IMG/VR virus record: IMGVR_UViG_3300035703_000042
Location: 1-64,000 of that record
Strand: one strand, 5' to 3'
DNA: 64,000 nt
From: a virus
Both the position numbers and the translations under genes were made by a program. The notes under the pieces were generated by a model. It saw only the letters and a program-made list of their open reading frames with translations, did no database searches and had not been told where the DNA came from. Positions 1 to 64,000 of the stretch are shown piece after piece; position 1 is the stretch's first letter; each line of letters opens with the position of its first letter.

Positions 1-2
1 AG

Positions 3-194
3 CCTTATTCGATTGTCGCTGGATCCAGTTACTTGGGAAATTGGTCAAAAATGAATGTGAGATCGTTGATATTGGATCAAATAAATGTTGTTGATCGCTG
101 CGAAATAGGTGCAGCATCGACTGTGACAAAAAATATTATCGAACCAGGCAGATATCTAGGATCTCCAGCCCGTAGATGGGCAGGCAATCACTGA
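3..194 (+). CDS. Hexapeptide-repeat acyltransferase, C-terminal end (partial)
   Basis: The gene enters from the left edge; only the last 63 codons are present, ending in TGA. The residues IGAASTVTKNI followed by a GSPAR motif are typical of the final coils and C-terminal cap of left-handed beta-helix (LbetaH) sugar acetyl- or acyltransferases, which use acyl-CoA to acylate sugar nucleotides or glycans. The stop codon overlaps the next start as TGATG, so the two genes are probably translationally coupled and belong to one glycan-related operon. Substrate cannot be inferred from this fragment. Confidence 0.75.
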   Translation, partial: PYSIVAGSSYLGNWSKMNVRSLILDQINVVDRCEIGAASTVTKNIIEPGRYLGSPARRWAGNH

Positions 195-1162
195 TGATTT
201 TGACTCCGCCTTATCAATTAATTGATCAAATGGACAGGTTGCCTTCGGAATTTTCGATGGCCGATCATCTAGGTGGATTTGATTTGGATTTAAAAAACGA
301 TCTTTTTACCAGGCTCGATGACTACGCCAGGAACAATGATCGAACATTTATAATAAATGTGGATCAATTTTATCCAAAAAAAATACATGACCATTATAAA
401 AATCTACAAATCAAGTTTGATTACGATTTATTTTTTACCTATCGAAATTTACCAAATAATACATTAGTTGATTATAAGTTACATCCTAAACTCCAATACA
501 AAAATTTTCTCTGTAGTTTCAACGGAAGTCCGCATGTCTCGAGGAAACTTTTGGTAGCTATACTAGACAGGTTTGGTCTTTTTAATCCTTCTTACTCAAC
601 CAAGAACTTTTCTTTTTCAGTTGATCAGTTGGACGGACATATTAAAGATTATACCAACAACGATCAGAATGCGTATTATAGAAAGTTCTTTATTGGTGAT
701 CAAAGCGACAATTTTTTTGAGAAAATATATACTATCAATTATAATCGAACCAATCATTTGAATAATATATCTATTCTTGAGGAATCTATTACAAAAAGTT
801 TTTTACATATAGTTTCAGAGACTATAGCTACCAGTTATTATCCTTTTGTCACAGAGAAATTTTTTTATAGTATTGTTACCAGAGGGTTATTTCTGACGTT
901 TGGTCAACCTGGCTGGTACAGCTATATTGAACACTATTTTGGATTTCGAAAATATCTAAATATTTTTGATTATAGATTTGATGAAATCCAAAACCCAATT
1001 GAACGTTTGATTGAGTTAATATCTATGATTTTAAAATTTTCTAAATTTACTCCCTATGAATGGCACGATCTCAGTATTATGGAGCGCGACAATATCGAAT
1101 TTAACTACGACAATTATTTCAGTGGTGATTATCTAAAAAAAGTAAAAGAATACTGTGAGTGA
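194..1162 (+). CDS. Glycosyltransferase-like protein (SE..TEK family)
   Basis: The ATG at 194 is chosen because it overlaps the upstream stop (TGATG); an ATG six codons earlier lies inside the preceding gene. The 322-residue protein has a C-terminal block with SET, then FVTEKFF, which also occurs in the genes at 50881 and 54817 (SESS...ITEKTWK and AETL...LTEKVFK). This recalls the C-terminal donor-binding region of fucosyltransferase-like (GT10-type) enzymes, where a Glu-Lys pair follows a Ser-Glu-Thr motif. The sequence is clearly more AT-rich than the genes downstream, which suggests separate acquisition. Enzymatic role is inferred; family membership is tentative. Confidence 0.55.
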   Translation: MILTPPYQLIDQMDRLPSEFSMADHLGGFDLDLKNDLFTRLDDYARNNDRTFIINVDQFYPKKIHDHYKNLQIKFDYDLFFTYRNLPNNTLVDYKLHPKLQYKNFLCSFNGSPHVSRKLLVAILDRFGLFNPSYSTKNFSFSVDQLDGHIKDYTNNDQNAYYRKFFIGDQSDNFFEKIYTINYNRTNHLNNISILEESITKSFLHIVSETIATSYYPFVTEKFFYSIVTRGLFLTFGQPGWYSYIEHYFGFRKYLNIFDYRFDEIQNPIERLIELISMILKFSKFTPYEWHDLSIMERDNIEFNYDNYFSGDYLKKVKEYCE

Positions 1163-1262
1163 TTTTGGCAACAAAATTAATTTCGACTAGTAAATCAACA
1201 CTTGTTTTTGTTTCTAAAACGTTATACTATACATACATATTGTTATTTTGATTGGAAAAAAT

Positions 1263-2324
1263 ATGGGCAAACCCTTTGACATTTCAAAATTCCGCAAGGA
1301 AATTACCAAAAGTATCGATGGTCTTTCCATCGGCTTCAATGACCCCACTGACTGGGTCAGTACCGGTAACTATGCTCTCAATTACTTGATTTCAGGCGAT
1401 TTCCACCGCGGCGTGCCCTTGGGCAAGGTCACTGTGTTTGCCGGAGAATCGGGTGCTGGCAAGAGCTATATCTGTTCTGGCAATATCGTAAGACACGCCC
1501 AAGAGCAAGGCATCTTTGTTGTTCTCATCGACACAGAAAACGCCCTGGACGAAGCATGGTTGCATGCGTTAGGTGTGAGCACAGATGAAAGCAAGCTCTT
1601 GAAGCTCAGCATGGCCATGGTGGATGATGTGGCCAAGACCATTTCAACATTCATGACCGACTACAAAGCACTACCAGCAGAGGATCGTCCCAAGGTGCTG
1701 TTTGTGATAGACTCGGTGGGCATGCTGCTCACCCCCACTGATGTCAATCAGTTTGAGTCGGGCGACATGAAAGGCGATCTAGGTCGCAAAGCCAAGAGCC
1801 TTACGGCCCTGGTGCGCAACTGTGTCAACATGTTTGGTGCCTACAACGTGGGCATGGTGTGTACCAATCACACCTACGCCAGCCAGGACATGTTTGACCC
1901 CGACGACAAGATCTCAGGTGGACAGGGCTTTATCTATGCAAGTTCTATCGTGGTGGCCATGCGCAAGCTCAAGCTCAAAGAGGACGAGGACGGCAACAAG
2001 ATCTCTGATGTCATGGGCATCCGGTCAGCCTGTAAAGTCATGAAGACCAGATACGCCAAACCCTTTGAAGGTGTGCAGGTCAAGATCCCTTATGAGACTG
2101 GAATGAATCCCTACTCGGGTCTAGTAGACTTGGCTGAGAAAAAAGAGCTCTTGAAAAAGGATGGTAACCGTCTCATGTTCGTGACTTCAGATGGCGAGAT
2201 CATCAAGCAGTTCCGCAAGGCCTGGGAAAACAACGAAGATGGATGCCTTGACAAGTTAATGGCAGACTTTGCAAATCAAAAAGCTGAACTAAGTACTCCC
2301 GACACAAACATTGAAGGAGAATAA
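1263..2324 (+). CDS. uvsX: UvsX-like RecA-family recombinase
   Basis: Strand-exchange ATPase of the T4 UvsX/RecA family, forming filaments on ssDNA for recombination-dependent replication and repair. Walker A is GESGAGKS (about residues 61-68); Walker B lies in VLFVIDSVGML; the stretch with TNHTY and KISGGQG corresponds to DNA-binding loop and ATP-sensing regions. At about 353 residues it matches UvsX length. ATG 1263 is preferred over TTG 1248; a GGA-rich stretch lies just upstream. A possible -10 (TATACT, 1223-1228) precedes the gene but its -35 is weak. It is followed directly by a small acidic gene and uvsY, so the recombinase and its mediator are co-expressed. Confidence 0.93.
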   Translation: MGKPFDISKFRKEITKSIDGLSIGFNDPTDWVSTGNYALNYLISGDFHRGVPLGKVTVFAGESGAGKSYICSGNIVRHAQEQGIFVVLIDTENALDEAWLHALGVSTDESKLLKLSMAMVDDVAKTISTFMTDYKALPAEDRPKVLFVIDSVGMLLTPTDVNQFESGDMKGDLGRKAKSLTALVRNCVNMFGAYNVGMVCTNHTYASQDMFDPDDKISGGQGFIYASSIVVAMRKLKLKEDEDGNKISDVMGIRSACKVMKTRYAKPFEGVQVKIPYETGMNPYSGLVDLAEKKELLKKDGNRLMFVTSDGEIIKQFRKAWENNEDGCLDKLMADFANQKAELSTPDTNIEGE

Positions 2325-2325
2325 C

Positions 2326-2565
2326 ATGTCCCTGGATCTAGCAAGCGAAATCTGGACCGAACTCAAGAGATACATTGGATCAGTGGACCGCAGCGAAGCT
2401 GCTGATGTTCTTGTGAATCTATTAGTAGATCATGATCACGACGCTGACGAAATACGATCAGCGTTCAAAGGCGATTCGGATGTCAAACAAGCATTACAAG
2501 TTTATTCTGACTCCGAAGCCGACGACGTCGACGACGATTATGAGGACGAGGACGACGAATACTGA
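2326..2565 (+). CDS. Small acidic protein between uvsX and uvsY
   Basis: A 79-residue protein with a strong ribosome site (GAAGGAG) before the ATG at 2326, one base after the uvsX stop. The N-terminal 50 residues are predicted mostly helical; the C-terminus is a run of Asp/Glu (from SEADDVDDD to the end). No enzyme motif is visible. The acidic tail could mimic nucleic acid or contact a basic partner such as UvsY, but that is inference. Its place between recombinase and mediator suggests a role in recombination or replication. Confidence 0.8.
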   Translation: MSLDLASEIWTELKRYIGSVDRSEAADVLVNLLVDHDHDADEIRSAFKGDSDVKQALQVYSDSEADDVDDDYEDEDDEY

Positions 2566-2567
2566 TC

Positions 2568-3020
2568 ATGTGGTATAGCCGAGTCATCGCGGATCTGTCA
2601 GCTATTCCTGATTTCATCGCTCACTATGAACGTGAGCTAGATACTGCCAAATCAGAGTGTCGCATTGGCGGACTCATTGAAAAGAACATCAAAGAGCTGC
2701 CTGGCATCACTGAACATAGATTCAATCAACTACAAGAAGTTGAAGCGGTGCTTAACTATCTCAATATACAACTGCGAAAGATCCGTCGTAGACATTTCCA
2801 GAAGTATTTAGAAAGCTATGCTCGCGCCCTTACTTCTCGCGATGCAGAAAAATATGTAGACGGTGAGGATGAAGTGATTGACTTTGAGACCATCATCAAC
2901 GAAGTGGCATTGTTGAGAAATCGTTGGTTGGGAATCATGAAGGCCTTGGATGCCAAGCAATGGCAGATGGGACACATTGTGCGGTTAAGAACAGCAGGAA
3001 TGGAAGATATCACAGTATGA
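2568..3020 (+). CDS. uvsY: UvsY-like recombination mediator
   Basis: A 150-residue, largely helical, charged protein immediately after uvsX and the acidic gene. The C-terminal block (LDAKQWQMGHIVRLRTAGME) resembles the C-terminal end of T4 UvsY (LDAIKSRGFAIKHIQDMRAF), the region involved in ssDNA binding and hexamer formation. UvsY loads UvsX on gp32-coated ssDNA. Length is close to T4 UvsY (137 residues). Assignment rests on weak similarity plus gene order, which is standard for T4-like phages. Its stop overlaps the next gene by ATGA. Confidence 0.75.
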   Translation: MWYSRVIADLSAIPDFIAHYERELDTAKSECRIGGLIEKNIKELPGITEHRFNQLQEVEAVLNYLNIQLRKIRRRHFQKYLESYARALTSRDAEKYVDGEDEVIDFETIINEVALLRNRWLGIMKALDAKQWQMGHIVRLRTAGMEDITV

Positions 3021-3778
3021 TACATCGAGGGTTTGCCACAGCCGAATCTAGTCATGCGCACAGCATGACTGTGCTTTCACAGTTCTATGAGCACGACGAT
3101 TTCATGTCCAGCATTGGTACCTTGATAGACATGGGCTGCGGTGATGGCCGAGACCTAGAATGGTGGGCCACTCGTACCACTCGAGATGATGCACCTATAC
3201 CATTGAATATACGTTGTACCGGTGTGGATACTCGTGAATCATTGCCGATAGCGCACAAGTACAAGAATATCACATATCATCGCCAGGACTTTGAGCAGCC
3301 TTTCCAAATCAACAAAAAATTTGACGTGGTTTGGTGTCATGACGCATTCCAATATGTGATTGATCCTTTCTCTACATTGAAAAACTGGAGAGACATCACT
3401 CACGATGGGGGTATGCTATGCGTCAGTGTCCCCCAAAACACTGTGATGGAATTCAACACACAGGCCTTTGATCAACCCGATCTACAGTACTGGAATTGGA
3501 CAGTGGTCAGTCTCATACATGTATTGGCTGTTTCGGGTTGGGACTGTGCCAGTGGATTTTTCCTGCGCCCGCCCGCAGATCCCTGGATCCATGCCGTGGT
3601 CTATAAAAGCGAGCATGATCCAATGGATCCAAAAACCACTCGATGGGCAACTCTTGCTGAAAAAAATCTTTTACCGGATACCATGACGCGCAGTATTGTC
3701 AAGAACGGGTATCCTCGACAGCGAGATCTCATGTTACCGTGGTTGGACAAGAGTCTTGCGTCGCTCTCACATCTCTGA
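3017..3778 (+). CDS. Class I SAM-dependent methyltransferase
   Basis: Starts at ATG 3017, which overlaps the uvsY stop (ATGA). A typical motif I, LIDMGCGDGRDLEWW (about residues 36-50), binds S-adenosylmethionine; an acidic residue after the next strand is in GVDTRE; motif IV-like VWCHDAFQYV follows. This is the small-molecule or glycan type of Rossmann methyltransferase rather than a DNA methylase: no DPPY/NPPY motif is seen. It lies at the left edge of the glycan island, so a sugar or glycolipid substrate is plausible. Its 3' end overlaps the convergent gene (ending at 3729) by 50 nt. Confidence 0.8.
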   Translation: MIHRGFATAESSHAHSMTVLSQFYEHDDFMSSIGTLIDMGCGDGRDLEWWATRTTRDDAPIPLNIRCTGVDTRESLPIAHKYKNITYHRQDFEQPFQINKKFDVVWCHDAFQYVIDPFSTLKNWRDITHDGGMLCVSVPQNTVMEFNTQAFDQPDLQYWNWTVVSLIHVLAVSGWDCASGFFLRPPADPWIHAVVYKSEHDPMDPKTTRWATLAEKNLLPDTMTRSIVKNGYPRQRDLMLPWLDKSLASLSHL

Positions 3779-4634
3779 CCTGAGATTTCAACACGCGCAT
3801 CATGTGATTCAACGGCAGCCCTTCTTGGATCTCTTCTAGGGTCCATTCGGTGTAACACACGTCGTTGATCCATTGTTGACGTTCGGGCATGACCGGAGAT
3901 TCGATGTTGGCCAAATCAGAATTTCCCACCGGTGCTGCCAGGCTAGAAGATCCAACAAAGGCTGGTACTCCGGCAAGCACAGCTTCCACTCCGGGATTGC
4001 TGCTCCAGTTTACCACAGCCCAGGCATTTTGCAAGCTCTCCTGGAAATCATAGCTGTCGTAGGTGTCGGTGAGTCGTACCGGGTGTTGTATCCTTATGTC
4101 GGGCCCAAGGTAGTCGATGTCCAACCTTTCCCGAGGGTGCCATCTCACCAGTATGGGACGTTGTGAATATCGACGTATCTCTTCTACGGTGTTCTTTACC
4201 CAGAGTCCTGTGGCAGGCATGCCCGTCCATTGTTGGCTGTTTTGGCGCTGGGTGGCGATGACTATGTGCTCACCTGTGCCTTTCCACGGAGCCATACGCA
4301 CACCCATCTGTAGATAACGATCTGCGGGCATCATGTCATGATTGAACAAGCCCTGACGATTGACCCCATTGATGCCAATCCTCCAGGTGCGACCACGAAA
4401 CAAGCCTCCTACTTCCAAGACTACCACGGGCAAGCCCAGCTGACGATAGTGCTGCCAGACTTCGGCGTTCCTGCGCATGCGACCTTCCCAGAGCACGCTC
4501 CAGATCACAGCTACATCGGCCATGAAATCGTTCTTTACTATCACATGCCCGCGACGGGCCAATGCAGCTTCAAAAGCCTGAAATACGGGTCGGCTGTTTT
4601 TGGCGCCGAAGTTATCAAATATACTGAATCTCAT
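3729..4634 (-). CDS. Capsule-type glycosyltransferase-like protein, paralogue 1
   Basis: A 301-residue protein. It shares a diagnostic C-terminal block with three other minus-strand genes here: a WAVVNWSS-type stretch, EAVLAGVPAFVG, then S(D/N)LANIESPVMP and a W-T-L-E-E motif. This architecture resembles the C-terminal Rossmann domain of KpsC/KpsS-like and CDP-glycerol transferase-like enzymes that act on surface polysaccharides, where a Ser/His-Glu region binds the nucleotide of the donor. PILVRWHP resembles the nucleotide-proximal RPHP motif of that group. Its separation from the other three copies by several plus-strand genes suggests duplication and shuffling. Function is by analogy. Confidence 0.6.
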   Translation of the reverse strand: MRFSIFDNFGAKNSRPVFQAFEAALARRGHVIVKNDFMADVAVIWSVLWEGRMRRNAEVWQHYRQLGLPVVVLEVGGLFRGRTWRIGINGVNRQGLFNHDMMPADRYLQMGVRMAPWKGTGEHIVIATQRQNSQQWTGMPATGLWVKNTVEEIRRYSQRPILVRWHPRERLDIDYLGPDIRIQHPVRLTDTYDSYDFQESLQNAWAVVNWSSNPGVEAVLAGVPAFVGSSSLAAPVGNSDLANIESPVMPERQQWINDVCYTEWTLEEIQEGLPLNHMMRVLKSQVRDVRATQDSCPTTVT

Positions 4635-4678
4635 GCGGTTAAATAGGTAGATATAATAGTTATCAGATTGGGATCAGT

Positions 4679-5500
4679 ATGTCGCGCAAGTTCCAGGTAG
4701 TGACCACTTTCCATGATGCAGGTTATCATGCTTATGGAAAAAGAATGATTGAGACTTTCTTGGCCAATTGGCCACGAGAAGTCGGCCTCAGGGTCTATGC
4801 CGAGAACACAGAGATCTTTGAGCGTGCTGAAAATCTACAAATCCTGGATATTTCTTCAACTATACCGGCTCTTGCAGCGTTTAAACAAAGATGGCAATCG
4901 GTGCCAATGGCCACAGGAAATCAAGCACGTGGTCCGCGAGATCGTCGTGGCAAGCAGCCCGGCATCGGATTTAAATGGGATGCAGTGAGATTCAGCCATA
5001 AGGTCTACGCATTTTGCCACGCAGCACGCGATTGTGATGTTGATATCTTGATCTGGATGGACGCTGATACAGTGTGTCACAGTGCCATGCCTTTGAGCTA
5101 TCTAGAATCACAGATGCCCCTGGGTACCAATCTAGGCTATCTCGGTCGAGAAAAAAAATACAGCGAATGTGGTCTCTATGCCTTGGATCTCATCGCTCCG
5201 GGAAGCCGTGAGTTCGTGGACATTTTCCAGGCCTTCTATGATGATGCTGAATCAGGGATCTTCTCACTCAGTGAATGGCACGACAGTTTTGTTTTTGATC
5301 AGGTCAGGGCGATTATGTCAAGGACTCCGTGTTGGCAGGAACTGAATTGGAGTCAGGGTTTGATACGTGGCGAAGGCCATCCTTTGATCAACAGTGCCTG
5401 GGGAGCCTACCTTGATCATCTCAAAGGTGATCGTAAGCAAACAGGTCGTAGTCGGCAGCAAGATCTTCGAGTCACACGCACAGAAAGCTACTGGCAATGA
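4679..5500 (+). CDS. Glycosyltransferase (DxD, GT-A-like)
   Basis: A 273-residue protein with a DAD metal-binding motif in IWMDADTVCHSAM (about residues 121-133), as expected for nucleotide-sugar-dependent GT-A transferases. The start has a GGGA ribosome site and a TATAAT at 4652-4657, though no good -35 is visible; a TTAAATA motif lies at 4639-4645. It heads a plus-strand chain of genes linked by ATGA overlaps (to 8655), so it probably takes part in one glycan pathway with them. Donor and acceptor unknown. Confidence 0.75.
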   Translation: MSRKFQVVTTFHDAGYHAYGKRMIETFLANWPREVGLRVYAENTEIFERAENLQILDISSTIPALAAFKQRWQSVPMATGNQARGPRDRRGKQPGIGFKWDAVRFSHKVYAFCHAARDCDVDILIWMDADTVCHSAMPLSYLESQMPLGTNLGYLGREKKYSECGLYALDLIAPGSREFVDIFQAFYDDAESGIFSLSEWHDSFVFDQVRAIMSRTPCWQELNWSQGLIRGEGHPLINSAWGAYLDHLKGDRKQTGRSRQQDLRVTRTESYWQ

Positions 5501-6168
5501 AAGCATTCATCATATGCCTTTCGGAGATAAACAGCAGTATCACCAGTGCTCGTGTGTTGCAAAAGGATCTCCATGCTGTGGGCATCGATGCTGATCTGTT
5601 TGAAGGGTCATACGGTGATATTGCCCAACAACAATATCTCGAACATGGTCGAGTGTGCCATCCGTGGTCGTTCAAAGGACCCGACCAGCCCTACAGCCAG
5701 ACTCTCACGGCCCAGGATTTCTTGCCCGGCATCTTGGGTTGTTTTGACAGCCATTATCGCCTCTGGCAACTGTGTGCTGATCTAGGAGACCCTATAATGA
5801 TATTCGAGGACGACATCGAGATCGTGCGCGGTTATCAAGAAGTGGCCTGGCAGGACGTGCTCTCCTTGGCTTTCAGTCACAACAAAAAAATGCAGAAGTA
5901 TCTGCAGTATCTGGACAGTCCCGAAGGCGAACCCCGAGCCGAACACTATCGGCAGGCCAGTATGCCTGGCAACGGTGGTTACGCTCTACATCCGCATGCA
6001 GCTCGCGTGTTAGTGGATACCTATGCTCACACGTTCCTGCCTGCGGACAATGCCATCAATCAGCATGTGGTCAAAATCGAGATCCATAACTACATGATGG
6101 GACGAGCACGCGATAAATTAGCAGGAAACATAAGTCTCACGAGATCAAAAATATGGGAACAGAGATGA
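5497..6168 (+). CDS. GT25-family glycosyltransferase (LOS/LPS type)
   Basis: The N-terminal ICLSEIN, the GCFDSHYRLW motif and the acidic IMIFEDDIEI (about residues 101-110) match the GT25 family of lipooligosaccharide galactosyl/glucosyltransferases (LgtB-like), in which EDD is the metal-binding site. Length (223 residues) fits. The start overlaps the upstream stop by ATGA and the stop overlaps the next start by ATGA. LPS-type activity suggests modification of host-like surface glycan or glycosylation of a virion protein; the acceptor cannot be read from the sequence. Confidence 0.8.
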   Translation: MKAFIICLSEINSSITSARVLQKDLHAVGIDADLFEGSYGDIAQQQYLEHGRVCHPWSFKGPDQPYSQTLTAQDFLPGILGCFDSHYRLWQLCADLGDPIMIFEDDIEIVRGYQEVAWQDVLSLAFSHNKKMQKYLQYLDSPEGEPRAEHYRQASMPGNGGYALHPHAARVLVDTYAHTFLPADNAINQHVVKIEIHNYMMGRARDKLAGNISLTRSKIWEQR

Positions 6169-6716
6169 TAGATCTTTCATGGTTGGATGTTGGCGGTAAG
6201 AAAAAAGTAGAAGGGCACATGCGAGTGGGCGAGGATGTTCGCGACTTCTGGTTGAAGGTTCGCGAGATCACCGGATTCCGATCCGTCATGGAGATTGGAT
6301 TCAATGCTGGCCACAGCAGCGCCTTCTTGCTGGAATTGTTTCCTGACATCACAGTGGTGAGTCACGATATTGGATGGCACAAATATACTGTGCCCAACAG
6401 CGAATTGGTGAAACAACGCTACGGCGATAGGTTCGAGTTTGTGTTGGTGGACAGCTTGCAGATCCGTGCCAAGCATCTACGTGGCAGATTTGATGTGATG
6501 TTCATTGACGGGAATCACGACACAGATTGGATCGACAGCGATCTGCGTCTTTGGATGCAGACTGACATTCCCTATGCCGTGGTCGACGATCTACAGGTCA
6601 AGACCGTGAACACTGTGTATAAGAAATATCTCCCACACTATCAAGAACTGCATCGCGGTCAGTATCACAGCAACACCGGTTCTCCGGTCACGGCCAGTCT
6701 GATAAAGGCACGATGA
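6165..6716 (+). CDS. Class I SAM methyltransferase (Methyltransf_24-like)
   Basis: ATG 6165 is chosen because it overlaps the previous stop (ATGA); an ATG at 6153 is also in frame. Motif I is MEIGFNAGHSSAF (about residues 42-54), and FIDGNHD (about 110-116) corresponds to the metal/SAM-proximal motif of the FkbM/Methyltransf_24-like O-methyltransferases. At 183 residues it is compact. It sits between two glycosyltransferases in the same overlap-linked chain, so O-methylation of a sugar in the same glycan is a reasonable guess. Confidence 0.75.
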   Translation: MIDLSWLDVGGKKKVEGHMRVGEDVRDFWLKVREITGFRSVMEIGFNAGHSSAFLLELFPDITVVSHDIGWHKYTVPNSELVKQRYGDRFEFVLVDSLQIRAKHLRGRFDVMFIDGNHDTDWIDSDLRLWMQTDIPYAVVDDLQVKTVNTVYKKYLPHYQELHRGQYHSNTGSPVTASLIKAR

Positions 6717-8005
6717 AAACACTGATCTATCAGTACTGGCAATTCTCGGATTCCACACGAGATTTCTGGAAGCTGAGTGAGCAGAGCATGCGACAGTATG
6801 CAGCTCGCATCGGTGCCGACTATCGTCTCATACGGTCGGGCGCACCATTCACTCCATACTACGGCATCTTCTTGCCTTTCTTGCAGGGCTGGTGTCACGA
6901 TTATGATGCCATATGTTTCGTAGACAGCGATGTATTGGTCACCGTGCATTCACGCAACATATTCGAGTCAGCGAGCAGCAGCCTACCCACGGTGAGTCTC
7001 ATGAACACAGGTCCACTTGTGGTGGATCCCATTCCTGCCAGTGACAGCTGGGATCATCGCGGACACGCCAACAGTGGAGTGGTAGTTTTTCCTCGATCCA
7101 GTTATCGTCGAGTTACAGGATTCGTTGGCAATCTCTCGCAGCACTGGCAGGACAATCACGATCAATGGGGCAGTTTTGATCAGCTGGTGATCAATCGCCT
7201 GTGTCTCGAACATGGATTCTCGGAACTGGATTGGCGATTCAACTACCATCTCGGCAGATATGATGCTGATCAAAGATGGGCAGCAGACTTCATCCATTAT
7301 CATAGGAAAAACAAAAGTCGCATGGCCGACGATTTTGCCGATGATCGAATCATGAATCGCGGACATCGAAAAGTCATCGTGCTAGGTAGTGGCCCTGACA
7401 TGCCCATGATCAACGACTGGGACACCGGAGACTGTGTGATCGTTGGTCTCAACAGTGTTTATCGTGGCACCGACAAGTGGACCTATCTCCTCAGCCCTGG
7501 CGACTTTCCTGACAAGCCCATGCTACGCAAGCTCTATAACCACAATCGTGTGCCTTTTGAGTCTGGGCAGAAAGTCTACTATCCCGAAAGCGTGCCCATG
7601 GGTTGGCGCACAGCATTTGCACACTATTGTCCAAAAAAGAGTCACACAGATGCTGTGAAAGAACTAGGTATGGTGTCCTACTTTGGACTCATGTACTGGG
7701 TCATGCATTTTCTCAAACCCACTCACATAGCCTGTCTGGGACTGGACATGGACTATGAACCTGATGCTGCCGGTGCCACCAGCTTTTATGGAGTTGGACT
7801 TGACATGCGTACTCGCGGCGTTCCTGATTTTGTGCATCAGATCAACACCTACTTTGACGGCGACTTTTCAGTGATGGATCGTTGGTTTGATCGATTACAG
7901 ATCAATCTCGGCGACACTCGAGTCTATAATCTTTCCACGCGCCCACGAAGCCGGTTACCTTGGGATCGTATCAACATCAACGAGTTCTTGGAGTTGCGGC
8001 AATGA
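6713..8005 (+). CDS. Two-domain protein: GT-A glycosyltransferase plus DUF115/MptE-like domain
   Basis: The first about 215 residues look like a GT-A transferase with an acidic motif in ICFVDSDVLV (DSD) and a later DQLVIN motif. From about residue 222 a second domain begins: KVIVLGSGPDMPMINDW then VIVGLNSVYR, resembling DUF115/MptE-like Rossmann domains found in motility-associated glycosylation and sugar-processing proteins. The 430-residue length is explained by this fusion. It overlaps both neighbours by ATGA. Linking a transferase with this domain suggests processing of one sugar; the reaction is unknown. Confidence 0.65.
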   Translation: MKTLIYQYWQFSDSTRDFWKLSEQSMRQYAARIGADYRLIRSGAPFTPYYGIFLPFLQGWCHDYDAICFVDSDVLVTVHSRNIFESASSSLPTVSLMNTGPLVVDPIPASDSWDHRGHANSGVVVFPRSSYRRVTGFVGNLSQHWQDNHDQWGSFDQLVINRLCLEHGFSELDWRFNYHLGRYDADQRWAADFIHYHRKNKSRMADDFADDRIMNRGHRKVIVLGSGPDMPMINDWDTGDCVIVGLNSVYRGTDKWTYLLSPGDFPDKPMLRKLYNHNRVPFESGQKVYYPESVPMGWRTAFAHYCPKKSHTDAVKELGMVSYFGLMYWVMHFLKPTHIACLGLDMDYEPDAAGATSFYGVGLDMRTRGVPDFVHQINTYFDGDFSVMDRWFDRLQINLGDTRVYNLSTRPRSRLPWDRININEFLELRQ

Positions 8006-8655
8006 ACAACATCACAGTGGCCTGTGTGCTCAGGCAAGGTGGTTGGGCTGACTATGATGCTGGCTGGGTGGAGAGACTGCAGAACATGGTAAGCCGTAAT
8101 CTCCAGAGGCCGCATAGGTTCGTGTGTTTCAGCGACTGCGATGTGCCTTGTGAACGCATCCCTTTGTTGCCCACAGATCCTGATGTGCGTGGTTGGTGGG
8201 CCAAGATGCAGTTGTTCCGCCCAGGTATTTTGTCAGGGCCGGTGTTGTACCTCGATCTAGACACTGTGATCTCGGGCAGTCTCGATGAGGTAATTGATCG
8301 AGTTGAATATCAAGACATGGTGATGTGGTGGGAATCGGACCGTGCCATTGCCAGCAGCGCCATCATGTGGTGGCGACAGGACTTGTCAGAGCTGTGGAAC
8401 ATTTATTGCCAAGATCCCGATCACTGGCATCGAGAATATCGAGTATCACCAAGGCTGGGAGATCAAGCCTTTGTATCTGAACGAGTGACCACTACTACGT
8501 TCCTAGATCATTGCCCCAGCGAGTGGTTTCACATAGCCAGCAAGAGTGATCATCGTGTGGAACTTTCCCAGGTCAGGATACTCACCTTCCGCAAACGAGC
8601 CAACAAGCCGTCTACCATGCCCAATCATCCCTTGGTCAAGGCGCATTGGCGATGA
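8002..8655 (+). CDS. Glycosyltransferase, DxD type, paralogue of gene at 12869
   Basis: ATG 8002 overlaps the preceding stop by ATGA. The motif VLYLDLDTVISG (DLD, about residues 79-90) is the GT-A metal site. The same layout (WWxKMQLF then YLDLDTVI) is in the protein starting at 12869 (WWYKMQMF then YFDLDVVI), so the two are paralogues flanking the minus-strand operon. The 3' end overlaps the convergent gene ending at 8636 by 20 nt. Confidence 0.75.
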   Translation: MNNITVACVLRQGGWADYDAGWVERLQNMVSRNLQRPHRFVCFSDCDVPCERIPLLPTDPDVRGWWAKMQLFRPGILSGPVLYLDLDTVISGSLDEVIDRVEYQDMVMWWESDRAIASSAIMWWRQDLSELWNIYCQDPDHWHREYRVSPRLGDQAFVSERVTTTTFLDHCPSEWFHIASKSDHRVELSQVRILTFRKRANKPSTMPNHPLVKAHWR

Positions 8656-9574
8656 ACTTGCGCATGTGACTCCAGGCTTCGCCGCTCCTTAATTCATCAA
8701 AATTCCAATGGCTCATGGCCAAGCGTTCTATCCAGGCTTGCCGATCGGGCATTACGGGAGATTCAATGCGGCTGAGATCAGTGTTGGCTATTTCCCGGCA
8801 TTGGCTGCGCTCGGGATCGGTGACAAATACTGGATATCCCTCGATGGCCGCAGCCACGGCTGGACTGGAATTGTGATTGACCACTGCCCAGCAATTACGC
8901 AAGTCGTCCTGCAAGGTAGTTCCCGCCCGGCTCACACTGACATTGTGTAAGTCGCCCGATGAGTCAAATCGTCCAATATAGGCAGCAGCGGCTTTGTCTC
9001 CTGGGTGTGGTCGTATCACTATGGGGCGGTTGGTCCAGTTGCGTATTTCTAAGATAGTGGTAGCCGCCCAATCTAACACATGCTGTCCATTCATGCTCCA
9101 TCCACCATTTCTTTGCATGCACAACAAGATATGACTGCCGTTGTTGCGATACGGCTTCAACGAAATGCCAAGATCACCACTGATTTTTTGCCAACGCTGG
9201 GGATCTACATGGGTGTCGCAGTAGATACCGGTGTTGGCAAAAACACCATTGAAGCTGTATCTCAGATAGTGCAAAGGATTTCGCGTATTGGCATACAGAA
9301 ATAGATTGCTGTCCACGGCCACTACATAGCGATTTCTTCGCAGTTGGTTTTTGATCACTGTGTCTCTCAACACCAAGTGCGGTCTTGTCTTTTTTTCCTG
9401 TGTGATCCATCCTTGTATCACAGCCACATCTGTGCCGTGATACAAATGGTCCTGCACATCTATCACAGCATCGCCGCATTTGCGTGCGCCTTCGCTGAAA
9501 TAGTTCAAGAGATCGATCTTTTCTTGATTCTTGTTGTTGGGTACAGTGCGATGATACACAGCCAGACTGGTCAT
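8636..9574 (-). CDS. Capsule-type glycosyltransferase-like protein, paralogue 2
   Basis: Last gene of the minus-strand operon; ATG at 9574 overlaps the upstream stop by ATGA. The C-terminal half has PIVIRPHPGDK, then CWAVVNHNSSPAVAAAIEGYPVFV and LSRIESPVMPDR, the shared signature of the four paralogues (3729, 8636, 9571, 10563). The RPHPG and NSSPAVAA elements recall KpsS/KpsC and CDP-glycerol:glycan transferase-like folds, where they contact the donor nucleotide. 312 residues. Exact sugar is unknown. Confidence 0.6.
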   Translation of the reverse strand: MTSLAVYHRTVPNNKNQEKIDLLNYFSEGARKCGDAVIDVQDHLYHGTDVAVIQGWITQEKKTRPHLVLRDTVIKNQLRRNRYVVAVDSNLFLYANTRNPLHYLRYSFNGVFANTGIYCDTHVDPQRWQKISGDLGISLKPYRNNGSHILLCMQRNGGWSMNGQHVLDWAATTILEIRNWTNRPIVIRPHPGDKAAAAYIGRFDSSGDLHNVSVSRAGTTLQDDLRNCWAVVNHNSSPAVAAAIEGYPVFVTDPERSQCREIANTDLSRIESPVMPDRQAWIERLAMSHWNFDELRSGEAWSHMRKFIANAP

Positions 9575-10566
9575 CGTTTCAATGCTTCCTGTATCATGGG
9601 TTCGATCCTTTGCCATACGATGCCTGATCGCATTTCACGTGTGCTCCATTGGCTGTTGGCCAAGCCTTCCAGCCATTCTTCGATCTCTCCGCGCGGGGCC
9701 TGACGAGGATCCAACACTTCAGATATGTCGTGGCTGCTCACGGGCCAGGCAAAGTTGCCTTGATCTGTGGCTATCACTGGCACACCTGCCAATATGGCAT
9801 CGATGCTGGCACCGCTACTAAAGCTCACGCAAACATCACTGCGATCAAGATCCTGCTTCAAGGTACGGGACTTACCGTCACTCCAAGTGATGTTTTCGTA
9901 ATTCTTGAACAGCAGGGCCGATATCTCGCCGAAGAATTCTTGACCGCCTTTGTCACTCATGGCCGGGTGTGTGCGGATCACTATGGCGCGATCCGTCACG
10001 GACCGTATCTCGTCCACGGTGTCCGTGAGCCATTCGCTCATGCGTGTGCCTCTGAGGCTGGCATCACCGGGCAGTTGCACGGTCACTAGTATAACACCTT
10101 TCCCCCGTTTTTTCCAACCGGGGAATCCAGGAATCTCGTATTTCTCTTCTAACTCGGCAAATCGCTTGGGCAGCAGTCGTTTAGGATCAAAGAATCGTCC
10201 TTGACCATTGAGGAATCCATTCACTCCCACTCGGTATTGAGAATATCGATCAGCGATCACACGTCCCAGCAATGGTGTTTCGATGATGACCACACAGCGT
10301 GCTTTCTTGGCAAGCTCTTGCTTGATCACGTGATGATCTCCGGCGCGGTCTTTGGTGCTACCAAACTGTATGCCCACATCGCACTCGGGCATGTTCTTGT
10401 CATAGCATAGAACGAGCTCTATGTCAGCAGTGCTCAGCAACTCGTCGGTGCCATCCACTGAGTGTCGTTCAAAAAAGTAAGACTCGAGTCCGGCATAGAA
10501 TGCTCTCAGCACATTTTTTTCTATGTTGTTGGCTGCGGAATTCACAGCTACCAGGATTTTCTTCAT
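9571..10566 (-). CDS. Capsule-type glycosyltransferase-like protein, paralogue 3
   Basis: Start chosen at 10566 (MKKILVAVN), where ATG overlaps the upstream stop as ATGA. The 331-residue protein has the family features: AIVIRTHPAMSDKGG, DVCVSFSSGASIDAILAGVPVIA and a final block ending in W-S-T-R-E-M-R-S-G. GASIDA replaces the NS(S/T) motif of the sister genes. An N-terminal region of about 120 residues resembles neither sister strongly, consistent with different acceptor specificity. Role in polysaccharide synthesis is inferred from family and operon. Confidence 0.6.
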   Translation of the reverse strand: MKKILVAVNSAANNIEKNVLRAFYAGLESYFFERHSVDGTDELLSTADIELVLCYDKNMPECDVGIQFGSTKDRAGDHHVIKQELAKKARCVVIIETPLLGRVIADRYSQYRVGVNGFLNGQGRFFDPKRLLPKRFAELEEKYEIPGFPGWKKRGKGVILVTVQLPGDASLRGTRMSEWLTDTVDEIRSVTDRAIVIRTHPAMSDKGGQEFFGEISALLFKNYENITWSDGKSRTLKQDLDRSDVCVSFSSGASIDAILAGVPVIATDQGNFAWPVSSHDISEVLDPRQAPRGEIEEWLEGLANSQWSTREMRSGIVWQRIEPMIQEALKR

Positions 10567-11366
10567 GTGGTACTTTCTAAGATTCGCTGGGCTGTGCCAT
10601 CCCGTAGTTCGGAAACATGGAACTGCCCATAAGACAACGATCTCAACCAACGTTGGATCTCGTCTGTGTCAGGCCAAAACGGCGATTCTATCAGGGCAAG
10701 ATCTCGATTGGCCACGGGATCCGCTGCATGGACTGGACTGGATACAAACGCCGGTACTCCGGCCAGCACAGCTTCGATGGCGGCCGTGGAGTTGAAAGTG
10801 ACCAAGGCCCAGGCATCCTTCAACAGCTCTGACAAGGGTTCGGTGATGGTGCGATACTGTCGACTAGGCACACGCTCGCGCACGACAATGGGCCGATCTG
10901 AACTTTGTTTCAGTGCGGCTACAGTGTGATCCACCCACTGCTTGCGATCGATACCATAGACTCGACAAGGCTTGTCATCGGGAACAGCGACGATGATGTG
11001 AGATCCCGACCTACGCTGCTTGGGCACAGCGATTCCAAGGCGACCCAATCGATCACCGGGACGATCGGGAAACTCTCGATGTTGCACATCGTTCTTGACT
11101 ATCCTGTGCCAGAGTTTCCAGCCATTGGGATTGGCTGCGCTGGGCGAATTTCCAAAATAGCCTGAATCCATGTAGTAGAAATCTCGGCCGTCCCGCACAC
11201 ACTGTTCGCGGAGTTTGTGCTTGAGTATGCCACGCATGATGATGGGTGCCGTGCTCTGTGAGTAGTCAAAGTCGAGTGTGCTAGTGGGCGCCTGCCCTGC
11301 GGCCTGTGCCATCATGTTGATGTACTCGTCGCTGCCATCTTTGCTGAGGTACACCCAGGGCATCAT
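10563..11366 (-). CDS. Capsule-type glycosyltransferase-like protein, paralogue 4 (short)
   Basis: A 267-residue member of the same family, with the ATG at 11366 overlapping the upstream stop. It keeps PIVVRERVPS, LVTFNSTAAIEAVLAGVPAFV and LALIESPFWPDT, but has a shorter N-terminal half than its sisters. The usual His-Pro after the first Arg is replaced here (RERVPS), so donor binding may differ. It lies third in the five-gene operon. Confidence 0.55.
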   Translation of the reverse strand: MMPWVYLSKDGSDEYINMMAQAAGQAPTSTLDFDYSQSTAPIIMRGILKHKLREQCVRDGRDFYYMDSGYFGNSPSAANPNGWKLWHRIVKNDVQHREFPDRPGDRLGRLGIAVPKQRRSGSHIIVAVPDDKPCRVYGIDRKQWVDHTVAALKQSSDRPIVVRERVPSRQYRTITEPLSELLKDAWALVTFNSTAAIEAVLAGVPAFVSSPVHAADPVANRDLALIESPFWPDTDEIQRWLRSLSYGQFHVSELRDGTAQRILESTT

Positions 11367-12061
11367 CGAGCTGCCTGGGTGATATCGTGCTGCTGGCAGT
11401 GTTCGGTGAGGATGCGCTCACGGTGCCACACTTCGCTTTGCGGTGTATCGGCATATTCGTGGAAACAGGGTGTGCCCAAGGTGTAGTGCAACAACTTGGC
11501 TTCAGGGTTGGCGCCATACTCATCGGGCAGCCAATTCCATGTAGGCGGAAGTTCACCGATACGATCATCGTCGAGCCAGGAAAATCTATGCAGATATGCA
11601 CCTGTACTTTTTTGTACGAATTCGGGAGTGAGTCGCCGGTTGGGGAAATTACTGCAGTTCCACACTATCACCGAACTCCAGTTTTTCCTGGGGTAGTTTT
11701 CGTTGGGACTGCCCAGATATTTCTCTGACTGTCGAGTCTCGTAGTCGTGCTTGACCACCATGACATCTTTGTCCAATGACATGAGATCATAGAGCTCGAC
11801 GATGTCTCCGCGTACCACCATGTCTCCGTCTATGAAGATGGCCCGGCCGCTCCAGTTCATGAGATAGGGAACCAGGAATCTCGAGTAGATGAAATGGTTG
11901 CTACCGTCAGTATGGGTTTCTTCGTACTCGCCCAGCAAGTTCAGGGCCAAGGGAACGATGGCCACGGGCTGACTGGCATTGCGTATGATCGAGTTCACGC
12001 ACACATGATAGGCGATGGCTTCTCTGGGATCATAGCCCACGAACACAGGTATGGCTTTCAT
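11363..12061 (-). CDS. Glycosyltransferase, GT8-like
   Basis: A 232-residue protein with the FVGYDPREAIAYHV opening and the RAIFIDGDMVV metal-binding motif (DGD) typical of GT8-like retaining transferases; WNW and the final H-Y-T-L-G-TPCFH segment match the acceptor- and UDP-contacting His of that group. It is translationally coupled to genes on both sides by ATGA overlaps. It probably adds a hexose in the pathway encoded by the operon. Confidence 0.75.
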   Translation of the reverse strand: MKAIPVFVGYDPREAIAYHVCVNSIIRNASQPVAIVPLALNLLGEYEETHTDGSNHFIYSRFLVPYLMNWSGRAIFIDGDMVVRGDIVELYDLMSLDKDVMVVKHDYETRQSEKYLGSPNENYPRKNWSSVIVWNCSNFPNRRLTPEFVQKSTGAYLHRFSWLDDDRIGELPPTWNWLPDEYGANPEAKLLHYTLGTPCFHEYADTPQSEVWHRERILTEHCQQHDITQAAR

Positions 12062-12828
12062 AGCCGTCGTTCGATGTCTTCTTCCACGCAGGCATCGCCG
12101 TACTGTATCTCGATGATCTTCAACGGCCCATCGGTTTCATTTCTCAACTGGTGCCATTGCTCGTAGTCGATGTGCAAATACTGATGGGCTACGTAGTCTC
12201 CTTGATGCTCGGCGTCGGTGCTGGCAACATCCAAAGACCACACCGATGCTGTGCCTTCGCTGACGAACCAAAATTCTTTTCTGTGACGATGGCGCTGCAT
12301 GCTAAGAGCTTGCCCGGGATTGACTGTGAGTTCCTTGACTTTGACACGAGCATTGGGTTCGTGTAGCACGCGATAGTAGCCCCAGACACGTTCGGTCTTG
12401 GGCGCCTTCCATTCTTCCAAGATCCATGAGCTGGAATTCTTTTTGTCATCGCCGCCCACAGCGAATCGGAATTCCAGGTTGCTGTCCTCATAGTCCATCT
12501 CGGGTATGTTTGTCTTGGTGCGATCCCCGCCATTGGCAAAAACGATGCGTGCCTGTGGGTAGCTCTGTCGTACCATCCATATGGCTCGTTTAGCTGTGCC
12601 GTCGTCGTCGTTGAAATCAATGGCATGATCCACACCTTGTATGTTTTTGACTATCTCCAGCCGTTCATGCAAGGGCATGAACGCCCGACCTTTCTTGCGT
12701 GTGAGCCAAGCATCGCTGTTGACACCAACGATGAGTTTATCACCTAGCTTGCGAGCTTCGCGGAAATAGGCGATGTGTCCAGAATGAAGTGGGTCAAACC
12801 CACCAGTGACAAGTACGATGGTTTCCAT
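12058..12828 (-). CDS. Cytidylyltransferase-like / cupin fusion
   Basis: First gene of the operon. Residues 1-140 form a nucleotidyltransferase of the TagD/GmhE type: GGFDPLHSGHIAYF holds the HxGH catalytic motif (LHSGH). Residues about 150-256 form a cupin: PGQALSMQRHRHRKEFWFV and YEQWHQLRN resemble the metal-binding core of type II mannose-6-phosphate isomerase/GMP domains. The combination suggests activation of a sugar- or polyol-phosphate and handling of a related sugar. A TATAAATA motif (minus strand, 12834-12841) lies only 5 nt before the start. Substrate is unknown. Confidence 0.75.
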   Translation of the reverse strand: METIVLVTGGFDPLHSGHIAYFREARKLGDKLIVGVNSDAWLTRKKGRAFMPLHERLEIVKNIQGVDHAIDFNDDDGTAKRAIWMVRQSYPQARIVFANGGDRTKTNIPEMDYEDSNLEFRFAVGGDDKKNSSSWILEEWKAPKTERVWGYYRVLHEPNARVKVKELTVNPGQALSMQRHRHRKEFWFVSEGTASVWSLDVASTDAEHQGDYVAHQYLHIDYEQWHQLRNETDGPLKIIEIQYGDACVEEDIERRL

Positions 12829-12868
12829 GAAGATATTTATATACGCACAAAACGGTTAAATATCATTC

Positions 12869-13612
12869 ATGCAAGATTCTACCATGCACTGTGCCTGTGT
12901 GATACACGGCGATGCCTATCCTTGGAGATATGTGGAAAATCTCCATGCCATGATAGCGAAAAATACCACCCGGGAATTTCGCCTGCATGTTTTCACTGAG
13001 GCAGACCGCCCGGTGCCTGCGCACATGATCAAGCACGAGCTCACACCATGGCCTGCGGTACACGGGCCTAAAAAAGCCTGGTGGTACAAGATGCAGATGT
13101 TTGATCCCAAACACTATCGTGGACCGTTGTTGTACTTTGATCTTGACGTAGTGATCACCGGCAACATTGACTGGATTTCAGGACTCGATCAGGACAAGTT
13201 TTGGGCTGTGCATGATTTTCGAAGACTCTGGAGGCCGACCTGGGCCGGCATCAACAGTTCGGTGATGTTCTGGAACACAGGTCGGATGCAGTGGATCTGG
13301 CAGAATTTCCTGGAGAACAGCATCGAATCCACTGTGCGGAGATTCCACGGAGACCAAGATTTCCTGAATTCCCAGCTTTCGGTGTCGATCAAGAGATTTT
13401 TCCCAACCGACCAATTCCTGAGCTGGCGGTGGCAGGTCATGGATGGCGGCATCAATGTCAAGACTCGTGCCTATGCTCAACCGGGATCTGGAGCAGCCAT
13501 AGATCCACGCACCCAAGTGATCGTGTTCCACGGTCAGCCCAAACCACACGAAGTCACCGATCTTGAGATACAACGTCTCTGGAACGCCCAGGTTGACCAG
13601 AAATTGGTATAA
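12869..13612 (+). CDS. Glycosyltransferase, DxD type, paralogue of gene at 8002
   Basis: A 247-residue protein; KKAWWYKMQMF followed by LLYFDLDVVITG (DLD metal site) repeats the layout of the gene at 8002. An alternative ATG at 12884 would give a start more like that paralogue; neither has a good ribosome site. A TTAAATA motif lies at 12856-12862. It is divergent from the operon starting at 12828, with a 40-nt shared intergenic region. Confidence 0.72.
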   Translation: MQDSTMHCACVIHGDAYPWRYVENLHAMIAKNTTREFRLHVFTEADRPVPAHMIKHELTPWPAVHGPKKAWWYKMQMFDPKHYRGPLLYFDLDVVITGNIDWISGLDQDKFWAVHDFRRLWRPTWAGINSSVMFWNTGRMQWIWQNFLENSIESTVRRFHGDQDFLNSQLSVSIKRFFPTDQFLSWRWQVMDGGINVKTRAYAQPGSGAAIDPRTQVIVFHGQPKPHEVTDLEIQRLWNAQVDQKLV

Positions 13613-13613
13613 T
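13605..13613 (+). promoter_or_regulatory. Extended -10 promoter before the 66-aa gene
   Basis: TGGTATAAT fits an extended -10 (TGnTATAAT). It overlaps the end of the glycosyltransferase gene and lies about 40 nt before the ATG at 13652. A TTGACC at 13593-13598 is only 9 nt upstream and cannot serve as its -35. Confidence 0.4.
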
Positions 13614-13651
13614 AGTACAATCAAGTCTACAGTGAACTTTGGGAGCGCGAC

Positions 13652-13852
13652 ATGGGCTACACCGTTTTCGATCGTGACGTAAACTACGGGCCACGCAAGG
13701 GATTGGAAGGACCGTTCCACTACCCAAATGGGCAGGTGCTTTACTATGACGCCCGAGTCGGTGAATACTGGGATCCAAGAACCGATTTTTTCGTGGATCG
13801 CGAGGATGTTGCGCGTTTACAACAGCAGATTTTTGATCGCATAAGCGGTTGA
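13652..13852 (+). CDS. Conserved small phage protein, 66 aa
   Basis: A 66-residue soluble protein rich in aromatic and acidic residues (NYGPRKGLEGPFHYP, YYDARVGEYWDPRTDFF). A GGGAG-type ribosome site precedes the ATG. No catalytic motif is recognised. The compact beta-rich composition and position just before the replication genes are all that can be said. The -35 of the next promoter overlaps its stop codon. Confidence 0.75.
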   Translation: MGYTVFDRDVNYGPRKGLEGPFHYPNGQVLYYDARVGEYWDPRTDFFVDREDVARLQQQIFDRISG

Positions 13853-13877
13853 CCAATAATTCACGATCACATATAAT
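13849..13877 (+). promoter_or_regulatory. Sigma70-type promoter for the AAA ATPase gene
   Basis: TTGACC (13849-13854), 17-nt spacer, TATAAT (13872-13877). This is near-consensus and the first of several promoters here with a GGTTGACC -35 block. The transcript would start near 13884, about 25 nt before the ATG at 13910, which has a good AGGAG site. Confidence 0.75.
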
Positions 13878-13909
13878 AAGAACATACATTAAAACAACAG
13901 GAGCTAGCA

Positions 13910-14932
13910 ATGACCCAAGTGAAATTTCGACGTGGCACCTATCGCAATCACGACGTGACCGGACTCAGCTTCGCATTGGTGCGTGATTTCCAGACTGACG
14001 CCCGTGGCGGCAACGTGGTAGTAAAAAACGATGGTCAGTTTCCGGGATTCGCAGACAATATCCGCATCCGCGTAGACAGCCTACATGACATTGAATTCCA
14101 AGGAGACAGCTCAGTGACATCTTCCAATACTGTAAAGTTCGCACCACAGGTCAAGCAAGAAACCGACGAAGAAGTCATGACCCGTATTGAGCAACGGTTC
14201 TCGATCCTTGACGACATGACCAAAGCAGCCATCGCTGGTGACATCCGTGCCATGATCGTTGTAGGCCCTCCCGGAGTTGGCAAGAGCTACGGTGTTGAGC
14301 ATCAGCTGGAGAAGGCTGGTATGTTTGACCAGATCTCTGGCAAGAAGATCAAGTACCAAGTGATCAAGGGTGCTATGACTCCCATCGGTCTGTACTGTAC
14401 ACTTTACAAGAACTCAGACCCGCGCAATGTCTTGGTGTTTGACGACTGTGACTCGATCCTCTTAGACGATGTGGCATTGAACATCCTCAAGGCTGCCCTG
14501 GACTCGGGTAAGAAGCGCCGCATCCACTGGAACGCTGACTCAGCCATGTTGCGTCGTGAAGGCGTGCCTGATCAGTTCGACTTCAAAGGTTCGGTGATCT
14601 TTATCACGAACTTGAAGTTTGACCATCTCAAGTCTAAAAAACTCCAGGACCATTTGGAAGCCTTGCAAAGCCGCTGTCACTTTCTGGATCTCACCCTGGA
14701 TACCACACGTGACAAGATCCTGCGTATCCGCCAGATCTTCCGCAAAGGTGATCTGTTCCAGGACTATGATTTCACGCCCGAGCAAGGCGAAGAGATCGTA
14801 CAATTCATGCAAGAGAATCATGCTCGCCTGCGTGAGATCAGCCTGCGTATGGCTCTTAAGATTGCCGATCTCACCAAGATTGGTGCCAACTGGAGAGCCC
14901 TGGCCGAAAGCACTTGCATGAAACATGAGTAA
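13910..14932 (+). CDS. AAA-family ATPase
   Basis: A 340-residue protein. Walker A is GPPGVGKS (residues 119-126); Walker B is in NVLVFDDCDSILLDD (about 173-187); sensor-like VIFITNLKF follows. The N-terminal about 85 residues carry no known motif. It is not a recognisable clamp-loader subunit: the SRC motif of those proteins is not obvious. Single-copy AAA proteins of this type occur in many T4-like marine phages. It has its own promoter and ends at a double terminator, so it is a one-gene transcript. Confidence 0.85.
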   Translation: MTQVKFRRGTYRNHDVTGLSFALVRDFQTDARGGNVVVKNDGQFPGFADNIRIRVDSLHDIEFQGDSSVTSSNTVKFAPQVKQETDEEVMTRIEQRFSILDDMTKAAIAGDIRAMIVVGPPGVGKSYGVEHQLEKAGMFDQISGKKIKYQVIKGAMTPIGLYCTLYKNSDPRNVLVFDDCDSILLDDVALNILKAALDSGKKRRIHWNADSAMLRREGVPDQFDFKGSVIFITNLKFDHLKSKKLQDHLEALQSRCHFLDLTLDTTRDKILRIRQIFRKGDLFQDYDFTPEQGEEIVQFMQENHARLREISLRMALKIADLTKIGANWRALAESTCMKHE

Positions 14933-14941
14933 ACGTAGTGC

Positions 14942-15015
14942 CCAAATGATCGACTAAGTCTAGCTCCTAGGTCATTTGGTTTTTAGAGGTGCCGTATTAC
15001 GGCACCTCTTTTTTT
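14942..15015 (+). terminator. Double intrinsic terminator
   Basis: First hairpin: CCAAATGA (14942-14949) with TCATTTGG (14972-14979), then five T. Second hairpin: AGAGGTGCCG (14985-14994) with CGGCACCTCT (15000-15009), loop TATTA, then seven T (15009-15015). The second is a textbook Rho-independent terminator ending the AAA ATPase transcript. Confidence 0.92.
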
Positions 15016-15042
15016 GACATGTGTAAATAAATCCTATACACT
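15014..15042 (+). promoter_or_regulatory. Sigma70-type promoter for uvsW
   Basis: TTGACA (15014-15019) begins inside the T-run of the terminator. With a 17-nt spacer the -10 is TACACT (15037-15042); TATACA at 15035-15040 with 15 nt is the alternative. The expected start point falls at about 15047-15050, i.e. at the uvsW start codon. Confidence 0.6.
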
Positions 15043-15048
15043 ATATCA

Positions 15049-16509
15049 ATGAAACAAGCCACTCTGATAATACGCGACGAAGTCAATGTCAAAATCGAAG
15101 GTTTGGACCTGGATGCCCGACGGCGTTTGGTAAACCAGTTCAAGTATGAAGTGCCGTATGCGCGATATCTGCCGGCAGTAAGGTTAGGGCGCTGGGACGG
15201 CAAAGTGGCCTACTTCCAGATGGGCGGTAGCACTTATGTGAACCTCTTGCCTGAGATCCTGCCCTTGCTGGAGGAAATGGACTACGACGTTGACCTTGAT
15301 GATCAGCGCGACTATCAGACCTTGTTTGAGTTTGAGCCAGTTACAGAAACCACGTTCGCACACATCCGGTGGCCCGCTGGACATCCGCAGGCTGACACCC
15401 CCATAATGATGCGCGACTACCAGGTAGAGATCATCAACGATTTCCTGGCCAACCCGCAGTGCCTGCAAGAAGTGGCCACCGGGGCAGGCAAGACCATCAT
15501 GACAGCGGCCCTGAGCCACAGCATCGAGCGATATGGTCGCAGCATCGTGATCGTACCCAACAAGAGTCTTGTCACCCAGACCGAACGCGACTATCGCAAT
15601 CTCGGTCTTGATGTGGGCGTGTTTTTTGGCGACAGGAAAGAATGGGGACACCAGCACACCATCTGTACCTGGCAGAGCCTCAATGTGTTGCTCAAGAACA
15701 CCAAATCAGGCACCGCGGACGCCACCATTGGTGAGTTTTTAGAAGGTGTGATCTGCGTGATCGTGGATGAGGTACACATGGCCAAAGCTGATGCCTTGAA
15801 AACCCTGCTCACGGGCGTGATGTCACAAGTGCCGATCCGATGGGGGTTAACCGGAACCGTGCCCAAGGAAAAGTTTGAAAGCCAGGCCCTGCTAGTGAGC
15901 CTAGGGCCGGTAGTGAGCCGTTTGGCAGCGGCTGAACTGCAAGAGCGCGGAGTGTTGGCGCAGTGCCATGTCAACATCGTGCAGCTGGTAGATCACACGG
16001 AATATAACAATTATCAGAGCGAGCTTAAATATCTCTTGGAAGAACCGGGCAGGCTTGACACCATGGCTCGGTTGATCCAAGAAGTGAATCGCACTGGCAA
16101 TACGTTGGTGCTGGTGGATCGTGTGGCTGCAGGGCATGCCCTAGTAGAGCGTTTGGGTGATCGTGCAGTTTTTGTATCCGGGGCCACCAAAGCCGGAGAA
16201 AGGCAGGAACACTATGACTCTGTGGCAGAGGCAACAGATAAAATCATTGTCGCTACTTACGGTATCGCGGCGGTTGGCATCAACATTCCCAGGATTTTCA
16301 ATCTGGTGCTTGTGGAACCTGGCAAGAGTTTTGTTAGAGTTATCCAAAGCATTGGTCGGGGCATCCGCCGAGCCGAAGACAAGGACTATGTACAGATCTG
16401 GGATATCACGAGCACTTGCCGGTTTGCGAAGAGACACTTGACCAAGCGGCGCACCTATTACAAAGAAGCTCGGTATCCGTTTACACAGGAACGACTCGAA
16501 TGGCAATAA
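15049..16509 (+). CDS. uvsW: UvsW-like DNA helicase
   Basis: Superfamily 2 helicase/annealing protein of the T4 UvsW type, which reverses forks, processes R-loops and drives branch migration. The N-terminal about 100 residues match the small UvsW domain (EVPYARYLPAVRLGRWDGKV). Motif I is GAGKT (145-149), motif II DEVH (240-243), motif III LTGT, motif VI QSIGRGIRR. The 486-residue length matches T4 UvsW (about 500). No ribosome site is seen before the ATG, consistent with a leaderless message from the adjoining promoter. Confidence 0.93.
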   Translation: MKQATLIIRDEVNVKIEGLDLDARRRLVNQFKYEVPYARYLPAVRLGRWDGKVAYFQMGGSTYVNLLPEILPLLEEMDYDVDLDDQRDYQTLFEFEPVTETTFAHIRWPAGHPQADTPIMMRDYQVEIINDFLANPQCLQEVATGAGKTIMTAALSHSIERYGRSIVIVPNKSLVTQTERDYRNLGLDVGVFFGDRKEWGHQHTICTWQSLNVLLKNTKSGTADATIGEFLEGVICVIVDEVHMAKADALKTLLTGVMSQVPIRWGLTGTVPKEKFESQALLVSLGPVVSRLAAAELQERGVLAQCHVNIVQLVDHTEYNNYQSELKYLLEEPGRLDTMARLIQEVNRTGNTLVLVDRVAAGHALVERLGDRAVFVSGATKAGERQEHYDSVAEATDKIIVATYGIAAVGINIPRIFNLVLVEPGKSFVRVIQSIGRGIRRAEDKDYVQIWDITSTCRFAKRHLTKRRTYYKEARYPFTQERLEWQ

Positions 16510-17201
16510 TATTGTCTCGACAAATAAAAAAATATACAAAAAAAAGACTGTTGGTGTGTGGAGACAGTTTTTTTTATGATGCAAAAAAACGATTTCCTGG
16601 ACTGCACTGGTCACAGCGTTTGCCCGACCATATGATAGTGGACAATGCTGCTTATGGTGGTGCCAGCAATACCTGTATCATGGACCAATTCATTGAGCGG
16701 TTTGATGGGCACGATGTTGTGATATTTGGGTTCACACATGCCTGGAGAATAGAGTTCGCCAGGCCACTCAAGTCAGAGCTGGAAAACTACAATGGAAAAT
16801 GGTTGACCAACTGCTATCCATCACGCATGAGCCACCGTCAGACTCAATTCTACGATGATTACTGTGACCTAACAAGTCCTGACGCAGAAATCGTACGACA
16901 ATGTTCGATCATGATCGGTGCAGTAGAAATGGCACGTTCTCTCGCCCGGGTCTACTATAGCCTGGGAGGCGGTGATTGTCTGGCCCAAGACCTCGGCAAC
17001 GACTACCCAACAAGTACCTATGTCAAAAAATTCCGAGATCAGCAAATTCCGTTCAATCTCACACGTTTTTTTGAAAGCGATGATTATCGCGAATATCGCC
17101 ACCTAGATGGCACGGATTCACATCCACCATTCCACATTCATCTGACAGAAATACAACAACGATTCGCGGATCAGGTCCGAGATTTAGTTGACAACCACTA
17201 A
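16500..17201 (+). CDS. SGNH/GDSL-hydrolase-like protein 1
   Basis: ATG 16500 overlaps the end of uvsW by 10 nt. After a basic N-terminus (RQIKKYTKKR), LLVCGDSFF resembles block I of SGNH hydrolases (GDS with catalytic Ser), YGGASN matches block II/III Gly-Asn, and DGTDSHPPFHIH near the end offers the Asp-x-x-His block V. 233 residues. Similar proteins lie at 17730 and 51880. Family members act as esterases on acetylated sugars; the actual substrate here is unknown. Confidence 0.6.
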   Translation: MAIILSRQIKKYTKKRLLVCGDSFFYDAKKRFPGLHWSQRLPDHMIVDNAAYGGASNTCIMDQFIERFDGHDVVIFGFTHAWRIEFARPLKSELENYNGKWLTNCYPSRMSHRQTQFYDDYCDLTSPDAEIVRQCSIMIGAVEMARSLARVYYSLGGGDCLAQDLGNDYPTSTYVKKFRDQQIPFNLTRFFESDDYREYRHLDGTDSHPPFHIHLTEIQQRFADQVRDLVDNH

Positions 17202-17222
17202 CAACTCAGTTATTATACAACG

Positions 17223-17723
17223 ATGAAAATACTGACCTTGGACAATCGTCCTTATGACCTTGATACCCTGCCCGAAGAAGTGGATGACATGCGTTTTGCC
17301 ATCCTTGACAATTCGGACCCCAGCAACCCAGATTATCACTACATCCCTTTGATATTCCTGGAGAGTTTCAACGCACCCGCTCTGGTGCTAAAGATCGGCG
17401 AACGTACCTTGCGCATGCCTGTGGATTGGCAAGTGTTGATCGGCGAACCCGATCTCGGCGATCTTGAAGTGTTGCCATTGACATCTATCAATGACCGCGG
17501 GTTCAAGGTGTTCCAATTCAACCCACTCACCAGTTTCCGTCCCAGCTTTCCCGACATTGAAATCGTTGATGTCTATCACGAAGTCACATGGTATGCACCC
17601 AAGCTCAAGAACGGGCAGTTTCTCGCGGTGCCCATCGAAGACGGCGATCAACCACAGTGTGTGTATTTTGTCAAAGATGTGAGCCGCAACTGCGAGATCG
17701 TAGACTATAACAAGGCCTGGTGA
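17223..17723 (+). CDS. Conserved hypothetical phage protein, 166 aa
   Basis: A soluble 166-residue protein, rich in Asp, Pro and beta-branched residues, without a recognisable motif. It starts 21 nt after the upstream stop and is followed at 6 nt by the next SGNH-like gene, so the three are probably co-transcribed. Sequence such as WQVLIGEPDLGDLEVLPL suggests a beta-sandwich or barrel; no function can be given. Confidence 0.75.
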   Translation: MKILTLDNRPYDLDTLPEEVDDMRFAILDNSDPSNPDYHYIPLIFLESFNAPALVLKIGERTLRMPVDWQVLIGEPDLGDLEVLPLTSINDRGFKVFQFNPLTSFRPSFPDIEIVDVYHEVTWYAPKLKNGQFLAVPIEDGDQPQCVYFVKDVSRNCEIVDYNKAW

Positions 17724-17729
17724 TTTCGG

Positions 17730-18449
17730 ATGCGATTGGTCGTATGTGGTGACAGCTTTAACGTAGAAGACGATAGATACCCCAACATACATTGGATAGA
17801 TCATCTACGCCGTCTGCGTCCAGACATAGAGATCGTCAATCTTTCACAGCGTGGTGCCAGTAATGGTCTTATCGCACTACAGACATTACAGGCCATCGAG
17901 CTTGATCCAGGATTTGTTGTGATATCATTTTCCGGAATTGAAAGATACGAAGTTGACAATCCTGCTGCCAATCAAGCATTGCCAACCAAGTACAATGTGG
18001 AAAGCATCAAGCAGTGTTCGATAAACTATTTTCAATCCACCAAAACCCTTTCGCACAGTCGGGATACCACCGAGTTTGACATTTATCAACGATGGATAAC
18101 CATGGTGCAGTCCCAGTTCATGAACGACCTGCGAAATCGTCTCATCATGGCATCATGTCTGTTTTCCTTGCTGAGCAAAAACATTGGGTTCTGCTATTCT
18201 CCGGGCAATCTTGGTCAAGTACCCGAAGTAGATCTCAAAATCAAAACTCAAGATTTGATGCTGTCTCTCACAGATTTACAAGCTCATGACCCTTTGTTGG
18301 CGTTTGATGATCACAAATTGGCCACCGATTTTTGGTCGCCTAGTCAGCCACATGGACCAGCGCATTTCCATATCATGGATTCACAATGGCAAGAACATCA
18401 TTGCAAAAACATAATCTCTCATATAAACTTGTGTAACAAACATGGATAA
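17730..18449 (+). CDS. SGNH/GDSL-hydrolase-like protein 2
   Basis: A 239-residue paralogue of the gene at 16500: VVCGDSFN (block I Ser), RGASNG (Gly/Asn block), and HGPAHFHIMDSQWQEHH near the C-terminus. The usual block V Asp-x-x-His is altered (PAHFHI), so catalysis is less certain than in copy 1. Ends with an 8-nt overlap with the next gene. Confidence 0.55.
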   Translation: MRLVVCGDSFNVEDDRYPNIHWIDHLRRLRPDIEIVNLSQRGASNGLIALQTLQAIELDPGFVVISFSGIERYEVDNPAANQALPTKYNVESIKQCSINYFQSTKTLSHSRDTTEFDIYQRWITMVQSQFMNDLRNRLIMASCLFSLLSKNIGFCYSPGNLGQVPEVDLKIKTQDLMLSLTDLQAHDPLLAFDDHKLATDFWSPSQPHGPAHFHIMDSQWQEHHCKNIISHINLCNKHG

Positions 18450-18885
18450 ACTATCGATACAAAATGAGATGCGACAGTTCGATCGCAAAAATCGCGACTT
18501 CTACAATGATCTCACTGACGAAGAACGAAAAAAGTTTTCCACCTATCTCATGATACGTTGGGGATCGGCCGTGGAAGGCAGTGCTGATCTCCAGGAGTTT
18601 TATCTCGTAGCCACCAATGAACGGCTCAACAAGAGATTCTTCGAAATGACGCGCCATCCTGGGCTGCAATGGTTATGCGCTACAACCGTAAGTCCAGACA
18701 TGGGCACACATCGACATCTCTGGATCTCTCCCAAGAAAAAAGACGGCAACAGCAACAGCGAAATCAAAAAGAAGCTGATGAAAATCATGCCCGCGGCCAA
18801 GATCGATGATATCGAGGTACTAAGTCAACTTGTCACTCGCAAAGAGCTAGCTGAATATGCCAGAGAACACGGCGACACGGACTGA
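18442..18885 (+). CDS. Conserved hypothetical phage protein, 147 aa
   Basis: A charged, helical 147-residue protein opening with NEMRQFDRKNRDFYNDLTDEERKK and carrying YLMIRWGSAV. It resembles small conserved proteins of T4-like marine phages that lie among replication genes; a clamp-loader small-subunit role (gp62) was considered but no decisive motif supports it. It overlaps both neighbours (8 nt before, 29 nt after). Confidence 0.75.
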   Translation: MDKLSIQNEMRQFDRKNRDFYNDLTDEERKKFSTYLMIRWGSAVEGSADLQEFYLVATNERLNKRFFEMTRHPGLQWLCATTVSPDMGTHRHLWISPKKKDGNSNSEIKKKLMKIMPAAKIDDIEVLSQLVTRKELAEYAREHGDTD

Positions 18886-19555
18886 GTTCCAGTGCCGATA
18901 TTGCACTAAATCTTTCCAGCGAGAAACCAGTCTCGCTGTGCATGTTTGTGAACCCAAACGCAGGTACAGCGAGCAAAATGAAGTGGGGGTGCAAATAGGA
19001 CTCAACGCTTATCTGAGATTCTACGAAATCACCCAAGGATCGGCACGTCTTAAAACCTTTGAGGATTTCGCTGCCAGTGCTTATTATCGTGCGTTTGTTA
19101 GATTTGGGCGTTATTGTCAAAGCATACGCGCCGTGAACGTGCCCAGGTTTGTGGACTGGCTGCTCAAGAACAACCGGAAGATAGACCACTGGTGCAGAGA
19201 TACTGTATACACCGAGTATCTCCAAGAGCATGTGCGGGTAGAATCGGCCACAGATGCCTTGAGTCGTGCTCTAGAAGAAGGCATCGCCTGGGGCGAACGC
19301 ACAGGAAACCCGGATCGCGACTTCTTGAGATACGGCAACGACAACGTGATCTGCCAGGCAGTGACTACTGGTCGCGTCACTGCCTGGGTGCTGTATAATT
19401 CCGAATCCGGGCAGGAATTCCTGGCTCGCATCAACAACGAACAAGTGGCCATGATCTGGCCTTGGATCGATTCGGATCATTGGTTCCGTAGATTCCAGGA
19501 CTATGCAGCAGACGCTGAATGGGTGCGAGAAATGACACGACAAGCAGGATGGTGA
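18857..19555 (+). CDS. Zinc-finger protein of unknown function
   Basis: A 232-residue protein. The first 35 residues hold FQCRYCTKSFQRETSLAVHVC, a C-x2-C-x12-H-x3-C zinc finger of the C2H2/CCHC kind, unusual in phage. The rest is helical and W/R-rich without known motifs (FLRYGNDNVICQAVTTGRVTAW is the best-defined block). It overlaps the upstream gene by 29 nt and stops 1 nt before the mini-DnaE gene, so the two may act together at DNA or RNA. Function unknown. Confidence 0.72.
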   Translation: MPENTATRTEFQCRYCTKSFQRETSLAVHVCEPKRRYSEQNEVGVQIGLNAYLRFYEITQGSARLKTFEDFAASAYYRAFVRFGRYCQSIRAVNVPRFVDWLLKNNRKIDHWCRDTVYTEYLQEHVRVESATDALSRALEEGIAWGERTGNPDRDFLRYGNDNVICQAVTTGRVTAWVLYNSESGQEFLARINNEQVAMIWPWIDSDHWFRRFQDYAADAEWVREMTRQAGW

Positions 19556-19556
19556 T

Positions 19557-20126
19557 ATGAGCGCAGACATCGACATCGACTTCGCTGACAGGAACCATGC
19601 TCTATCATTGATACAGCACGTGCCGGCTCGACAAACCCATGACGGTCAATCACGGCGACACAATTCTGGCATTTATGTCACGGACATACCTAGAGATCCT
19701 GTGCGTGGCTGTGCGGCCATCGACTACGATGAAGCCGAACAACGCGGCTATTTCAAGATTGACTTTCTCAACATGTCAGTGTATCAGCTGGTGAGAGATC
19801 CCGAGCACTATCAAGCCATGCTGGATCGGGAACCTCCATGGTCGAGATTGTGGACCGATGCTGCCTGGGCCAGCCAACTGGTGCACGTGGGCAACTATAC
19901 CTCACTGCTGGCCATGATGCGGCCGGATTCTGTGACCAGGATGGCCGCATTCATATCTGTGATACGTCCTGGCAAGGCACACCTACAGAACCAACCCTGG
20001 GATCAGGTCTTTGCATCGGTGTGGGACGGTGATGACAGTCGCGGATACACGTTCAAGCGCAGCCATGCGGTGAGCTATGCAGCTCTAGTGGCCTTGCACA
20101 TGAATTTAATCGATACGGCGGACTAG
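19557..20126 (+). CDS. Miniature DnaE/Pol III alpha-like protein
   Basis: A 189-residue protein whose motifs follow, in order, those of bacterial DNA polymerase III alpha: DIDIDFADR (residues 4-12; compare the DxD catalytic pair at E. coli D401/D403), HNSGIYV (compare HAGGVVI), YFKIDFLNMSVYQLV (65-79; compare VKFDFLGLRTLTII with D555), FISVIRPG (132-139; compare LVALFRPG) and FKRSHAVSYAAL (166-177; compare FNKSHAAAYAL). All three catalytic Asp appear kept, yet the PHP domain, most of fingers, the beta-clamp and OB domains are absent. It could be a tiny polymerase, a primase-like enzyme or a regulatory relic. Ends tail-to-tail with the next gene (21-nt overlap). Confidence 0.7.
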   Translation: MSADIDIDFADRNHALSLIQHVPARQTHDGQSRRHNSGIYVTDIPRDPVRGCAAIDYDEAEQRGYFKIDFLNMSVYQLVRDPEHYQAMLDREPPWSRLWTDAAWASQLVHVGNYTSLLAMMRPDSVTRMAAFISVIRPGKAHLQNQPWDQVFASVWDGDDSRGYTFKRSHAVSYAALVALHMNLIDTAD

Positions 20127-20483
20127 GGTGATGCTGCGTCGCTTGGTTTTGCGTCGCGATATGTCAGACAAGCTGCAAACAGGACCGTGTATGATGTCGA
20201 GATCTTTGTTGGCAAACGTCCTGAGATAAGGGCGGAACGGATCCCACTCGCTTTTGAGAAAGATGTTGATGGGGATACTGCGGTTGCTTTCCCACCACCA
20301 AATGTTGGCAAGATCCAGGAAAAGTCTTTTGAGTTCGGCATCGTGTATGTTGCCAAAGTCGTAGATAGTGGTTATACGATCGTCGCGATTCTGTACTATA
20401 CCTACATACTCCACACCGGCATGCACACACAGCGTGATAAAAGGATACTTGGATGTTAGTGTCTCGAACAGATTATCGCCCAT
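20106..20483 (-). CDS. Conserved hypothetical phage protein, 125 aa
   Basis: A minus-strand gene for a 125-residue protein containing KYPFITLCVHAGVEYVGIVQNRD, WWWESNR and a basic C-terminus (SRRKTKRRSITLVRR). It looks like a small conserved protein common in marine T4-like phages, of unknown function; the beta-rich N-terminus with GIVQN recalls Sm-like folds, but that is weak. It is the only minus-strand gene within 13.6-25.6 kb. Confidence 0.7.
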   Translation of the reverse strand: MGDNLFETLTSKYPFITLCVHAGVEYVGIVQNRDDRITTIYDFGNIHDAELKRLFLDLANIWWWESNRSIPINIFLKSEWDPFRPYLRTFANKDLDIIHGPVCSLSDISRRKTKRRSITLVRRID

Positions 20484-20488
20484 AAATA
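20481..20488 (+). promoter_or_regulatory. Late-promoter-like motif
   Basis: CATAAATA, one mismatch from the T4 late promoter TATAAATA, 15 nt before the start of the structural-type gene at 20504. Part of a motif set shared by many genes here. Confidence 0.35.
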
Positions 20489-20503
20489 TTGGTGGAGATC
20501 TTT

Positions 20504-21295
20504 ATGTATTCAACCCCTGCCTATTTATATCAACAAATCCAGCAAGTTTTAATGATAGATATATCCGGACAGGGTGCGGTATTTGACCGGAGATGGCAAC
20601 CTGTGTATGCAAAATCATTGAAATTGAACCTGGGCGTGGACAATGTGATCCTGTTCCAGTTCCTCAACCAAGACCAAAAGCCTGTGAATATCTCGGGCAG
20701 TACTTTCACCTTCCGCATCATCAGCCAGAACGGTGACAATCTCTTGTATGCACAAGAGTTGGTGGCATTGAGTGCAGCCACTGGACGAGCCAAGGTCACT
20801 ATCCCTGCAGCTGATTCTGTGTATTTCCAACCACAACCGGCATCATGGAGCATTGAAGTGAGCTCAGGAGTATTGGACCAGGCCGTGTACACCGATGCTT
20901 ATTCTTCGGCTCGCGGCGACATTGACATCGTGGATTCGGTGTTTCCAGCATTCGTGGCCAGTTCGATGCTGACCATCCCTGCGCAGGCACCAGCCAACAA
21001 CATTTTCTATTCTTCTACGGTGACCACAGACGGATCAAGATTGACCACATTCCAGATGGACAACGGCAATCTCACCGGTAACCTGTCAGTGCAAGGCGCC
21101 ACCGATGCCACGGCCAACACCGTGGAATGGTATGATGTGTCTTTCCAGGACCTACGTACCGGCAACACAGTGGATTCGGTGTCGTTTTCTGACAGCAACG
21201 AGCGCCTGGGATTCAACGTAGAAGGTTATCATCCCTATCTACGCTTGCAGGTACAGATCGACGCAGGCGCTGTAGATCTCATCCAATATCGTTGA
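20504..21295 (+). CDS. Probable virion/baseplate protein (BppU-like N-terminus)
   Basis: ATG 20504 has a GGAG ribosome site. The 263-residue protein is beta-rich, with an N-terminal region (LNLGVDNVILFQFLNQD, then SGSTFTFRII) resembling the N-terminal beta-sandwich of BppU-type baseplate or tail proteins that describe layered immunoglobulin-like folds. The C-terminal half has T/S/D-rich strands ending in LRLQVQIDAGAVDLIQYR. It is a virion protein by style and by the late-type motif at 20481; the precise position in the particle is unknown. Confidence 0.6.
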   Translation: MYSTPAYLYQQIQQVLMIDISGQGAVFDRRWQPVYAKSLKLNLGVDNVILFQFLNQDQKPVNISGSTFTFRIISQNGDNLLYAQELVALSAATGRAKVTIPAADSVYFQPQPASWSIEVSSGVLDQAVYTDAYSSARGDIDIVDSVFPAFVASSMLTIPAQAPANNIFYSSTVTTDGSRLTTFQMDNGNLTGNLSVQGATDATANTVEWYDVSFQDLRTGNTVDSVSFSDSNERLGFNVEGYHPYLRLQVQIDAGAVDLIQYR

Positions 21296-21323
21296 TCATT
21301 CCAGCGAAATCCGTTAAACTGTC

Positions 21324-22307
21324 ATGATGTTAGATCTGACAGCATATCTTCCTGCCCGCCACAAAAAGACAGCATCTGGCTGGATCAGCTTCAATGCTCC
21401 TTGTTGCGTCCACAGCGGGGAGACCGCTGATCGACGCCAGCGCGGCGGCCTCAAGAGCACAGATCAGGGCTGGAGCTATCACTGCTTCAATTGCGGATTC
21501 ACTGCCAGTTTCGTGCTGGGTCGCAGCCTCAGCTTCAAGGCACGCCGACTACTGTCATGGTTGAACGTGCCCGATGACGAGATCGAGCGCATCAATCTCG
21601 AAAGTCTGAGGCATCGCACCATGGAAGGTGTGCTGGAACAGCGGCAAAGGTTGGTAGAACACTTATCCAGCATCGAGTTTGAAGAGCGCGATCTACCCAC
21701 TGATGTGTACGGCATCAATGGCAACGATGATCCAGCCCTGGCTCTGCGTGCTCGCGGATATCTACGAGATCGCGGTGTGCCCATGGACTATCCATATCTA
21801 TTCAAAAGCATGCCGAGGCCAGGCATAGTGATACCATTCACCCACAACGGAGTGATAGTGGGACATTCGACGCGATTCCTGGATGATCGTAATCCCAGGT
21901 ACATACACGATATCCAGCCTGGCTATGTGTTTGGTCGTGATCTCCAGCGTGATTCTTGGACTCACGTGATCGTGGTCGAAGGCGTGTTTGATGCACTCAG
22001 CATTTCGGCCATGGCAGTATTGCATGCCGACATATCTGATCTACAAGCCCGACTCATACGCAGTCTAGGGCGTGAAGTCACAGTGGTACCTGACCGCGAC
22101 GAAGCTGGTATGAAGCTGGTAGATCGGGCCATGGAGCTGGGCTGGGCCGTGAGCATGCCCAATTGGCCCGAGGGAGTCAAAGACGTCAATGATGCAGTGA
22201 AGGTCATGGGCCGATTGCCTGCCCTGATAACTATCATGCAGGCGCGGGAAACCAACCGTGTCAAGATTGAACTAAGGAAGCGCAAATGGCTGTCAAAAAA
22301 CTCCTAG
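21324..22307 (+). CDS. DNA primase, gp61/DnaG-like
   Basis: Makes RNA primers for lagging-strand synthesis together with the gp41-like helicase (23047). An N-terminal zinc-binding domain has C27-x2-H30 and C54-x2-C57 (HCFNC). The TOPRIM catalytic core has HVIVVEGVFDALS (Glu) and VTVVPDRDEAG (DxD). 327 residues, near T4 gp61 (342). Two ATGs in tandem at 21324/21327; either may be used. Sandwiched with a sulfotransferase-like gene before the helicase. Confidence 0.9.
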   Translation: MMLDLTAYLPARHKKTASGWISFNAPCCVHSGETADRRQRGGLKSTDQGWSYHCFNCGFTASFVLGRSLSFKARRLLSWLNVPDDEIERINLESLRHRTMEGVLEQRQRLVEHLSSIEFEERDLPTDVYGINGNDDPALALRARGYLRDRGVPMDYPYLFKSMPRPGIVIPFTHNGVIVGHSTRFLDDRNPRYIHDIQPGYVFGRDLQRDSWTHVIVVEGVFDALSISAMAVLHADISDLQARLIRSLGREVTVVPDRDEAGMKLVDRAMELGWAVSMPNWPEGVKDVNDAVKVMGRLPALITIMQARETNRVKIELRKRKWLSKNS

Positions 22308-23017
22308 TGTACGGATTGCCCAGGACAGGCACGTCTGTGATACAGGCGGTGATAGCCGACCAGATATTACAGCTACCCAATCGCGGCGAGCCTTTTTCTC
22401 AGGTGGGGAGAAATCTTCCTAGATATCTCGCCGACGCCACCGACACTGAAAGCATATATCAATGGACTCGGGAAGTCACTGATGGTGTTTTTAAATTCCT
22501 ATCCAGCAATCGTGGACAGTATGATCTAGCCCGCGTGCTATCTATGGGATTTGATCATGTAACAGTGATTCGCCGCAAAGATCATATTGGCTCTCTCTTG
22601 AGTCAGGCACACGCCGATGCGTCGGGGTGTTTTCACTATCACGGTAATCCTGAAAATCGTTATCTATATACAAATTTAGTAAAACAGATGTCATTCTCGG
22701 TTCCTCAACAAGCCCAGATGAGTTGGTTAAAAAATTATTTTCTAAATCTCCAAGGCATTGAGATCATCGAGAGATCGGGCATTGACTGGGAGATTGTGGA
22801 CTACGAAAAATTCATTGACACTGGTAATCTAACTGTGACCGGTATCGATTATTCCACAGACTGGTCTAGCGTCAGCACCATTCCCTTGTGCATCGACTAT
22901 CGCAGTTTGTGCACCAATCTCGATGAGATAGAGTCATTGATAGATTACTGGCTTTCTCGTCGCGATACAGTGGGGAACCTGTTACGCGAGATTGACACGC
23001 TTATCTCAGAGTTGTAG
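22286..23017 (+). CDS. Sulfotransferase-like protein
   Basis: The N-terminus LLVYGLPRTGTSVIQAVI matches the 5'-phosphosulfate-binding loop of sulfotransferases (PRTGTS in place of P-loop), which bind PAPS. VIRRKDHIGSLLSQ resembles the 3'-phosphate-binding region (R..D...S). 243 residues. It overlaps the primase end by 22 nt, and is more AT-rich than primase and helicase, so it looks inserted between two replication genes. A glycan or peptide acceptor is likely but unseen. Confidence 0.7.
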   Translation: MAVKKLLVYGLPRTGTSVIQAVIADQILQLPNRGEPFSQVGRNLPRYLADATDTESIYQWTREVTDGVFKFLSSNRGQYDLARVLSMGFDHVTVIRRKDHIGSLLSQAHADASGCFHYHGNPENRYLYTNLVKQMSFSVPQQAQMSWLKNYFLNLQGIEIIERSGIDWEIVDYEKFIDTGNLTVTGIDYSTDWSSVSTIPLCIDYRSLCTNLDEIESLIDYWLSRRDTVGNLLREIDTLISEL

Positions 23018-23046
23018 TATAAACACAGACACAAGGAAAACACATT

Positions 23047-24453
23047 TTGTCAAAAGACTACGGAGTCGACCTACAACGACTGTTCTTAGAAATGATGCTG
23101 CAAGACGCAGAGAACTATGTGCGGGTGCAGAACATCTACAATGCCGAAAACTTTGATCGCAGCCTGCGTGCCGCGGCCGAGTTCGTAAAAACTCACAGCG
23201 ATGAACACAAGACCCTGCCCACCCGTCAGCAGGTGCGTGCAGTGGCCAATGTGGATCTACAAGAGATTCCCGAATTCAATGACGGGCACAGTGAATGGTT
23301 CCTCAAAGAGTTTGAATCATTTACCAAACGCAGAGAACTCGAACGTGCCATCCTCAAAAGCGCTGACATGCTGGAAAAAGGCGAGTTTGAACCCGTGGAA
23401 CGCCTGATCAAGGACGCAGTGCAGATATCCTTGACCAAGGACATGGGCACAGACTACTTCCATGATGCACGCAACAGCATCGAACACTATTACAGCAACT
23501 CGGGAGTGATCTCCACGGGATGGCCGCAGTTGGACAAGGTATTGTACGGTGGTTTCGGACGCGGGCAGCTCAACATCTTTGCCGGTGGATCTGGCTCGGG
23601 AAAATCATTGGTGATGATGAACATCGCACTGAACTGGCTGCAGGCCGGATTGAGTGGAGTTTACATCAGCCTGGAACTCAGTGAAGAACTGTGTGCCCTG
23701 CGTACTACGGCCATGCTGGCCAACATGGGCACCAAGGAAATCCGCAAAGACCTCGACACAGCGGCCATGAAAGTGAACCTCCTAGGTAAGAAGTCAGGTC
23801 GGTATCAGATCAAGGCCCTGCCGGCGCAGTCAAACATCAACGACATCCGTGCTTATTTGAAAGAAGTGCAGATACAGACAGGCATGCGGGTAGACTTCGT
23901 GATGGTGGATTACCTTGATCTCTTGATGCCGGTGTCGGCCAAGGTTTCGCCCAACGACTTGTTTGTCAAGGACAAGTATGTGAGTGAAGAACTCAGAAAT
24001 CTCTCGGCCGAGCTCAACATCTTGTTGGTCACGGCTTCACAGTTGAATCGATCAGCAGTGGAAGAGATCGAGTTCGATCACAGCCATATTTCGGGCGGTA
24101 TCTCCAAGATCAATACTGCAGACAACGTGTTTGGCATCTTCACTAGTCGTGCCATGAAAGAGCGCGGTCGCTATCAGATCCAATGCATGAAAACTCGTAG
24201 TTCGAACGGAGTAGGCAACAAGATCGATCTTGAATACAACGTGGAAACCATGAGGATCACTGATCCCGGCGAAGGTGCCGATGACTCAGCGTCGGGCTTC
24301 GCAGCCAAACGTGCCAACATCTATGACACTATCAAGGCCAAGGCACAGGTCCGACCCGCCGACGATGATGAAGGCGAGGATGTGCCCAAGATACAGGCCG
24401 AAGTCAATTCCAACAAGCTCAAACAAATGCTGAGCCAGATCAAAGGATCTTGA
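23047..24453 (+). CDS. Replicative DNA helicase, gp41/DnaB-like
   Basis: Hexameric 5'-3' helicase. N-terminal helical domain (about 1-140) with primase-interacting character, then the RecA-like core: Walker A GGSGSGKS (180-187), Walker B within VDFVMVDYLDLL, SQLNRSAVEE (motif H3) and a DNA-loop region with HISGGISKINTADN. 468 residues, close to T4 gp41 (475). Start is TTG at 23047 after AAGGAAAA; no better ATG occurs in frame nearby. It is in one transcription direction with primase, forming a primosome pair. Confidence 0.92.
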   Translation: MSKDYGVDLQRLFLEMMLQDAENYVRVQNIYNAENFDRSLRAAAEFVKTHSDEHKTLPTRQQVRAVANVDLQEIPEFNDGHSEWFLKEFESFTKRRELERAILKSADMLEKGEFEPVERLIKDAVQISLTKDMGTDYFHDARNSIEHYYSNSGVISTGWPQLDKVLYGGFGRGQLNIFAGGSGSGKSLVMMNIALNWLQAGLSGVYISLELSEELCALRTTAMLANMGTKEIRKDLDTAAMKVNLLGKKSGRYQIKALPAQSNINDIRAYLKEVQIQTGMRVDFVMVDYLDLLMPVSAKVSPNDLFVKDKYVSEELRNLSAELNILLVTASQLNRSAVEEIEFDHSHISGGISKINTADNVFGIFTSRAMKERGRYQIQCMKTRSSNGVGNKIDLEYNVETMRITDPGEGADDSASGFAAKRANIYDTIKAKAQVRPADDDEGEDVPKIQAEVNSNKLKQMLSQIKGS

Positions 24454-24457
24454 CCTC

Positions 24458-25597
24458 ATGACAACACCAAACATCAAAAACTTTTATTGCCCCGACATTT
24501 ACAAGAGTATTTTTTTACGTAGCATAGGTGAAAATCGAATCGAGCTAGGATTTTGTTGCCAATCCCGAGTTGACAGGATTGACTTAGACAATCTAAACTC
24601 GGCACTGTCAGAGAAAAGGCAGCGTTGGCAGGAATCTAGTGGCAAGAGCGATTGTATGAATTGTATAAATCTAGAATCGCGAGGTTTGACTAGTCGTAGA
24701 CATGCGTCTATGGAATATTTTTCAAATCTCGGAGAAAAACTGGACGAACATACAGATTTGATCAATCTAGAATGGAATTGTGACAACGTTTGTAATCTAG
24801 CCTGCCTGACCTGCGGTCCTGTTTTTAGTAGTCGATGGATGCAAGAAATCAATAGTTACAGTTGGAAAGATAGACGTAAACATCGTATATTAAACAAGTC
24901 AACTTTTGTAATCGACAATCTAGACATTAAAAATTTACGTCGCGTATATTTCAACGGTGGGGAGCCGTTGTTGACTGATGATCATAAAAGAATCATGGAC
25001 AAACTTCGAAGCAATGGTAGATTATCGCAGTGTGAGATTTCCTACAATACCAATTGTACTATCTTTCCTGATGCTCAGACATTGGATTTCTGGAGAGAAG
25101 CCAAACTTGTGAGATTGTTTCTAAGTTTGGATGCCATTGGAGAAGCTTTTGAATTTATCAGATGGCCGGCTCGATGGCATCTTGTAGAGAAGTTTCTTGA
25201 ATTTATAAAATCTCAGGATTTCAACATCATATTGGATATAACATGTACTGTAGGTATACACAATGTATTTTATTTACATACCCTAAGAAAATGGCAAAAA
25301 GATAATCTGCCTTGTAATCATCAAGGAGATCCGGTGTCTCTTAATTTACAACCTTGCGGTGATATGAGCTGGGGAGGTAAAAGTCTATCGTTGACAAATG
25401 TGAGTCAAATGGTTAGAGACGATATTGAGCACTATTGTAAAGAACATGATTTTGGTGATGTCAGGGCGTGGCTATCAACAGAATCAAACTCCAATGACGA
25501 TAGCACGTGGATAAAATATCTCGACGAGATCAGCAACGTGCGCGGGGTGGATTGGAAAAAATCTCTAGTCTATTTGGCCGAGAGATGTCGTATTTGA
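24458..25597 (+). CDS. Twitch-domain radical SAM protein 1
   Basis: Radical SAM enzyme: CNLACLTC (C-x3-C-x2-C) binds the 4Fe-4S cluster; YFNGGEPLL is the GGE SAM-contact motif; LFLSLDAIGEAFEFIRWP is the characteristic later strand. The N-terminal FYCPDIY... FCCQSR and SDCMNC Cys clusters resemble the extra Cys-rich N-terminus of twitch-type radical SAM proteins. 379 residues. It is AT-rich relative to the helicase gene. It ends 7 nt from the convergent paralogue. Product unknown; such proteins are often found in phages and in peptide or glycan modification loci. Confidence 0.85.
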   Translation: MTTPNIKNFYCPDIYKSIFLRSIGENRIELGFCCQSRVDRIDLDNLNSALSEKRQRWQESSGKSDCMNCINLESRGLTSRRHASMEYFSNLGEKLDEHTDLINLEWNCDNVCNLACLTCGPVFSSRWMQEINSYSWKDRRKHRILNKSTFVIDNLDIKNLRRVYFNGGEPLLTDDHKRIMDKLRSNGRLSQCEISYNTNCTIFPDAQTLDFWREAKLVRLFLSLDAIGEAFEFIRWPARWHLVEKFLEFIKSQDFNIILDITCTVGIHNVFYLHTLRKWQKDNLPCNHQGDPVSLNLQPCGDMSWGGKSLSLTNVSQMVRDDIEHYCKEHDFGDVRAWLSTESNSNDDSTWIKYLDEISNVRGVDWKKSLVYLAERCRI

Positions 25598-25604
25598 TAA
25601 CAAG

Positions 25605-26657
25605 TCAAAAACTATCATCCATCAATCTCGCCAACTCGGGCAATGATTCACGATAGTTGGTATTTTTAAGCTGATCTTGCTTTAAAAGTTCGTTGGTAAA
25701 TGTTTCAATATCAATCTCGTGTCCTGTGATCTCACTGTAACCATCGAGAAAATCATGGTCTTTTAGCGATTTCTTGATGCCCACGGGCGCCTTGTCCAAG
25801 CTGGCCCATTTAGGATAATACACTATATTCTGATTGTATTTCAGACCCTGCGACTCAAACCAATCCACGGTTTCGTCATAATAGATAGCGTTGACACTGC
25901 TAATAGTGTAGCTCACAGACAAGTTATCAGTGATGGTACGATATTGATCGAGGTTGCTGAGTAATTTCTGCCATTTTCCGGGCCAGCGAAGATATTCGAA
26001 TCGAGACTCGATACCGTCTATGCTAATACAAATGTTAATGTCTTTGAATTTTTTTATGACTTTGATCCAGTGATCGTCCAAAGTCACACTGCCATTAGTT
26101 ACAAAACTTATAAAACATTCGTGATTGTTGTAATCTAACAAGGTTGACAATATTTTCAAAGTATTGGGATCAAACAACGGTTCTCCGCCTAACAACGAAA
26201 TTCGACATGCTTTAGCCCAATTGATATCCAGGTCGTCAATGTTGATTTGATGTGATTGATCTCGGAGTATACCCAGACGTTTTTCAAGTTCTACCCACCG
26301 AGTACTTAAATTACCGTTGCATGTTACACAGGCTTGATTGCAAAGATTCCCCAGCATGATTTGATATATCAAAGGTTCGTAACGACCTTGACGCACATCT
26401 TCTTCGATGGAGATAATATCTCTGTCCAGCTTGGAATCAAGAAATATGTTTTCTTGCTGTCTTCTACTTCTCATGCCCTGTTCTTCAAGTTTCCAGCATT
26501 TCTGACACTCGTGCGTCCGATGTCCTGAAAGAAGATTTTCTCTCAGTGAAAGTAGATCAAATTCTGCCGGTAATAGGCAGCAAGGAGTGAACCGATTTTT
26601 GCTTAATTCAAGGCTGTACCAAGGTAACACGCAGAACGTTGGACTAAGATTATTCAT
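25605..26657 (-). CDS. Twitch-domain radical SAM protein 2
   Basis: Minus-strand paralogue of the gene at 24458. FCVLPWYSLE near the N-terminus, then TPCC, CQKC, CNQACVTC (C-x3-C-x2-C cluster motif), SLLGGEPLF (GGE) and ISIDGIESRFEYLRWP. 350 residues. A TATTTAC at 26665-26671 (GTAAATA on the minus strand) lies just upstream. Convergent placement with copy 1 suggests exchange by inversion or independent insertion. Substrate unknown. Confidence 0.85.
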   Translation of the reverse strand: MNNLSPTFCVLPWYSLELSKNRFTPCCLLPAEFDLLSLRENLLSGHRTHECQKCWKLEEQGMRSRRQQENIFLDSKLDRDIISIEEDVRQGRYEPLIYQIMLGNLCNQACVTCNGNLSTRWVELEKRLGILRDQSHQINIDDLDINWAKACRISLLGGEPLFDPNTLKILSTLLDYNNHECFISFVTNGSVTLDDHWIKVIKKFKDINICISIDGIESRFEYLRWPGKWQKLLSNLDQYRTITDNLSVSYTISSVNAIYYDETVDWFESQGLKYNQNIVYYPKWASLDKAPVGIKKSLKDHDFLDGYSEITGHEIDIETFTNELLKQDQLKNTNYRESLPELARLMDDSF

Positions 26658-26715
26658 GATAATCTATTTACGAATCTAGTCTTGACAATCAAATAAATAT
26701 TTTGAGGGCTATAAA

Positions 26716-26973
26716 ATGCAGAAAAAAACACGCAGCATACTTGAAGAGCTAGAATCCATACACGAAGAAAAGTATGCAGACCGCGATCGGCGATACATCA
26801 TTGAAAGTCGTGCATCCAATGTGATCGCATCGGCTATACGCCTGGTCGAGCAGATCGAAAGTACCTACGGTCCTGAACAGGCCGAAAATCTAGTCAGGAA
26901 ACTGCTGAATTCAATCCGCGATCGCGACCCCGGCAAGTTTATACGCACTGTGAGACGCACCGATGTTGAATGA
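26716..26973 (+). CDS. Small helical protein, 85 aa
   Basis: An 85-residue, highly charged protein, predicted almost entirely helical (SILEELESIHEEKYADRDRR, then RLVEQIESTYGPEQAENLVRK). GAGG ribosome site before ATG; AATAAATA motif at 26692-26699. It overlaps the start of the large nucleotidyltransferase gene by 11 nt, so the two may be functionally paired. No motif recognised. Confidence 0.72.
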   Translation: MQKKTRSILEELESIHEEKYADRDRRYIIESRASNVIASAIRLVEQIESTYGPEQAENLVRKLLNSIRDRDPGKFIRTVRRTDVE

Positions 26974-28912
26974 AGGCGGTAATGTATTCCGCGACAAACA
27001 AGGCCAGCCAGCTACCCAACGGATAAAACGCGAGGACATTTCAGCCACGGTGCGTTGGTTAGAATCCGTAACTGGCCTAGATCTCACCGGCGACGAACGC
27101 GACGAGCAAGGTGTTCCTGTGCGTTGGCTAGGCAGCACTGGACGCAGGCCCGATTCCGGTGACATCGATCTCGTGGTCACCGACGCTACCAAAGATCAGC
27201 TCTATCAACACCTTGTTTCGTGGTCGAAGAAAAATGGTCAAGATCCCAGTGAATGGGTCAAACGTGCCGGCGAAGTACACCTACGCACACCTATCGCCGG
27301 TGATGCTGATCGTGGGTTTGTGCAGACCGATTTCAACTTTTACAGTGATCCTGCCTTGGCCAAGTGGGCGCAGTTTTATATGAGCGGTACCAGCGACGGC
27401 TACAAAGGCATGCATCGTAATGTGCTGTTGTCGAGTCTGGCCAAACCTTTGGGCATGAAGATCGGTGGCAATGGCATGATCAATCGTGCCACCAATGAAC
27501 CCGTGCGTGGCGGGCTTGATCCCGACCTAGTGGCGAGAATGATACTGGGACCTGGGCATACCCGCCAGGATCTTAGAACAGTGGAAAGCATATATGCTGC
27601 CCTGGATTCTGACCCACAGCGTGATGCCAAGCTCGCAGATTTCCGTGCCTTTCTAGATCGCGAAGGTTTGCCCGAGCCCGACACCGCAGTCACTGAAAGC
27701 GATGTCCACTTCATGGCACGCCTGCGGGACCGCATCGTGAACCAGGGCATGCAGCCCTTGGTGGAACAAGATCAGACCACGGTCCGCAAAGATCCCAGGA
27801 TCCCCCATCCCGAGGATGCTGTGTTCCTGGGCGGATCTGCAGCAGCCCTCCAACAACTGGCAGCCCTGGAGTATGCAGCCAAACAGCCTGAAAACATCAC
27901 CATCAAGTGGGATGGTAAACCGGCCTTGATCTGGGGTCGTATGCCCAATGGTCGACTGGCTGTGATGGACAAGTACATGTTTGATGCTGGGTTCGCTGCA
28001 CAGAGCCCTGAAGATTGGAAGCGGTATGATCAACAAAAAGCCACAGGCCAACTGAGACCCGACGTGTATCCCAAGATTCGGGCCATATGGCCAGGTCTCG
28101 ATCGCGCTACGACAGGTCCGGGATTTTACTGGGGCGATCTTCTCTGGGCTGGACGACTGCAACCGCAACAAGGACAGTATGTGTTCCAGCCCAACACGGT
28201 TCGATATACCATACCAGCCGACAGTGCCACAGGCAAGCTGATTTCAGACACCACCGGTGGCATAGTGGTACATCAGAAGTTTGACAACCTCGGCGACAAA
28301 ACCGCGCAGATCTGGGACGGCTCGGGCCTGGAGAATGTCAAAGGCGGTGTGGCCATACTTGGTCCCACCCTAGGCACCAAATTCCAGATTAGACCGCCCA
28401 ATCTCGCTGCAGCAAGGTCAGTGATCAAACAGTACGGCAAGGCCGTGGACGAATTCTTAGCCAGTTTGCCCACGAGTGTGCGGCAGAAATTGCAGACTTT
28501 TTTCAATCAAAGGATCACCGGTGGAACCACTTTCCAGCTGGCCAACTGGTTGAAAACCAACACCAGTGGCCGCCAGTATCAAGAAATGGTAGTGGGAAAT
28601 CCCCGACCTGATGGCAGCTATGATGCCAAGTCTGGCAACCTGCCCGGCAAGCTGTTTGCATTAGATGCACAAAACAAGCTGATCCCCAGCGCGGCCTATG
28701 AAGGCATCACAGAGATCTGGAACGCAGTGTACGATGTCAAAACAGCCATGGCCCAGCAGCTGGAACAACAGGTCCAGGGTCTGGGCCAAGAAACTGCCGG
28801 GCAAGCACAAGGCGAAGGTTTCGTGGTCAACACCCCGCACGGCTTGATCAAGCTGGTAAATCGCGGTGTGTTTGGCTCTGCCAATCGCCAGGCCAACCCT
28901 CCAAGACGGTGA
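26963..28912 (+). CDS. Two-domain nucleotidyltransferase: Pol beta-type plus ligase-type fold
   Basis: A 649-residue protein. Residues about 30-130 look like a Pol beta-superfamily nucleotidyltransferase: G57-S58 then SGDIDLVV (D67, D69) and a third acidic residue in QTDFNFYSD (D123). Near the middle ITIKWDGKPALIWGR contains KWDG (K315), as in motif I (KxDG) of DNA/RNA ligases and capping enzymes, followed by FYWGDLLW (motif III-like), GGIVVHQKF (motif IV-like) and GTKFQIRPP (motif V-like). Together this suggests a bifunctional nucleic-acid end-processing or RNA-repair enzyme; activity is inferred. The C-terminus is Gln/Gly-rich. Confidence 0.6.
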   Translation: MLNEGGNVFRDKQGQPATQRIKREDISATVRWLESVTGLDLTGDERDEQGVPVRWLGSTGRRPDSGDIDLVVTDATKDQLYQHLVSWSKKNGQDPSEWVKRAGEVHLRTPIAGDADRGFVQTDFNFYSDPALAKWAQFYMSGTSDGYKGMHRNVLLSSLAKPLGMKIGGNGMINRATNEPVRGGLDPDLVARMILGPGHTRQDLRTVESIYAALDSDPQRDAKLADFRAFLDREGLPEPDTAVTESDVHFMARLRDRIVNQGMQPLVEQDQTTVRKDPRIPHPEDAVFLGGSAAALQQLAALEYAAKQPENITIKWDGKPALIWGRMPNGRLAVMDKYMFDAGFAAQSPEDWKRYDQQKATGQLRPDVYPKIRAIWPGLDRATTGPGFYWGDLLWAGRLQPQQGQYVFQPNTVRYTIPADSATGKLISDTTGGIVVHQKFDNLGDKTAQIWDGSGLENVKGGVAILGPTLGTKFQIRPPNLAAARSVIKQYGKAVDEFLASLPTSVRQKLQTFFNQRITGGTTFQLANWLKTNTSGRQYQEMVVGNPRPDGSYDAKSGNLPGKLFALDAQNKLIPSAAYEGITEIWNAVYDVKTAMAQQLEQQVQGLGQETAGQAQGEGFVVNTPHGLIKLVNRGVFGSANRQANPPRR

Positions 28913-28926
28913 TTTTTTGGTACCGG

Positions 28927-28934
28927 TATAAATA
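28927..28934 (+). promoter_or_regulatory. T4-type late promoter
   Basis: TATAAATA, an exact match to the T4 late promoter core recognised by gp55-type sigma factors. It lies 39 nt before the ATG at 28974; a GGGC-GAGA-GCCC hairpin and a strong AAGGAG site follow. Confidence 0.6.
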
Positions 28935-28973
28935 AGTGTAGGGCGAGAGCCCAACATTTAAGGAGATTTTAAA

Positions 28974-29438
28974 ATGGCATATTTCCCACCCGCTAATGGT
29001 GATTCGCAACCAGTATTTGCGCTTGACATCAACAATGGTCCTCAGCAGGGCAACATCGGTTCTACCGACGCTCTGGTGCAGATGGCCGGCCCCAAGCTGG
29101 ACTTCTTCAAGATCCTGGTCAAAGATTCCGGCGCTGCTGCGATCGACCTTCGTAACCAGCTGGGCAACGTAACCAGTGGTGTGTTCACACCTGGTGTCGT
29201 TAATCAGATCAACCAAGCTATCCAGCGCACAACAACCATCGCTATGTATCAGGTTGAAGCTGACAACACCGGACAGATCTCTATCGCTGTCTACCCCGCT
29301 GATGCTTACACAGCAGCTACACTCCAGACCACAATCCAGGGTCTGGGCAACGTGCAGATCACTGCTTCAGACGGCACAGTGACAGGTGTTGACGTTTCCG
29401 GCACACTCGTGACCGAGCCTGGCTTCAAGCTGGCCTAA
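28974..29438 (+). CDS. Abundant virion-type protein, 154 aa
   Basis: A 154-residue, Ala/Thr/Gly/Val-rich protein with no Cys, beta-rich (GQISIAVYPADAYTAATLQ, ITASDGTVTGVDVSG). It has an exact late promoter, a very good AAGGAG site, and its own strong terminator, features of a highly expressed structural gene such as a tail or head-decoration protein. The exact role is unknown. Confidence 0.7.
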   Translation: MAYFPPANGDSQPVFALDINNGPQQGNIGSTDALVQMAGPKLDFFKILVKDSGAAAIDLRNQLGNVTSGVFTPGVVNQINQAIQRTTTIAMYQVEADNTGQISIAVYPADAYTAATLQTTIQGLGNVQITASDGTVTGVDVSGTLVTEPGFKLA

Positions 29439-29453
29439 TCAGCGTTTGCTATC

Positions 29454-29485
29454 AAAAAGCCCTAGAATTTCTAGGGCTTTTTTTT
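29454..29485 (+). terminator. Strong intrinsic terminator
   Basis: AGCCCTAGA (29458-29466) pairs with TCTAGGGCT (29470-29478), loop ATT, preceded by A-run and followed by T-run to 29485. It ends the transcript of the 154-aa virion-type gene. Confidence 0.93.
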
Positions 29486-29504
29486 GGCCGTTAAATACCC
29501 TACT

Positions 29505-29927
29505 ATGCGCATCTGCTGCCGAACTCGTTATGATATCACCGCCACAGGAATCAAAAGTGCTTTCAACAAAAATCGATTACCGATACAGGACGCACAGGGC
29601 GACGAAATCTCTGATTCTCAGAGCTGGAATCGTGCCAGAAATCGACAGAGAAACTGGGAAACCATAAATCAGATCATCGCCCTAAGAACATTGCCCCAGG
29701 ATGTTTCTGTGCCTGAAAAAACCCAGCACGATGGTCAAACTTGGTGGCAGTTTGGATTTGAAGTTGAAAGTCCGGGCACCGTAGAACTCGATGGAGATCC
29801 AGTGGGAGTGCTTGTATCTGACAGCCGAGACGTTCCCATGTTGACCGGTCTCGACGAAGATGCTGGTGTTGCATCGGCCATGGAACCAGGCTCCAACATC
29901 GTTTTCTGGGTTGACAACGATAAATAA
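29505..29927 (+). CDS. Hypothetical protein, 140 aa
   Basis: ATG 29505 (MRICCRTRYD) is preferred; a TTG seven codons earlier lies in the terminator. 140 residues, N-terminal part Arg/Asn-rich (SWNRARNRQRNWETINQ), C-terminal part acidic, with GTVELDGDPVGVLVSD and a Trp pair. It may be a virion or assembly protein by neighbourhood; nothing recognisable. A TTAAATA motif lies at 29491-29497. Confidence 0.7.
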   Translation: MRICCRTRYDITATGIKSAFNKNRLPIQDAQGDEISDSQSWNRARNRQRNWETINQIIALRTLPQDVSVPEKTQHDGQTWWQFGFEVESPGTVELDGDPVGVLVSDSRDVPMLTGLDEDAGVASAMEPGSNIVFWVDNDK

Positions 29928-29948
29928 ACCTAGAAAAGGATTTATGAT

Positions 29949-30212
29949 ATGGCAGACACCACTGATATCGAGAAAAAAAGTCTCGAAGCACACGTAGAAC
30001 TGTGTGCCGAGCGCTATCGTTTCCTGGAAGAAAAGCTGGAAACCATGGAAGAAAAGATTTCCAATCTGAATGCAGTGGTCCGCGAAGTCCATGACATGAT
30101 ACAGAACATGAGCGACCGTCGTGCTGATCAGATACAGACCTGGGGCCTGGGACTCATCGCAGTGATGGTGGCAGTGATAGGATATTTGTTGGCCACCTAC
30201 GTGATCAAATGA
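29949..30212 (+). CDS. Coiled-coil membrane protein, 87 aa
   Basis: Residues 5-58 form a heptad-rich coiled coil (SLEAHVELCAERYRFLEEKL and on), and residues 65-86 a single transmembrane helix (GLGLIAVMVAVIGYLLATYV). The topology resembles small phage membrane proteins such as holin-like or spanin-associated proteins, but no lysis gene is beside it. GATAAATA at 29919-29926 precedes it. It overlaps the next gene by ATGA. Confidence 0.75.
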   Translation: MADTTDIEKKSLEAHVELCAERYRFLEEKLETMEEKISNLNAVVREVHDMIQNMSDRRADQIQTWGLGLIAVMVAVIGYLLATYVIK

Positions 30213-30712
30213 CTAGATCACAATCCGCACTTGATCGCTTGCAACATCTAGTCGAAGCAGATCTCCCTGATCTTGCCAAGAACGCCATAGTACCATTGTC
30301 CGACAATGCGTATCAGGTTTTTGATAGGTATGTATTGAACATACAAAAATCACGACGAGCACAAGTGATGCGTTACGGAAATCTTGTTTCTGAATTTACA
30401 TCAGCAAGATTGGCCCTAGCTTGGTGTATAGCAGACAAATACAACCAGCAGCGTCTGAGAGAACAAATACTGCAACTGGATCAGCAAAAAAGCATGCTGA
30501 TCAATGATCTGGCTGTGAGAACAGCATTGGCCGAACGCATGCGCGATCGAACCTTCGTGGAAGCCAAGATCGATACCAAACGCTACCGACTCCAACAGCT
30601 GGATTTCCGCTTAGACAAATGTGTAAATCTGGCTAAATACTGGCAAACACAAGGATTCAATAATGAAACTGTACGAACTGGACGCACGCCGTCGAAAAGA
30701 ACAAGTCGCTAA
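30209..30712 (+). CDS. Hypothetical helical protein, 167 aa
   Basis: A 167-residue basic, helical protein (LALAWCIADKYNQQRLREQIL, then a coiled-coil-like LQQLDFRLDKCVNLAKYW). The last 50 nt overlap the next gene in another frame. Starts within ATGA at the previous stop. No motif recognised; part of the 29.5-31.9 kb block of small conserved phage proteins. Confidence 0.7.
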   Translation: MTRSQSALDRLQHLVEADLPDLAKNAIVPLSDNAYQVFDRYVLNIQKSRRAQVMRYGNLVSEFTSARLALAWCIADKYNQQRLREQILQLDQQKSMLINDLAVRTALAERMRDRTFVEAKIDTKRYRLQQLDFRLDKCVNLAKYWQTQGFNNETVRTGRTPSKRTSR

Positions 30713-31478
30713 GGTCTTCGAGAGTCATCTCGGGACCCGCGCCGATTTCAGCCGCCTTTCCTTGCCCAAGGCTCGCCACATGCTGGGTCGTGTGCGCGAA
30801 GTCATCAGCGAGCATCGTAGCTGCGTCAGCTTCCACTTCAGCGAGAGAAATCCCGAATATCTCAAGCTCATGATGATGGAACAGGCCCTGGAAGATCACA
30901 TCTCTGAGATGGACGCTGGCGGCGTTGTTGCCGTTGACGTCAAAGATCCCAAAACACAGGCCACCCTGAAAAAAGCTCAAGCTGGTCAGAATCTCAATCC
31001 CGACGAGCAGAAAATCGTCACTGCGATAGCCAGCATGAAGAAAGAGGGCAAGAAAGCCAAATCCATGGTTTCTGAGAGCGAAGTGCAGCAGGCACAAGTG
31101 GTGCTGGCAGCGCAAGACATGGTAGACCGTGTGCAAAAGATGATGGAACAGATCAGCGAGATGCAGTTCAAAGATCTCCCAGCCCTGGCCGACAGCATCA
31201 AGAACGACATGGGTGTTGAGCAGTCACAGCAGTTCCAAGCCGCAGCTTCAGCAGCTCTGGGCACACTGCTGACATCTGTGCAGGCTGGCAAGCAAGAACT
31301 TGAAGCTGCACAAGGTGTGCTCACCGGTCAAGCTCCTGCTGTGCCAGGTATGGATCAACCTGTGGCCGAACCCGATGCAGAAGCCGGCGATGAGCTGGGC
31401 GCTGATCTAGAGCTAGATGCCAATCTCGACGACGAAGAAGACGAAATCGCAGCCGATCTCGGACGCGAGCGTAGATAA
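30663..31478 (+). CDS. Acidic-tailed protein of the virion/assembly block
   Basis: A 271-residue protein: a basic N-terminus (LDARRRKEQVAKVFESHLG), long Gln/Ala-rich helices (QQAQVVLAAQDMVDRVQKMM) and a strongly acidic end (DELGADLELDANLDDEEDE). Such composition resembles scaffold or internal head proteins of T4-like phages, but no motif proves it. GCTAAATA at 30632-30639 lies before it. Stop overlaps the next start (TAATG). Confidence 0.65.
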   Translation: MKLYELDARRRKEQVAKVFESHLGTRADFSRLSLPKARHMLGRVREVISEHRSCVSFHFSERNPEYLKLMMMEQALEDHISEMDAGGVVAVDVKDPKTQATLKKAQAGQNLNPDEQKIVTAIASMKKEGKKAKSMVSESEVQQAQVVLAAQDMVDRVQKMMEQISEMQFKDLPALADSIKNDMGVEQSQQFQAAASAALGTLLTSVQAGKQELEAAQGVLTGQAPAVPGMDQPVAEPDAEAGDELGADLELDANLDDEEDEIAADLGRERR

Positions 31479-31819
31479 TGCGCATCAACGAGGTGGATTC
31501 AGCTGCTGCTGATTCACAGCGATTGGCAGCCATGACACAGTTCTTGATCGGTCGCAGCGACGACACTGATGCCAAGAAAGTCATGAATCTCGATTCGTAC
31601 CTGCAGCTGGCCCAGAACCAAGGCATCAGTCTTACCAAACAGAGCTTGATCGATCTGAGTCAGCGTGCTCCGCTAAAGAATCTCATACAAAATGTCGAAG
31701 ATGACATAGTCACGTTTCGTGGTGACGAAGGCGACAAAGTCACTGACACCATGACCGTGGACCAGGCCAGGAAGAAGGTAGATTCCATGGCCAAGCGTGC
31801 TGCCAAGAAAGGTATGTAA
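31478..31819 (+). CDS. Hypothetical protein, 113 aa
   Basis: A 113-residue helical protein (SQRLAAMTQFLIGRSDDTDAKK, KQSLIDLSQRAPLKNLIQ) with a basic C-terminus (RKKVDSMAKRAAKKGM). TAATG overlap with the preceding stop. It resembles small conserved proteins of marine T4-like phages; role unknown. Confidence 0.7.
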   Translation: MRINEVDSAAADSQRLAAMTQFLIGRSDDTDAKKVMNLDSYLQLAQNQGISLTKQSLIDLSQRAPLKNLIQNVEDDIVTFRGDEGDKVTDTMTVDQARKKVDSMAKRAAKKGM

Positions 31820-31821
31820 AT

Positions 31822-31938
31822 ATGGAAACTTTGTTTTGGGTCGCTGTGGGTGCTTTTATCGGTTGGAACTTCCCCCAACCATTCTGGGCTAAAATCGTGC
31901 AGTCCAAAATCGTTGACCTTTTCAATAAAAAAGTCTAA
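31822..31938 (+). CDS. Short membrane protein, 38 aa
   Basis: Starts 2 nt after the previous stop. It encodes a hydrophobic N-terminal segment (LFWVAVGAFIGWNFPQPFW) then a basic amphipathic end (KIVDLFNKKV). One membrane helix with a GWNFPQP motif; similar tiny proteins occur in T4-like marine phages. It is too short for standard gene calling, but the codon pattern, spacing and hydrophobic profile support it. Confidence 0.65.
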   Translation: METLFWVAVGAFIGWNFPQPFWAKIVQSKIVDLFNKKV

Positions 31939-31966
31939 CATAGTTTTTTAAATCTAAGAATAAAAC

Positions 31967-32869
31967 ATGGCCGAACGAATACTACTCGATCGACTCGAGT
32001 TCTATATTACCAACGTCTGTAACCTTACCTGTAACGGTTGTAATCGTTACAACAATTACCATTTCAAGGGGTGGACGGCCTGGGACGAATGGGCCGAGGA
32101 TCTTGAGCGTTGGTCAAAGTACATCGACATCCGACATCCGGTGATCCTGGGCGGCGAACCCTTGATGAATCGTGATATCGTGAAATGGGTCAAAGGCTTG
32201 CGTCGACTATGGCCCGATCATTCAGGAGTGCAGATCCAAAGCAATGGTACCAGGATCGATCGTGTGCGTGGTTTGTACGATGTGCTGGATCCCAAAGAAG
32301 GCAACTGGATCGGTATCAGCATACACAACCCTGATGACAAAGAAGAGATTTTTTCGCGCATACGCAACTTCCTCACACATCCCATACGCGAGACTGCAGA
32401 TAAAAATCATCCCATTGGCAGCGATTTCCAGTTCTACGATGCCAATAACATGTATGTGCATGCTTGGATGAGTAACAAGTTTGTACAGAGCAATATCATC
32501 GAGCGTGATGATGGTACGTTTACAGTATACAATCACGACAACCCCGAACGCGCACATGAGATCTGTACTTTCCGCAGATTCAAGAACTATCACTGGATCA
32601 ACGGACGCATTTACAAGTGCGGACCTGCAGCTCTCATGCCCGAATTTGATCGCCAGCATCATTTTGACATATCCGAAGAGGATCGTGCTATCATGCACGG
32701 ATATCGAGGACTGAGTGTGGACGAGTTTGACGAGCGAGGGCACGACTTCCTTGCCCACATCGATGACATGATTCCGCAATGCAAATTTTGCCCCCAGGAC
32801 TACGATTACAAACCCATTACATTTTCAGACCGCAAAAAGAGTTGGCGGATCAGCACAGAAATATTATAG
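31967..32869 (+). CDS. Radical SAM protein 3 with Cys-rich C-terminus
   Basis: A 300-residue enzyme: CNLTCNGC (C-x3-C-x2-C) at about residues 17-24, VILGGEPLM (GGE motif), then a Cys-rich C-terminal part (EICTFRRF, YKCGPAAL, CKFCPQ) which could hold an auxiliary Fe-S cluster as in SPASM/twitch enzymes. It differs from the other three radical SAM proteins, which share FCxLPW. It is followed by the homing endonuclease and the iscU/iscA genes; Fe-S supply next to an Fe-S enzyme is suggestive. Confidence 0.82.
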   Translation: MAERILLDRLEFYITNVCNLTCNGCNRYNNYHFKGWTAWDEWAEDLERWSKYIDIRHPVILGGEPLMNRDIVKWVKGLRRLWPDHSGVQIQSNGTRIDRVRGLYDVLDPKEGNWIGISIHNPDDKEEIFSRIRNFLTHPIRETADKNHPIGSDFQFYDANNMYVHAWMSNKFVQSNIIERDDGTFTVYNHDNPERAHEICTFRRFKNYHWINGRIYKCGPAALMPEFDRQHHFDISEEDRAIMHGYRGLSVDEFDERGHDFLAHIDDMIPQCKFCPQDYDYKPITFSDRKKSWRISTEIL

Positions 32870-32908
32870 TTAAACTCGCATGCTGGAGCACCAAGCATAA
32901 GTACTTGT

Positions 32909-33511
32909 ATGAAAAACAAGTATGGAATCAAAAAACAGTGCCTACATTGCGGAGAAGAATTTATAACGAAACTTAGGCTAGTTGACTATTGTTCTCAGCC
33001 CTGTAAGAACCCTAACAACAGACCAGGTCATATTCCCTGGAACAAAGGTAAGACATTAACTCAAGAACAAAAAGCAAAACAAAATACAACAGGGTTAACA
33101 AAAGGTCGGGGATGGAACAAAGGACTCCCTAATGAACTTGCTCGAAAAAGATTTTTAGAGAATAATCCAAATAAAGACGGACGAGTTAACAATCTAAGAC
33201 CTAAAAATTATATAGATGATGAGTTTTCTGCTTATAAGAGAGAATGTCGTAAAGCCACTTATAGAAGTGTTTATCAGATGAAGAAGGAAGGACTGGTGCC
33301 TGAGAATACTGGTAAAAGAAAAAACCAGTACCAGTTAGATCACATAATTCCGTTTAGACAAGGTTATGAACTTGGGATAGATCCCCGACTCATTGGGAGC
33401 AGACAAAATCTGCGTTACATCTTAGGCGAAGAAAATAGATCGAAGTGGGATCGTTTTCAGCCCGACGATGTTTTAAAATCAGTTATAGGAGACAATCATG
33501 GCTTACAGTAA
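32909..33511 (+). CDS. HNH/NUMOD3 homing endonuclease
   Basis: A 200-residue protein: an N-terminal Cys cluster (CLHCGEEF ... YCSQPC), two NUMOD3-type DNA-binding repeats (PWNKGKT, GWNKGLP), and a C-terminal HNH-like core (YQLDHIIPFRQGYELG, then SRQNLRYI). Gene is A-rich with many AAA and AAT codons, unlike its neighbours. It lies directly before iscU and its end overlaps the iscU start by 14 nt. Free-standing endonucleases of this type spread by cutting the cognate intergenic or gene site. It could have inserted here, and its target may be in iscU. Confidence 0.82.
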   Translation: MKNKYGIKKQCLHCGEEFITKLRLVDYCSQPCKNPNNRPGHIPWNKGKTLTQEQKAKQNTTGLTKGRGWNKGLPNELARKRFLENNPNKDGRVNNLRPKNYIDDEFSAYKRECRKATYRSVYQMKKEGLVPENTGKRKNQYQLDHIIPFRQGYELGIDPRLIGSRQNLRYILGEENRSKWDRFQPDDVLKSVIGDNHGLQ

Positions 33512-33894
33512 GGCCGTTATTGATCATTATGAGAACCCGCGTAATGTGGGTTCGTTTGACAAAGGAGATACGCACGTTGGGACCGGTATGGTTGGCGCCC
33601 CAGCGTGCGGATGACGGAGACGTCATGAAACTACAGATCAAGGTCAATGAAGATGGCATCATCGAAGACGCGAGGTTTAAAACTTACGGCTGCGGATCAG
33701 CCATTGCCTCCAGCAGTCTTGTCACCGAGTGGGTCAAAGGCAAGACACTCGACGAGGCAGCAACTATCAAGAACACAGCGATCGCCCAAGAGCTCGCTCT
33801 TCCGCCTGTTAAAATCCATTGCTCAATACTGGCTGAAGATGCCATCAAAGCAGCCATAGAAGACTACAGGAACAAACATGGCCACGCCAATTGA
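33498..33894 (+). CDS. iscU: IscU Fe-S scaffold, interrupted by a +1 frameshift at UGA
   Basis: IscU assembles 2Fe-2S/4Fe-4S clusters. Frame 1 runs from ATG 33498 (AGGAG before it) through VIDHYENPRNVGSF and GTGMVGAPACG, and meets TGA at 33612-33614. Frame 2 continues at once from 33613 with GDVMKLQIKVN, YGCGSAIASSS, and the HscA-binding LPPVKIHCS, to TAG/TGA at 33894. The join falls at the ACG-D motif next to the first ligand Cys; all three ligand Cys are present across both frames. UGA followed by C is a weak stop, like the RF2 site; a GGAG lies 5 nt before an in-frame ATG (33625), so reinitiation is possible. It could be programmed shifting, a split gene, a real mutation or an assembly error. 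Confidence 0.75.
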
Positions 33895-34093
33895 AACAGT
33901 GATATTGTGGGCATTGATCATCAGCGGTGAACCGCGTGTGCAAGAAGTCTATCGCACCGAAGAGCCGTGTGTGCGTGCTGCGAGATCGCATCGTGCTCAA
34001 GGAACTTTCGCTTACTGCATGCCCACTAATCAGTTCACGGTTGAAACTAGCACGCATCAACTTCGCAGCCTGGGAGTATTGTTGAATGATTGA
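33878..34093 (+). CDS. Hypothetical small protein, 71 aa
   Basis: Starts inside the end of iscU (17-nt overlap) and overlaps iscA by 8 nt. 71 residues; N-terminal hydrophobic stretch (ETVILWALIISG) suggests a signal-anchor or a short membrane helix; two Cys (EEPCVRAAR, FAYCMPTN). The RVQEVYRTEEPC...AYC pattern resembles a small secreted DUF with a disulfide, but it is not recognised with certainty. Confidence 0.65.
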   Translation: MATPIETVILWALIISGEPRVQEVYRTEEPCVRAARSHRAQGTFAYCMPTNQFTVETSTHQLRSLGVLLND

Positions 34094-34415
34094 GATCACC
34101 GACACAGCCGCAGAGCGAGTACAGCAGGCCATCCAACGACGTGGTCGAGGCGTAGGTATCAAGATTGGCGTAAGAACCACCGGGTGTTCGGGACTGGCCT
34201 ATACCTTGGAATTTGTTGATACGGCACCAGACACTCAACAAGGCATAGAACACTACGACATCAAAGGTGTTGGCGTTTTTGTCAACACCGAGCACTGTGT
34301 GTATTTGCAAGGCATGACCATCGACTATCAGCGCCGGGGTCTCAACGAAGGCTTCGAATTCATTAACCCCAACGAAAAAGACCGCTGCGGTTGCGGCGAA
34401 AGTTTCCGAGTTTGA
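34086..34415 (+). CDS. iscA: IscA/ErpA-type Fe-S carrier
   Basis: A-type Fe-S cluster carrier (HesB/IscA family). The three conserved Cys are present: TTGCSGLAY (first) and CGCGESF near the C-terminus (CGC). 109 residues, the normal family length. ATG 34086 overlaps the preceding small gene. Next to iscU it gives a two-step Fe-S assembly/transfer pair; iscS, hscA and hscB are not seen, so host partners are needed. Confidence 0.9.
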   Translation: MIEITDTAAERVQQAIQRRGRGVGIKIGVRTTGCSGLAYTLEFVDTAPDTQQGIEHYDIKGVGVFVNTEHCVYLQGMTIDYQRRGLNEGFEFINPNEKDRCGCGESFRV

Positions 34416-35128
34416 TAAATCAACGTTTCGATTATGCCCCGCTGTCACGCGAAACTGTGAACGGCCGTAGGCTTTATGCCGCCCCCAATGGTGATCGTCT
34501 TCCGTCAGTGACTACCATCCTTGATGCTACCAAGCCCGCAGAAAAGCGAGCAGCATTGCAGGCCTGGCGTGATCGAGTGGGTCATGAACAAGCACAGCAG
34601 ATCACCACCGAAGCAGCAAATCGTGGCACCCGGATGCACACCTATCTCGAGCACTATGTGCGCAGCGGCGAGCTCAAGGAGCGTGGTAGCAATCCATTTT
34701 CCTGGCCCAGTCATGCCATGGCAGCCACAGTGATCGATCAAGGTCTGGGCCAGGTTGATGAATTCTGGGGAGTGGAAGTTCCCTTGTATTTCCCCGGCAT
34801 CTATGCCGGTACCACCGACTGTGTGGGCATACATCAAGGTCAGGCTTCCATTATGGACTTCAAGCAAACCAACCGACCCAAGCGAGAAGAGTGGATCGAT
34901 GACTACAAACTACAGCTCTGCGCCTATGCTGAAGCACACAACGAAGTGTACGGAACATGCATCCAAAAAGGTGTGGTCTTGATGTGTGTAAAGCCCACAG
35001 TCGATCCAGAAACACAGACTGTGACTACACCGCCGCAGTATCAGGAATTCGTGATCGAGGGTCAAGAATTTGAACATTGGCGAGATCAATGGTGGCGTAG
35101 GGTCGAACAGTACTATCTAACCTGCTAA
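34412..35128 (+). CDS. PD-(D/E)XK exonuclease-like protein
   Basis: TTG at 34412 overlaps the iscA stop (TTGA) and gives MINQRFDYAPL; an upstream TTG (34391) also exists in frame. Residues about 60-160 show the Cas4/MGME1-like PD-(D/E)XK pattern: GTRMHTYLEHYV (motif with E), then YAGTTDCVGI (D) and SIMDFKQTNRPKRE (D-x-K; general (D/E)xK). W and Q residues later (YKLQLCAYAEA) match the QxxxY element of RecB-like nucleases. 238 residues. Probably a DNA end-processing nuclease that works with phage recombination; related phage exonucleases exist. Confidence 0.78.
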   Translation: MINQRFDYAPLSRETVNGRRLYAAPNGDRLPSVTTILDATKPAEKRAALQAWRDRVGHEQAQQITTEAANRGTRMHTYLEHYVRSGELKERGSNPFSWPSHAMAATVIDQGLGQVDEFWGVEVPLYFPGIYAGTTDCVGIHQGQASIMDFKQTNRPKREEWIDDYKLQLCAYAEAHNEVYGTCIQKGVVLMCVKPTVDPETQTVTTPPQYQEFVIEGQEFEHWRDQWWRRVEQYYLTC

Positions 35129-35131
35129 ATA
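35124..35131 (+). promoter_or_regulatory. Late-promoter-like motif
   Basis: GCTAAATA, 24 nt before the GTG start of the tail spike; member of the nnTAAATA set. It overlaps the stop of the nuclease gene. Confidence 0.35.
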
Positions 35132-35155
35132 CAGGATCAAGCAAGGATCCCAAAA

Positions 35156-37030
35156 GTGGCTATAGTACAAGTATCTCGTATCACCAATCGCAAAGGTCTC
35201 ACTGAGAACCTGCCGCAGCTGGCCGGAGCCGAATTGGGCTGGTGTGTGGACAGCCGTAGACTGTTTATCGGCAACGGTACCCTGCAAGAAGGTGCACCGG
35301 TGATCGGTAACACAGAGATATTGACCGAGTTCTCCAATATCACTGCTCTCAGCAACTACACCTACGAAGATATCGCAGTGGGATACGCTGCACAGACTGG
35401 TCCTAATCCCAGCGACCCGGTGGTGCGCACTGTGCAGGCCAAGCTGGACGATTTCGCATCAGTGAGAGATTTTGGTGCCACCGGCGATGGTATCACCGAT
35501 GACACAGCAGCTATCAATCGTGCTCTTTATCAGCTCTACTGTCGCGAGACCAACAGCCAGATACGTCGTTCTCTTTATTTCCCGGCAGGTACTTATCGAA
35601 TAACAGGAACGATTGTTATTCCCACATGGGCCAAACTGGTGGGCGAGGGTGCCGATTGTACCATTATGTTATTTCAATTGGCTCCCTCTTGGCAATATTT
35701 AGAGTTACCCGATTTGTCGTTGGTAGGAGCTATTCCTTATACAGCAGGAGCGATTGTAACCGATTCGGGATCCTATTATGAAGCGATAACTAATGTGCCT
35801 GAAGGAATCGAAATAACCAATACTTCCTTTTGGCAAGAGATTATATCAACCTGGACTAGTACGCAGACCTGGGCAAAAGGATCAATCGTTGTTAATTCAG
35901 GTATCTATTACGAAGCACAACAACCAGTTCCAGCGGGCATTTCAATCTCTAATTCTACATATTGGTCCGTAACATCATTTTACAGTGCTCGCTTTGGAGA
36001 CAGCCTGCAGCAAATTGGTGTCAACATTGGTACCAATGGAGCCACACCGCCTAGGAACATTGAAATATCATCGATGACGTTCCAAAACAACGCTGAAACA
36101 GATGTGTTCCTGGTCGAGGATGCCACTCAGTGCTGGTTCTCCAGCGTGAACTTTGTCGGACCACTCACAGACCAAGACATCATCGTGGGTCTGGCAGTGG
36201 ATGACATTGCTGGTGTGAGATTCTCGGGCAGTTCAAATCAACTCACATTCGACAAGTGCAGATTCTCCGGTCTCACCTATGGCATCAACACCAATGCAGA
36301 GATACAAGATGTCACGGTCAGCAACAGCAAGTTCAGTGTGCTTTATCAGGGCCTGGTGTTGGGCACCGGAACACTGGAAGGGGTGGGACCCACTGGTGTT
36401 CGTGCGGTATTCAACATGTTTGATGATGTCTATGCCGAAGGTGTGATCTACGGGGCAGTGAGCCTGAATGCTACAGCACACAATGTTTTCTATGATGTGG
36501 GCAACAACTTTACCAACAGTCCAGCCACTCCCATCGTTAGATTCGACGACGACAACAATGTTTCTTTCAGCGACATGTTTGAAAGAGACAACACCGATGC
36601 CGTGACACAGCCACGAGTGGCAGTCATAGGCGGATCCAACTCCACAGCCACAGTGATGCAGCTGGGTCGCTATGCTCGCCGCAGCGGACTCAGCACAGCA
36701 TTGCCGGCCAATGCCACCACTACTTTTTTGCAAGTAAACCGCGATGATGTCAAAGCATTTCGTGTGGATTACACCATGGTCGATGGCGAATTCATCCGGA
36801 CTGGTACAATGACCATCACTGCCAAAGGCGGAAGTGGTGCAGACACTGGCTTAGCATACTCGGACGACTATACTGAAAATTCTACGTCTCCTGCGACCTC
36901 TCCTGTTGCCAGGTCGGTCATGTCAGCAGCGATGGCCACTGTGGGTGCAGACACTGTAGTATCGGTGCGCTGCGCTACACCCGGTGGATCGGCTATCACA
37001 CTTTCCTACTCAGTCGAACATCTCGCTTGA
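35156..37030 (+). CDS. Tail spike/fibre with pectate-lyase-type beta-helix
   Basis: A 624-residue virion protein. Residues 1-60 (VSRITNRKGLTENLPQLAGAELGWCVDSRRLFIGNG) resemble the N-terminal attachment domain of Mtd and other tail proteins. ASVRDFGATGDGITDDTAAINRAL (101-124) is the hallmark of pectate-lyase-superfamily beta-helices. Residues 192-229 and 235-272 form two related modules (GAIVTDSGSYYEA ... W; GSIVVNSGIYYEA ... W) resembling CBM5/12. Their DNA is more AT-rich than the rest. The C-terminus likely trimerises. It is expected to bind or cut a host surface glycan. Start is GTG 35156. Confidence 0.85.
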   Translation: MAIVQVSRITNRKGLTENLPQLAGAELGWCVDSRRLFIGNGTLQEGAPVIGNTEILTEFSNITALSNYTYEDIAVGYAAQTGPNPSDPVVRTVQAKLDDFASVRDFGATGDGITDDTAAINRALYQLYCRETNSQIRRSLYFPAGTYRITGTIVIPTWAKLVGEGADCTIMLFQLAPSWQYLELPDLSLVGAIPYTAGAIVTDSGSYYEAITNVPEGIEITNTSFWQEIISTWTSTQTWAKGSIVVNSGIYYEAQQPVPAGISISNSTYWSVTSFYSARFGDSLQQIGVNIGTNGATPPRNIEISSMTFQNNAETDVFLVEDATQCWFSSVNFVGPLTDQDIIVGLAVDDIAGVRFSGSSNQLTFDKCRFSGLTYGINTNAEIQDVTVSNSKFSVLYQGLVLGTGTLEGVGPTGVRAVFNMFDDVYAEGVIYGAVSLNATAHNVFYDVGNNFTNSPATPIVRFDDDNNVSFSDMFERDNTDAVTQPRVAVIGGSNSTATVMQLGRYARRSGLSTALPANATTTFLQVNRDDVKAFRVDYTMVDGEFIRTGTMTITAKGGSGADTGLAYSDDYTENSTSPATSPVARSVMSAAMATVGADTVVSVRCATPGGSAITLSYSVEHLA

Positions 37031-37455
37031 CTTGGTCCTCAAAATTCGAAACTCGTCTCTTGGATTGGAATCATCTCAGAGATCAGTGTCGTGAATCAGA
37101 TCAAGCCGATATCTTCCTAGAAATCAACGACTGGTGGTTTGAGTGCCCGTGGCGTCCGTATTATCTCCACTGGGACGATCTGCCAACATGGCCCGATCCC
37201 TGGGATCTTTTGGCCGACAATGTTTACTGCGATCTTGCTCGGGCACTGGGAATCGTGTATACTTTAATGTTACTTGAACGTGACCAAGTCATGACTGTGG
37301 AGATAGCCGAAACCGATCAAGGCAATTTAGTCCTGGTCGATGGAGGAAAATATATATTGAATTGGTCCCGGGGCGAGGTCTTAAATATCACTTCAACACC
37401 AATCAACATCAAGCGAATCATTGATAGCAGTCGATTAAAAAACAAACTAGGTTGA
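37027..37455 (+). CDS. Hypothetical protein next to the tail spike, 142 aa
   Basis: TTG start overlaps the spike stop (TTGA). The 142-residue protein is Trp-rich (NDWWFECPWRPYYLHWDD, then PDPWDLLADN), acidic in its N-terminal half. It resembles short proteins that follow tail fibres in T4-like marine phages; a chaperone or cap role is possible by position only. Confidence 0.65.
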   Translation: MTWSSKFETRLLDWNHLRDQCRESDQADIFLEINDWWFECPWRPYYLHWDDLPTWPDPWDLLADNVYCDLARALGIVYTLMLLERDQVMTVEIAETDQGNLVLVDGGKYILNWSRGEVLNITSTPINIKRIIDSSRLKNKLG

Positions 37456-37458
37456 ACC

Positions 37459-39756
37459 ATGACACAAATTCAAGTTTTGAAACGCGATGGAAATCGCGAA
37501 CCGCTGGACATCGAGAAGCTGCATCGCGTAGTTTTCTGGGCCACAGAAGGTATCACCGGTGTCAGCGCCAGCGAAGTAGAAATCAAAAGCCACATACAAT
37601 TCTATCCCGGTATCAAGACCGCGGACATACAAGAAACTCTGATCAAAAGTGCTGCAGATCTCATCACTGAAGAAACACCCAATTACCAATATGTGGCAGG
37701 TCGATTGATCTGCTATCACTTGCGTAAACAAGTCTACAGTAGATTCGAACCCTGTCACATACGCGAGCTGGTAGAGAAAAATGTCCAGCGTGGATTCTAT
37801 GATGCCGGGCTACTTGACGCTTACAACAGCGAAGAATGGGATCGCATCAATGGATTCATCCGTCATGACCGTGATGAACAACTGACCTATGCAGCCATGG
37901 AACAGTTCCGCAGCAAGTATCTGGTGCAGAATCGTGTCACCAAAGAAATCTTTGAAACACCGCAGATGGCCTATGCGTTGATCGCTGCCACCTTGTTTTC
38001 TGCCTATCCCCGGGAAACAAGGATGACCTGGGTGAGAGATTATTATGATGCCATCTCCACGCATCAGGTCAGCTTGCCCACACCTGTGATGGCAGGAGTT
38101 CGCACACCTCAACGCCAATTCTCATCGTGTGTGCTGATCGAGACCGACGACAGCCTTGACTCGATCAATGCAACAACATCCAGCATCGTCAAGTATGTGA
38201 GCCAGAAAGCTGGTATCGGCATCGGCGCCAGTCGTATCCGTGCGCTGGGGTCTCCGATCCGCAGTGGTGATGCCTATCACACCGGTGTGATCCCTTTCTA
38301 TAAACTGTTCCAGTCGGCCACACGAAGCTGCAGCCAAGGCGGTGTCAGGAACGGTGCTGCTACCTTGTACTATCCCATCTGGCATCTCGAAGTAGAAGAT
38401 CTCTTGGTGTTGAAAAACAACAAAGGCACCGAAGATAATCGTGTGCGGCACATGGACTACGGTGTGCAATTTAATAAAGTCATGTACGAGCGTTTGTTGG
38501 CCAACGGAGACATCACCCTGTTCTCGCCCAACGATGTGCCCGAGATGTTTGATGCGTTTTACACCGACGTGGATCGTTTCCGCGAGCTCTATGAGCGAGC
38601 TGAACGCAATACCAAGCTGAGAAAAAAGACCATCAAGGCTGTGGATCTGTTCACTAAATTCATGCAAGAGCGCAAGGATACCGGGCGCATCTATCTCATG
38701 AACGTGGACCATGCTAACACACATGGTAGTTTCCGTCCAGAAGTGGCGCCTATCCGGCAAAGCAATCTCTGTTGCGAGATCACGCTCCCCACACGTCCAC
38801 TCAATGATATCAACGACGCTGATGGCGAAATCGCCCTTTGCACACTTTCTGCCATCAACTGGGGTGCGTTCCGTGAACCCGCAGACATGGAACGAGCCTG
38901 CACCTTGGCCGTGCGCGGCCTTGATGCCTTGTTGAGTTATCAAGATTATCCCATCCTGGCCGCCGAATTGGCCACACAAGGACGTCGTCCCTTGGGTGTG
39001 GGCATCATCAATTTGGCCTACTGGATGGCCAAGAACGACATGAGCTACAGTGAACCCAATCTCGAATTGATCGATCGCTGGGCCCAGCACTGGAGCTACT
39101 ATCTCATACGCGCATCAGCTGATCTAGCCCAGGAACAAGGTGCTTGCCCGCTCAGCGACCAAACAAGATATCACACAGGCGTGCTGCCCGTGGATACGTA
39201 CAAACGCGAAGTGGATGAGTTGGTGGCGCACCAGGATCATGTGGACTGGGCTGGACTACGAGCACAACTCCGTGAAACCGGAATCCGCAATTCTACCTTG
39301 ATGGCCTTGATGCCGGCGGAAACATCGGCCCAGATCTCCAATGCCACCAATGGAGTAGAACCTCCCCGGAGCTATGTTTCAGTCAAACAAAGCAAGGATG
39401 GTGTGTTGCGCCAGGTAGTGCCCGAGTATCGTCGTCTCAAGAACAAGTACGAGCTATTGTGGAACCAGAAGAGTCCTGAAGGCTATCTCAAGATCATGGC
39501 TGTGCTGCAGAAATACATTGACCAAGGTATCTCTGTGAACACCAGCTACAATCCACAACACTACGAAGATGAAAAAGTGCCCATGAGCGACATGCTCAAG
39601 CACCTCATCATGTTTTACAAATACGGCGGCAAGCAGCTCTATTATTTCAACACCTATGACGGATCCGGTGAAATCGACATTGACAAGCTGTCCGCACCCA
39701 GTGTAGAATCACAGCAGGAGTCAGACGACGCTGACTGCGATAGCTGCAAAATTTAA
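37459..39756 (+). CDS. nrdA: Ribonucleotide reductase class Ia, alpha subunit
   Basis: 765 residues, close to E. coli NrdA (761). The N-terminal ATP-cone matches the E. coli one (RDGNREPLDIEKLHR). Active-site Cys are in SSCVLIE, NLCCEI and ALCTLS, with NATNGVEPPR further on. The C-terminus ends DCDSCKI (C-x2-C), whereas E. coli has C-x4-C; this pair passes electrons from glutaredoxin. nrdB and a glutaredoxin follow directly, so the set is a working dNTP supply unit. Overall identity to proteobacterial NrdA appears very high by eye. Confidence 0.97.
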   Translation: MTQIQVLKRDGNREPLDIEKLHRVVFWATEGITGVSASEVEIKSHIQFYPGIKTADIQETLIKSAADLITEETPNYQYVAGRLICYHLRKQVYSRFEPCHIRELVEKNVQRGFYDAGLLDAYNSEEWDRINGFIRHDRDEQLTYAAMEQFRSKYLVQNRVTKEIFETPQMAYALIAATLFSAYPRETRMTWVRDYYDAISTHQVSLPTPVMAGVRTPQRQFSSCVLIETDDSLDSINATTSSIVKYVSQKAGIGIGASRIRALGSPIRSGDAYHTGVIPFYKLFQSATRSCSQGGVRNGAATLYYPIWHLEVEDLLVLKNNKGTEDNRVRHMDYGVQFNKVMYERLLANGDITLFSPNDVPEMFDAFYTDVDRFRELYERAERNTKLRKKTIKAVDLFTKFMQERKDTGRIYLMNVDHANTHGSFRPEVAPIRQSNLCCEITLPTRPLNDINDADGEIALCTLSAINWGAFREPADMERACTLAVRGLDALLSYQDYPILAAELATQGRRPLGVGIINLAYWMAKNDMSYSEPNLELIDRWAQHWSYYLIRASADLAQEQGACPLSDQTRYHTGVLPVDTYKREVDELVAHQDHVDWAGLRAQLRETGIRNSTLMALMPAETSAQISNATNGVEPPRSYVSVKQSKDGVLRQVVPEYRRLKNKYELLWNQKSPEGYLKIMAVLQKYIDQGISVNTSYNPQHYEDEKVPMSDMLKHLIMFYKYGGKQLYYFNTYDGSGEIDIDKLSAPSVESQQESDDADCDSCKI

Positions 39757-39769
39757 CGAGAGATCTCAC

Positions 39770-40897
39770 ATGAGCGTACTGAACCTAAGAAAAAATCGAG
39801 ATCATACCCAGAGTCTCGCCTTCCTTGATCCTGCTGGCGGAGTAGGCATGCAGAGATACGATACTCTCAAGTATCGCCAATTCGACAAACTCACTGACAA
39901 GCAGTTGGGTTTCTTCTGGCGGCCGGAGGAAGTGGATGTGTTGAGAGATGCCAAGGATTTCCGCGATCTCACTGCCCACGAGCAACACATCTTCAGTTCC
40001 AATCTCAAACGCCAGATACTCCTGGATTCGGTGCAAGGTCGTGCGCCCAGCCTGGCGTTCGCACCCTTGGCCAGCCTGCCTGAACTAGAGACATGGATCG
40101 CGACCTGGACCTTTTCCGAGACCATCCATAGTCGCAGTTATACTCACATCATACGCAATGTGTATTCAGATCCTGCACAGGTATTTGATGAGATGCTGGA
40201 CATCGAAGAGATCATACTCTGTGCCAATGACATCACCCGCTACTACGATGAACTGGTAGACTACAGCGTGCAATATCAACTCCTGGGCGAAGGTACGCAT
40301 TCAGTGAACGGTAAAACAATCACTGTCAGCGAGCGAGAACTCAAGCGACGCTTGTGGTTGGCTTTAGCATCAGTGAACGTGCTGGAAGGAATCCGATTCT
40401 ATGTGAGCTTTGCTTGCTCCTGGGCATTCGCTGAACTCAAGAAGATGGAAGGCAATGCCAAGATCATCAAATTCATAGCCAGAGACGAAAATGTACACCT
40501 GGCATTTACACAACAGATGTTGAAACTGTTGCCCCAAGACGATCCCGACTTTGCTGAAATACGGGGAGAAACACAGGCCGAAGTGGTGGCCATGTTTGAT
40601 GCTGCTGTGGCACAAGAAAAAGCCTGGGCCGAATACTTGTTCCGTGACGGCAGCATGATTGGCCTCAATCGCCAGCTCTTGTGCGACTATGTGGAATGGA
40701 TCGCACACAAACGCATGACTGCCATTGGCCTACCCACTGTCTACAAGGGCGGAAGCAATCCCCTGCCCTGGACAGCCAAATGGATCGCTGGTGCCGATGT
40801 ACAAGTAGCACCACAGGAAACTGAAATCTCTTCCTACGTGATCGGTGGCACACGCCAAGACGTCACAGAAAATACCCTGTCAGGATTGAGCCTATGA
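39770..40897 (+). CDS. nrdB: Ribonucleotide reductase class Ia, beta subunit
   Basis: 375 residues, as E. coli NrdB (376). The diiron/tyrosyl radical site is intact: E117, H120 and radical Tyr Y124 in SETIHSRSYTHIIRN, and the second E-x2-H pair in ARDENVHLAFTQ. YLFRDGSMIGLN and SNPLPW are also conserved. The C-terminal tail that binds NrdA is present. 13 nt after nrdA with GAGA ribosome site; stop overlaps the glutaredoxin start (ATGA). Confidence 0.97.
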   Translation: MSVLNLRKNRDHTQSLAFLDPAGGVGMQRYDTLKYRQFDKLTDKQLGFFWRPEEVDVLRDAKDFRDLTAHEQHIFSSNLKRQILLDSVQGRAPSLAFAPLASLPELETWIATWTFSETIHSRSYTHIIRNVYSDPAQVFDEMLDIEEIILCANDITRYYDELVDYSVQYQLLGEGTHSVNGKTITVSERELKRRLWLALASVNVLEGIRFYVSFACSWAFAELKKMEGNAKIIKFIARDENVHLAFTQQMLKLLPQDDPDFAEIRGETQAEVVAMFDAAVAQEKAWAEYLFRDGSMIGLNRQLLCDYVEWIAHKRMTAIGLPTVYKGGSNPLPWTAKWIAGADVQVAPQETEISSYVIGGTRQDVTENTLSGLSL

Positions 40898-41172
40898 AAC
40901 TCACAGTCTATAGCAAGACACATTGTCCTTATTGTGTAAAAGCCAAACAGTATCTCTCCAACAGCGGCATCGACTACGACGAAATCAACATCGAACAAGA
41001 TGACTCAGCTCGGGAATTTGTGGTCGCCCAAGGACATCGCACAGTACCACAGATCTACTATCAAGGTCGCTTGTTTGTCGAGGGCGGCTGTGATGGATTG
41101 ACCAAGATGACTCGACAAGAAATCATATCCGAGCTTGAACTTCGCAACGAACTTTTGAATGGAACCCTATGA
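40894..41172 (+). CDS. grx: Glutaredoxin
   Basis: A 92-residue thioredoxin-fold protein with the CPYC active site (residues 11-14) and the TVPQIYYQGRLF cis-Pro/glutathione-binding region. It reduces the C-terminal Cys pair of NrdA. Overlaps nrdB by ATGA and the next gene by ATGA, so the three are expressed together. Confidence 0.95.
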   Translation: MKLTVYSKTHCPYCVKAKQYLSNSGIDYDEINIEQDDSAREFVVAQGHRTVPQIYYQGRLFVEGGCDGLTKMTRQEIISELELRNELLNGTL

Positions 41173-41468
41173 AATTGGAAAAAAACACAGTCTACACTTT
41201 TAAACTCAACACCGGTGAAGAACTGGTAGCGAGATATGTGTCAGACGAAGGAGATCATTTCGTGATCGAGCATCCCATACTCACAGTGATCTCTCCGCAA
41301 GGACTGCAGATGATGCCAGGCCTGTTTTCGGCCAATCTGGACCAGACTTTGCAACTAAATAAATCTAGTTGGGCCATGATCGCAGAAACCCGGGAAGATG
41401 TACGCAACAGTTGGATCCAAGCCACTACCGGGATCGTTCCAGTCAAGAAACAAATCATCACTGGGTGA
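41169..41468 (+). CDS. Small conserved protein, possible Sm-like barrel
   Basis: A 99-residue protein, beta-rich: VYTFKLNTGEELVARYVSDE then HFVIEHPILTVIS. The TGEELVAR(Y/V) stretch resembles Sm-like/LSm barrels found in many marine phages. ATGA overlap with glutaredoxin. The resemblance is by eye only and RNA binding is not demonstrated. Confidence 0.55.
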   Translation: MKLEKNTVYTFKLNTGEELVARYVSDEGDHFVIEHPILTVISPQGLQMMPGLFSANLDQTLQLNKSSWAMIAETREDVRNSWIQATTGIVPVKKQIITG

Positions 41469-41487
41469 GTGGTCTGAAAGGACACTG

Positions 41488-41781
41488 ATGCCAGCCAGCG
41501 CAAGAAAAACCGATGCCGGAGTCACGCACTGCAGTAGCTATACCATCGCTACCGGCAGCGACGATGTATTCATCAACAATCTCGCAGCGGCACGTGTGGG
41601 CGACTCCAGCACCAGTCATTTACGTCCGGCTGGGCCCATATGTGTTTCACATGTGAGCCAGATCGCTGCCGGCAGCCCCGATGTGTTCGTGAATGGTCGT
41701 GCCATGGCACGTGTGGGCGATCCACTCACGGCCTGCACCACCATCGCCCAAGGCAGCCCCAATGTAAAGGCCAACGGATAA
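41488..41781 (+). CDS. PAAR-repeat tail-tip protein
   Basis: ATG 41488 has AAAGGA upstream. A 97-residue protein with PAAR features: ARVGDSSTSH, GSPDVFVNGRAMARVGDPLTAC and AQGSPNVKANG. PAAR proteins cap the membrane-puncturing spike of contractile tails and bind metal by Cys/His residues. Next to it is a large structural gene, as expected at a baseplate hub. Confidence 0.85.
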   Translation: MPASARKTDAGVTHCSSYTIATGSDDVFINNLAAARVGDSSTSHLRPAGPICVSHVSQIAAGSPDVFVNGRAMARVGDPLTACTTIAQGSPNVKANG

Positions 41782-41782
41782 C

Positions 41783-44161
41783 ATGGCCACTGGAGCTCTC
41801 AGTTCTAACATGGTCAATGCTGGGAGTGGAATCACTCCCAATGTGGACAATTCTGCACCACCTTATTACAGCCTGGGCGTGAGTCCTGATCTCATCACTG
41901 CCATGGGCGATTACAACGCCCTGCCTCAGATCGCCAAGTACAAGCAGATCTATGATGCCTTGTTTGATGAAGCTGGCTATTCTGTGCTGAGGACAAGATG
42001 GGACGAATTACAGTTGGGCAGCTGGCCTGCACTCACTGATGGTGCTCCTTACCCCGGTATAGCAGATTTCTCGGGGGGTCCAGCACCGATCAACACCTGG
42101 AATCTCACAGCATATAGCTCGGGAGGAGCCGATGATCCCACAGCAGCTGGACCCCCCAATTGGCGTGTGCCTTACTCTCCCAGGGACTACTATGCCATTG
42201 AGCCCGATGCTAGATACCAGACGCGTTTTGTGCTCACCAACGCTAGATTGATCATGGGCTATGCCAATCCCAGGGGCACCGACGAAGACAGAGATCTCAC
42301 CAGGTTCGCCCAAGTCAATGGCATCTGCTCGGCCTGGCGCACACAGGCCAATGAGATGATCAATTCTTCAGTGAACAGCGAGATATTGGCCACGGCTTTT
42401 CCTGGCATGCAGAGTCTCAGCACTGGCGGAGTCAGCCAAGTCAGTGCTTCGTTTGGTGCGTTTGGTCGGGACCTGTTGGCTCTGGGCCAGATGATCAACC
42501 TCGCACAGTTGGACTATCTAGGATACCCTAGCACTTTGCTACGCCAGATACTGGCAGTGGGAGGCATACTCCCTGGCATCTACGACACCGTATTGGGACT
42601 AGGCATATCTGAAACAGTGATCACAGACGCACAACGGGCCAGCGCACCTCTGCCGCCCACCGTGGAAGCCGATCTCTATCGTGCTTTTGGATTTGTGATC
42701 GGCGAAGATCTCGACGAGGTCCTGGAGCTCTTGGACATAACCACCTCGGGCATCACATCCATGGCACAGCTCTTGGATCCTGTGAAAATTTTTCCCGAAA
42801 GTTATGGCACCTTGCAGGTACAGATACCCCAGGACGGTGCTGGGTTCACGTCAGTGCCCATCTACCAAGGCACTGCCATCAACTCTTCGATCGCCCAGCT
42901 CTTCGAGCAAAACGAAACCTACCTCACTCTGGCCACTGTGATCCCTGCCGACCAGGCCCTGGCCAACTCGGCCTTGATACGCAGCCTGTATCAAGTAAAA
43001 AACATCAAGAACATAGAGTTCCAAGATTTCGCCGAGAGCACCTCTACGCTGGAAAATAACACCGGCCTTGGCCAAGTCAATGCTCTCGCAGCACCGGTGC
43101 CTCCTGCAGTACAGAGCACCATCAACAGCAGCCTGGCCACAGGAACAGGACCTGACGGAACTATCACTCTCTTTGACATGATTGGCACCGCAGCTGGTCA
43201 TATACACACGGAAAAGTTTAACCAGACCATGGAGGAGTTCAAACTCATTGACTTTACTGAGTTGATACGACTCTATGATCTTTGCATCAATGTGATCCTG
43301 GGCGTGTATGATGTCAACTACTACTCGATCAATCCTCCTTCCCTTACTTCGGGCGGATCAGGATACACATCAGCATCGGCCACCATAGATGCTCCCACCG
43401 GGGACTACTGCCGGATCATCCCGGCTTTTATGCTGACCATAGACATTGATCCCCTGGAAGGTACTGGCCCGGTGAGTTCGATCACAGCCACCAACTTTGG
43501 CAGTGGTTATCGTGACAGTGACACAGTGAACATCACTATCACCGGGGACGGTGGCGGAGCCACAGCTACCACCACTATCGGACCACCTTCGTTTGCGTTC
43601 GTGAAGTTGCCCGATGGTCGTGAATTCCAGAGCTGCGGCAATGCCATAGCTGGTCGTCTTGAAGCGCTCAAGGCCTTGATCTACTCGGGGGCGAACGGAG
43701 ATAACAATGTTCCTGGTCCGTGGAACACTGTGGAAGCCGAAGCCAAACTGTTGATCAACAACCACCCTGAGCAAGTAGAACAATGCAACGACTATTGGGC
43801 CCAGATGGCCAGCCAACTCAACACCGAAGCCAAGAACAGATACCCAGCCGAGCTGATATTTGATTTCGCAGACCCACCGTCGGACGCCAAATTCCAAGAC
43901 CTCAAGGACAACAGCCGCCCGTCGGCCCTGGCTCTAATCTCTTCCCTGCAGAGTCTGGGCACTAATGCCGAAGAAGGCGGATCAGCTGCCATGTTCGAAA
44001 AGATCGCCCAGACCAACAACCTCGGCGGTCAGAGCGTGATAGCCAGCCTCAGGGAAGGGCGCAACAATGAATCCTTGCTCAATGCTGGTGTGGGGTCGGA
44101 CACTCAACTGGAAACTTCGAATCCCCGGGCACTACCGGCCACTCTTTCGCCAGCCCAATAA
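41783..44161 (+). CDS. Large virion structural protein (baseplate region)
   Basis: A 792-residue protein beginning 1 nt after the PAAR stop. It is rich in Ala, Gly, Ser and Pro with several beta-rich segments and repeats such as GSGYTSAS and GSGYRDSD (about residues 525-590), the kind seen in spike or fibre shafts. No catalytic motif. Being adjacent to PAAR, it is likely a hub- or wedge-type or tail-tip protein. Its stop is a few nt before the ncRNA promoter. Confidence 0.7.
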   Translation: MATGALSSNMVNAGSGITPNVDNSAPPYYSLGVSPDLITAMGDYNALPQIAKYKQIYDALFDEAGYSVLRTRWDELQLGSWPALTDGAPYPGIADFSGGPAPINTWNLTAYSSGGADDPTAAGPPNWRVPYSPRDYYAIEPDARYQTRFVLTNARLIMGYANPRGTDEDRDLTRFAQVNGICSAWRTQANEMINSSVNSEILATAFPGMQSLSTGGVSQVSASFGAFGRDLLALGQMINLAQLDYLGYPSTLLRQILAVGGILPGIYDTVLGLGISETVITDAQRASAPLPPTVEADLYRAFGFVIGEDLDEVLELLDITTSGITSMAQLLDPVKIFPESYGTLQVQIPQDGAGFTSVPIYQGTAINSSIAQLFEQNETYLTLATVIPADQALANSALIRSLYQVKNIKNIEFQDFAESTSTLENNTGLGQVNALAAPVPPAVQSTINSSLATGTGPDGTITLFDMIGTAAGHIHTEKFNQTMEEFKLIDFTELIRLYDLCINVILGVYDVNYYSINPPSLTSGGSGYTSASATIDAPTGDYCRIIPAFMLTIDIDPLEGTGPVSSITATNFGSGYRDSDTVNITITGDGGGATATTTIGPPSFAFVKLPDGREFQSCGNAIAGRLEALKALIYSGANGDNNVPGPWNTVEAEAKLLINNHPEQVEQCNDYWAQMASQLNTEAKNRYPAELIFDFADPPSDAKFQDLKDNSRPSALALISSLQSLGTNAEEGGSAAMFEKIAQTNNLGGQSVIASLREGRNNESLLNAGVGSDTQLETSNPRALPATLSPAQ

Positions 44162-44165
44162 GCGG

Positions 44166-44195
44166 TTGACCGATAAATCCCAGACCTGGTATACT
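44166..44195 (+). promoter_or_regulatory. Sigma70-type promoter of ncRNA candidate 1
   Basis: TTGACC (44166-44171), 18-nt spacer, TATACT (44190-44195). The -35 lies just after the stop of the structural gene and carries the recurring GCGGTTGACC block. Confidence 0.65.
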
Positions 44196-44201
44196 TGTGG
44201 C

Positions 44202-44401
44202 AACACTGCGATATCAGGATTCATTTAACAGCGTGAGTGATGTTGAGGGTCAAGACCAATGGTCCCGAGCAGCCTGATATCTGAGATTTTGACCTGCTCG
44301 CCCACCTTCATGGTGCCACTGGATGCGCCAACGAATCACTTGGTCCAGAGTTGGTAAGTGCTTGCTAACCAATGTTAGTGAGCACTTACCAGCTGGTTTT
44401 T
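44202..44401 (+). ncRNA. Structured ncRNA candidate 1, about 200 nt
   Basis: This 308-nt gap (44162-44469) has no credible ORF but has its own promoter and a strong terminator. Inside, GATATCAGG (44210-44218) can pair with CCTGATATC (44273-44281), and GGTCAA (44248-44253) with TTGACC (44289-44294); the two stems interleave, so a pseudoknot is possible. GACC-AAT-GGTC (44254-44264) is a small hairpin; GAGCAG/CTGCTC (44267-44272/44294-44299) is an alternative stem. No match to tRNA, tmRNA, 6S or riboswitches was recognised. Confidence 0.6.
44345..44401 (+). terminator. Long hairpin terminator of ncRNA candidate 1
   Basis: Arms of 17 nt (44353-44369 and 44374-44390) pair fully when two G-U wobbles are allowed, loop CAAT. 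Outer CCAG (44345-44348) pairs with CTGG (44393-44396), followed by TTTTT (44397-44401). Confidence 0.88.
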
Positions 44402-44408
44402 GCCCAGG

Positions 44409-44437
44409 TTGACCGGAAATGAGTCTTTTCGTATAAT
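44409..44437 (+). promoter_or_regulatory. Sigma70-type promoter of the 44.47-kb operon
   Basis: TTGACC (44409-44414), 17-nt spacer, TATAAT (44432-44437). Directly follows the terminator and drives the gene at 44470 and its overlapping followers. Confidence 0.8.
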
Positions 44438-44469
44438 ATACTCATACAGTAAACAACAAGGAGCAGACG

Positions 44470-44868
44470 ATGTCTACAGCAATCTACGAAGAACTCAGCC
44501 AGCAAGAACTGCGCGAACTCCGTATGCTCGGCGCCACCCGTGAGCAAGTGGAAGAAGCCGTCTCCAGCTATCTGCGTGAAGGCGACTCGGCGGTGAAGAT
44601 CATCACTCGCATGATGATGTCGGCCTGGCGCGAACTGAACTGGGGCGAAGTGGAAGATGCTCGCCAGACCCTGAACCGTGTGAAGATCACCATCCAGCGA
44701 TTCTATCGCGGCGATGAACGTGACTTCTTTTTTGACCCTGCTGGCCAGGCCTACTCGATCCTTTCGGATGCCCAGCATCTCATGGAGTACGATGACATGG
44801 TTCGTGCCAAGATGTGCATCGACGAAGCAGTGCAATTCATTGAAAAAGGAGACAACATCCGTGTCTGA
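44470..44868 (+). CDS. Hypothetical helical protein, 132 aa
   Basis: A 132-residue soluble, all-helical protein (ELSQQELRELRMLGATREQVEE, then DAQHLMEYDDMVRAKMCIDE) with an AAGGAG site. It is the first gene after a strong promoter, so probably early and abundant. The sequence shows no enzyme motif. It overlaps the next gene by 8 nt. Confidence 0.75.
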   Translation: MSTAIYEELSQQELRELRMLGATREQVEEAVSSYLREGDSAVKIITRMMMSAWRELNWGEVEDARQTLNRVKITIQRFYRGDERDFFFDPAGQAYSILSDAQHLMEYDDMVRAKMCIDEAVQFIEKGDNIRV

Positions 44869-45073
44869 TATCTACACCACTGACATCGTCACCACCGTTC
44901 GCTTTAAGGTGCGCCACATTGGTCAGCTCAGCGATGAGGAGATCCAGCAGATGATCCCTGAAGTCCTGTGCTTTGAATATATGCTGGGCTCAGACGACTG
45001 CCCCACGGTCCAATCCTACTCTGTGATATCAGACGAAATCAAACATGCCAACACTCCCGAGGAGACTGTATGA
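44861..45073 (+). CDS. Hypothetical small protein, 70 aa
   Basis: GTG 44861 is chosen because of AAAGGAG at 44847-44853 and overlap with the preceding stop. It encodes 70 residues, acidic, with VRFKVRHIGQLSDEEIQQM and a single pair of Cys (EVLCFEY, DDCPT). ATGA overlap with the next gene. Unknown function; translated together with the two flanking small genes. Confidence 0.65.
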   Translation: MSDIYTTDIVTTVRFKVRHIGQLSDEEIQQMIPEVLCFEYMLGSDDCPTVQSYSVISDEIKHANTPEETV

Positions 45074-45228
45074 AGACCTTAAACGATGTGATTGAACAAC
45101 TGATTTATCTTTCAGAAATTCGCGGCGAACTGGACCTTGAAGGCAATGCCCGCACCGAACAGCGGATCGCCGAACTCAACGCCGAGTACCTGCGCCTACA
45201 GTCCTTGGAACAGCCGGTTGACCAATAA
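45070..45228 (+). CDS. Hypothetical small helical protein, 52 aa
   Basis: Begins at ATG 45070 overlapping the previous stop (ATGA). 52 residues forming one or two amphipathic helices (TLNDVIEQLIYLSEIRGEL, IAELNAEYLRLQSLEQP). It could be a coiled-coil adaptor. Its last codons make up the -35 element (TTGACC) of the next promoter. Confidence 0.65.
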   Translation: MKTLNDVIEQLIYLSEIRGELDLEGNARTEQRIAELNAEYLRLQSLEQPVDQ

Positions 45229-45247
45229 TGGTGATTTCGGCTATAAT
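45218..45247 (+). promoter_or_regulatory. Sigma70-type promoter before the 45.28-kb gene
   Basis: TTGACC (45218-45223), 18-nt spacer, TATAAT (45242-45247). The same GGTTGACCAATAAT block is seen at 13847-13860. Confidence 0.78.
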
Positions 45248-45276
45248 ATAGCATAGTTAGAAATTAGGAGCCAGAC

Positions 45277-45711
45277 ATGAACACCGCAGTCACACTTACC
45301 GCAGAAGAGTTCACCCGAATCCATAACGCTCTTTGCTTCGCCCCTAACCGAGGACTCGAAGCCACCGTGGATGCCATCCGTGAGGCTCTGGCAGGTGCTT
45401 ATCAGCAGGAAGAGGCTGACTTTGATCGCAAGATAGCATACTACAGTCGATTCCGGGACGACAACGACCTTGAGGCGGTCTGGTCCATCTACGAACTGCC
45501 TGAGTATGGATTTCTGAACGATCATCCCTGGCCGGGTGCCACTGTCATGACCTACCAAGGTCACACCGTCCAAATCGCAGGACCCACCTGGGGCGATTTG
45601 TATCGCGCCGCCGATGTCTGCATCCGCGAGTCGGGAGACTTCCACCACTGCTTCATCGAGGCGTTTGATCTCCGCAACGGCAACGAACTGAGAATGACCA
45701 CCGGATCATGA
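45277..45711 (+). CDS. Hypothetical protein, 144 aa
   Basis: A 144-residue protein after a TTAGGAG ribosome site. Helical N-terminal half (AEEFTRIHNALCFAPNRGLEAT), then YELPEYGFLNDHPWPGATVMTYQGHTV and GPTWGDLYRAADVC. No known motif. Stop overlaps the next start (ATGA). Confidence 0.75.
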   Translation: MNTAVTLTAEEFTRIHNALCFAPNRGLEATVDAIREALAGAYQQEEADFDRKIAYYSRFRDDNDLEAVWSIYELPEYGFLNDHPWPGATVMTYQGHTVQIAGPTWGDLYRAADVCIRESGDFHHCFIEAFDLRNGNELRMTTGS

Positions 45712-45860
45712 TTCGAGCTCTGCTATTCATTGTGATAGGTATATTCTTGGCTCTGCTATGGCAAGATCCAGCCGATGCATTTTTCCAATTGGAGAATCTA
45801 TATGACAATGTCAAGACCTTGGTCATCAACGGAGTTCAACGGCTTAAAAGTGGCGGCTGA
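45708..45860 (+). CDS. Short membrane protein, 50 aa
   Basis: ATG at 45708 overlaps the preceding stop (ATGA). The first 18 residues are a hydrophobic helix (MIRALLFIVIGIFLALLW), the rest amphipathic. The last 59 nt overlap the DNA ligase start in a different frame, so the two are coupled. It is too short for standard gene calling but well supported by spacing and the transmembrane pattern. Confidence 0.6.
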   Translation: MIRALLFIVIGIFLALLWQDPADAFFQLENLYDNVKTLVINGVQRLKSGG

Positions 45861-47193
45861 TTGGATACGCGATCTCGAGAGTTCCGACAGCAGACTACAC
45901 AAGGAAGCGGTAGTCGAGAAGGCTCTCATGGCTGCTCGACTGGGGTCTTCCTCGGCCCAGTGTTTTCTCTACAATGCTTACCTGGCCTATAATCCCTTCT
46001 ATGTTTACGGTGTCAAGTCGGTGCCGGAAAGTTCAGGCCTGGAAGATCGAGCCAACCCTTGGGTCAAGTTTTGGGCCCTGTGCGAAAGCCTGCGCACACG
46101 ATCAGTGACAGGCGGCAATGCCCGTGCAGCCATCGAAGCCATGATGCAGGAGTTTGACTCTGCTCAGTGGAACGGGCTGGCTCGGCGTGTGTTGATCAAG
46201 GATTTCCGTTGCGGCATCACAGACCGAACATTGAACAAGGTGCTGAAGAACACTGACTGGGCCATCCCCACCTTTGAGTGCCAGTTGGCACAAGACAGCG
46301 AGGGGCAGCCCAACAAGATGCGGGGTCGCAAGCGTCTGGAAGTCAAACTGGATGGTGTACGGGTTCTGGCTGTGTGCTATGCCAGCCTCGGTACAGTGAA
46401 CCTGTTCAGCCGTAATGGCAAAGCCTTCGCCAACTTTGGACACATCGAACAGGCCTTGATCCCGCATATCCGTCAGCTCAGTGTCAAGATGTTTGGATCT
46501 GTCACAGATTTTGTCCTCGACGGCGAGATCACAGGTCGCAGTTTCCAAGAACTCATGCGCCAGGCACAACGCAAGCGGGATGCCGATGCCGCAGATGCAG
46601 TATACCATGTGTTTGATGTCTTGCCCCGAGAGGACTTCTATCGTGGCCATTGGAATGCTCAACAACACAAACGACTGACCATGTTGGAGAAAGTGCGAGA
46701 ATTACTGGTCGAACAATGTCCCTCAGTGCAAGTCATGCCAGGCATGGAAGTGGACCTTGACACAGCCGAAGGACATGACGTCATGCGCAGATTTGCCGAA
46801 GCTTCGGTTGAGCAAGGCTACGAAGGCATCATGATCAAGGATGTTGACGCTCCCTACCAGTGCAAGAGGTCTAGTTTTTGGATGAAATGGAAACCAGTAA
46901 TCACTGTGGATCTGGAGGTCTTGGATGTGGAAGCAGGAACCGGAAAGAACCGGGGTCGTTTGGGCGCTCTCGTATGCGGTGGGCAAGATGGCGGGCGTGA
47001 TATTCGGGTCAATGTTGGTAGTGGCTTTACAGATGATCAGAGATCCGCTATATGGCTGGATCGGGATAGTGTTGTTGGCAGTGTTGTGGAAGTCATGGCT
47101 GATGCAGTGACGCAGAATCAGGATGGTACCTACAGTCTCAGATTCCCAAGATTCGTGAGATTCCGCGGATTCGACAAAGGAGAAAAACTGTGA
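45802..47193 (+). CDS. ATP-dependent DNA ligase, gp30-like
   Basis: ATG 45802 has GGAG 7 nt before it (45791-45794). 463 residues, comparable to T4 gp30 (487). Motif I is KLDG (K182-G185), the AMP-accepting lysine; FVLDGEI is motif III, YEGIMIKD motif IV, WMKWKP motif V. The N-terminal domain (about 1-150) is the helical DNA-binding region. Joins Okazaki fragments and repairs nicks. It is read from the same transcript as the small genes upstream. Confidence 0.93.
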   Translation: MTMSRPWSSTEFNGLKVAADWIRDLESSDSRLHKEAVVEKALMAARLGSSSAQCFLYNAYLAYNPFYVYGVKSVPESSGLEDRANPWVKFWALCESLRTRSVTGGNARAAIEAMMQEFDSAQWNGLARRVLIKDFRCGITDRTLNKVLKNTDWAIPTFECQLAQDSEGQPNKMRGRKRLEVKLDGVRVLAVCYASLGTVNLFSRNGKAFANFGHIEQALIPHIRQLSVKMFGSVTDFVLDGEITGRSFQELMRQAQRKRDADAADAVYHVFDVLPREDFYRGHWNAQQHKRLTMLEKVRELLVEQCPSVQVMPGMEVDLDTAEGHDVMRRFAEASVEQGYEGIMIKDVDAPYQCKRSSFWMKWKPVITVDLEVLDVEAGTGKNRGRLGALVCGGQDGGRDIRVNVGSGFTDDQRSAIWLDRDSVVGSVVEVMADAVTQNQDGTYSLRFPRFVRFRGFDKGEKL

Positions 47194-47273
47194 AACATAT
47201 ACCGAGAAGTGAGTGGTTGTCGTATTTGATCTGGCGCATCCGGCGCCTGTTCCAGAACAAGCGTTTCGTTTAA
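47190..47273 (+). CDS. Very small basic protein, 27 aa
   Basis: GTG at 47190 overlaps the ligase stop and has AAGGAGAAAAA upstream. It gives 27 residues, strongly basic, with WLSYLIWRIRRLFQNKRF, an amphipathic or membrane-associated helix. No homologue can be named; the good ribosome site is the main support. Confidence 0.45.
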   Translation: MKHIPRSEWLSYLIWRIRRLFQNKRFV

Positions 47274-47288
47274 CAACAAGGAGGCAAC

Positions 47289-47423
47289 ATGGGTTGGCAT
47301 CTGGGATTTTACATTCTCGCAGTACTCTGTAGTGTGGTCAGTCTTGTGTCTGGCGACCTCAATGTTTTGGCCATTGGCCTGTTGATGAGTATCATGGGCA
47401 TATTGTCAGAAAAACTGAAATAA
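47289..47423 (+). CDS. Short membrane protein, 44 aa
   Basis: A good AAGGAGG site precedes ATG 47289. 44 residues with hydrophobic stretches FYILAVLCSVVSLVSG and NVLAIGLLMSIMGIL, i.e. two membrane helices with a short loop. It ends just before an intrinsic terminator. Possible holin-like or membrane-remodelling role, but only by shape. Confidence 0.55.
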   Translation: MGWHLGFYILAVLCSVVSLVSGDLNVLAIGLLMSIMGILSEKLK

Positions 47424-47441
47424 ATCTTGACCCATGTGCTC

Positions 47442-47468
47442 AAAAGCTGTCGCGATGCGACAGCTTTT
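47442..47468 (+). terminator. Intrinsic terminator after the ligase operon
   Basis: AAAAGCTGTCGC (47442-47453) pairs perfectly with GCGACAGCTTTT (47457-47468), loop GAT, with flanking A/T runs; it would work in both directions. Confidence 0.9.
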
Positions 47469-47472
47469 CGTC

Positions 47473-47478
47473 TATAAT
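47473..47478 (+). promoter_or_regulatory. Probable -10 element of ncRNA candidate 2
   Basis: TATAAT just after the terminator stem. No good -35 is visible at 17-18 nt; that position lies in the terminator hairpin, so this promoter is uncertain. Confidence 0.4.
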
Positions 47479-47484
47479 TAAACG

Positions 47485-47725
47485 TGCAGTGAATGGGCAC
47501 AATTGGAGCACTGTTTCTCTGGGCTCGGGTACATATTCGAGGCCCATGGCCAAGGCGAGAAACGTCAGACTCCGAGGTTGTGGCACCGCCTGGTATCGCC
47601 GGTCACTGGGGCGATGCTAAAACTGTGATCATGTACCAGAGATTGGTACCTCTGACTCAGGAGTAGGCCATGAGGATGACACGGTGAAAAGCATGTGACA
47701 CATGCATCAACTCAGAGACCGCTAG
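47485..47725 (+). ncRNA. Structured ncRNA candidate 2, about 240 nt
   Basis: The gap 47424-47730 holds a terminator, a TATAAT, and then no credible ORF. Many stems are visible: CAGTG/CACTG (47487-47491/47509-47513); GTTTCTC/GAGAAAC (47513-47519/47557-47563) enclosing GGGCTCG/CGAGGCCC (47521-47527/47538-47545); ATCGCC/GGCGAT (47595-47600/47610-47615); GTACCA/TGGTAC (47633-47638/47644-47649); GCATGT/ACATGC (47691-47696/47700-47705). No known RNA family recognised. The final part could instead be the leader of the next gene. Confidence 0.55.
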
Positions 47726-47730
47726 AGACT

Positions 47731-48036
47731 ATGTCAAAGATGTATGATCCACTTAGAACAACGACCCAGGAACTGCACCGATTTTGGTTCACGATCGCTA
47801 CGTTGGAACAATGGTATGCCATCATGCGCGAGTGCCGATCTGCGTTTGGTGATCAATGGCGCACGCAGAGCAAGGTACGGCGACGCCTGGAAGAAAAACA
47901 CAGATACTCACAAGTGCCTAGATCTGTGATAGAAGTCTGGTTTGACTTGCCCGATCCCAGGATCGCCACATGGATCAGCATCAAGCTCGGCGTAAGAGTA
48001 CAGGACCACGAGTCCCAAAAGTCCATAAATAACTGA
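47731..48036 (+). CDS. Hypothetical protein, about 100 aa
   Basis: ATG 47731 is the most likely start; an ATG at 47740 and a GTG at 47695 are also in frame, and none has a strong ribosome site. About 101 residues, basic and Trp/Arg-rich (MRECRSAFGDQWRTQSKVRRRLEEK, WFDLPDPRIATWIS). No motif recognised. Confidence 0.6.
   Translation: MSKMYDPLRTTTQELHRFWFTIATLEQWYAIMRECRSAFGDQWRTQSKVRRRLEEKHRYSQVPRSVIEVWFDLPDPRIATWISIKLGVRVQDHESQKSINN
48024..48031 (+). promoter_or_regulatory. Late-promoter-like motif
   Basis: CATAAATA, 7 nt before the ATG at 48039; member of the nnTAAATA set. Spacing is short for a leader. Confidence 0.3.
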
Positions 48037-48038
48037 TC

Positions 48039-49466
48039 ATGTATCTAACTTACATCATGTTGCTGGTGGCTCTTTGCCTGTCAGCAGTGGCCGCATTTTA
48101 CAGCATAGTGGGACTCACAGCCATTTTTGCCGCTGCTGCTGTGCCCATCGTCATCATGGGATCCATCTTGGAAGTGGCCAAGCTGGTGGTCACGGTTTGG
48201 TTGCACGAATACTGGCGCGATATCAAATTCTCAATGAAGGCATATTTGGTACCAGCAGTGGCCATACTCATGCTGATCACCAGCATGGGAATCTTTGGGT
48301 TCTTGAGCAAGGCGCACTTGGATCAAACCGTGCCCACTGGCGACGTGGCCGCTCAAGTGGCCATCATTGATGAAAAGATCAACAACGAGCGCGATACCAT
48401 AGCCAATGCCCGGGCATTGCTGACACAGTTGGATCAAGCCGTGAACAACATTGGTGCCGCACCTGATCGTGAAGTGAATGGCCGCGTGGTATCATCGGCC
48501 GAACGTGCCTTGCAGGTGCGTCGCCAGCAGGCTCGTGATCGTGCAAATCTCACTGAAACCATCGAAGCTGCACAGGCCCGTATCATAAAATTGCAGGAAG
48601 AAAAGGCTCCTTTTGCCAAGGAGCTGAGAAAAGTCGAGGCCGAAGTTGGTCCCATCAAATACATCGCTGCCTTGATCTACGGCGACGATGCCACCGACAT
48701 CAATCTCTTGGAACGAGCCGTGAGATGGGTGATCATAATCTTGGTCTTGGTGTTTGATCCCTTGGCTGTGATGATGCTGTTGGCCGCCACCGAAAGTCGT
48801 CGCTGGGAACTGGAACGACGTCGTCGATTGGCCACAGAACACGTATTGCCTGACACTGCCGGAGAAACGAACGATGAATCAGATCATGCCCATGTTGATC
48901 ACACGCCTGTGGTTGAACCACCTCGAGGAGATGTTGACCCTGACCCTGCCGTGGCTGACGCCGTGGATACAGGACCAGGACCAGGACCCACTATGGTGGA
49001 ACCGCAGCTTGAACCAGATCATGACATTGACGAGGATGATGACGACGATGCCGACGACGAACCGATCAAGCAGTCCAAGCGTTTGTGGAAACTAGATAAC
49101 CCAGACAAAACTATCAAGGAACAGCGACGCCTTTATGAATTGGGGAAAATCGATCATCTCCCGTGGTTGGACTATCTAGAAAGAGACGAGATAACCAGTG
49201 AATTCGGCACAGAATTTCCAGTATCGGCCATCAAAGGCGATCTGTTTGTGATGATCAATCAGGTTCCTACTTCGCTTTACAAATACAATGGCATCAAGTG
49301 GATACAGATTGACAAAAACATCACAGATCGCTATGCTTATAATTCAGCTTACATCGACTATTTGATTGCCAAGATTAGTACCGGCGAATACGACCCCGAT
49401 TTGCTCAGCGACGGCGAACGGGCACAACTTGAATCTCGACTCAGACAAGACTTGATCAATGAATGA
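48039..49466 (+). CDS. Multi-pass membrane protein with coiled coil and acidic tail
   Basis: A 475-residue protein: three hydrophobic segments in residues 1-95 ([61 protein letters not shown]), a coiled coil (about 105-205), a fourth membrane segment ([20 protein letters not shown], about 228-247), then a His/Asp/Pro-rich acidic linker (about 285-345) and a basic globular end. Similar membrane proteins are known from marine T4-like phages. It could scaffold envelope remodelling; unproven. Last 8 nt overlap clpX. Confidence 0.7.
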
Positions 49467-50658
49467 ACCCACCCAATGCTGTAGTTTTTGTGGCAAACCC
49501 AAAGACCTTGTAGGAAAACTCATAGTCAGCGACTCAGTGGCTATCTGTAATGAGTGTGTGGCTTTGTGCGAAGAGTTACTAGCGGATTCCCCTGGCAGTG
49601 TCATCACCGATCTCGACGATGATAAAATGGATCCTATGCGACTCAAGGATTTCTTGGACGAATATGTGATCGGTCAAGATCAAGCCAAGATCATGCTCAG
49701 TGTAGCGATCGTAAATCATTACAAACGCATACAAAATACCAGCAACAAAGAGATCTCCAAGGCCAATGTGTTGATGCTGGGACCTACCGGGTCGGGCAAG
49801 ACTCTCCTGGCACAGACAGTGGCGCGATATCTAGATGTGCCTTTTGCTATCGCAGATGCTACCAGCCTCACCGAAGCAGGTTATGTAGGCGACGACGTGG
49901 AAAGTCTGATCGGGCGTTTGTATGCCAACTCCGGCAATGATGTGGCTCGTACACAGCGCGGTATCGTATTTGTGGACGAAATTGACAAGATCGCACGCAA
50001 GAGCGAAAATGCATCAATCACTCGAGACGTGTCAGGCGAAGGCGTACAGCAAGCCTTGCTCAAGCTAGTAGAAGGAACTGTTTGTCGAGTACCCGTGAGT
50101 GGGGGGCGCAAGCATCCCACTGGTGACATGGTCGAAGTTGACACACGAAACATATTGTTTATTGCCGGTGGTGCTTTTGTGGGATTGGAAAAAATTATCA
50201 GCAATCGATTATCGGGCACCAGCATCGGATTCAACAGCCTGGTAAAACAAAAACAGCAAGTCGATCTATCAATGAGCACACCCGACGATCTTGTGAGATT
50301 TGGTCTCATTCCTGAATTGATTGGTCGTTTCGCCAGCGTGGTGTCACTGCGAGAATTGGAAAAATCAGATCTCATGCGCGTTTTCACCGAAGTTAAAAAC
50401 AACTATGTGGACCAGTATTGTTGGTTGTTTCAACAAGACGGTGTGGACTTACATATCTCACAAGATGCTTTGGAAGGCATGGTTGATCGTGCTATCAAAT
50501 CAGGCACAGGCGCCCGTGCTTTACACAGCGAGATAGAACGAGCCCTGATGCCGCACATGTTTTATATCAAGAAGTATATATCGCTGGGGATCAAAAGCAT
50601 CGACATCACTGCGGATCTGGTAAATAATCCGCGTTCGATACAGGAGACGTCACATTGA
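49459..50658 (+). CDS. clpX: ClpX, AAA+ unfoldase of the Clp protease
   Basis: A complete ClpX (399 residues; E. coli 424). The N-terminal zinc domain has C8-x2-C11 and C30-x2-C33. Walker A GPTGSGKT (108-115), pore loop GYVGD (141-145), Walker B VDEID (172-176), RKHP loop (217-220) and the ClpP-docking tripeptide IGF (256-258) are intact; the Arg-finger segment PELIGR (285-290) and sensor 2 GTGARAL follow. No ClpP is present here, so it must dock on host ClpP. It overlaps the membrane protein by 8 nt and bS21 by TTGA. Confidence 0.95.
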
Positions 50659-50879
50659 GTTTACACGGTAGATCAGTCATGGTTGGGCCCGACGGCAACG
50701 TCGAAAAAGCTCTGCGCAAATTCAAGAAGAAAATACAGAATTCCAACCTCTTGATTGAATTGCGAGAGCGAGAAACCTACACCAAGCCAACCACTCGTAG
50801 GAAACTCAAAAAAGGTGCTGCCAAAAGTCGTTGGAAAAAATATCTGCGCAGCCAGGAACTTCCTCCCAGGCAGTATTGA
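50655..50879 (+). CDS. rpsU: Ribosomal protein bS21
   Basis: A 74-residue basic protein. [21 protein letters not shown] and [14 protein letters not shown] match the conserved core of bS21 (ALRRFKR..., REFYEKPTTERKRAK), which helps 30S subunits select mRNA start sites. TTG start overlaps clpX (TTGA). Phage-encoded bS21 is known from other large phages; here it directly follows clpX, an arrangement that couples translation and proteolysis genes. Confidence 0.92.
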
Positions 50880-50880
50880 T

Positions 50881-51879
50881 GTGCGGTCTTGCTTTTTTGT
50901 CGAAGAACAAAAACTAGTCTATTCAGCCAATCATCACGGATGTTCTGATCTCAATGACATTGATGCTACCCGTGAAAAAATACAACACGATCTCAAAAAC
51001 GGTGGCAATCTAACGTCACCAATCACTGAATTAGTTGTGACTTTTGCCAGCGAAGGACATGGTGCCCATGAAGCACGCTGCCTGGCTCGAGCCTTGAAAT
51101 CTCTTTTGCTACTGCAGAAGCTGGGTTTTGTGTTTTCTGCCATTGTGGATGATCTATACGACTATCCTTATCGTTGTGTGCCAACGGTCATGACTGACCA
51201 TTGTGAATGGTTTTCTCGATTCCAAAAAGTAGAAAACAATATCCGAGACTTGGAATTAGATCGAAAGTTCCTTTGCCTAAATCGAAGACCCAGCGCGATA
51301 CGAGAGAGATTGGTGTTTTTCTTGGAAAAATCATTGTCTGTATCCAGCGCTCGCATCAGCCTGGGAACACAATCCAATCATTATCAAGGGCCGCGCACAT
51401 GGGTAGATGGTGCTCGCTGGATTGATGGTTTAGCCGATCAAGATCGATCACACGATTTATCTGATATTAGATTCCAGTCTTGTCTGATCAATGTAGTGTC
51501 TGAAAGCAGCGATCAATCCGACAACACGGTTTGGTCATCCAAGTTCATTACCGAAAAGACCTGGAAGGCCTACGGCATGTATCAAATCCCAATTTGGATG
51601 GCGGTGCCGGGTCTGGTATCCTGTGTTAGATCCATGGGATTCGACATGTTTGATGACATCTGCGAACATCACGATTACGATACAATCCAAGACGAACATC
51701 AAAGACAGGATCGTTTGATCGAAATAGTCGCCCGCATCGATGAAATCTACAGCATCTCTGATCTCGGTCAGTTACGACAGGAAATCTGGCCACGTCTTGA
51801 ACAAAATCGACGACTATTAGAAAAAATAACAGCGACCTCAGGCCGGTTGTGGTCGCAGGCACTGAGAGAAATCTGGTAA
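50881..51879 (+). CDS. Glycosyltransferase-like protein (SE..TEK family)
   Basis: GTG 50881 begins 2 nt after the bS21 stop. 332 residues. LCLNRRPSAIRERLVFFLE and the C-terminal SESSDQSDN ... SKFITEKTWKAYGMYQIPIW correspond to blocks in the genes at 194 and 54817. As in fucosyltransferase-like proteins, the Lys after Thr-Glu is expected near the donor. Placed between bS21 and an SGNH-like gene; acceptor unknown. Confidence 0.55.
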   Translation: MRSCFFVEEQKLVYSANHHGCSDLNDIDATREKIQHDLKNGGNLTSPITELVVTFASEGHGAHEARCLARALKSLLLLQKLGFVFSAIVDDLYDYPYRCVPTVMTDHCEWFSRFQKVENNIRDLELDRKFLCLNRRPSAIRERLVFFLEKSLSVSSARISLGTQSNHYQGPRTWVDGARWIDGLADQDRSHDLSDIRFQSCLINVVSESSDQSDNTVWSSKFITEKTWKAYGMYQIPIWMAVPGLVSCVRSMGFDMFDDICEHHDYDTIQDEHQRQDRLIEIVARIDEIYSISDLGQLRQEIWPRLEQNRRLLEKITATSGRLWSQALREIW

Positions 51880-52569
51880 ATGAAACGTTTTTTCACGTTT
51901 GGTGATAGCTGGAGCTATGGTGCAGAACTACAGCGACATGAAAAAACTTTTGGTGAATTGATAAGTCAGCAACTAGGCATACGCTGGCATGACTTTTCAG
52001 TGGCCAGTACGTCAATACCTCATTTGATCCTGCAGCTCAACCGTGCCAAAGAATATTGCGATATCAGAGATCATGACTGGCAGTTATCGGGAACCACTGC
52101 TCTGTTTTTCTTGACCAGTCCACATCGAGATCTTGTATGGCGAGATGGTCGAGACAAAGAGCTGCACACGGTGCCGGTGTATCTCAATCCTTCCCACGAG
52201 TCAGACATAGATATACGCTGGTACACCGAATGGCACACGCCCGAGCTGGCCACTTATCGGGTGAACACCACTCTCATGGCCTTGCACCATCTCTGCAGGT
52301 ATCATGGCATCGATGATCGATATGTCTGGGGGTGGGATCGCGTAGAACTCTGTCCCGAAGTGGACCGCGGAAGATTCTGGGATTTTGGTGCCAGCACAAT
52401 ATTAGATCTGTTTGACGACATCGATCATCGAGGGTCAATAACCACGTATTCTAACACACATCCCAATCGGTATGTGTGGCCCAACAGCGGGCATCCCAAT
52501 CAGCAAGGACATCAGCGCATAGCAACTGCGCTGACACCTTGGTTAGAACCTACTTTTCGACCTGTTTGA
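51880..52569 (+). CDS. SGNH/GDSL-hydrolase-like protein 3
   Basis: A 229-residue protein beginning right after the upstream stop. FFTFGDSWSYG is block I with the catalytic Ser; VASTSIPHLI is a Gly/Asn-poor block; NSGHPNQQGHQRIA near the end gives the Asn/His block V (HPNxxGH), as seen in SGNH enzymes that act on acetylated sugars. Closest in style to the genes at 16500 and 17730. Likely an esterase on glycans, but its substrate is unknown. Confidence 0.6.
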   Translation: MKRFFTFGDSWSYGAELQRHEKTFGELISQQLGIRWHDFSVASTSIPHLILQLNRAKEYCDIRDHDWQLSGTTALFFLTSPHRDLVWRDGRDKELHTVPVYLNPSHESDIDIRWYTEWHTPELATYRVNTTLMALHHLCRYHGIDDRYVWGWDRVELCPEVDRGRFWDFGASTILDLFDDIDHRGSITTYSNTHPNRYVWPNSGHPNQQGHQRIATALTPWLEPTFRPV

Positions 52570-52696
52570 CGTTGTCGTTGTGCTTGAACTCACCGCCACC
52601 ACCGGCAGTGCCCGAAGACTTCTTTTTCTTCATCACAAAAGCGATTACTACTACAATGGCCACGATGGCCACGATGATTCCTGTATCAAGTTCCAT
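52550..52696 (-). CDS. Small membrane protein, 48 aa
   Basis: Starts at 52696 with a strong TAGGAGG site. One membrane helix (GIIVAIVAIVVVIAFVM), then KKKK and a Gly-rich, charged tail. The 3' end overlaps the convergent SGNH gene by 20 nt. The layout (N-terminal helix, short soluble tail) resembles the dockerin-type protein at 62307, but without Ca-binding loops. Confidence 0.72.
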   Translation of the reverse strand: MELDTGIIVAIVAIVVVIAFVMKKKKSSGTAGGGGEFKHNDNVKQVEK

Positions 52697-52747
52697 GATT
52701 TTACCTCCTAAAGAGCACAAGTATTTACTCGGATACTGCACAAGCAG

Positions 52748-52776
52748 TTGACACAGCACGAGTTTTCATGTATAAA
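52748..52776 (+). promoter_or_regulatory. Sigma70-type promoter of hsp20
   Basis: TTGACA (52748-52753), exact 17-nt spacer, TATAAA (52771-52776). The same bases read TATAAATA (52771-52778), an exact T4 late promoter match, so two polymerase forms may use it. Start expected near 52783. Confidence 0.82.
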
Positions 52777-52782
52777 TACACT

Positions 52783-52842
52783 TGTAGCGCCGATGTTTGG
52801 GCTACACAAGTCATTCTTGCTTAACGAAAGGAGAATACAATG
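52783..52842 (+). promoter_or_regulatory. ROSE-like RNA thermometer in the hsp20 leader
   Basis: The roughly 57-nt leader folds into two hairpins. Hairpin I: TGTAGC (52783-52788) with GCTACA (52801-52806). Hairpin II: ATTCTT-G-CTT (52813-52822) pairs with AAAGGAGAAT (52827-52836), hiding the ribosome site AGGAG; the G at 52819 is bulged and one U-G pair lies next to it. This UUGCU-type strand with a bulged G opposite the Shine-Dalgarno sequence is the core of ROSE thermometers that control small heat-shock genes in proteobacteria. Confidence 0.75.
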
Positions 52843-53280
52843 ACTAAAATCACTAGTTTTGACCTCGCACCTTTTTACCGCAACACAGTGGGTGTCGATC
52901 GCTTGTTTGATCGCATCACACAGCAGTTTGAATCTGCTGCCGCTGTAGGTAACTACCCTCCCTTTGACACTGTCAAAATCGCCGAAGACAGCTATGAGAT
53001 CCGCATCGCTGCCGCTGGATTCCGGCAAGACGAGATTGATGTAGAACTCAATGACAGTGTACTCACAGTCAAAGGAAGCCACCGCGACCAGCCACGCCAG
53101 GAAGTAGAATATCTACATCATGGTATCAGCAGTCGCGACTGGGTCCGTCAGTGGACTCTGGGAGAATACGTGGAAGTCAAAGGTGCTATCATGAAGGACG
53201 GCATCCTTACCATCCGTTTGGAGCGTATAGTGCCCGAGACCATGAAGCCTCGACGCATTGAGATCGAGTATCAGGTGTAA
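52840..53280 (+). CDS. hsp20: Small heat-shock protein Hsp20
   Basis: A 146-residue sHSP of the IbpA type with an alpha-crystallin domain: PPFDTVKIAEDSYEIRIAAAGF, LTVKGSHRD, ISSRDWVRQWTLGEYVEV and DGILTIRLERIVP. The (I/V)x(I/V) tail motif is seen near the C-terminus (RRIEIEYQV). These chaperones bind unfolding proteins in an ATP-independent way. ATG 52840 with AAGGAG sequestered in the leader. Strong own promoter. Confidence 0.95.
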   Translation: MTKITSFDLAPFYRNTVGVDRLFDRITQQFESAAAVGNYPPFDTVKIAEDSYEIRIAAAGFRQDEIDVELNDSVLTVKGSHRDQPRQEVEYLHHGISSRDWVRQWTLGEYVEVKGAIMKDGILTIRLERIVPETMKPRRIEIEYQV

Positions 53281-53286
53281 ATAACT

Positions 53287-53309
53287 GGGTGGGCCAGTCC
53301 CACCCTTTT
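53287..53309 (+). terminator. Intrinsic terminator between hsp20 and clpS
   Basis: GGGTGGG (53287-53293) pairs with CCCACCC (53299-53305), loop CCAGT, then TTTT. A competing hairpin, ACTGG (53284-53288) with CCAGT (53294-53298), overlaps it and could act as an anti-terminator fold. Confidence 0.7.
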
Positions 53310-53334
53310 GATAACAATCACAACAAGGATCACG

Positions 53335-53643
53335 ATGTCTAATCCCGAGACCAAAACACACATCAGCCCCATGACCGATCTCGCAGAACCTCCCATGTTC
53401 CGTGTGATCTATGTCAACGACAATCAGACCAGCATGGAATTCGTGATCGAGAGCCTCATCGATCATTTCCAGTACACACCGGTCACGGCTGAGAAAATCA
53501 CCATAGACATCCACGAGCAAGGAGCCGCTGTGGTAGCTGTGCTACCCTATGAAGTGGCCGAGCAAAAAGGCATAGAAGTCACTGTGTCAGCTCGTGCTGC
53601 TGGATATCCCCTGCAGATCAAACTCGAACCCGATAACGGTTAA
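53335..53643 (+). CDS. clpS: ClpS adaptor
   Basis: ATG 53335 is chosen for its AAGGA site. 102 residues: FRVIYVNDNQTSMEFVIESL and IDIHEQGAAVVAVLPYEVAE match the ClpS core (N-D-(D/N)-x-T-x-M-x-F-V and H-x2-G). ClpS binds N-degron substrates and hands them to ClpA, or in other bacteria to other Clp unfoldases. A phage ClpS may divert N-end-rule substrates. It lies after hsp20 and 2.7 kb from clpX. Its end overlaps the convergent gene by 4 nt. Confidence 0.9.
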   Translation: MSNPETKTHISPMTDLAEPPMFRVIYVNDNQTSMEFVIESLIDHFQYTPVTAEKITIDIHEQGAAVVAVLPYEVAEQKGIEVTVSARAAGYPLQIKLEPDNG

Positions 53644-54431
53644 ACCGGAACTTCGATCCGTAAGGGATGGTAAACTATCTTGCGGAAGTCGCTGTCTCCG
53701 CGTCCTCTGCAGTTGTTGACAAATCTGATACCACCGGCCAAGCGATCCACAGCACTGTGATAGTGCCCAAAGCACCAGTGGCTGATCTTGGCTTCGGTAT
53801 CTACCTGCAAAACTTGTTCCATGTAGGAATTGCCCATGCAGTTGATCCTGTATGTACCATCGAGATCTAGATCATGATTGATCAAGTTTATGGTTGGCAC
53901 AGTGTGTGTGACGATCACGATTCGTCGAACATCTTGATGTGTTTGCAGTCGTTGAACCGAGTTCTTGAGATACATAGCATCGGCCACGGCCATGTCTTCG
54001 ATGGTGTCTAGAGTCGATGGCTGGCAACCTACTTTTTGTTGGTACCATGCTCGAGTCTGATCGTAGTCTATGCTGCCATCGAGATTCCAGCTCCACCAGC
54101 CATTGGTAGATAAAATGGCCACACCTTCTACCACCACGGCATTGTCCTGTAGATACAAAACATTTTCTATGTTTCGCAATCTACGTTTGATTTCTCGATA
54201 TCGACCGGGGATGTCATCAATGGCGTCGCGATACTCGTCGTTGCCGTCGATGTAGAACACACCTCGATAGCATTGGCCGAGATGCTGTAGAGTGGTCACA
54301 AGAGAGTCGAGATCTCGAGACACGTCCCCGGCCACTATGCAAAATTGGCTGGTCGGTTGTCCTCTCCAGTCAAACTTGTTGTCCCAGGATTCAATGTGTA
54401 GATCTGAAATAAGGTCGAATGCAAATGTCAT
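53640..54431 (-). CDS. Calcineurin-like metallophosphoesterase
   Basis: A 263-residue enzyme with the metal-binding series of the superfamily: LISDLHIES (D-x-H), IVAGDVS (GD), YIDGNDEYRD (GN), VTHTVPT (H) and FGHYHSA (GHxH). Such enzymes hydrolyse phosphodiesters in nucleotides, RNA or lipid A precursors. Convergent with clpS; target unknown. Confidence 0.85.
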   Translation of the reverse strand: MTFAFDLISDLHIESWDNKFDWRGQPTSQFCIVAGDVSRDLDSLVTTLQHLGQCYRGVFYIDGNDEYRDAIDDIPGRYREIKRRLRNIENVLYLQDNAVVVEGVAILSTNGWWSWNLDGSIDYDQTRAWYQQKVGCQPSTLDTIEDMAVADAMYLKNSVQRLQTHQDVRRIVIVTHTVPTINLINHDLDLDGTYRINCMGNSYMEQVLQVDTEAKISHWCFGHYHSAVDRLAGGIRFVNNCRGRGDSDFRKIVYHPLRIEVPV

Positions 54432-54455
54432 GATACATATTTAAAAGGAAATGCC

Positions 54456-54830
54456 ATGAAGATTATTTTTGCTACGCACGATGAAGCGGATCAACTCGCT
54501 GAAAAATACACCATACTAGAGCTGGATACGCTGAGATTCCAGGACGGAATGCCTCGCACGGCCTGGTGCTTGGTGGCCATGGATGATGTCACACTGCAAG
54601 ACATGCCAGTGATACAACAATTCCGTGACCTGCACAATCGCATGATGTCAAACTACAAAAAGCGTAACTGGAAGTATTGCCAGGATGCTCTCGAGCATCT
54701 GCAGGGACGATGGAAAGGTGAGCTAGATTCTTTCTATCAGGACATGGCCAATCGTGTAGCTGGATATCAAGAACACGAGCCCGACTCGGACTGGGATCCT
54801 GTGATTGACCGAGAGATCAAAAATCCTTGA
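54456..54830 (+). CDS. Hypothetical protein, 124 aa
   Basis: ATG 54456 with AAAAGGAAA ribosome site. 124 residues, acidic and helical: IIFATHDEADQLAEKYTILELD at the start, RDLHNRMMSNYKKRNW in the middle. No motif recognised. Its last 14 nt overlap the convergent gene at 54817. Confidence 0.72.
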   Translation: MKIIFATHDEADQLAEKYTILELDTLRFQDGMPRTAWCLVAMDDVTLQDMPVIQQFRDLHNRMMSNYKKRNWKYCQDALEHLQGRWKGELDSFYQDMANRVAGYQEHEPDSDWDPVIDREIKNP

Positions 54831-56046
54831 CCCAGGGGTAACGTTGCTGTATCTGACTAAATCTGTGAGGATCAGTTTTTTCTAAGTAATCACAAAATTT
54901 AAATATCCATCCGGAGTAGTGATCAGACATTTGTATTTTTTGTGAATGAAAATAATCAGCTAGGTAAAAAACATTTCCCCCTGGCATCGAGAGGTGCTTG
55001 TCTTTTTGTATTTCTTGTGCTGCTTGCATGTTTGAATGCAGTTCTTTCAGCAAACGATCTTCAAACTCTTGGCTGAAAAAATGACGATGATTGTGATTTA
55101 TCACCGATTGGCATTTTTCGATTAATCTTTCAAATTCGCTGTCGCTCAACGAGCATATTTTTTCTATTTCTCTGACTATCATCGAAAGACGTCGCTGGTG
55201 GTCAATTTCAAAATCGTAGTCTTCGTTCCACACCTGGGAAAAGGTTTGGAACCCATAATTTTTTAAATATTCAAGGGAACCTGTGCCAGCTACAACAAAA
55301 AAAGGTTGGCGCATCACCATTGGTTTAAAAACCTTTTCTGTCAGGTGTATTTTATCGCAGTCAAACAAGGTTTCGGCCACGATCTGTATGCTGCCGAGGT
55401 TGACGTCTTGGGCAATGATTTTAGCACTATAGGTGCTGTCTACGTCGGAAAAATCACGATTCCAGTTGTAATATACCTGCTCTTTTAATTTGAAAAGCTG
55501 TTGCACTAATTGACTTCGGTATTGACGTGTTCCGGTATGATCCCGGGAATACAGCATGAATCGTCTTTCTGGATGCCGTGTGGCGTGAATATCAGCGTGC
55601 CATTTCCAGTGACGGAACCAGTCTCGGGCAATCAGTCCATGCCAAAAATAGTAGCAGTCTACAAATCCTTGATCTTTGATTAATTGTATATCTGTGCTGT
55701 TGATTTCGCTGTGACAGAAAATGGGCCAAGTAGTTCCGTGGGCAATCACACATAACATCTGTTCAGGACTTACATGGTCCCACATGCTGTGTTTTTTTGA
55801 TCCTGTGTACCAATTTTTATAAGTAATCAGCGCATCGGCAAAAAAAGGTTCTTGGTCGTGCATTATCGTAATGTCTCCGCAGAGATACTCGACACGATTT
55901 TCGTGATATCTTTTTTCGTCGTAGTACGGCATGAGATCGCACAGATTTTTAGATCCGTGAGTTTGGAAGGTCCAGATCATGCCACGGGTTTTGTCCCATC
56001 CATAGTGGGAATCAAAAAAGCTGTAAAAATTATCAACGGAGAACAT
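54817..56046 (-). CDS. Glycosyltransferase-like protein (SE..TEK family)
   Basis: A 409-residue protein, the longest of three paralogues. GSIQIVAETLFDCDKIHLTEKVFKP (about residues 220-245) and MRQPFFVVAG form the best-conserved block. The gene is AT-rich compared with its neighbours. The start (ATG, 56046) is back-to-back with the start of the next gene on the plus strand and has no ribosome site upstream; an internal ATG at residue 23 is an alternative. Confidence 0.6.
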   Translation of the reverse strand: MFSVDNFYSFFDSHYGWDKTRGMIWTFQTHGSKNLCDLMPYYDEKRYHENRVEYLCGDITIMHDQEPFFADALITYKNWYTGSKKHSMWDHVSPEQMLCVIAHGTTWPIFCHSEINSTDIQLIKDQGFVDCYYFWHGLIARDWFRHWKWHADIHATRHPERRFMLYSRDHTGTRQYRSQLVQQLFKLKEQVYYNWNRDFSDVDSTYSAKIIAQDVNLGSIQIVAETLFDCDKIHLTEKVFKPMVMRQPFFVVAGTGSLEYLKNYGFQTFSQVWNEDYDFEIDHQRRLSMIVREIEKICSLSDSEFERLIEKCQSVINHNHRHFFSQEFEDRLLKELHSNMQAAQEIQKDKHLSMPGGNVFYLADYFHSQKIQMSDHYSGWIFKFCDYLEKTDPHRFSQIQQRYPWVKDF

Positions 56047-56048
56047 GA

Positions 56049-57290
56049 ATGAATATAGGATTTATTGGATTGGGCAAACTGGGCCTCGACTGTGCCGAAG
56101 TGTTTGCAGAGAAGCACACTGTGCGCGGCTACGATATTTACCCACGGGCCAGTGACTCGGTCAAAGTCTGCTCGATCGAAGAGACTGTGAACGAAAGTGA
56201 GTGGATCTTTATCGCTGTGCCTACCCCACACGAAGAAGGCTACGATGGATCGGTGCCCAGCAGTCACATGACACCCAAGGATTTTGGTCACGATGCAGTG
56301 AAACAGAGCCTGGAGGCAGTGAACGCACATGCTCGCTCGCCCAAGAAAATCGTGTTGATTTCCACAGTGTTGCCAGGAACCACACGCCGGCATTTTATCC
56401 CTTTGCTGGACAAACAGCACCAGTTCCTTTACAATCCCTATCTCATCGCCATGGGATCGGTGAAGTGGGACATGGTCAACCCCGAGATGGTCATGATCGG
56501 CACTGAGGACGGCAATCCCAATGCTCTCGCAGGCGAGCTGATTGATCTCTACAAAACCATCATGAAAAATGATCCCAGATATGAGATTGGCACCTGGGAC
56601 GAGTGCGAAGCCATCAAGATTTTCTACAACACATTCATTTCCGCCAAAGTGGGTCTGGTCAACATGATCCAGGATTTTGCCATGCGCATCGGCAACATCA
56701 ACGTGGATGTGGTCACCAACGCCCTGGCCAAGTCGACCATGCGCATCATGGGGCCCAAGTACATGACCGCGGGCATGGGTGATGCTGGTGCTTGCCATCC
56801 CCGAGACAACATCGCCCTGCGTTGGTTGGCCGAAGAATATGACATCGGCTACGATCTCTTTGACACAGTGATGCATGCTCGTGAAATCCAGGCCAAAAAT
56901 CTAGCCCTGTTCCTGGTCAAGCACGCCCAAGAGCGTGGTCTGCCGGTGGTCATCCACGGCAAAGCCTACAAGCCCGATGTGCCTTACTGTATCGGATCTT
57001 ACTCCACCCTGGTAGGCCACTATGTCAAAGAAGCCGGATTGCCAGTGGTCTATGTCGATCCCTTGGCCGATGACAGTGCCGAAGTGGTCGAAACATTTGA
57101 TCAACCTGCAGTGTTCCTGTGGGCGCACAACCGCAAGATCACCTACGAATACACCGGTGAGCAAGCAGACACACAACCTTACTGTGCATTCAAACCTGGC
57201 TCTGTCATCGTTGATCCCTGGCGTAAACTGGAATCGCACGACGGAATCGAGGTCATACATTATGGCAACACCCGGATTCAGGCAGTATAG
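56049..57290 (+). CDS. UDP-glucose/GDP-mannose dehydrogenase family
   Basis: A 413-residue NAD-dependent sugar-nucleotide dehydrogenase (6-OH to carboxylate). N-terminal Rossmann GFIGLGKLG (4-12), AVPTP, catalytic Lys/Asn in EAIKIFYNTF (K190, N194) and the catalytic Cys in GDAGACHPRD (C249). C-terminal GKAYKPDVPYC completes the site. It supplies a uronic acid for glycan synthesis. ATG 56049 has GGAG. The next gene starts inside it (29-nt overlap). Confidence 0.9.
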   Translation: MNIGFIGLGKLGLDCAEVFAEKHTVRGYDIYPRASDSVKVCSIEETVNESEWIFIAVPTPHEEGYDGSVPSSHMTPKDFGHDAVKQSLEAVNAHARSPKKIVLISTVLPGTTRRHFIPLLDKQHQFLYNPYLIAMGSVKWDMVNPEMVMIGTEDGNPNALAGELIDLYKTIMKNDPRYEIGTWDECEAIKIFYNTFISAKVGLVNMIQDFAMRIGNINVDVVTNALAKSTMRIMGPKYMTAGMGDAGACHPRDNIALRWLAEEYDIGYDLFDTVMHAREIQAKNLALFLVKHAQERGLPVVIHGKAYKPDVPYCIGSYSTLVGHYVKEAGLPVVYVDPLADDSAEVVETFDQPAVFLWAHNRKITYEYTGEQADTQPYCAFKPGSVIVDPWRKLESHDGIEVIHYGNTRIQAV

Positions 57291-57780
57291 TATCGCTCGA
57301 TTCTGGGATGACGAGTTCAAGAGTCTCCCTTATCGATTTGAGCCATTCAACGATCCTATGACCATGGCCCGGTGGCAAACACTGGGCTACATGGGCAACT
57401 ACTGTGGTGCCTTGGCTGACATGAAAGGTCCACAGCCGTCTTGGAATACCAGGTTCGTTGAATACTACACAGCTTTGGGGTGGAAGGATATTGGCACCGC
57501 TTACTATCGCATGGGTGCCAATACTGTGATGCCCGAGCACGTGGACACTTATCGACGCTACATCGAATTGTTTGGGCTCGAAGGTCAGGCATCGTCGATC
57601 CGGCGTGCCTTGATTTTCCTTGAAGATTGGCAGCCTGGGCACTACCTCCATGTCTGCGATCATGGCATAGTAAACTGGCGTGCCGGCGATGTAGTTGAAT
57701 GGACACACGATGCTCCTCATTCAGCTGCCAACATCGGTGCCGTAGATAGATACACTTTACAGATCACAGGACACATTTGA
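57262..57780 (+). CDS. 2-oxoglutarate/Fe(II)-dependent oxygenase-like protein
   Basis: Start at ATG 57262 (172 residues). The pattern H93-x-D95 (PEHVDTY), a distant H153 (DAPHSAANIG) and R163 (DRYTLQITG) fits the Fe(II) triad plus 2OG-binding Arg of cupin-type oxygenases such as aspartyl/asparaginyl beta-hydroxylases. It overlaps the dehydrogenase and the amidinotransferase (TTGA), so the three may modify one substrate. Known in other marine phages. Confidence 0.72.
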   Translation: MATPGFRQYSIARFWDDEFKSLPYRFEPFNDPMTMARWQTLGYMGNYCGALADMKGPQPSWNTRFVEYYTALGWKDIGTAYYRMGANTVMPEHVDTYRRYIELFGLEGQASSIRRALIFLEDWQPGHYLHVCDHGIVNWRAGDVVEWTHDAPHSAANIGAVDRYTLQITGHI

Positions 57781-58706
57781 AGATACACAGCTACAACGAA
57801 TGGAGCCAACTGCGAGAGATCGTGGTAGGTTCAGCTTCGGGCGCTAATTGGCCCTCCAGCGACCCAGTGTTTGCTCTCGAGAGCGAAAAGACCACCTGGA
57901 AAGAAACACCGGTACCTGCGGGCGCTGTGCCCCAGTGGATCATCGATGAAAGCAACGAAGACCTTGAAGATCTCTGCGGTATACTGCGCACCGCCGGGGT
58001 CACTGTGCATCGTCCTCGCGCCAACGATTTCGTAGCCACCGAAGGCATGTACAACTACTGCCCCAGAGATCGATTGTTGATTGCCGGAGATCGCATCATC
58101 AATCCGGCCATGATGTATCCGTGCCGGGATCAGGAAATCGATTATCTAGACTTTGTTACCGAAGGCAACACGGTGGTGTCCATGCCCCGAGGTCACGGCA
58201 TGATCTTGGATGCAGCCAATGTGGCTCGATTGGGCGACACTTGGCTGTTTTTAGAAAGTTCTTCAGGAAACCAGGCCGCTGCCGAATGGCTGGGCCAACA
58301 GCTTGACAATGTCAATGACAATGTCAAAGTCGAGGTATGCAACTTTTATGCCGGTGTACATATCGACAGCACTGTGGTTCCTTTGCGCGAAGGAGTGGTC
58401 ATGCTCAATGCTGCTCGTGTATCGCCAGAAACTGTGCCCAAGTGCCTAAAAAACTGGCACAAGATCTGGATCGAGGACTGTGTGCCTATTTCTTTCCACG
58501 AGTATCCTTATGCCAGCAAATGGATTGGCATGAATACCTTGAGCATAGATAGCCGCACTGTGATCGTGGATCGCAATCAACCTGAAATAATTAAAACATT
58601 AGAGGCGTATAGATTTACTGTGATACCTGCACAGCTCAGGCACAGTCGTACTCTTGGTGGTGGGTTCCACTGCGTGACCTTGGACACGTGGAGACAAGAT
58701 GATTGA
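57777..58706 (+). CDS. Glycine amidinotransferase-like enzyme
   Basis: TTG start overlaps the preceding stop (TTGA). 309 residues of the amidinotransferase fold. D145 (MILDAANV), H195 (GVHIDSTV) and C299 (GGGFHCVTLD) give a catalytic triad with spacings of 50 and 104 residues, matching human GATM (D254, H303, C407). It would move an amidino group from arginine to an amine. Whether the acceptor is glycine, an amino sugar or a tail protein residue is unknown. Confidence 0.85.
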   Translation: MKIHSYNEWSQLREIVVGSASGANWPSSDPVFALESEKTTWKETPVPAGAVPQWIIDESNEDLEDLCGILRTAGVTVHRPRANDFVATEGMYNYCPRDRLLIAGDRIINPAMMYPCRDQEIDYLDFVTEGNTVVSMPRGHGMILDAANVARLGDTWLFLESSSGNQAAAEWLGQQLDNVNDNVKVEVCNFYAGVHIDSTVVPLREGVVMLNAARVSPETVPKCLKNWHKIWIEDCVPISFHEYPYASKWIGMNTLSIDSRTVIVDRNQPEIIKTLEAYRFTVIPAQLRHSRTLGGGFHCVTLDTWRQDD

Positions 58707-59769
58707 GATACAGTCGCTAGCAACCAGTCTCGAGCAACAGATACGCGATGCTGTAGATCGCAACATGCAGACCTATGTGGAAAAAGAAATTCAGCGTTTG
58801 GTGTTGGATCCTGCCTGGATGGAAAAAATGCAGGCCGTCGTGAACCAGTCTTTTATCCGCCGCTTCCATGAAAAACTCAGTGTGGTCGATGTCGGTGATC
58901 TGATCAGACAGGAACTGGACTCGTCCATTGACCGCTTCCGCGCCCGACTCACTGCTGAATTCAAAACCACAGGCATGGTCGATGCGGCCAGCGACACACA
59001 ACTGGTGATCGAAGATGCAGTGACTACCATAAACAACAGCCTGGCCGTGAAAGATTTGGCCGTGGCCATTGACGGATCTGTGGGCGGTACACTCACAGTC
59101 AACAATCTCTGTGTACGTGGTTCTGTAAACACTGACAATCGATCATGGCGCGAGATCGAAGAGTCGGCCGCCGATCGCGCCATTGCGCGTATCACTGAAC
59201 AATGGCGTTCGCAGATCGTGGCAGACGTGGTCGGTATCATACAATCGGGCAGCGACTTTGAATTCCGACAAATCAACGTCAATGGACATCCGGTGTTTAC
59301 CGAATCGGGCCTGTCCGGCCACATACGAGAAAGCAGCCTGGAAAAACTGGGCACCTTGCGTGATCTCACTGTGAGCGGGCATGTGGAGCTCAATGATACC
59401 ATGACCGTGAATCGACGCAGAGTGGGTATCAACACACGCGACCCAGAAATGGCTCTGTCGGTCTGGGACGAAGAAGTCAGCCTGGTGGCTGGAAAGATCA
59501 GCCAGAACACTGCGTTCATGGGCACCAATCGTCGCAGTGCCTTGCACCTAGGGGTGAATCGTACTGCACAGATCGAGATCGACGAAGAAGGCATCACCAC
59601 CGTCAAGCAACTGAAAGTGGGGAGGTTCAGGATCGGGCATGAGGATCAAGTACCGGGCTATCAAGGCACACGCGGCGACATAGTATTCAACAGCGATCCT
59701 AAACCCAACACTGCTTTTGCTTGGATCTGCTTGGGCGGATTCAAATGGCAAGCAGTGAAAGGTCTGTGA
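58699..59769 (+). CDS. Virion fibre-like protein
   Basis: A 356-residue protein: an N-terminal helical/coiled-coil part (LEQQIRDAVDRNMQTYVEKEIQ), then beta-rich repeats (LTVSGHVELNDTMTVN), and a C-terminal block RRVGINTRDPEMALSV resembling fibre or collar proteins of marine T4-like phages. Overlaps the amidinotransferase by 8 nt. A tail-fibre or neck role is likely. Confidence 0.65.
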   Translation: MIEIQSLATSLEQQIRDAVDRNMQTYVEKEIQRLVLDPAWMEKMQAVVNQSFIRRFHEKLSVVDVGDLIRQELDSSIDRFRARLTAEFKTTGMVDAASDTQLVIEDAVTTINNSLAVKDLAVAIDGSVGGTLTVNNLCVRGSVNTDNRSWREIEESAADRAIARITEQWRSQIVADVVGIIQSGSDFEFRQINVNGHPVFTESGLSGHIRESSLEKLGTLRDLTVSGHVELNDTMTVNRRRVGINTRDPEMALSVWDEEVSLVAGKISQNTAFMGTNRRSALHLGVNRTAQIEIDEEGITTVKQLKVGRFRIGHEDQVPGYQGTRGDIVFNSDPKPNTAFAWICLGGFKWQAVKGL

Positions 59770-60323
59770 TGCGTATAAATTGGATATTCGCTGACGGCTA
59801 TCATCTTGACCCTGGGCGCGATCCAGATCAAATCAAAAGCATCGGACCGGCCTGGGGCAGTTGGCGCACTTGGCGTAGTTGCGGCACCGACAATGTGATT
59901 TGTCATGATTTTGGAAAAGCTCGAGAGCTGGTGTCTCGAGCTTTTCATGCTGTCTGCAATTTTTATGTACCTAACAAGCACTTTGCTGATCTTGGTAGAC
60001 CCATTGGTGCTCGTTTATACGAAGGAGAATTCAAGCATGATCTCGATCATCTCGAGGACATCGTGGCCATGCATCTTGTATCTACAACATCAGACATAGT
60101 GCTTTTGGTTGGCTTTGATTTGAAACCGATTCCTGTTGATTTGGATCAACACGGTTTGATCAAAATTAAAAATTACTACGGATTGGTTCGGAGTATCATC
60201 GCAGCCGATCCGGCAGTGCAATGGGTTTTAGTTGATCATTCAAACAGTATCGATCCTGTGTTTGGAGATCTTCCCAATCTCACTTGCGATGAATTTGACA
60301 ATGTGCTAAAGTTGCTAATCTGA
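59769..60323 (+). CDS. Conserved hypothetical phage protein, 184 aa
   Basis: ATG 59769 overlaps the preceding stop (TGATG). 184 residues with WIFADGYHLDPGRDPDQIKS, WGSWRTWRSC and two long hydrophobic strands (TTSDIVLLVGFDLKP, WVLVDHS). It resembles conserved proteins in marine T4-like phages; the alternating strand pattern suggests a Rossmann-like fold. Function unknown. Confidence 0.7.
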   Translation: MRINWIFADGYHLDPGRDPDQIKSIGPAWGSWRTWRSCGTDNVICHDFGKARELVSRAFHAVCNFYVPNKHFADLGRPIGARLYEGEFKHDLDHLEDIVAMHLVSTTSDIVLLVGFDLKPIPVDLDQHGLIKIKNYYGLVRSIIAADPAVQWVLVDHSNSIDPVFGDLPNLTCDEFDNVLKLLI

Positions 60324-60345
60324 CAACTACAGATTGGTGACCGTT

Positions 60346-61422
60346 ATGTCTGTTCCGCGTGTGGGTTTCTGTTGCAAATGGCTCACTGACCCCGCAGAGT
60401 GCGGCGGTATGAAAGTAAATGCTGCCAATCGTGAACTCAATGGACGTAGCACCACCATGCGCTGGTTGCGCGAGCATCGCGACCAAGCCGAGCAGCGACA
60501 GTGGGACATCATGAATCACAACGCCGCTGCCGCACTGCGCATGGTCGAGACCGTGGGTGCCTTGCCCGAGACTTTGAGGATGGTTCGCTTAGGATCAGAA
60601 ATGCTGCAAGGATATACCGAAGGAGACTGGCAAGCGTGGTGGCAACGCCGAGAAATCCAAGACCATTGCGAACGGATTTTTGCCCCCATTGGTGAAGCTG
60701 CACGACGCTTGGGTGTAAGGCTCAGCTTCCATCCTGGTCAGTTCTGTGTGCTGGCATCCGAGAGCGACGACATCGTAAATAGAAGCATAGAGGAGTTTGA
60801 ATATCATGCAGATATGGCCAGGTGGATGGGGTATGGACGCGAGTTCCAGGACTTTAAAATCAACGTCCACATATCGGGTAGAAAAGGTCCAGCCGGTATC
60901 AAAAGCGTCCTTGGGCGTCTCTCACCAGAGGCGCGAAATTGTATCACCATCGAAAACGACGAAATGTCCTGGGGACTCGACGCCAGCCTCGAACTGGTCG
61001 ACGATCTCGCTCTGGTGCTAGACATCCACCATCACTTCGTTAAAACCGGTGAGTATATTCGATCCTCGGATGACCGAATTAAACGTGTTCGAGACAGTTG
61101 GCGTGGACGTCGACCGGTTATACACTATAGTCAGAGTCGAGAAGATGTGCTAGTAGGGCACGATCCTGACGTATTGCCAGACATGGAGTTGTTGCTAAGC
61201 CAAGGACATAAAAAGGCCCGTCTCCGTGCTCATTCAGACTTTATGTGGAATCAGGCCTGTAATCGATGGGCCATGGAACACTGGGAATGGGCCGACATAC
61301 AAGTGGAGGCTAAGGGTAAAAATCTAGCACGGGACCAACTATTTCAATTCTGGAAAAATCTCAAAGAACCCATGACTACGATTCTTGAGACGAAAACAGA
61401 TTCCTCGTCCGATATTCAGTAG
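60346..61422 (+). CDS. uvsE: UV damage endonuclease UvsE (UVDE family)
   Basis: ATG 60346 is chosen over an in-frame GTG/ATG 12 nt earlier because of a GGTGA site. 358 residues, TIM-barrel endonuclease that nicks 5' of UV photoproducts. Motifs GFCCKWL, LSFHPGQFCVLAS, INVHISGRKG, TIENDEMSW, DIHHHF and VIHYSQSR carry the metal-binding His, Glu and Asp residues of the family. Its last 84 nt overlap the antisense homing endonuclease. Confidence 0.92.
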   Translation: MSVPRVGFCCKWLTDPAECGGMKVNAANRELNGRSTTMRWLREHRDQAEQRQWDIMNHNAAAALRMVETVGALPETLRMVRLGSEMLQGYTEGDWQAWWQRREIQDHCERIFAPIGEAARRLGVRLSFHPGQFCVLASESDDIVNRSIEEFEYHADMARWMGYGREFQDFKINVHISGRKGPAGIKSVLGRLSPEARNCITIENDEMSWGLDASLELVDDLALVLDIHHHFVKTGEYIRSSDDRIKRVRDSWRGRRPVIHYSQSREDVLVGHDPDVLPDMELLLSQGHKKARLRAHSDFMWNQACNRWAMEHWEWADIQVEAKGKNLARDQLFQFWKNLKEPMTTILETKTDSSSDIQ

Positions 61423-61974
61423 ATTACTAACATCAGTGACTGATTGGCCTTGGTTCATTAGATCTATGGCCTGTTTGAACTTGTTATAGTTTTTGGTATT
61501 TTTCCCGCGTAAGACAGCTAGCCGCCTTTCTTGAGTGCAAGGAATTTTTTGACCGTACATTGGATTTTTAGAACCTATTTTTGATTCTGACAGTTTTTTG
61601 CGCCATTGATCTGTTCTTGGAATTCCTCGAAGCTTGGCACTTCGTTTATTGAGAGTTAAGGTGTTTGGTTTCCATCCGATCTTAGACGGCGGTCTAGAAT
61701 CTGCAACTATATTAGAGAGATGGATCAGCCCAATATTTTCAATTAGTAACTTTTCATACTCGTAGGCTTCAACCTCTGTAGCAAAATGTTTTATGATTTC
61801 AACTATTACCTCTAGCCCATCTTGATGTATTTTATTGATGATTCGATCTTTGTGAGGATTTTGATTACCATCTTTGAAGCAACTGTGTGTAAATGCTCTA
61901 TTTCCCGATCCCTTGCCAATATAAAAAGGTGTATTTGATCTTGGATCTATTAATTGATAGACATAGTATTTCAT
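61339..61974 (-). CDS. GIY-YIG homing endonuclease
   Basis: ATG 61974 begins MKYYVYQLID; a GTG at 61992 is also in frame. GIY-YIG core: YYVYQLIDPRSNTPFYIGKG, then an EAYEYEKLLIENIG helix with the catalytic Glu; then NUMOD3-like SESKIGSKNPMYGQK and a C-terminal IENR1-like element (SVTDVSNLLNIGRGICFR). The 3' end overlaps uvsE antisense by 84 nt. GATAAATA (minus strand, 61983-61990) lies just upstream. AT-rich compared with uvsE. Confidence 0.88.
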   Translation of the reverse strand: MKYYVYQLIDPRSNTPFYIGKGSGNRAFTHSCFKDGNQNPHKDRIINKIHQDGLEVIVEIIKHFATEVEAYEYEKLLIENIGLIHLSNIVADSRPPSKIGWKPNTLTLNKRSAKLRGIPRTDQWRKKLSESKIGSKNPMYGQKIPCTQERRLAVLRGKNTKNYNKFKQAIDLMNQGQSVTDVSNLLNIGRGICFRLKNRSHGFFEIFPELK

Positions 61975-62005
61975 AGCATTTTTATTTATCACAACGGTAT
62001 TAGAT

Positions 62006-62326
62006 ATGCACCATCTTCAAAAATTTCATGACATGATTGACAGTGTATTCCGACCAACCCTAGAATGGATCCGCAATGACTACCGCGTTTACCCTTTTCG
62101 TTTCTGTGTCGAAGTGGTGGCTTGGGCTCTCAGCATTGGTTGTAGCCTCGTCATGGCTATTACAGTACCTGAGCCCCCTTTACTCGCTCTATATCCTGCT
62201 TGGATACTCGGTTGCGGCCTTTATGCTTGGGCTGCTTGGGACCGCGGCAGTTTTGGCATGCTTGCCAATTATCTGCTGCTGGTCGCTATTGACACCACAG
62301 GACTGATTAGGTTGTTGATTTCTTAG
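62006..62326 (+). CDS. Multi-pass membrane protein, 106 aa
   Basis: 106 residues with three hydrophobic segments (VEVVAWALSIGCSLVMAITV, LALYPAWILGCGLYAWAAW, MLANYLLLVAIDTTGLIRLL) after a charged N-terminus (HHLQKFHDMIDSV). Similar short membrane proteins are common in marine T4-like phages. Tail-to-tail overlap of 20 nt with the next gene. Role unknown. Confidence 0.75.
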   Translation: MHHLQKFHDMIDSVFRPTLEWIRNDYRVYPFRFCVEVVAWALSIGCSLVMAITVPEPPLLALYPAWILGCGLYAWAAWDRGSFGMLANYLLLVAIDTTGLIRLLIS

Positions 62327-62618
62327 CGGTAGAGCGTTTCACTGCAGCCTTGGCTTTGGTCGCTGCTTTTTTTGCACCGGCTTTTGCTTTTTCAACAACT
62401 ACCTTGGCATCTTCGGCATCGACTTTGCCATCTTTGTTGACGTCAGCAGCTTCTTTGACCACTGCAGTCGTATTGTCCAACGCGGCCTTGACGTCGTTGA
62501 GGTCTACTTTGCCGTCAGCATTGACGTCGGCGGATTTAACGCCTTTTTTGTGATTGGATGCCAGTACTACAGCGAGTGCAGCCACTAGTACGATGGCGAT
62601 GATCAGTTCGATACTCAT
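62307..62618 (-). CDS. Membrane-anchored dockerin-like Ca-binding protein
   Basis: Starts at 62618 with AAAGGAG. Residues 3-20 form a membrane helix. Two EF-hand-like dockerin loops follow: DVNADGKVDLND (31-42) and DVNKDGKVDAED (59-70), each with the calcium ligands at positions 1, 3, 5 and 12, and helices after them (VKAALD, AKVVVE), as in type I dockerins. The C-terminal 30 residues are Lys/Ala-rich (KAGAKKAATKAKAAVKR). GCTAAATA (minus, 62640-62647) lies upstream. It may tether a cohesin-like partner, unknown here. Confidence 0.72.
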   Translation of the reverse strand: MSIELIIAIVLVAALAVVLASNHKKGVKSADVNADGKVDLNDVKAALDNTTAVVKEAADVNKDGKVDAEDAKVVVEKAKAGAKKAATKAKAAVKRSTAKKSTT

Positions 62619-62639
62619 TGGTATTCTCCTTTGGAACTT

Positions 62640-62647
62640 TATTTAGC
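62640..62647 (-). promoter_or_regulatory. Late-promoter-like motif
   Basis: TATTTAGC on the plus strand, i.e. GCTAAATA on the minus strand, 21 nt before the dockerin-like gene start; member of the nnTAAATA set. Confidence 0.35.
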
Positions 62648-62698
62648 CTTGGGACATTAACTACGCCTATAAGTACCATGTAAATGTCAGGACTTGAA

Positions 62699-63811
62699 AT
62701 GAGGATTTTGCCCGATAACTTTTGCAGATTGCCCTGGAACGGACTCGATGTTGGTCCACAAGGTGGATTCAAACCTTGCTGCAAATATCGCGAAGATATC
62801 GCGCAGGACCTCGACGGTTATCTCCACAGTGAAAAACTAGATCTCCTGCGGCAGGAATTCCTGTCCGGTCAGCACCCTGCTGGATGTCAACGCTGTTGGG
62901 ACGACGAAGCTGCGGGTATTCCCAGCAAACGCCAATTAGACAATGCCTATACTTTTGGCGGACAAGAAGTGGTGTTGGATGGTGTACGCACACTGAGCCT
63001 TCCGTTTGGAAACACCTGTAATCTGGCCTGTGTTACCTGCGGAAGCCACAGCAGCAGTCGTTGGGTCACCGACGAACGGAAACTGCCCAATCGATTTGGA
63101 CGCCAGATCTTTGGTCACAGCCAATTTTATCGAGATCCCGGGTTCCTGGATCGCATCGCTGGCCTCTGTGACGATGTCATACACATCGACATACCCGGCG
63201 GCGAACCCTTTTTCTCGGATCGAGATCTACATCTGGGCTTCTTGCAACAGTTGAAGAATCCACACAATATCAAACTGCACTACACCACCAATGGCACCGT
63301 GTATCCTGATCCCGAGTTCTGGGCAGTCTGGAGTCGTTTCCGTGCCACGGATATACAGGTCAGCATAGATGGAGTGGGTGATCGTTTCGAATATATCAGG
63401 CATCCGGCCCAATGGCACGAAGTTGAGAAAAATCTTTTCCGATATCGAGATCAGGGCACTACACAGATATCCATCAGCCACACAGTGAGTTGGCTCAATG
63501 TCATGTACCTCGACGAGTTCGTTGGATGGTGCCAAACAAACTCCTTGCCTGAGCCCTATCTTGGTCCGGTAAGCCGTCCGGCCTATCTTGACGCTAGATG
63601 CTTGCCGTCAGCAGCCAAATCACGGATAGCCCATCATCTCCGATCGAGTTCGCATGCCATGGTGCGGCAGTTTGCCGACTATCTCCTCCAAGACCTCGAT
63701 CGGGACCTCTGGACACAGGCACAGGACTGGGTGGCGGAACTGGATCGATTACGCGATCGGGACTGGCGCCAGACTTTTCCCGAACTCGAGCAGGTCATCC
63801 AAAATCCATAA
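62699..63811 (+). CDS. Twitch-domain radical SAM protein 4
   Basis: ATG 62699 with AGGA is preferred to ATG 62684. 370 residues; FCRLPWNGLD and KPCCKY mirror the gene at 25605 (FCVLPWYSLE, TPCC). CNLACVTC (C-x3-C-x2-C) is the cluster motif, then DIPGGEPFF (GGE) and VSIDGVGDRFEYIRHP. Third member of the FCxLPW subgroup in this window. Not AT-rich, unlike the pair at 24.5-26.7 kb. Substrate unknown. Confidence 0.85.
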   Translation: MRILPDNFCRLPWNGLDVGPQGGFKPCCKYREDIAQDLDGYLHSEKLDLLRQEFLSGQHPAGCQRCWDDEAAGIPSKRQLDNAYTFGGQEVVLDGVRTLSLPFGNTCNLACVTCGSHSSSRWVTDERKLPNRFGRQIFGHSQFYRDPGFLDRIAGLCDDVIHIDIPGGEPFFSDRDLHLGFLQQLKNPHNIKLHYTTNGTVYPDPEFWAVWSRFRATDIQVSIDGVGDRFEYIRHPAQWHEVEKNLFRYRDQGTTQISISHTVSWLNVMYLDEFVGWCQTNSLPEPYLGPVSRPAYLDARCLPSAAKSRIAHHLRSSSHAMVRQFADYLLQDLDRDLWTQAQDWVAELDRLRDRDWRQTFPELEQVIQNP

Positions 63812-63829
63812 AAACGGGTTAGAATTTTG

Positions 63830-63859
63830 TTGCGCTGCCACATAATTATCATATATACT
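63830..63859 (+). promoter_or_regulatory. Sigma70-type promoter before the right-edge gene
   Basis: TTGCGC (63830-63835), 18-nt spacer, TATACT (63854-63859). A roughly 65-nt leader with an AAGGAG site leads to ATG 63928. Confidence 0.55.
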
Positions 63860-63927
63860 ATAGCAGAGTTAGATGCCGCATGGGGCGGGTCTATACCAAG
63901 CTACTCGCTAAACCAAGGAGAAACACC

Positions 63928-64000
63928 ATGATTGACTATACCAAAATCGACTTCAGCAAGTTTGACGCTACCAAGATGTTCAACCCTGACCAAATGATTG
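63928..64000 (+). CDS. Start of a possible phasin-like protein (partial)
   Basis: Only 24 residues are present before the right edge (MIDYTKIDFSKFDATKMFNP...). The alternating F-D-x-(S/T)-K-F spacing resembles the N-terminus of phasins, proteins coating polyhydroxyalkanoate granules. The gene has its own promoter and ribosome site. The fragment is too short to decide, so this is only a pointer for the neighbouring sequence. Confidence 0.35.
   Translation, partial: MIDYTKIDFSKFDATKMFNPDQMI

What the first reader, a model, noticed from the sequence alone, without database searches (positions are those of the whole stretch)
52748..52842. Phage-borne ROSE-like RNA thermometer controlling hsp20
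The leader between a consensus promoter and the Hsp20 ATG forms a hairpin in which UUCUU-G-CUU (52814-52822) masks the AGGAG ribosome site, with a bulged G (52819) next to a U-G pair. This matches the key feature of ROSE thermometers. A second, perfect 6-bp hairpin begins exactly at the expected transcript start. Temperature control of a phage chaperone would let the virus sense host heat stress.
Basis: partly seen in the sequence, partly recalled or inferred. Interest (0 to 1): 0.82.

Follow-up and report, generated by a model that had tools for sequence, protein, structure and literature searches.

The report
Phage chaperone gene's ROSE-like RNA thermometer
The start of this phage's small heat-shock gene folds into a two-hairpin RNA that hides the ribosome's landing site, the same design bacteria use as an RNA thermometer, and nearly all related phages examined carry it, which suggests that phages commonly tune a chaperone by heat or protein stress without the host's heat-shock promoter.

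Summary
The hsp20 leader (TSS about 52783 to AUG 52840) has a 5' hairpin with a conserved bulged G, a linker, and a second hairpin in which CUU-G-CUU (G52819 bulged) pairs with AAGGAG. In 79 phage hsp20 loci picked by protein alone, 73 carry the Y(U/C)GCU motif (75 by eye). Hairpin I covaries strongly, and the pair flanking the anti-SD/SD core also covaries. A covariance model built from 13 other phage leaders finds the window (33.2 bits), and also a P. aeruginosa-type ibpA leader (31.5 bits) that Rfam calls ROSE_3, the short ROSE thermometer shown experimentally to work. Isolated cyano-, pelagi- and methylophages have it too. Rfam's own ROSE models do not reach threshold on the window, so this is a ROSE_3-like variant rather than a called member. 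The leader also precedes dnaK and groES in other viral contigs. Temperature response is inferred. Hsp20 self-repression through the same leader is a live, compatible alternative.

The parts
52748..52753 (+). -35 box TTGACA
   Evidence: sequence; TTGAC is upstream of 44 of 126 viral leaders
52771..52778 (+). -10 region TATAAATA (TATAAA at 17-base spacing from TTGACA); [TA]ATAAATA is conserved 3-5 nt before hairpin I in relatives
   Evidence: predicts a transcript start at about 52783
52783..52806 (+). hairpin I: UGUAGC/GCUACA lower stem, conserved bulged G52789, CCGA/UUGG upper stem, at the 5' end of the transcript
   Evidence: covariation; Y-G-CC..GG-R core in 104 of 140 viral leaders against 0.22 expected
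52809..52814 (+). AGUCAU, complementary to AUGACU 52840-52845 (possible anti-start-codon strand)
   Evidence: sequence; fold; association of leader GTCA with ORF ATGAC in viral leaders; suggestive only
52816..52822 (+). anti-Shine-Dalgarno CUUGCUU with ROSE signature UUGCU and bulged G52819; extended 5' by AUU 52813-52815 pairing with AAU 52834-52836
52828..52833 (+). Shine-Dalgarno AAGGAG, paired with CUU-G-CUU in hairpin II
52840..53280 (+). hsp20: small heat-shock protein, 146 aa, with equivalents of E. coli IbpA R93 (R99) and Y34 (Y39)
   Evidence: PF00011 E 3.6e-18, phrog_432 E 3e-35, alignment
63868..63920 (+). second, weaker ROSE-like leader: UAGAU-G-CCGC/GCGG-GUCUA hairpin plus CUC-G-CU paired with AGGAG, before a 79-aa ORF at 63928
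   Evidence: R1 13.0 bits (E 0.35 over 182 kb, 5.8e-4 over 301 b); Rfam ROSE_3 top of 4227 families, 21.1 bits, E 0.03, below gathering
49459..50658 (+). clpX-like ATPase, part of the phage's protein-quality-control gene set
   Evidence: PF06689 zf-C4_ClpX and PF07724 AAA_2
53335..53643 (+). clpS adaptor, directly downstream of hsp20
   Evidence: PF02617 E 1.6e-22

Best explanation
The 57-nt 5' leader of the phage hsp20 mRNA is a short, two-hairpin ROSE-type translational thermometer. Transcription starts at about 52783 from a sigma-70-type promoter, so the mRNA is made whether or not the host mounts a sigma-32 response. At low temperature hairpin II (CUU-G-CUU with AAGGAG, one U-G pair and a bulged G52819) hides the ribosome site. 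In this sub-group the AGUCAU/AUGACU helix can also cover the start codon. Warming melts this weak hairpin while the stable 5' hairpin I stays folded (helping the fold and/or mRNA stability), and Hsp20 is translated. Shown here: the sequence, its conservation, hairpin I covariation, covariation flanking the SD, and family resemblance to ROSE_3. Inferred: the transcript start, melting in the host's temperature range, translational control, and any benefit to the phage.
For: 73 of 79 protein-picked phage hsp20 loci carry the Y(U/C)GCU anti-SD, and the phage model scores most of the same leaders strongly. Hairpin I: 7 of 9 pairs with changes on both sides; over the whole structure 98.5% of cells paired against 79.0% in shuffles and 42-61% when slid. 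The pair flanking the CUU..GAG core is T-A 26, C-G 7, A-T 6; 61% paired against 43% permuted, 0 of 2000. Model R1 hits the window at 33.2 bits (E 5.4e-7) and the P. aeruginosa-type ibpA leader at 31.5 bits (E 1.6e-6), which Rfam calls ROSE_3 at 69.2 bits. ROSE_3 is the only family repeatedly matched at phage leaders: 6 of 20 loci at E<=1.7, best 0.0013. P. putida and P. aeruginosa leaders of the same two-hairpin design were shown to melt at hairpin II and regulate reporters (PMC3669281). Isolated phages HTVC008M, HTVC115P, HTVC103P, Mosig, Melnitz-3, S-PM2, S-SKS1, S-CREM1, Syn33, C48C1 and Phosso have it.
Against: No Rfam ROSE model reaches threshold on the window. ViennaRNA gives gradual opening only: P(SD open) 0.0004 at 20 C to 0.018 at 42 C, or 0.0003 to 0.0075 with coding sequence; SD masking is no stronger than in 33% of shuffles or than at 9 other SD sites in the window. 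ROSE pairs are not modelled by these parameters. The hairpin II core is invariant in the pattern-picked set, so it cannot itself covary. Covariation counts are not corrected for shared ancestry. No expression or temperature data.
Confidence: 0.77

Rival explanations
1. The leader's main job is to be bound by Hsp20 itself: free Hsp20 represses its own translation and is titrated away by unfolded proteins, so the leader senses protein damage during infection rather than temperature. Compatible with a thermometer; E. coli IbpA does both on a ROSE leader.
For: E. coli IbpA binds its 5' UTR and represses itself, needing R93 (no substitute) and an aromatic at 34 (PMC10474464). The phage protein has both (R99, Y39; invariant in 11 aligned proteins), and 119 of 125 phage Hsp20s match R at the R93 position by pattern, 123 by eye. 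Hairpin I is more conserved in shape than a mere 5' cap needs.
Against: R93 is widespread in alpha- and gamma-proteobacterial IbpA, so its presence may reflect ancestry. In E. coli K98 also matters, and the window has Q there. The binding site on the RNA is not known here.
Confidence: 0.17
2. The 5' hairpin only protects the mRNA end and the SD pairing is incidental; no regulation.
For: Hairpin I lies at the predicted transcript start, and 5'-terminal stem-loops are known to stabilise transcripts (discussed in PMC3669281). Predicted masking is not unusual in strength.
Against: Does not explain near-universal U(U/C)GCU opposite the SD in hsp20 leaders across phages and bacteria, SD-flank covariation, or reuse at dnaK and groES.
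Confidence: 0.05
3. A ligand riboswitch of the preQ1-II type.
For: Best Rfam hit to the leader, 16 bits, E 6.3.
Against: Gathering score is 47; loops are not conserved; downstream genes are chaperones, not queuosine genes.
Confidence: 0.01

Closest known systems
Short ROSE-like thermometers of Pseudomonas ibpA (Rfam RF02523, ROSE_3; Krajewski et al. 2013, PMC3669281)
   Same: Two hairpins, about 60-nt leader, 5' hairpin with AUGCCGA..UCGGGU core and bulged G, U(U/C)GCU with bulged G opposite the SD, upstream of a small heat-shock gene; phage-built model R1 finds it
   Different: Phage genome; U-A pairs instead of G-C and A-U pairs closing hairpin II; sigma-70-type instead of sigma-32 promoter; AGUCA/UGACU helix over the AUG in a sub-group (Pseudomonas start codon is unpaired in the paper); below Rfam threshold
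ROSE_2 of enterobacterial ibpA (RF01832)
   Same: U(U/C)GCU anti-SD with bulged G; sHsp gene
   Different: Longer leader; R1 does not hit the Salmonella ibpA leader and RF01832 does not hit the phage
Synechocystis hsp17 thermometer (PMC4477652)
   Same: Internal loop separates an SD-masking stem from a stem that traps the start codon, as the AGUCA helix could do here
   Different: Single hairpin, UCCU anti-SD, no bulged G
Phage lambda cIII thermosensor (Altuvia et al. 1989, cited in PMC4166951)
   Same: Temperature-dependent RNA in a phage mRNA
   Different: Opposite sign (open when cool), two alternative folds, controls lysogeny; unrelated structure
E. coli IbpA self-repression through its 5' UTR (PMC10474464)
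   Same: Same gene type and ROSE-type leader; critical R and aromatic residue conserved
   Different: Not tested for any phage Hsp20

Membership tests
ROSE_3 (RF02523), short two-hairpin ROSE | Covariance-model score above gathering (43 bits) | tested here: not met
   No ROSE hit on the window leader even at E<=10; relatives reach 22-34.5 bits
ROSE_3 (RF02523), short two-hairpin ROSE | 5' hairpin with Y-G(bulge)-CC..GG-R core, then a short linker and the SD hairpin | tested here: met
   Window 52783-52806; R1 model built from phages detects the ROSE_3 leader L289 at E 1.6e-6
ROSE (all) | U(U/C)GCU anti-SD with an unpaired G opposite the SD | tested here: met
   UUGCU 52817-52821, G52819 bulged in the predicted fold; in 73 of 79 protein-picked loci
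ROSE (all) | Leader of a small heat-shock gene | tested here: met
   PF00011 E 3.6e-18
ROSE (all) | Structure supported by covariation | tested here: met
   Hairpin I strongly; hairpin II only at the flank of the invariant core
ROSE (all) | Heat-induced melting and translation | not testable with these tools
   Fold predictions show gradual opening comparable to the two known leaders but are not discriminating
ROSE (bacterial ibpA setting) | sigma-32 promoter | tested here: not met
   Window has TTGACA-17-TATAAA; CTTGA[AT] in 6 of 126 viral against 30 of 53 bacterial leaders
ROSE_2 (RF01832) | Covariance-model match | tested here: not met
   No match in the 95-kb record at E<=0.001; E. coli control rings
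preQ1-II riboswitch (RF01054) | Score above gathering (47 bits) | tested here: not met
   16 bits, E 6.3

The most novel reading that the evidence does not exclude
Many tailed phages run a sigma-32-independent chaperone regulon at the RNA level: one ROSE-type leader, behind phage or sigma-70-type promoters, is reused before hsp20, dnaK, groES and other phage genes, so that chaperone output follows temperature and/or free Hsp20 directly, and phage Hsp20 could also act on the host's ROSE leader.
Probability: 0.35. Interest if true: 0.8.

Novelty: new variant of a known kind. Interest (0 to 1): 0.62.

Why it matters
RNA thermometers are textbook bacterial regulators; the phage example cited in the review read here is lambda cIII, which works differently. 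Here a ROSE-type leader accompanies hsp20 in nearly all phage loci examined, including cultured cyanophages, pelagiphages and methylophages, so it can be tested at once in existing phage-host systems. It would mean that a host regulatory RNA was kept or acquired with its gene while the heat-shock promoter was replaced, and it ties phage chaperone supply to heat or protein damage without the host's sigma-32. It also suggests why phages carry hsp20 at all: control of folding under stress during infection. No paper on this was found in the open-access library searched, which does not cover most subscription journals.

Tried and rejected
1) Rfam at gathering level on the window and 15 relatives: no ROSE hit. 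2) preQ1-II riboswitch: weak chance match. 3) Folding energies as proof: not discriminating against shuffles or other SD sites. 4) T4-type late promoter reading of TATAAATA: the octamer is not enriched in this genome (4 against 3 for the reversed control); TTGACA-17-TATAAA fits sigma-70. 5) MAFFT alignments A1 and A2 were not in structural register and were not used for counts; A3 with equal segment lengths was. 6) Anti-start-codon helix: strong association of leader GTCA with ORF ATGAC (Fisher p 2e-8), but the sixth pair is only weakly non-random (26 of 39, permutation p 0.02) and lineages are shared, so it stays suggestive. 7) Relatives of the 79-aa protein behind the second element: none in viral contigs or phages. 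8) DNA-level relatives of the locus in named phages: none.

Full report
WHAT IS THERE. The window lies in a 95,020-base virus record with phage replication, ribonucleotide reductase, tail and virion genes. The 146-aa ORF at 52840-53280 is an Hsp20 (PF00011; phrog_432). Its leader reads TTGACA-17-TATAAATA, then UGUAGC-G-CCGA-UGU-UUGG-GCUACA, CA, AGUCAUU, CUU-G-CUU, AACGA, AAGGAG, AAUACA, AUGACU. Cut at the AUG, ViennaRNA gives the two hairpins described at every temperature from 10 to 48 C; with coding sequence included, AGUCAUU/AAUGACU competes and covers the start codon.

IS IT MORE THAN CHANCE. Yes, on comparative grounds. The motif CTTGCTTAN{1,8}AAAGGAG occurs once in the window and never in 100 shuffles. 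The homologues found by protein similarity (35 loci) that keep enough upstream sequence all show the same leader layout. To avoid pattern bias, 80 loci were taken by protein profile alone (593 relatives found, best 80 kept): 73 of 79 leaders have Y(U/C)GCU before the SD; two more have it by eye where my start call was off (L303, L305). One of the 79 (L318) is a Salmonella-type ibpA leader. Model R1 gives most of them strong scores at that spot.

STRUCTURE. Hairpin I has a fixed core, Y-G-CC..GG-R with the G bulged, on a stem of freely changing sequence: 104 of 140 viral leaders have the exact core with at least 4 stem pairs, against 0.22 expected from dinucleotide shuffles. On the alignment A3, 7 of 9 hairpin I pairs change on both sides; over the whole structure 98.5% of cells are paired against 79.0% in shuffles, and 42-61% with the partner slid. 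The SD/anti-SD core of hairpin II is invariant in that set, partly because it was used for retrieval. The pair just outside it is U-A, C-G or A-U in 39 of 64 non-redundant leaders (61% against 43% permuted, 0 of 2000 permutations); Mosig extends this to AAAC/GUUU. None of these counts is corrected for ancestry.

KINSHIP WITH ROSE. Rfam's ROSE models do not call the window. A record labelled Pseudomonas phage Y7 carries what looks like host ibpA (inference); Rfam calls its leader ROSE_3 at 69.2 bits. Model R1, built from 13 phage leaders that exclude the window and any Pseudomonas sequence but include four of the window's sub-group, scores that leader 31.5 bits (E 1.6e-6) and the window 33.2 bits (E 5.4e-7) in the same search; the next window hit is 13 bits. 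In the other direction ROSE_3 is the family that recurs at phage leaders (6 of 20 loci at E<=1.7, best 34.5 bits, E 0.0013, below the 43-bit threshold). E-values of R1 are rough. The short ROSE leaders of P. putida and P. aeruginosa were shown to melt at hairpin II, keep hairpin I, and regulate reporters; deleting the bulged G or strengthening the U-G pair disturbed or abolished regulation (PMC3669281).

SPREAD. Pelagibacter phages HTVC008M, HTVC115P, HTVC103P and Mosig, Methylophilales phage Melnitz-3, cyanophages S-PM2, S-SKS1, S-CREM1 and Syn33, phage C48C1 and Sinorhizobium phage Phosso have UUGCU or UCGCU anti-SD strands before hsp20, most with a recognisable 5' hairpin. Bacterial contigs of SAR11, SAR86 and other alphaproteobacteria carry the same leader before hsp20. 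The promoters differ: sigma-32-like CTTGA[AT] in 30 of 53 bacterial but 6 of 126 viral leaders, [TA]ATAAATA in 3 of 53 against 67 of 126, mostly 3-5 nt before hairpin I.

MECHANISM. The best reading is translational control by melting of hairpin II, with mRNA supplied by a promoter that does not need sigma-32. Steps shown: anatomy, conservation, kinship. Steps inferred: transcript start, melting range, translation, benefit. The energy model cannot decide: opening the SD costs 4.6-4.7 kcal/mol at 20 C, like the P. aeruginosa-type and Salmonella leaders, but also like a third of shuffles. A compatible second layer is self-repression by Hsp20. E. coli IbpA binds its own leader and needs R93 and an aromatic at position 34 (PMC10474464; the E. 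coli IbpA sequence in the alignment was typed from my own knowledge). The phage protein has R99 and Y39 there, invariant in an 11-protein alignment; 119 of 125 phage Hsp20s match the arginine by pattern, 123 by eye.

BEYOND THE FINDING. In leaders with GTCA just before the anti-SD, 39 of 40 phage hsp20 ORFs begin ATGAC, against 45 of 89 without GTCA (p 2e-8), which fits a helix over the start codon as in Synechocystis hsp17 (PMC4477652); it remains suggestive. A second ROSE-like leader sits at 63868-63920 before a 79-aa ORF of unknown family. The phage also encodes ClpX and ClpS and, beyond the window, two ClpP-like proteins.

LIMITS. Contigs may share ancestry or be mis-binned; the literature search covered only open-access papers; nothing here measures temperature response.

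Noticed in passing
window 63868-63920 (ORF from 63928): A second ROSE-like leader (hairpin with bulged G, then CUCGCU opposite AAGGAG) before a 79-aa ORF with no Pfam match and no relative found; Rfam's top hit is ROSE_3 (E 0.03, below threshold).
   Followed up: partly
window 49459-50658, 52840-53643; L371 3784-4344 and 5495-6127 (record positions about 67384-67944 and 69095-69727): The phage carries a protein-quality-control set: ClpX-like ATPase, Hsp20, ClpS and two ClpP-like proteases.
   Followed up: partly
L016 1041-2924 and 3001-3432; L139 5943-7968: Viral contigs with dnaK directly upstream of hsp20, each gene with its own ROSE-like leader; in L016 the genes downstream resemble those downstream of hsp20 in the window.
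   Followed up: partly
L141 1326-1370: ROSE-like leader before a groES gene in a viral contig.
   Followed up: no
L056 2230-2447: Two ROSE-like leaders in tandem, one before a small rubredoxin-like ORF and one before hsp20.
   Followed up: no
L027 813-859 and L152 5072-5119: ROSE-like leaders behind TATAAATA before very short ORFs (8 and 14 codons), not hsp20; possibly leader peptides or a frameshifted start.
   Followed up: no
OQ572409.1 (L289), AGRM01000003.1 (L290): Records in the phage collection whose ibpA region looks like, or is, bacterial chromosome (Pseudomonas-type; Salmonella).
   Followed up: partly
window 24458-26657, 31967-32866; L371 2386-3783: Several radical SAM proteins in one phage record.
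   Followed up: no
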